From: Deltaproteobacteria bacterium
Lineage (GTDB): Bacteria; Myxococcota_A; UBA796
Length of the DNA: 13,097 bases
Reading direction: 5' to 3'
NCBI GenBank assembly: GCA_002707085.1
Contig: PALY01000080.1
Coordinates: forward strand, 3,368-16,464
Every line of letters begins with the position of its first letter. The first letter of the stretch is position 1. Positions 1 to 13,097 of the stretch are shown one piece after another. The notes beneath the pieces are model-generated. The model was not told where the DNA came from, searched no databases, and saw only the letters and a program-made list of their open reading frames with translations. The translations under genes and the position numbers were made by a program.

Positions 1-20
1 CAATTGATTAGAAGGGGTTT

Positions 21-1151
21 ATGGCCAACTACCTTCTCGATCCTTCTGTCTGCTTTCTCAACCATGGAAGCTTCGGTTCGACTCCTTCGCAGGTACTCGC
101 CTTGCAAGACCAGTTTAGAAAGGAAATGGAGGCAGAACCCATTGATTTCCTGCTTCGCAATCATCCAAAACGATGGGCGGATTGCCGCAACAAGGTAGCA
201 GAATTCTTAAATGCTGAACCTGATGGCACGGTGTTTGTACACAATGCAACGGACGGCGTGAATGCGGTCATCCAATCCTTTCCTTGGAAGGAAGGCGATC
301 AAATTCTCACAACCAACCATCGATACGATGCGGTCCGAAACACCTTTGAACATATGGTTGGACGATATGGTGTAGAGGTTGTGGAAGCATCCGTCCCATT
401 CCCCATCAACGGCCATCAACAGATTATCGATTCTATAGAAGCAGCCATTACCCCAAAAACCCGCCTGATTGCGGTCGACCACATCACATCGCCAACAGCG
501 CTGATTTATCCAGCGGAAGAACTGGTCAAGTTGGCCCATGCAAAGGGAATCCCCATCCTGATTGATGCAGCCCACACCCCTGGGCAAATCGACGTCGATA
601 TTCAGACGCTAGGGGCCGACTTTTGGGTGGGCAACCTCCACAAATGGATCTGCGCCCCCAAAGGCGTGGCTGTTTTATCCGTTGCAGAACAATGGAGAGA
701 AGCCATCCACCCAACCGTGATTTCACATGGGTACGGCCAAGGGTTGACCGAAGAGTTTACATGGTGTGGCACGGACGACCCCACTGCAATTTATTGCGCA
801 CCAAAAGCCATAGAAATCCATCAATCACAAGGCGGATCATCGTTCCGATCAGCCCACCATCAACTCGTTCAAACAGGACGGGAAGTCATTGCACATGCGC
901 TCCAGGTAGAACTTCCTCACCCAGACTCACAGTCTCTATATGGCTCCATGGCATCGATTCCCCTGCCCTGCTCTGTAGAGCAGGCGCCAGACCTCTTCGC
1001 CGCTCTGCGTACAGAGGACAAAATCGAGGTACCAATCATCATCTGGGACAATAGAGTATGGGTGCGAATCTCAGGTTTTGCCGGGTACAATCGACCCGAA
1101 CAATATCATCAGCTTGCAGCCGCACTCCAAAAACGCCTCATCGGCGAATGA
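21..1151 (+). CDS. Aminotransferase class V, isopenicillin-N epimerase-like PLP enzyme
   Basis: This 376-residue protein is a fold-type I PLP enzyme of the class V group, closest in style to isopenicillin-N epimerase-like proteins. The N-terminus has the family opening FLNHGSFGS (residues 12-20). An aspartate expected to contact the pyridine nitrogen is in ILIDAAHTPGQ (D182), and the Schiff-base lysine is K208 in GNLHKW. The length is normal and the C-terminal small domain is complete. The ATG at 21 follows AGAAGGGG at a suitable distance. Relatives act as epimerases, cysteine desulfurase-like lyases or aminotransferases, so the substrate cannot be told from sequence and no beta-lactam genes are nearby. 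Its last 14 nt overlap the end of the convergent methyltransferase gene. The family call is firm; the reaction is open. Confidence 0.9.
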   Translation: MANYLLDPSVCFLNHGSFGSTPSQVLALQDQFRKEMEAEPIDFLLRNHPKRWADCRNKVAEFLNAEPDGTVFVHNATDGVNAVIQSFPWKEGDQILTTNHRYDAVRNTFEHMVGRYGVEVVEASVPFPINGHQQIIDSIEAAITPKTRLIAVDHITSPTALIYPAEELVKLAHAKGIPILIDAAHTPGQIDVDIQTLGADFWVGNLHKWICAPKGVAVLSVAEQWREAIHPTVISHGYGQGLTEEFTWCGTDDPTAIYCAPKAIEIHQSQGGSSFRSAHHQLVQTGREVIAHALQVELPHPDSQSLYGSMASIPLPCSVEQAPDLFAALRTEDKIEVPIIIWDNRVWVRISGFAGYNRPEQYHQLAAALQKRLIGE

Positions 1152-1797
1152 GTTGAATCACAGGCTCCTTTACCCAAGGCAACCCCCAGCGATTGTCTGC
1201 GCCAAGATCGATCTCATCCAACAAGACGACTTCATGGGTATCTTGAAAAAGAGACTGTACGTCAGCGAAACCCACTGGATACGGAGCGCCCGTTCGCACA
1301 CCACGTGGGTAATCAAAAGTCAGCATGAATCCTATGCTGCGTGAGCCAAGCACAACGGAAAGCCAATCCACATAGCGCCTCTGAATTTCAGGAGGCAATG
1401 CGACGATGGCCGCCCGGTCATACCAAGCACCCACTGTAGACACCATCTGTGGTGGAAGCGTAAACAGGTCACCGCAAAAGATCCGTATGCCTTCAGCTTC
1501 ACCGGTTCCGACATACAGTTCATGGGATCCTGTGGACTCCACAACATATGGAAAGCCTTGTTCCTCAAAAAACGCCGTACAAGCGATTTTGGTTAGCTCT
1601 ACACCCAATACCGCATGACCTCGCTGGTGAAGCCAAGTCATGTCTCGACTCTTGCCACACAGCGGAACCAGCACAGAAACGGATGGTTCTGGAATCAATC
1701 GGGGCCAAAAGCGGATCAGTAGCTCATTCGCCTCGTCTTGATGAAAACCGATTCTCCCCTCTTGCCAGCGGCTCAACCATTGGTCGACATCATCCAT
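1138..1797 (-). CDS. tpm: Thiopurine S-methyltransferase (TPMT)-like methyltransferase
   Basis: This 219-residue class I SAM-dependent methyltransferase belongs to the TPMT family. Evidence is the N-terminal pattern WLSRWQEGRIGFHQDEAN (residues 7-24) and the SAM-binding stretch VLVPLCGKSRDMTWL followed by GHAVLGVEL. Also typical are GDLF and a WYDRAAIVALPP motif in the middle. Bacterial members methylate thiols and selenium or tellurium compounds; the natural substrate here is unknown. I chose the ATG at 1797 because it overlaps the stop of the upstream receiver gene as TGATG, which suggests translational coupling. A TTG one codon earlier is an alternative. It is the last gene of the six-gene signalling operon, so it may be an output or a passenger. 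Its 3' end overlaps the opposing PLP-enzyme gene. Confidence 0.88.
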   Translation of the reverse strand: MDDVDQWLSRWQEGRIGFHQDEANELLIRFWPRLIPEPSVSVLVPLCGKSRDMTWLHQRGHAVLGVELTKIACTAFFEEQGFPYVVESTGSHELYVGTGEAEGIRIFCGDLFTLPPQMVSTVGAWYDRAAIVALPPEIQRRYVDWLSVVLGSRSIGFMLTFDYPRGVRTGAPYPVGFADVQSLFQDTHEVVLLDEIDLGADNRWGLPWVKEPVIQLIRR

Positions 1798-2246
1798 CAA
1801 TCCAGCATCTCCAAAATTGCTGACCGAATATCAGCGGGTCCAGCCATATCGTTCACGTATGAAATTGGCGCAAGTCGGGTCGTGAGGTGTGCAAACCGCT
1901 GCGGTTCGCCATCAAAGTCGTAACTAAACAAAAGGGGGTGTGGGTACCCCGCCTCTCGAATTGCATTGGCGATGTAGGTTCCCTGGTGGTTTTCCAAATA
2001 TCTTTTGGCACGACCCGCATCTCCATGAAACCGTTTCTCCAGAGCAGCCTGATCACCAATCAAGCGCTCCGCACGATCAAATCGCATATCCAGAAAAATC
2101 AAATCCCAATTCGCGGCAGCAAGGGCGTCCATACAAGATGGGCCATCGCCGACACGAACCAATTCAAAATCATCTCCCAAGAATCGCGAAAATGTCTCGA
2201 TGTATTCGTGGCCATCTTCTACTACCAACACACGTGCAAGGGCCAT
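1797..2246 (-). CDS. Stand-alone receiver-domain protein with enlarged beta3-alpha3 loop
   Basis: This 149-residue protein is a single CheY-like receiver with no output domain. VLVVEDG (residues 6-12) gives the acidic pocket, and D53 in DLIFLDMRFD is the likely phosphorylation site. S108 in LLFSYD stands at the switch Thr/Ser position. About 35 residues lie between D53 and the QG at the start of helix 3, much longer than in CheY. No lysine is present at the usual K position near PISYVND. The activator encoded at 4920-6542 shares both features. The ATG at 2246 is preceded by GGAGGAG and lies one base after the kinase stop. An upstream in-frame extension exists but would run deep into the kinase gene. 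It probably receives phosphate from that kinase (inference). Confidence 0.82.
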   Translation of the reverse strand: MALARVLVVEDGHEYIETFSRFLGDDFELVRVGDGPSCMDALAAANWDLIFLDMRFDRAERLIGDQAALEKRFHGDAGRAKRYLENHQGTYIANAIREAGYPHPLLFSYDFDGEPQRFAHLTTRLAPISYVNDMAGPADIRSAILEMLD

Positions 2247-2247
2247 T

Positions 2248-4923
2248 TCACTCCTCCGCCAACACAGCAACGGGTGTATCGGATGACTCCACTCGCTGCA
2301 GGGATACCACAATCGCTTTTGACCAGCCCGGTTCTGACTCGACATGAATCGTACCCTCATGCCGCGTGACCAGGTCAACAGTAAGGCCCAAGCCTCGACC
2401 GATGCTGCGGCCATGCAGCATGGCATCGGTCAACACCCCCTCCGCCGTATCTTGGAAACGCAGTTCAACTGTCGCCAAGCCGGTGATCAGATCGGCCTGT
2501 TCTATGACCGACAAACCAATCCGGCGTTCTGCATCCGGACTGTTCATCGCAATCGCCTGATACGCATTGCGAAGCAGGTTGGCGACAATGTCGTCTAAGT
2601 CACCTTGAAACACCCGTACGGGAATCGGCTCACTGGCCACCTGCACAGAAAGCAAAGGCAAGTCAAGATGCGTAAATGCAGGTTCCTCACGAACTCTCTC
2701 TTCGACTTCAAGAAGGGCTTCAGAAGAGAGATGAACTGTACCCAGCTGCTGCATAAATCGTCCGAGCGCATGATAGGCATCGTCATTGAGGGCTTTGCCG
2801 ACTTCTACCAACTGTTCGGCAACCTCAAATCGAGATGCAGAACGTTTGGGTGGACGGTGAAGTTTGTTTTCCAAACGCCGCAGCTTACGCATGGCACCCG
2901 ACATGGGGGCAAACAAGGGATCCTTATTGCGCAGGTCCAACAACACCCCATGACGACGCCCCAAGGAGCGCAACTGGCGCACGTATCCGTCAAAGCGAGC
3001 CACGACGCCCTGGGCGCCCTCGTCACCATACAGCCGGCGCACTCCGTAAGACACCGCATCGACATCACCGCACTTGAGCGCCTCCGCGAGTTCCTCCAAA
3101 AGCGTCGTGTTGTGCTTCAGCAATTCGTGCCGAACAGCGGACACAACCATGGCCACATCATGTGCAGACCCAGGGGCCTGCTCCAACAAAGTGGAGAGAG
3201 GCTGAGCTCGGAGGCGACGAACCCAGAACAGTAAAATGCTCAAAAAGACAAAGGAGCCACCACCCCAAAGCAACATTTTCTGCCGCTGCAGCGCGTCCAC
3301 GACCTGATCTTGCAAAGCCAACGCGGGCGCATGGCGACTTCCCCCAGTGGACAACTCAAAGAACCGGACCAAAATCCGTTCTGCATCGTCGAAATCTCCC
3401 GAGTCAAAAGCCATATCAGCCAGCAGGTATAAAGCATCCGCAACACCACGCTGGGCTGCACCTTGCAATGCTGCTTCAGCCTCAGCCAAACGCCCTTTTT
3501 GCCGATGCAATTCTCCAATGGCAAGCCAAACCTGTGCTTGGTTGGGGTTCACTTTCAACGACCGGTTCCAAGACGCTAACGCCGACTGCCCATCCCCTTT
3601 CGCCAACGAGATCGCCGCCGATAGGTTGATGGCTGCAGTCCAATCAGGAGCGACATCCAGAACCGTCGCAATGGCTGTTTGTGCGGCATTTAGGTCATCA
3701 CGACTCCGATAAGCGCGCGCAAGGCGATACTGCTGAACCGCCTCTTCAGGCACCTCTGCAGGCGTGTCATCGATAGCAGCCGTCTCAATCGCTGGTGGTG
3801 CCAGCCTTGAAAGGTCAGCCACCCGTTTACGTGCTGTGGACGACCAACTGCCATTGGGGTCCATTTTCAGGTAATCCTGATACGCGGTAAGTGCTGAGTC
3901 GTAGTCACGAAGAGAGCGTTCGACTTCAGCCAACGCATAAACGACTGCGGCCCACGATGGTCGAAGCGCCCGAGCGGTGCGCAGTGAATCCCTTGCCTCT
4001 CGATCCCTCTTGCCTCCGTACCGCGTGATCAACAGCTGCCCAAATCGTTCATGCCACACAGCTTCTGCCGGGTCGATAGCCAAAGCCCATCGATAGGACT
4101 GTTCTGCATCGGCGACCTGCCCCAACTGTAAATGAACTTCACCAAGCGTTCCCCAAGCCTCTGCTGATCTTGGCGCATCACGAATAAGCAAGCGCAGTTG
4201 TGTCAACGCGCGTTCCGTGTCTCCCTGTGCCGCAGACAACCTCGCTTCGTTCAACACAGTCCGCTGCCCATCAGAAAGCGGTTCTGGCTCGGACACGATA
4301 AAGTCCTGGGCTGAACGTTCGATAAGCAAACGGTCCAGTCTTGCTTGTACTTCTGGCATCCAATCGGCTTGGGGCCAATCATTCAATAAACGAACCATCA
4401 ATGCTTCGGCACGTTCATCCTGATCATCACGACGCAAAGCGCCCAAAACATCAAGGATTGTGGGTCCTTTCGGATCCCGATCAACCAGGTCCAGATAGTT
4501 TTCGACCGCAGTTGCTGCAGCCATCGAATCTGTATCGGTGAGGGCGCGCGCCTCTCCCAAATAGGGCCACTCATCCCCCAACAACAAGGTCTGTAATAAT
4601 CGATATAGATCAGCCGCTGCTTGAGGATCGCTGTTTTCCAGAAGTACAGCACGCGCCTCAATCGCCTCGGGAGAGGCGTGCAAACGCTCGTAGGCTGCCA
4701 GCGCCCCCGGAACGTCACCTTGGGCCTGAAGTGAACGGCCCAATCCCATCACTGCGCGGTCGTAGTAAGGGGCGACGGCCAAAACCATGCCGTACTGTGC
4801 GGCCGCGGTCGTAAAGTCACCCGCTTTCTCCGCAGTGACTGCCTGTGAAAATCGTTCATTCACAAGTGGCGACAGTTCTGAGCCTTGAGCGGCCGTCAGC
4901 CAGAAAAACCACAGCAGTATCAC
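2248..4923 (-). CDS. TPR-containing membrane sensor histidine kinase
   Basis: This 891-residue protein starts with a hydrophobic signal or anchor (MILLWFFWLTAAQG). About 500 residues of tetratricopeptide-like repeats follow; clear repeats lie near 252-287, 320-355 and 462-495. A transmembrane helix at about 550-568 is followed by basic VRRLR, so the TPR part is predicted outside the inner membrane and the kinase inside. H599 in VRHELLKHN is the candidate phospho-histidine. The ATPase has an N box (DDIVANLLRNAYQAI, N786) and a G2 box (GRGLGL, 842-847). The G1 box is degenerate (D825-TAEG rather than DxGxG). The H-to-N distance is about 187 residues against roughly 105 in EnvZ-type kinases, so extra helices are present. 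There is no HAMP, PAS or fused receiver. The start is GTG, overlapping the activator stop as GTGA, which implies coupling. The TPRs may bind a protein or peptide partner (inference). Confidence 0.88.
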   Translation of the reverse strand: MILLWFFWLTAAQGSELSPLVNERFSQAVTAEKAGDFTTAAAQYGMVLAVAPYYDRAVMGLGRSLQAQGDVPGALAAYERLHASPEAIEARAVLLENSDPQAAADLYRLLQTLLLGDEWPYLGEARALTDTDSMAAATAVENYLDLVDRDPKGPTILDVLGALRRDDQDERAEALMVRLLNDWPQADWMPEVQARLDRLLIERSAQDFIVSEPEPLSDGQRTVLNEARLSAAQGDTERALTQLRLLIRDAPRSAEAWGTLGEVHLQLGQVADAEQSYRWALAIDPAEAVWHERFGQLLITRYGGKRDREARDSLRTARALRPSWAAVVYALAEVERSLRDYDSALTAYQDYLKMDPNGSWSSTARKRVADLSRLAPPAIETAAIDDTPAEVPEEAVQQYRLARAYRSRDDLNAAQTAIATVLDVAPDWTAAINLSAAISLAKGDGQSALASWNRSLKVNPNQAQVWLAIGELHRQKGRLAEAEAALQGAAQRGVADALYLLADMAFDSGDFDDAERILVRFFELSTGGSRHAPALALQDQVVDALQRQKMLLWGGGSFVFLSILLFWVRRLRAQPLSTLLEQAPGSAHDVAMVVSAVRHELLKHNTTLLEELAEALKCGDVDAVSYGVRRLYGDEGAQGVVARFDGYVRQLRSLGRRHGVLLDLRNKDPLFAPMSGAMRKLRRLENKLHRPPKRSASRFEVAEQLVEVGKALNDDAYHALGRFMQQLGTVHLSSEALLEVEERVREEPAFTHLDLPLLSVQVASEPIPVRVFQGDLDDIVANLLRNAYQAIAMNSPDAERRIGLSVIEQADLITGLATVELRFQDTAEGVLTDAMLHGRSIGRGLGLTVDLVTRHEGTIHVESEPGWSKAIVVSLQRVESSDTPVAVLAEE
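2251..2257 (-). promoter_or_regulatory. Strong ribosome binding site fixing the receiver start
   Basis: On the minus strand GGAGGAG lies 4 nt before the ATG at 2246, inside the last codons of the kinase gene. It decides for the 149-residue form of the receiver over a longer in-frame reading that begins inside the kinase gene. Confidence 0.75.
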
Positions 4924-6542
4924 GACATGCGTTCCTTCAAATCACGAACCTTGAGTCCAAGTTGGTTGAATCGCAGTTGGACCTTTCGAGAGGCGTCTGC
5001 ATCACCCAGCAGAATACTTGCCATGGCCGCAAAATCACCCTGATGACGTAGATATAGGGTCGTAAAATACTGGCGCTCGATATCTTGTGCCACTTTGTTG
5101 AGGCCACTTTGTGAACGCAACTGTATTCCGATTTGTAGCCCTTCCGACGCAGAGTCCTGATCGATCCGAACAGCCATAAGCTGATCTCGAATCACCTTGG
5201 GGCGAACCTGTATGACATCGGGTCGGCCATCATCACCCCGCCGCTTGTAGCCACCGGCAGCAATCGCTTCCGCAATGGATAGGGTCAATGCATTTTCGAT
5301 CGCCATGGCAAACTCTCGCAGATTGCCAGGCCAACGGTGAGCGGACAACTGTTCCATCGACGGTGCAGGAAACAGTAGCAACACGGTGCCTTCATCCATC
5401 TCGGGCACCTCGCTACCCGTCACCACTTCGACATTGTTGCCTCCAACTCCGGCCACGTTCCGGTATTCGTCCAACAGCCCGTCTAAGTGTCCAGCACTCA
5501 GGATCCGTTCCAACGTAAATGAAAGAAGTTTCGCCAAGTCCAAGGAGCGTTCCTGCAAAGAAGGCAGCATTACAGCAGAAGCAGGATTCAAGCGCATATA
5601 CAGGTCAGACCGAAACCGGCCTTGGCTCACCAAATCCGCCAAATCTTCATTGGTGGCCACCACAAGCTTTACATCCACCACGCGTTCACTGGTATCTCCC
5701 AGGCGAGTGACAACCCCTTCTTGCAACACAGTAAGCAACATCTTTTGGACTTCGATACTGAGATTCCCAATCTCATCCAAAAAGAGGGTGCCTCCATTCG
5801 CCTGCTCAAATGCACCGGCCCGGTCTGCGACCGAGCCTGTATAGGCCCCACGCAGTGACCCAAACAAATGTGCTGCAACCAAATCCTTCGGCAGGGTCGC
5901 CAGATCTGCAGAAACGAATTTGCCACGCCTTCCACTCTTTGGGTGAATAAAGTGGCGAGCAATAAGCGATTTTCCAGTTCCTGTAGGCCCCGTCAAGGTC
6001 ACCGGCAGCCTCCCACGAGCAAGTGTCGAAAGGCGTTGTCTCACCTGCCGCATCATGATGGAACGCCCCCAATAGACCGGACCATCCCGAGATGTACCCC
6101 TCTGGGCGCGCAAGATCCCTTCCACCTGACCACGAAGAGAATGAGCATCTACATCCTCATGATCCAGAAAGTAGGTGTATTCCTGGGCGCCATGCCGGTC
6201 AGCGGCCTGTTCCATCCCTACGCCACCTCGACTGGTCATCAATACGACAGGTAGGTCTGGCGCCCCACGCCGAAGCTCCTCTAAAATAAAAATACCTTGT
6301 CGACGTTTGGCCTTCCTGACTGCACGTTCATCATCGACATCTGTCACACCAAGAAGATCATTTGCTGGAATATCAAAGTGAATGTCCAACAAGACCAAAC
6401 CGAGCTGTTTGCCCATAGAGCGAACCTGACTCTTCGCCTCTTCCCACGAACGAGCGGGGCCGACCCATTCATGCTCCGGCATTACACGACGACACAGTTC
6501 AATGGTCCTGTCTTGGTCATCAATCACGAGAATATTCGCCAT
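4920..6542 (-). CDS. Receiver/AAA+/HTH sigma-54-type transcriptional activator, atypical receiver
   Basis: This 540-residue NtrC-like bacterial enhancer-binding protein has a receiver (about 1-145; VIDDQD, phospho-acceptor D53, switch T103). The AAA+ domain (about 155-420) has Walker A GPTGTGKS (185-192), the sigma-54 contact loop GAYTGS (232-237; consensus GAFTGA) and Walker B GGTLFLDE (250-257). It also has the arginine-finger stretch RSDLYMRLN (311-319) and WPGNLREF. The C-terminus (about 480-540) looks like a Fis-type HTH. Oddities are a roughly 29-residue segment between D53 and helix 3 rich in Asp/Arg/Lys, no receiver switch lysine (YTYFLDH in that area), and proline for the usual glutamate in Walker A. 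The loop threonine is kept, so sigma-54 activation is plausible, but the loop variants weaken certainty. The ATG follows GAGGAG and lies 2 nt after the upstream stop. Confidence 0.9.
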   Translation of the reverse strand: MANILVIDDQDRTIELCRRVMPEHEWVGPARSWEEAKSQVRSMGKQLGLVLLDIHFDIPANDLLGVTDVDDERAVRKAKRRQGIFILEELRRGAPDLPVVLMTSRGGVGMEQAADRHGAQEYTYFLDHEDVDAHSLRGQVEGILRAQRGTSRDGPVYWGRSIMMRQVRQRLSTLARGRLPVTLTGPTGTGKSLIARHFIHPKSGRRGKFVSADLATLPKDLVAAHLFGSLRGAYTGSVADRAGAFEQANGGTLFLDEIGNLSIEVQKMLLTVLQEGVVTRLGDTSERVVDVKLVVATNEDLADLVSQGRFRSDLYMRLNPASAVMLPSLQERSLDLAKLLSFTLERILSAGHLDGLLDEYRNVAGVGGNNVEVVTGSEVPEMDEGTVLLLFPAPSMEQLSAHRWPGNLREFAMAIENALTLSIAEAIAAGGYKRRGDDGRPDVIQVRPKVIRDQLMAVRIDQDSASEGLQIGIQLRSQSGLNKVAQDIERQYFTTLYLRHQGDFAAMASILLGDADASRKVQLRFNQLGLKVRDLKERMS

Positions 6543-6544
6543 TC

Positions 6545-6964
6545 TTACCGCTCCTCTTCCTCTTTCCGAACCCTTCCCAACAGCGCCTTCAACAACGTAC
6601 GAACCTCGTACGTTTGAGTTCGCACTTTGTTCAACATTGGACTCATTTCTTTTAGGTCCACTCCTTGAAGCTCCGACATCAAGCTGTCGATTTGAACAAC
6701 CTCGTCCGCATCACCGAGAGCACTGGGGCGGAGGCGTTCCCAAACAGACCACGCCGCCTCTGTGACCACCACACCGTTCGCATCGGTATGCTTACGGGTT
6801 TCGTACAAGTCGGTCCTCAACGCAGACATCAAAACTGCATCGGACGCCCCTTCCGCCACCATACGGGTCTCAAACACAATGTATTTGCCCAAATCGTGAA
6901 CCAGATCTTCTAGGTCTTCAACCAACATGGACAGCTGAGAATCATCCAGGTGTTCAAAACTCAT
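6545..6964 (-). CDS. Small acidic helical protein of unknown function in the signalling operon
   Basis: This 139-residue protein has no family I recognise. It is predicted almost wholly alpha-helical, with no signal peptide, no membrane segment and no cysteine. It has an acidic N-terminal helix (residues 4-25), a central tryptophan-containing segment (AAWSVWERL) and a charged C-terminus ending in KEEEER. H23 in LVHDLGKY lies in the first helix, and a phosphotransfer role is conceivable but unproven. The HDLGK string resembles HD-domain metal motifs, but nothing else of that fold is visible. The ATG at 6964 overlaps the upstream stop as TAATG and follows AGGAAA, so I chose it over a longer in-frame start. 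The next gene, the activator, begins 2 nt after its stop. Its position suggests a partner of the activator or kinase. Confidence 0.72.
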   Translation of the reverse strand: MSFEHLDDSQLSMLVEDLEDLVHDLGKYIVFETRMVAEGASDAVLMSALRTDLYETRKHTDANGVVVTEAAWSVWERLRPSALGDADEVVQIDSLMSELQGVDLKEMSPMLNKVRTQTYEVRTLLKALLGRVRKEEEER

Positions 6965-7326
6965 TATTTCCTGTTCTTTTTGAAAGGCCACCGCCTGTGG
7001 GGCGTCAATGTGGGCTTGGTTGCTGGGACCCGAAAGGGTTCCACCTCCATCATCCACGTGCGCCCCTCTCCTTTCGCGCCCACAGCGGTAATCGTTACCC
7101 TCAAGTTCTCCTGATTGTGTGTCCAGCCCTCTACCGAGACTGCCTGCTCAACTTCGGTTGGCCCAACCCCCTCTGTCTCTCCCCCAGCGACAGAAATCTC
7201 AGCTGATTTCCAAACCACATCCGGAACCACACGAACGACATAATGACCATCCGCAGACAAAGTTGCCGAAATTTCCGGAGAGGCAAAGGCCATCGATACG
7301 AGCAAAAAAAGAATCATCACACACAC
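6964..7326 (-). CDS. Small exported protein of unknown function, first gene of the signalling operon
   Basis: This is about 120 residues with a short, convincing signal peptide (MILFLLVSMAFA, cleavage predicted at AFA/SPE). The mature part has alternating hydrophobic residues typical of a small beta-sandwich, and the tail is basic and proline-rich (HRRWPFKKNRK). I recognise no family. There is no cysteine after the signal, so it is not a lipoprotein. The start is uncertain: GTG at 7326, GTG at 7320 and ATG at 7317 are in frame, none has a strong ribosome binding site, and the ATG gives the most natural signal peptide. Its stop overlaps the next start as TAATG. A periplasmic location would place it beside the TPR part of the kinase, so it might be a ligand, cofactor or reporter of that sensor (inference). 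Confidence 0.68.
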   Translation of the reverse strand: MCVMILFLLVSMAFASPEISATLSADGHYVVRVVPDVVWKSAEISVAGGETEGVGPTEVEQAVSVEGWTHNQENLRVTITAVGAKGEGRTWMMEVEPFRVPATKPTLTPHRRWPFKKNRK

Positions 7327-7330
7327 TCAT

Positions 7331-7347
7331 CGCAGGAACCGTGCCAA
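7331..7347 (-). promoter_or_regulatory. Possible sigma-54 (-24/-12) promoter of the signalling operon
   Basis: The minus strand reads TTGGCACGGTTCCTGCG. The -24 element is a full TTGGCACG, and the GG and GC dinucleotides are 10 nt apart as sigma-54 requires, but the -12 element is CTGC rather than TTGC. The location upstream of an operon that encodes a sigma-54 activator fits autoregulation. Against it, transcription would begin near 7320, leaving almost no leader before the ATG at 7317. A one-mismatch match of similar quality also lies inside the coding sequence at 224-239, so chance is possible. A sigma-70-like -10 (TAGAAT, 7373-7378) without a good -35 is an alternative. Confidence 0.35.
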
Positions 7348-7396
7348 CCAAAACACGTCAATACGGCCCAGTATTCTATTGATTGTAGCATTTAAT

Positions 7397-8359
7397 CTAC
7401 TCAGCTCGGCCACGTTTATTCCAGGCCCCAGTCTTCAAGAGGCTGATGTAATCGACTGTGACATCGGTAGGCTTGGATACTTCGACCCCAAAACCACCCA
7501 ACGAGCGAACAGCTGAGACACAAGCTTCAATGACCTCTGGCGGCCCATGCAGCCCCATCAGGGTTTCCGGCTGAACCCATCCACGCCGGAGAAGGTCTTG
7601 AGCCAACGCACCCATCACCCAAGGTTCCGTTCCTTCCTCCCAGAACACAGGGGCCATCACCTTTTGAACTTGTTCAACGTTCAAATGACCCATTTCCAGC
7701 AAGACCAACGCAGCCTGCCACCACGAGTAGACCGGCACAACACGGTTTCCAAGCGCAGACAATCGCTGAGTGGGCACCCCCCGCTCCAGACGAATGAAAA
7801 TACGCTCAACGGCATCATGGCGCTTCACCTTTGCAAGCGCTTCCAACCCACGGTCTATCTCGTCTGGATACGCACCAGCCTTTTCCATGACGCGGCTGAC
7901 CTCTGCGGCACCAACACGGCCCTCTACAGCATCGGCGTATAGCGAATAGACCAAAGCGTCGGCTTCAACGTCATCACCAAACAACACCTCGACGGCGGCG
8001 TCATCGGTCCGAACACGAGCCTCTAGAAGTGCTGGCAATTTGTAGCCAATTTGTCCGCGTATTGCGCGAATACGCCCCTTTTTCAGGTTCCCAAAACTGT
8101 CTTTGAGTACGAGTTCATCAAACTCAACCCCATCCAATGCGAGCTTTTCCGAAATCACTTTGCGCATCTGTGTGGGAGAACCTGAAATGACGGTAATCTT
8201 GGAGTCGGGACTTCCACAAAGCGAGCGCAACAGCGTGGCAGCGCCTGGAAGAGCGCGCTTTCGGTGAGCGGGCTCCGTTGCACTGCGAACCAAACCTCGA
8301 AAAGATTCGAAGTCGGTATCCAAATAAGTCTTATCCAAATCCCAGCGATAGACTTTCAC
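7397..8359 (-). CDS. HAD-superfamily protein with App1/DUF2183-like motifs and a helical C-terminal domain
   Basis: This 320-residue protein opens with the HAD motif I (WDLDKT: D7, D9, T11). Motif II follows (VISGSP, S59), then the conserved lysine (K107 in IGYKLP) and motif III/IV (LFGDDVEADALVY: D129, D130, D134). The SGSP, lysine and GDD..AD pattern resembles App1-type phosphatidate phosphatases (DUF2183), so a phosphatase is likely, with a lipid or other phosphate as substrate. Residues about 175-320 form a separate helical region with possible HEAT-like repeats that App1 proteins do not usually carry. The start is GTG at 8359 with only a weak GGGG upstream, but motif I begins six codons later, so little room exists for another start. 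It lies 67 nt after the FtsB-like gene and 70 nt before the signalling operon. Confidence 0.75.
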   Translation of the reverse strand: MKVYRWDLDKTYLDTDFESFRGLVRSATEPAHRKRALPGAATLLRSLCGSPDSKITVISGSPTQMRKVISEKLALDGVEFDELVLKDSFGNLKKGRIRAIRGQIGYKLPALLEARVRTDDAAVEVLFGDDVEADALVYSLYADAVEGRVGAAEVSRVMEKAGAYPDEIDRGLEALAKVKRHDAVERIFIRLERGVPTQRLSALGNRVVPVYSWWQAALVLLEMGHLNVEQVQKVMAPVFWEEGTEPWVMGALAQDLLRRGWVQPETLMGLHGPPEVIEACVSAVRSLGGFGVEVSKPTDVTVDYISLLKTGAWNKRGRAE

Positions 8360-8426
8360 GTCAACCCCACTACCGGCGAAAGATTACCGCTGAGCAAAGC
8401 TACAGTCGAGCGAACAATCTCAAACC

Positions 8427-8777
8427 TTAGCGGATTGGCCCCTCAAAACGATAGATGGTGCCGCCTTCCTTCGCCAACAAAAGCCGCTCTCCGGCAGCCC
8501 GCTCAACAAAGGCGGGGTTGGTACGCATCATCCGAACCCGAGCAGCCAATTCAGCATTAAGCTTTTCCACTTGACCCACCTTGGCTTGAGTGGCGTAAAG
8601 GTGCTGTTTGACCTGATGACGCTTGAGCAATCCATCGTCTCCAAACAATGCCATCTGCATAAACCCAACCACCAAGACGACCGGCAAAACATTCCACACC
8701 AACCGCCGTACAACAGTACTGGACAAGGGCGAAATGCTGACACGAGGTCGAGCGACACTGGAGACTTGAATTGACAT
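8427..8777 (-). CDS. ftsB: FtsB/DivIC-like septum formation protein
   Basis: This 116-residue protein has a basic cytoplasmic N-terminus of about 25 residues and one transmembrane helix (about 26-45). DDGLLK follows, then a coiled coil (about 50-80, with the heptad-ending N of KLNAELAARV) and a C-terminal region with ERAAGERLLLAKEGGTIYRF. That order and the AxExLxxxxxGExIYxF-like ending are hallmarks of FtsB/DivIC, which bridges FtsL and FtsQ in the division complex at the periplasmic face of the inner membrane. The N-terminal cytoplasmic tail is longer than in E. coli FtsB. It is not next to eno or ispD here, its common partners in other bacteria. The ATG at 8777 has no clear Shine-Dalgarno sequence but lies about 25 nt from a predicted transcription start. 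Confidence 0.82.
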   Translation of the reverse strand: MSIQVSSVARPRVSISPLSSTVVRRLVWNVLPVVLVVGFMQMALFGDDGLLKRHQVKQHLYATQAKVGQVEKLNAELAARVRMMRTNPAFVERAAGERLLLAKEGGTIYRFEGPIR

Positions 8778-8809
8778 GCCAACAAGGGGATGGAGAAAAA
8801 GGCTTAAAT

Positions 8810-8838
8810 AGTGTATCTAACTTACTGAAATCTGTCAT
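8810..8838 (-). promoter_or_regulatory. Sigma-70-type promoter for the FtsB-like gene
   Basis: On the minus strand ATGACA (8838-8833; consensus TTGACA) and TACACT (8815-8810; consensus TATAAT) are separated by exactly 17 nt. The predicted start near 8803 gives a leader of about 25 nt. The rest of the 245-nt gap (8778-9022) shows no convincing gene and no good terminator for the exbD gene, only a 5-bp stem (CGTTG/CAACG) just after its stop with no T-run. Confidence 0.55.
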
Positions 8839-9022
8839 GAATCAAGTAAACATCGCGAACAGAATAATCCCATCGTTACGCGACCATTCGCCCATATGGA
8901 TGGATCCACGCCCATTCCCAGAGATCCCTACAAATTTCCATCAAACATAAGATCAACCCCGTCAATTCAATATACGCAACGGTGCATTTAGGCCTCAAGA
9001 GACCATATTTACCGTTGGCAGG

Positions 9023-9451
9023 TCAACGACTCACACCCGTCCGGTCGGCTTCATTGACCTCTGTGGCAATGGCCAACTTGGTCAAACCATAGCCGCGAGC
9101 TGCATCCATAATGGCCACAACACGGCCATGATCAACCTCACGGTCCGCTTTGATCACAATCAGTGTCGCTGGATTTTTTTGTGCGGCCATAGACAACGCA
9201 CTTTTCAGCCCTTTGAAGTCAACAGGCTGATCATCGACATACACCGAACCATCACCACCGACCCACACGCTAATGTCATCCTTATCTCTCAAAATCGTGT
9301 CCGAGCTAGAGCGCGGCAGATCAACTTCGATCCCTGGAGCGGTGACAAAGGTGGTCGACACCATAAAAAACAACACCAATTGAAAAATGATGTCGATCAG
9401 TGGGGTGACATCAACAACCATGTCATCCCGGCGGGTGCGTGAGAAGTTCAC
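9023..9451 (-). CDS. exbD: ExbD/TolR-family biopolymer transport protein
   Basis: This 142-residue protein has a short cytoplasmic tail, one transmembrane helix (about 17-38) and a periplasmic domain of about 100 residues, the standard ExbD/TolR layout. The helix contains DVTPLIDIIFQLVLFF, and D20 is the proton-carrying aspartate. The periplasmic domain includes the usual IxIKADREVDHGRVVAIMDAAR-type segment near the C-terminus. It works with ExbB, using proton flow to energise TonB- or TolA-like partners at the outer membrane. No tonB or tolA lies in this window, so the driven partner is unknown. It starts with GTG, overlapping the exbB stop as GTGA, with G-rich sequence upstream, so the two are coupled. 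Confidence 0.93.
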   Translation of the reverse strand: MNFSRTRRDDMVVDVTPLIDIIFQLVLFFMVSTTFVTAPGIEVDLPRSSSDTILRDKDDISVWVGGDGSVYVDDQPVDFKGLKSALSMAAQKNPATLIVIKADREVDHGRVVAIMDAARGYGLTKLAIATEVNEADRTGVSR

Positions 9452-10062
9452 CCCTCGCCCCCCTCAGCGCTGAGGTAGTCCAATGTCGATAGACCCAACT
9501 CCTCCAAACCCAAGACCAATCGGTCAGCCCGCGCGAGAACCCATCGATAGCCAATCAACGCAGGAATTCCTACAGTCAGGCCAGCCATGGTGGAAATAAG
9601 CGCCTGGGAAATTCCGCCCGCCAAGCTGGACACCACACCAATGCCTTGCTGCTGAATGACATCAAAAGTCAGAATCATTCCCCATACAGTACCAAGCAGG
9701 CCCAACAGGGGCGCAATGCTCGCCACCGTACCCAGGACTTGGCTGAACCGTTCCAGGTCGGCCGCCTCACGACGACCGACTTCCTCGATTCGCTCCTTAA
9801 TGACAGCACGAGGCTGACCTTTCGCATCGACTGCCGTCATCACAATCCGCGAGGCAGCACATTCATGCTTCTTGCATAGGGTGACTGCATCCCCCCACCG
9901 TTCTTGTCGCAGAAGTTCTTCTGCCTCAACAGCAAAACCGCGGGGGTTCACCCTATTTACGCGCAATGCCACCACCCGTTCAAGCAAGACCGCAAGCCCG
10001 ACAACGCTTGCCAGCCCAATCGGAAACATGACAGGTCCACCAGTGAGCAGAAATTCAATCAA
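9448..10062 (-). CDS. exbB: MotA/TolQ/ExbB-family proton channel protein
   Basis: This 204-residue protein has three transmembrane segments (about 12-30, 105-130, 150-175) and a cytoplasmic loop between the first two, the ExbB/TolQ pattern. Typical parts are GGPVMFPIGLASVVGLAVLLER at the N-terminus, IAPLLGLLGTVWGMI in the second segment and a GISQALISTMAGLTVGIPAL stretch in the third. It forms the pentameric channel around ExbD. The start is TTG at 10062, supported by GGGAGG 5 nt upstream and by the start of the membrane-insertion helix; the next methionine (residue 12) would cut into that helix. It lies head to head with the lipoprotein peptidase gene across 71 nt. Confidence 0.93.
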   Translation of the reverse strand: MIEFLLTGGPVMFPIGLASVVGLAVLLERVVALRVNRVNPRGFAVEAEELLRQERWGDAVTLCKKHECAASRIVMTAVDAKGQPRAVIKERIEEVGRREAADLERFSQVLGTVASIAPLLGLLGTVWGMILTFDVIQQQGIGVVSSLAGGISQALISTMAGLTVGIPALIGYRWVLARADRLVLGLEELGLSTLDYLSAEGGEG

Positions 10063-10089
10063 AATGTCCTCCCGACGACACCCAGTGTA
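10060..10089 (-). promoter_or_regulatory. Promoter -10 and ribosome binding site for exbB
   Basis: On the minus strand TACACT (10089-10084) is identical to the -10 proposed for the FtsB-like gene. The hexamer 17 nt upstream of it (TAATCA) is a weak -35. GGGAGG (10073-10068) precedes the TTG start at 10062. The 71-nt divergent gap must also hold the promoter of the plus-strand peptidase gene, for which I see no clear match. Confidence 0.4.
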
Positions 10090-10133
10090 AATGTTTAGGC
10101 GGCGAGTGATTATTTGTGGATTAGCATTCAGTC

Positions 10134-11222
10134 ATGACCCACAACAACTCAAAAAGTTTGCCACGCACTATCACTAAGGTCATTGTGCTGGCATTGGGAA
10201 CCCTAACCATCAGCGCATTCATCCCGGGCTGCGGTGTCGGATATGTGGTGCGTTCGGCCTATTTCCAAGCGGAACTACTGCAATCGCGCGAACCCATCGA
10301 AGACATACGCTCTTCCGAAACACTCACCCAAAAACAGATCAAAGCGCTCAATCTAATCGCCGACGTAAAGGCATTTGGCGCAGAATTTGGGCTGAAGGCG
10401 ACAGATAACTACGAGACAATAGCCTGGGAATGGGATCGCAAAATCTGGAATTTGAGTGCGTGCCCACCGCTACAGTTCAAACCCGTGACCTGGCGGTTCC
10501 CCATCGTAGGAAAGGTTCCCTACCTCGGATTTTTCCGAAAAGAAGATGCGGATATCTGGGCTTCCCGACTAGAAGACGACGGCCATGATGTCTATATGCG
10601 CACCGCTGGCGCATACAGCACACTTGGATGGTTTCGAGATCCGATACTTCCTCCAATGCTGGAATGGGATGATGTACGGTTGGCAGACACAGTCCTCCAT
10701 GAACTGGTACACGCCACCCTCTGGATACCCGGCAGCGTGAAGTTCAATGAGAGCTTCGCCAACTTCGTTGGTGAAAAAGCAGCGTTTCAATACTTAGAGG
10801 CACGCTTTGGACCCGAATCCCCAAAGCTGAAGCAGGCCATTGAACGACATGAAGACATGAACCGATGGCGAGAAATACTGCGCAAGCTGTATCAGGACTT
10901 GGATTCAGTCTACAAAGATGAACAACGCTCTGAGTCTCAAAAACTTAAGGAGCGCGAGCAACTGTACAGTTCCCTGAAGAGCCGGGTCCAAGAAGCCCAC
11001 CTGACACACCCTGAGCGATTCCTAAAAGCCGTCGACAAAGGCCCCTGGAACAATGCCAGACTTGCTCAATATCGAACTTACAATCACCGTAGAGACTGGT
11101 TTGAATCCATCCTCGCCCGACATAATGGCGATCTCCTCACATTCATGGACGCGATCGAAGAGATCACAAAAAATGCCAAAGACCCATTCAAGGCTCTAAA
11201 GAAAGCTGCAACGTCCCCGTAG
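10134..11222 (+). CDS. Lipoprotein zinc peptidase, Aminopep (DUF2265) family
   Basis: This 362-residue predicted aminopeptidase has a lipoprotein signal: a basic start, a hydrophobic core at about 16-30 and cysteine C33 in FIPGC. The sequence after the cysteine (GYVVRSAYFQAELLQ) is characteristic of the family. The zinc site is HELVH (189-193), with a downstream ESFANFVGE segment giving glutamate E206 as the probable third ligand. The protein is probably anchored in the outer membrane facing the periplasm; the physiological substrate of the family is not established. The C-terminal part (about 220-350) is helical and charged. The ATG at 10134 has no clear ribosome binding site, but no other start would keep the whole signal. 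A perfect 12-bp palindrome, AACTGTACAGTT, lies inside the gene at 10960-10971 and is probably chance. Confidence 0.9.
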   Translation: MTHNNSKSLPRTITKVIVLALGTLTISAFIPGCGVGYVVRSAYFQAELLQSREPIEDIRSSETLTQKQIKALNLIADVKAFGAEFGLKATDNYETIAWEWDRKIWNLSACPPLQFKPVTWRFPIVGKVPYLGFFRKEDADIWASRLEDDGHDVYMRTAGAYSTLGWFRDPILPPMLEWDDVRLADTVLHELVHATLWIPGSVKFNESFANFVGEKAAFQYLEARFGPESPKLKQAIERHEDMNRWREILRKLYQDLDSVYKDEQRSESQKLKEREQLYSSLKSRVQEAHLTHPERFLKAVDKGPWNNARLAQYRTYNHRRDWFESILARHNGDLLTFMDAIEEITKNAKDPFKALKKAATSP

Positions 11223-11227
11223 ACAAT

Positions 11228-11247
11228 TCGTAAAGTTTTCTTTACGA
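11228..11247. repeat. Perfect 8-bp hairpin after the peptidase gene
   Basis: TCGTAAAG and CTTTACGA are separated by a TTTT loop and begin 6 nt after the stop codon. The nearest T-run (five Ts around 11259-11263) lies 12 nt past the stem, so this is a poor intrinsic terminator. It could instead be a transcript-end stabiliser or a protein-binding site for the sigma gene downstream. Confidence 0.5.
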
Positions 11248-11259
11248 GCGTCCAAATAT

Positions 11260-11351
11260 TTTTGTACAAAATTGGTGCAGCGGGAATGCCACAGATGTTC
11301 CAAGGGTCACCATATACGGGCAGATTCCATCTCTGTACATCGATCGTACAG
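11260..11351. repeat. Two palindromes with a GTAC core in the sigma-factor leader
   Basis: The first is TTTTGTACAAAA at 11260-11271, a perfect 12-bp palindrome. The second is CTGTAC and GTACAG flanking a 7-nt spacer at 11333-11351. Both lie in the 219-nt gap before the sigma gene and could be operator sites. I see no confident -35/-10 pair in this gap and no protein-coding signal on either strand. Confidence 0.4.
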
Positions 11352-11441
11352 CCCTAAAGTCAACAGGAAACGGATCCGATCCACCTTGGCATGGGGCTTG
11401 CTCTCTAAACGTGCGCACGACGCACTCAAGGAGATGGAACA

Positions 11442-12308
11442 ATGGCAAGCGCTCAAACTCGAACGACTGGACAAGGAAACCCTCTCTTGAACAAGTACCT
11501 AAAATGCATGGGCGAAATCCCGCTCTTAAAGCGTGCAGACGAGGTGGAGGTCGCTCGGCTTGTAGCGTTAAACGGTCCAGATGCTGAAATCGCCAAGCAA
11601 ACACTGGTGACTGCCAACCTTCGACTCGTAGTCAGCATTGCCAAGCAATACTCCTATCGAGGCCTTCCTCTTCCCGATCTGATTCAAGAGGGAAATATTG
11701 GCCTGATGAAAGCGTGCGAAAAGTTTGATTACACACGCGGATTTAAGTTCTCAACCTACGCATCTTGGTGGATTCGTCAAAGCATCATCCGGGCAATTGA
11801 GAGCCAGATTCGCACCATTCGCATCCCCATCTACAAACTTGAGATCGTAAACAAGGTTCACTACACCCAAAAAGCGTTGTGGCAGGAATTCGGTCGGGAA
11901 CCCAATCTTTATGAAGTCGCTGAACGGCTAGAAGAAGATCCTGCCAAACTTGCTGAATTGATGAAGCTTACTCGCGAGCCAACCAGTCTGGATGCGCCCG
12001 TGAATCACGAATCGGACAGTACCGTTCAAGACTTCATTACAGATGAGCATGCAGACGGTCCAGGCGATTCACTCGACGAGGCATCGCTTCGCAATGAAAT
12101 TGAAGACATTCTCGCATCCCTCACCCCTCGCGAAGAGAAGGTGGTTCGCATGCGATATGGAATCGGTGAACCCACCCAGTATTCTCTTGAAGAAATCGGA
12201 CAGCGTTTCAACCTCACTCGCGAACGCATCCGTCAAATCGAATTGAAAGCAATCAGAAAGTTGCGCCATAGCAAGCGGAACCAGTCTCTTTCAGCTTTCG
12301 TGGCCTGA
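11442..12308 (+). CDS. RNA polymerase sigma factor, sigma-70 family group 2 (RpoD-like, short)
   Basis: This 288-residue sigma factor has region 1.2 (about 14-40; [17 protein letters not shown]) and region 2 (about 53-125). The core-binding and promoter-melting motifs [34 protein letters not shown] and IRTIRIP are all near consensus. Regions 3 (about 135-195) and 4 follow, with region 4 at about 222-280 ([14 protein letters not shown] and the [18 protein letters not shown]). It lacks region 1.1 and the large non-conserved insert of a primary sigma, so it is probably an alternative group 2 factor, or a group 3 factor resembling SigB/SigC of myxobacteria. It should read near-sigma-70 promoters. 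The ATG at 11442 follows AAGGAG (11428-11433) by 8 nt. No anti-sigma gene is adjacent; palindromes lie upstream and a structured repeat downstream. Confidence 0.93.
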
Positions 12309-12318
12309 TTTTTCCTAT

Positions 12319-12385
12319 GGGGGGTCGACACCATGCGCGGCCCGTCAGGAGTTCCAGCTTAGCTGGATTCCGGTGTTGTCCCCCC
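12319..12385 (+). repeat. Long nested inverted repeat between the sigma gene and the DUF4863 gene
   Basis: The outer arms 12319-12332 and 12372-12385 can form a 14-bp stem with six G-C pairs at the base, one T/T mismatch and one G-T wobble. Inside it a second hairpin is formed by TCCAGC-TTA-GCTGGA (12353-12367), extended by GGA/TCC (12348-12350 with 12369-12371). No T-run follows on either strand, so it is not a classic terminator. Possible roles are an RNA stability element, an attenuator or a small structured RNA. Confidence 0.55.
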
Positions 12386-12415
12386 TCTTGGCCCTTCTCC
12401 CTCAGCGACAATAGG

Positions 12416-12439
12416 ATGGGTTCTTGAAGGAGAACCCAT
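12416..12439 (+). promoter_or_regulatory. Hairpin hiding the start codon and part of the ribosome site of the DUF4863 gene
   Basis: ATGGGTTCT (12416-12424) and AGAACCCAT (12431-12439) are a perfect 9-bp inverted repeat around the loop TGAAGG. The right arm contains the AT of the start codon. The Shine-Dalgarno sequence (GAAGGAG, 12426-12432) lies in the loop and the base of that arm. The left arm also begins a three-codon reading frame, ATG-GGT-TCT-TGA. The layout suggests translational control or, as DNA, an operator. Confidence 0.55.
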
Positions 12440-12914
12440 GTCTGATAGAGAAACTGCGATCCAAATATTGCAGCCCATCCTTGATGTGCTTCGTAATATT
12501 GATGCATCTGCCCAAGATGCCACAGCCCGAGTCACCCAAGCCCTGCCTTTAGATGACCCACGGATTGTGGCGGCCAGAAAGCTGGTAACAGAAGGCCTCA
12601 AAGACGGTTGGATAGCACCAAGAGAGGCGGGTGGAATTCGTTTTGGAAGGGTGGCCAAGCCATCAGAAGACCTGCATGGCTTTTCCATCGATGCCGTTGA
12701 AATGGACTGTGCGGGTCCCGGCCATGTTCATCCAAATGGGGAATTCGACCTCAGCTTCGCCCTGGAGGGCGCGCCCATGTTTGAGGGTCACGGCGAAGGG
12801 TGGGTGGTTCTACCTCCTGGGTCATGGCATGTCCCCACTGTGACTGGTGGGCGAATGGGCATCCTTTACTTTTTGCCAGGCGGTGCGATTGAGTTTGGCC
12901 CAAAGCCAAACTAA
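12438..12914 (+). CDS. DUF4863 family cupin protein, 4-hydroxylaminobenzoate lyase-like
   Basis: This 158-residue protein has a helical N-terminal half (about 1-60) and a single cupin-type beta-barrel in the C-terminal half. GPGHVHPNGEFDLSFAL (93-109) supplies H96, H98 and E102. LPPGSWHVPTVTGG (125-138) supplies H131. Together these make a plausible cupin metal site (HxH, E, H), and the ending GILYFLPGGAIEF is also family-like. The family includes PnbB-type 4-hydroxylaminobenzoate lyase of nitrobenzoate degradation, but most members are uncharacterised and no nitroarene genes are near, so I assign the family rather than the reaction. The ATG at 12438 has GAAGGAG upstream. A perfect inverted repeat overlaps the ribosome site and start codon, suggesting controlled translation. 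Confidence 0.85.
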   Translation: MSDRETAIQILQPILDVLRNIDASAQDATARVTQALPLDDPRIVAARKLVTEGLKDGWIAPREAGGIRFGRVAKPSEDLHGFSIDAVEMDCAGPGHVHPNGEFDLSFALEGAPMFEGHGEGWVVLPPGSWHVPTVTGGRMGILYFLPGGAIEFGPKPN

Positions 12915-13018
12915 AGCTCCTGTCTATTCGGCACGCTCAAAATCCAGAATGATCGTCACGTGGGCGGACCCTCACCCGAACCAAGGAAGTGATCGGACAT
13001 ATTTTGACCGTCCCGTAA

Positions 13019-13059
13019 ACACATACAGTGCTACACAATGTGTATGTGTCACTGTACAG
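13019..13059. repeat. 9-bp inverted repeat plus CTGTACAG palindrome in the final gap
   Basis: ACACATACA (13019-13027) and TGTATGTGT (13041-13049) are perfect arms around 13 nt. Directly after is the 8-bp palindrome CTGTACAG (13052-13059), whose GTAC core recalls the palindromes before the sigma gene. The sequence from 12915 to the window end has no gene I can support; it may be the regulatory region of a gene starting beyond the window. Confidence 0.4.
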
Positions 13060-13097
13060 CTAACGGCTCGATTGAGACCGGCGCTGGAACCGATGGG

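Follow-up and report, generated by a model that had tools for sequence, protein, structure and literature searches.

A module of four genes, designated B, C, D and E, occurs phylum-wide in Myxococcota, and its products probably (about 70% by our estimate) constitute a complete four-step phosphorelay in which each phosphorylatable domain resides on its own protein, in the order D-E-B-C. The module was analyzed in a window of 13,097 nucleotides from a Deltaproteobacteria bacterium (GCA_002707085.1, contig PALY01000080.1, positions 3,368 to 16,464), in which the adjoining genes A and F are mere neighbours (Table 1). What the analysis itself shows is gene content, co-retention, invariance of the four predicted acceptor residues, the folds obtained by prediction and, at the operon, a sigma-54-type promoter.

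Gene organization of the operon

The stop codon of A and the start codon of B lie together in TAATG, where the B ATG occupies 6964-6962. A 2-nt gap (6544-6543) follows between B and C, the stop of C overlaps the GTG start of D in GTGA (4923-4920), a single nucleotide (position 2247) comes between D and E, and the stop of E overlaps the ATG of F in TGATG. The starts of E (ATG 2246) and F (ATG 1797, not TTG 1800) differ from those of the ORF listing, and A may start at ATG 7317 instead of GTG 7326. All junctions on which a preceding sequence-only reading had based its six coupled minus-strand genes were seen in the sequence and the ORF list. Its domain descriptions also held in Pfam, by which C was recognized as an AAA+ activator, D (with a weak kinase match) as a TPR kinase, E (weakly) as a receiver and F as a TPMT protein, and A and B gave no match at the cut-off. 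We judged its description of a coupled signalling operon lacking a recognised equivalent to be right.

Close spacing of B-C, C-D and D-E was found again in relatives. The gap was within -25 to +60 nt in 27/29, 19/31 and 26/45 locus pairs, of which 2, 11 and 16, respectively, overlap by exactly 4 nt, and these counts use automatic starts and are depressed by starts set too far upstream.

Table 1. Features of the B-C-D-E locus (window coordinates)
Feature	Position	Strand	Description
F	1138..1797	-	TPMT-family methyltransferase; neighbour in the genus of the window
E	1797..2246	-	Lone receiver, 149 aa; putative intermediate relay protein
E Asp53 codon	2090-2088	-	Predicted phosphoacceptor
D	2248..4923	-	Predicted sensor histidine kinase, 891 aa; periplasmic TPRs after a signal-peptide-like start, then TM, a helical domain bearing the His, and a catalytic domain
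D TM	about residues 554-573		Predicted TM
D His599 codon	3129-3127	-	Predicted acceptor His
C	4920..6542	-	Receiver, Sigma54_activat AAA+ and conserved C-terminal segment, 540 aa; putative terminal response regulator
C Asp53 codon	6386-6384	-	Predicted phosphoacceptor
B	6545..6964	-	Helical protein, 139 aa; predicted stand-alone histidine phosphotransferase, motif HD[LV]GK
B His23 codon	6898-6896	-	Candidate acceptor, within HD[LV]GK
A	6964..7326	-	Small protein, signal-peptide-like start; neighbour, in f1 and f5 loci only
Promoter	7332..7347	-	Sigma-54-type -24/-12, TTGGCACGGTTCCTGC, upstream of A; GG 7345-7344, 10 nt, GC 7333-7332
Candidate activator site	7376..7388	-	CTACAATCAATAG, imperfect CTAC-N5-GTAG; lead only
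H	7397..8359	-	HAD-like neighbour, 320 aa

Distribution and co-retention of the module

Of 141 related genomes, 52 have all four genes and 81 have none of them, with single-gene totals of 56 (B), 57 (C), 58 (D) and 57 (E); the eight incomplete sets were all found in MAGs that are 72 to 92% complete. Among 314 genomes sampled outside the order, B and E occurred together in 40, E alone in 9 and B alone in 1 (Fisher, 1e-40). Four of the nine E-only genomes were fetched, and in each of them a B of lower score (21 to 30 bits) adjoins E. Eighteen further loci were fetched, 17 of which carry B, C, D and E in three gene orders; rearranged orders include D-E-B-C and B-C-E-D. The tightest pairing of the module is that of B with C, which adjoin in 52/56 genomes, and D adjoins E in 48/56.

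The four genes are retained together across many myxobacterial families while the adjoining genes vary. A genome of the same genus (G001) lacks exactly B-C-D-E and has retained A and F, which lie on an uninterrupted contig, and the cultivated Sandaracinus amylolyticus possesses the whole set in a row. Homologues that are not neighbours, which had been named as evidence against the operon, were encountered in part: some module genes are unlinked in f2 and f12 genomes, and since most of these genomes nevertheless have the complete set, the result supports a shared task rather than a refutation. In genome G037, likewise, BC, D and E are located on three contigs (78-170 kb). The sigma factor gene rpoN is present in 59/63 genomes of the order.

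Predicted acceptor proteins

TPRs and a weak HATPase_c match were detected in D by Pfam, and in the search with D most of the listed matches span residues 164-315 of the query, the catalytic domain. The kinase His is invariant (63/63), and D is predicted from its sequence to be a sensor kinase with an acceptor His and an ATP-binding catalytic domain. The distance from this His to the N-box Asn is 187 residues; about 120 residues separate them in ordinary kinases. The input of D is TPR-based in most lineages seen.

The receiver match of E (PF00072) is weak, and E10, D11 and D53 are invariant (73/73), as expected of a receiver with an acceptor Asp. C matches PF00158 (Sigma54_activat) at E 5.3e-53 and has a weak receiver match, in which D8, D9, D53 and T103 are invariant (50/50), an insertion follows Asp53 and the usual Lys is missing. 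The switch residue of E (position 108) is S48, A12, V8, C3 or I2 and never Thr, and this lack of Thr (often also of Ser), set against the Thr of C in 50/50, fits E as an intermediate and C as the output. The GAFTGA-like loop of C reads [AS]-[YWF]-[TS]-[GD]-[SA] in the rows seen, mostly as GAYTGS, GSYTGS or AFSGA, with T or S at position 4 in 50/50 (T40/S10) and G at position 5 in 49/50. No HTH was found in C by Pfam; its C-terminal segment is nonetheless strongly conserved in the order (ERQYF...RKVQLRFNQLGLKVR). A plasmid search with C returned 2,364 records, all below 60% identity, that is, ordinary activators. By its domain and variant loop, C is assigned to the NtrC-type activators, with putative dependence on sigma-54.

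In B, His23 and Asp24 are invariant over all aligned loci (48/48), and the residue at His+4 is Lys in 44 and Arg in 4 of the 48. The AlphaFold2 model (pLDDT 96.4, pTM 0.89) has five helices of at least 8 residues and is helical except for a small hairpin, with no C-terminal kinase-like alpha/beta domain. In helix 8-26, His23 points away from the hydrophobic side by +163 degrees and so lies on the polar face, and the register of the kinase His in D matches (+168 degrees). Because the His of the invariant His-Asp pair faces the polar side of its helix, B is probably the missing link of the relay, a candidate histidine phosphotransferase. With B, the four proteins carry an H-D-H-D set of invariant residues.

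No name was obtained for A or B from Pfam, NCBIfam or PHROGs. For 30 B members, Pfam gave only chance matches up to E 5, among which, under the HMMER filters, HPt (PF01627) was absent, as were the families of Spo0B and ChpT. Matches of B in PADLOC were at chance level, and the B profile, run against PDB sequences, yielded coiled-coil and helical noise only. VIA-align of the B model returned generic helical bundles, including the HPt protein ZmHP2; neither Spo0B nor ChpT was among the best 50 matches listed.

Proposed relay and alternative explanations

D would sense through its periplasmic TPRs and autophosphorylate His599 using its own catalytic domain. The phosphoryl group would then move to the lone receiver E (Asp53), from there to the helical B (His23), and finally to Asp53 of C, which would activate sigma-54-dependent genes, its own operon among them in certain lineages. 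Each of these phosphotransfers, their direction, the dependence of C on sigma-54 and the autoregulation are steps that we infer. The sequence-only reading had suggested that kinase, receiver and activator could form a branched relay with a periplasmic input. That the three share a relay, fed by the periplasmic TPRs, probably stands; with B as a candidate His carrier, a linear order (D-E-B-C) is likelier.

A tentative and less likely extension of the linear relay would unite B with the His-bearing domain of D in a single new phosphoacceptor class, a multi-helix bundle with RH[DE]..K, B then being a duplicated kinase acceptor domain without the catalytic domain. Myxococcota would then possess a Spo0-like relay of their own, with an origin independent of Spo0 and CckA-ChpT, driving a sigma-54 programme. 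When B was compared with D by hhalign, a score of 21.4 was obtained (22.2 in another comparison; probability about 6%, P 0.006), a level reached by 0/150 column shuffles (mean 11.6) and 0/36 reversed profiles (maximum 14.5); against B, a pair of TPR segments and the tail of C scored 9.6 to 13.7. Kinship of B and D does not follow from this score, however, because the receiver E, for which there is no reason for kinship, reached 26.7 over 20 columns, and rotated D profiles, in which the local match is kept, reached 21.4 in 24/35.

A branched two-component system, in which D phosphorylates C directly, E is a sink or side branch and B plays a structural or regulatory part, is considered unlikely. 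Lone receivers can serve as sinks, C and D are within 3.5 kb of each other in 34/55 genomes, and B lacks a known HPt signature, all of which would suit such branching. A scaffold role for B, however, leaves its invariant polar-face His-Asp unexplained, as well as the coincidence of B and E outside the order and the direct adjacency of E and B in the f18 and f42 loci.

Similarly improbable is that B is an inhibitor, phosphatase or decoy of the CheZ or Sda type that docks on the receivers or the kinase, His-Asp being a catalytic or docking surface. HDLGK resembles the D motif RHE..K by eye (profile support for kinship is weak), and Lys at His+4 fits neither the HPt nor the DHp pattern; to our knowledge, however, decoys and phosphatases of these kinds require no invariant His, and it is with C that B is most tightly paired. 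A six-gene pathway including A and F, to which the translational overlaps at both ends had pointed in the sequence-only reading, is very improbable and largely refuted, since A is found in 6/55 loci and F in 2/55, G001 keeps both without the other four, and only B-C-D-E is conserved.

Comparison with known systems

The model of B resembles HPt proteins (PF01627) in being a small helical bundle with His on the polar face and in having ZmHP2 among its fold matches, but B has no Pfam match and its motif is HD[LV]GK, not the HPt motif HxxKG. C shares a receiver, the PF00158 AAA+ domain and T or S at loop position 4 with NtrC-type activators, and differs from them in the variant loop, the insertion and missing Lys of its receiver, and the lack of a Pfam HTH.

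The Spo0 relay of Bacillus (KinA/B-Spo0F-Spo0B-Spo0A) likewise distributes a kinase, a lone receiver, a helical His carrier and a receiver-transcription factor over four proteins, an architecture termed M1 in the excerpted text of PMC8199921; further background on Spo0B is found in sections of PMC12826061. In contrast to Spo0, B shows no Spo0B sequence match or C-terminal alpha/beta domain, the putative output is a sigma-54-type AAA+ activator, the kinase input is mostly TPR-based, and the four genes form one cluster in many hosts. CckA-ChpT-CtrA of Caulobacter also has a stand-alone His phosphotransferase feeding a transcription factor. According to the excerpted text of PMC3433190, ChpT is dimeric, with His33 in a helical domain and a C-terminal domain that resembles that of kinases, and CckA belongs to the hybrid kinases, whereas B is helical with a small hairpin only and E is a separate protein. 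Among 5,219 phosphorelay operons surveyed in the same excerpt of PMC8199921, 72% were M3, 18% M2' and 6% M4, leaving a few percent for M1 and M2, and separate four-protein relays are therefore a rare kind.

No description of the B-C-D-E system was found in titles and abstract openings of the freely accessible papers searched, or in the consulted passages of a survey of myxobacterial two-component systems (PMC4603909). If the proposed relay is correct, it comprises a new phosphotransfer protein family invisible to Pfam and operates phylum-wide in bacteria known for complex life cycles, and the gene row of S. amylolyticus makes it testable now in a cultivated host.

Promoter and candidate activator site

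The promoter score of 15.6 exceeds the 99% null of 14.9, the weights having been set by ourselves from the known consensus, and the pattern TTGGCACGNNNNYTGC occurred at 7 sites in the genome versus 1 in the control. The candidate activator site is conserved with locus L047, next to the sigma-54-like site, and both are missing in G001. Exact CTAC-N5-GTAG, a motif chosen post hoc after its upstream occurrences had been seen, was found twice in 498 kb, both times upstream of the B-C-D-E operon in other genomes; with one mismatch it is unspecific (9 in upstream regions versus 102 in all loci). No dyad common to the upstream regions of the operons stood out. Among the 7 sigma-54-type sites of the genome, only that of the operon itself has a CTAC-N5-GTAG match (one mismatch), so no regulon is claimed.

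Neighbouring genes

H was considered as a fifth partner and rejected, as it is present in 106/141 genomes including all 9 genomes of the order that yielded none of the four module genes. A and F are passengers of the B-C-D-E module. A has no family in Pfam or NCBIfam. F matches PF05724 (E 6.1e-53, 180 bits versus a cut-off of 26) and is narrowly below the NCBIfam equivalog cut-off (208.4 versus 213). It is located beside E only in the window and in one genome of the same genus, and TPMT genes are present in 55/63 genomes of the order, mostly away from the module.

Gene calls and domain assignments

The six minus-strand genes A to F and all five of their junctions, as called in the sequence-only reading, were borne out by the ORF list and by inspection of the sequence, with revised starts for E and F and perhaps for A. 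Pfam matches are given with the coordinates below; the earlier view that two of the six genes match no recognised family also held at the Pfam cut-off. The source genome of the window comprised 3.87 Mb in 165 contigs and was 72% complete, and a collection of titled records contained eight related MAG loci, each under the label Myxococcota, Deltaproteobacteria or uncultured proteobacterium.

Features of the window, with start codons as revised
Feature	Position	Strand	Revised start	Assignment
F	1138-1797	minus	ATG 1797	TPMT (Pfam)
E	1797-2246	minus	ATG 2246	Lone receiver; weak receiver match (Pfam)
D	2248-4923	minus		Sensor kinase; TPRs and weak HATPase (Pfam)
C	4920-6542	minus		Activator; sigma-54-type AAA+ and weak receiver (Pfam)
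B	6545-6964	minus		Small helical protein; no Pfam family at cut-off
A	6964-7326	minus	perhaps ATG 7317	Small protein with signal-peptide-like start; no Pfam family at cut-off
Sigma-54-type site	7332-7347			Upstream of A
Block TAGATTAAATGCTACAAT	7376-7399			Common to two same-genus genomes; overlaps H stop codon; includes CTAC-N5-GTAG-like element
H	7397-8359	minus		HAD-like; APP1_cat match slightly below cut-off; near the relay in either orientation

Co-retention and linkage of B, C, D and E

Four queries, namely E, B, D (kinase core) and C (receiver), were run against the same 141 related genomes, and strong matches alone were counted (for E, the 66 genomes at E <= 0.001 minus 9 with weak generic receiver matches). 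Strong matches to E, B, D and C were obtained in 57, 56, 58 and 57 genomes, respectively; the complete set was present in 52, at least one gene in 60 and none in 81, and the eight genomes with incomplete sets were 72 to 92% complete. The control gene H was found in 106/141 genomes, including all nine genomes of the window's order lacking B, C, D and E, and these nine are therefore not simply empty of the region.

All four genes were held by a single contig in 30 of the 52 complete genomes, and the others were divided by contig as BC/DE (12), BC/D/E (4), BCD/E (3), B/CDE (2) and B/C/DE (1). Several of these splits are probably contig breaks, but others are not. The BC, D and E parts of genome G037 are each internal to a contig 78 to 170 kb long, and in G044 a single contig holds BC and D at a distance of 57 kb, E being on a different one. 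Co-retention of the four genes does not require linkage. B and C lay less than 500 bp apart in 52 of the 56 genomes having both, as did D and E in 48/56, and this pairing is what a relay in which transfer would run from D to E, then from B to C, would favour.

A natural deletion was found in G001, a genome of the window's genus (80% complete), in which exbB-exbD-divIC-H-A-F stand on one unbroken 5,582-base contig and B-C-D-E are missing as an exact block (L144, G001:C256, 76-3382). A and F were thus kept in G001 despite loss of the relay.

Phylum-wide distribution and gene order

Among 377 genomes drawn evenly from the phylum, E was detected in 100 and B in 91. In the 314 outside the order, both were found in 40, E alone in 9, B alone in 1 and neither in 264 (Fisher, 1e-40), and the two genes were located within 6.5 kb on one contig in 32 of the 40. 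Eighteen out-of-order loci from nine families were fetched, including four of the nine E-only genomes, in which a B match of 21 to 30 bits was weak; B, C and E were present in 18/18 loci and D in 17/18. At the remaining locus (L155, G239:C188, 1-3228; family f18), no D was found in six frames of the 2.8-kb stretch that leads from the contig start to E.

Three gene orders were observed, namely B-C-D-E, D-E-B-C (f18 and f42) and B-C-E-D (f45), and D was divergent in L166 (f18). The six f18 and f42 loci with D (L153, L154, L158-L160 and L166) encode short kinases, 494 to 545 aa in length, whose N-terminal part is small and takes the place of the long TPR array, and the input therefore varies while the relay core is constant (sensor swap). 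L153 and L154 are Sandaracinus loci; genome G212 is Sandaracinus amylolyticus, a name carried by its contig and its E protein and also borne by E of one f42 genome.

Acceptor residues and predicted role of B

The acceptors were invariant over all aligned loci: the His of B (48/48), the kinase His of D (63/63), and Asp53 of both E (73/73) and C (50/50). In the first 30 sequences of B, the invariant columns were His23, Asp24 and Thr56; in the wider set, Thr56 dropped to 42/48 and the His-Asp pair remained at 48/48. The AlphaFold2 model of B was a confident helical bundle (pLDDT 96.4, pTM 0.89), and by helical-wheel estimate His23 lies at +163 degrees relative to the hydrophobic side of helix 8-26, facing the other way. 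In our reading B has the look of a phosphotransferase: a small bundle in which an invariant His with an adjoining acid is predicted on the polar face of a helix, and whose gene shares its operon with a kinase and two receivers. A fold search returned generic bundles, with maize HPt at rank 41 only, and such matches do not prove phosphotransferase identity. By Pfam test B fell outside the Spo0B, ChpT and HPt families; by analogy, we would assign it the role of a carrier of the Spo0B/ChpT/HPt type.

As in Spo0, B-C-D-E would comprise a kinase, a lone receiver, a putative carrier and a receiver-transcription factor, each as its own protein. The Spo0 layout corresponds to M1, which is rare among phosphorelay operons in PMC8199921. 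A search of titles and abstract starts retrieved no description of the B-C-D-E system.

Probable direction and output of the proposed relay

The switch position of the E receiver was occupied by S (48), A (12), V (8), C (3) or I (2) and never by Thr (n=73), and that of C by Thr in 50/50. Since a relay intermediate needs its Asp but not an output switch, C is likely the end point. The usual receiver Lys was absent in both C and E, and C may therefore be activated in an atypical way. The fourth position of the GAFTGA-like loop of C was T or S in 50/50, and a C-terminal segment was strongly conserved.

rpoN was found in 59 of the 63 genomes of the order. In three relay-less genomes of the order (G010, G026 and G043) the match to the RpoN DNA-binding domain spanned almost the full model, yet scored only 138 to 154 bits, other full-length matches scoring about 197 bits or more; RpoN was normal in G022 and G032, also relay-less.

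The operon promoter TTGGCACGGTTCCTGC scored above the 99% null, with weights set from the consensus, and seven sites of this type, including the operon's own, were found in the genome versus one for a control pattern. Across lineages, 5/29 upstream regions of the operons passed the 95% null, and support for a sigma-54 promoter is therefore mixed. Upstream of A, both the window and the same-genus locus L047 have TAGATTAAATGCTACAATnnnTAGA and a sigma-54-like site, and both elements are missing in G001; the loss pattern in this one genome fits autoregulation by C and is only suggestive. The seven sites of the source genome are L134-L140; by eye, a LysM-like protein lies downstream of one sigma-54-type site and a short-chain dehydrogenase-like protein downstream of another.
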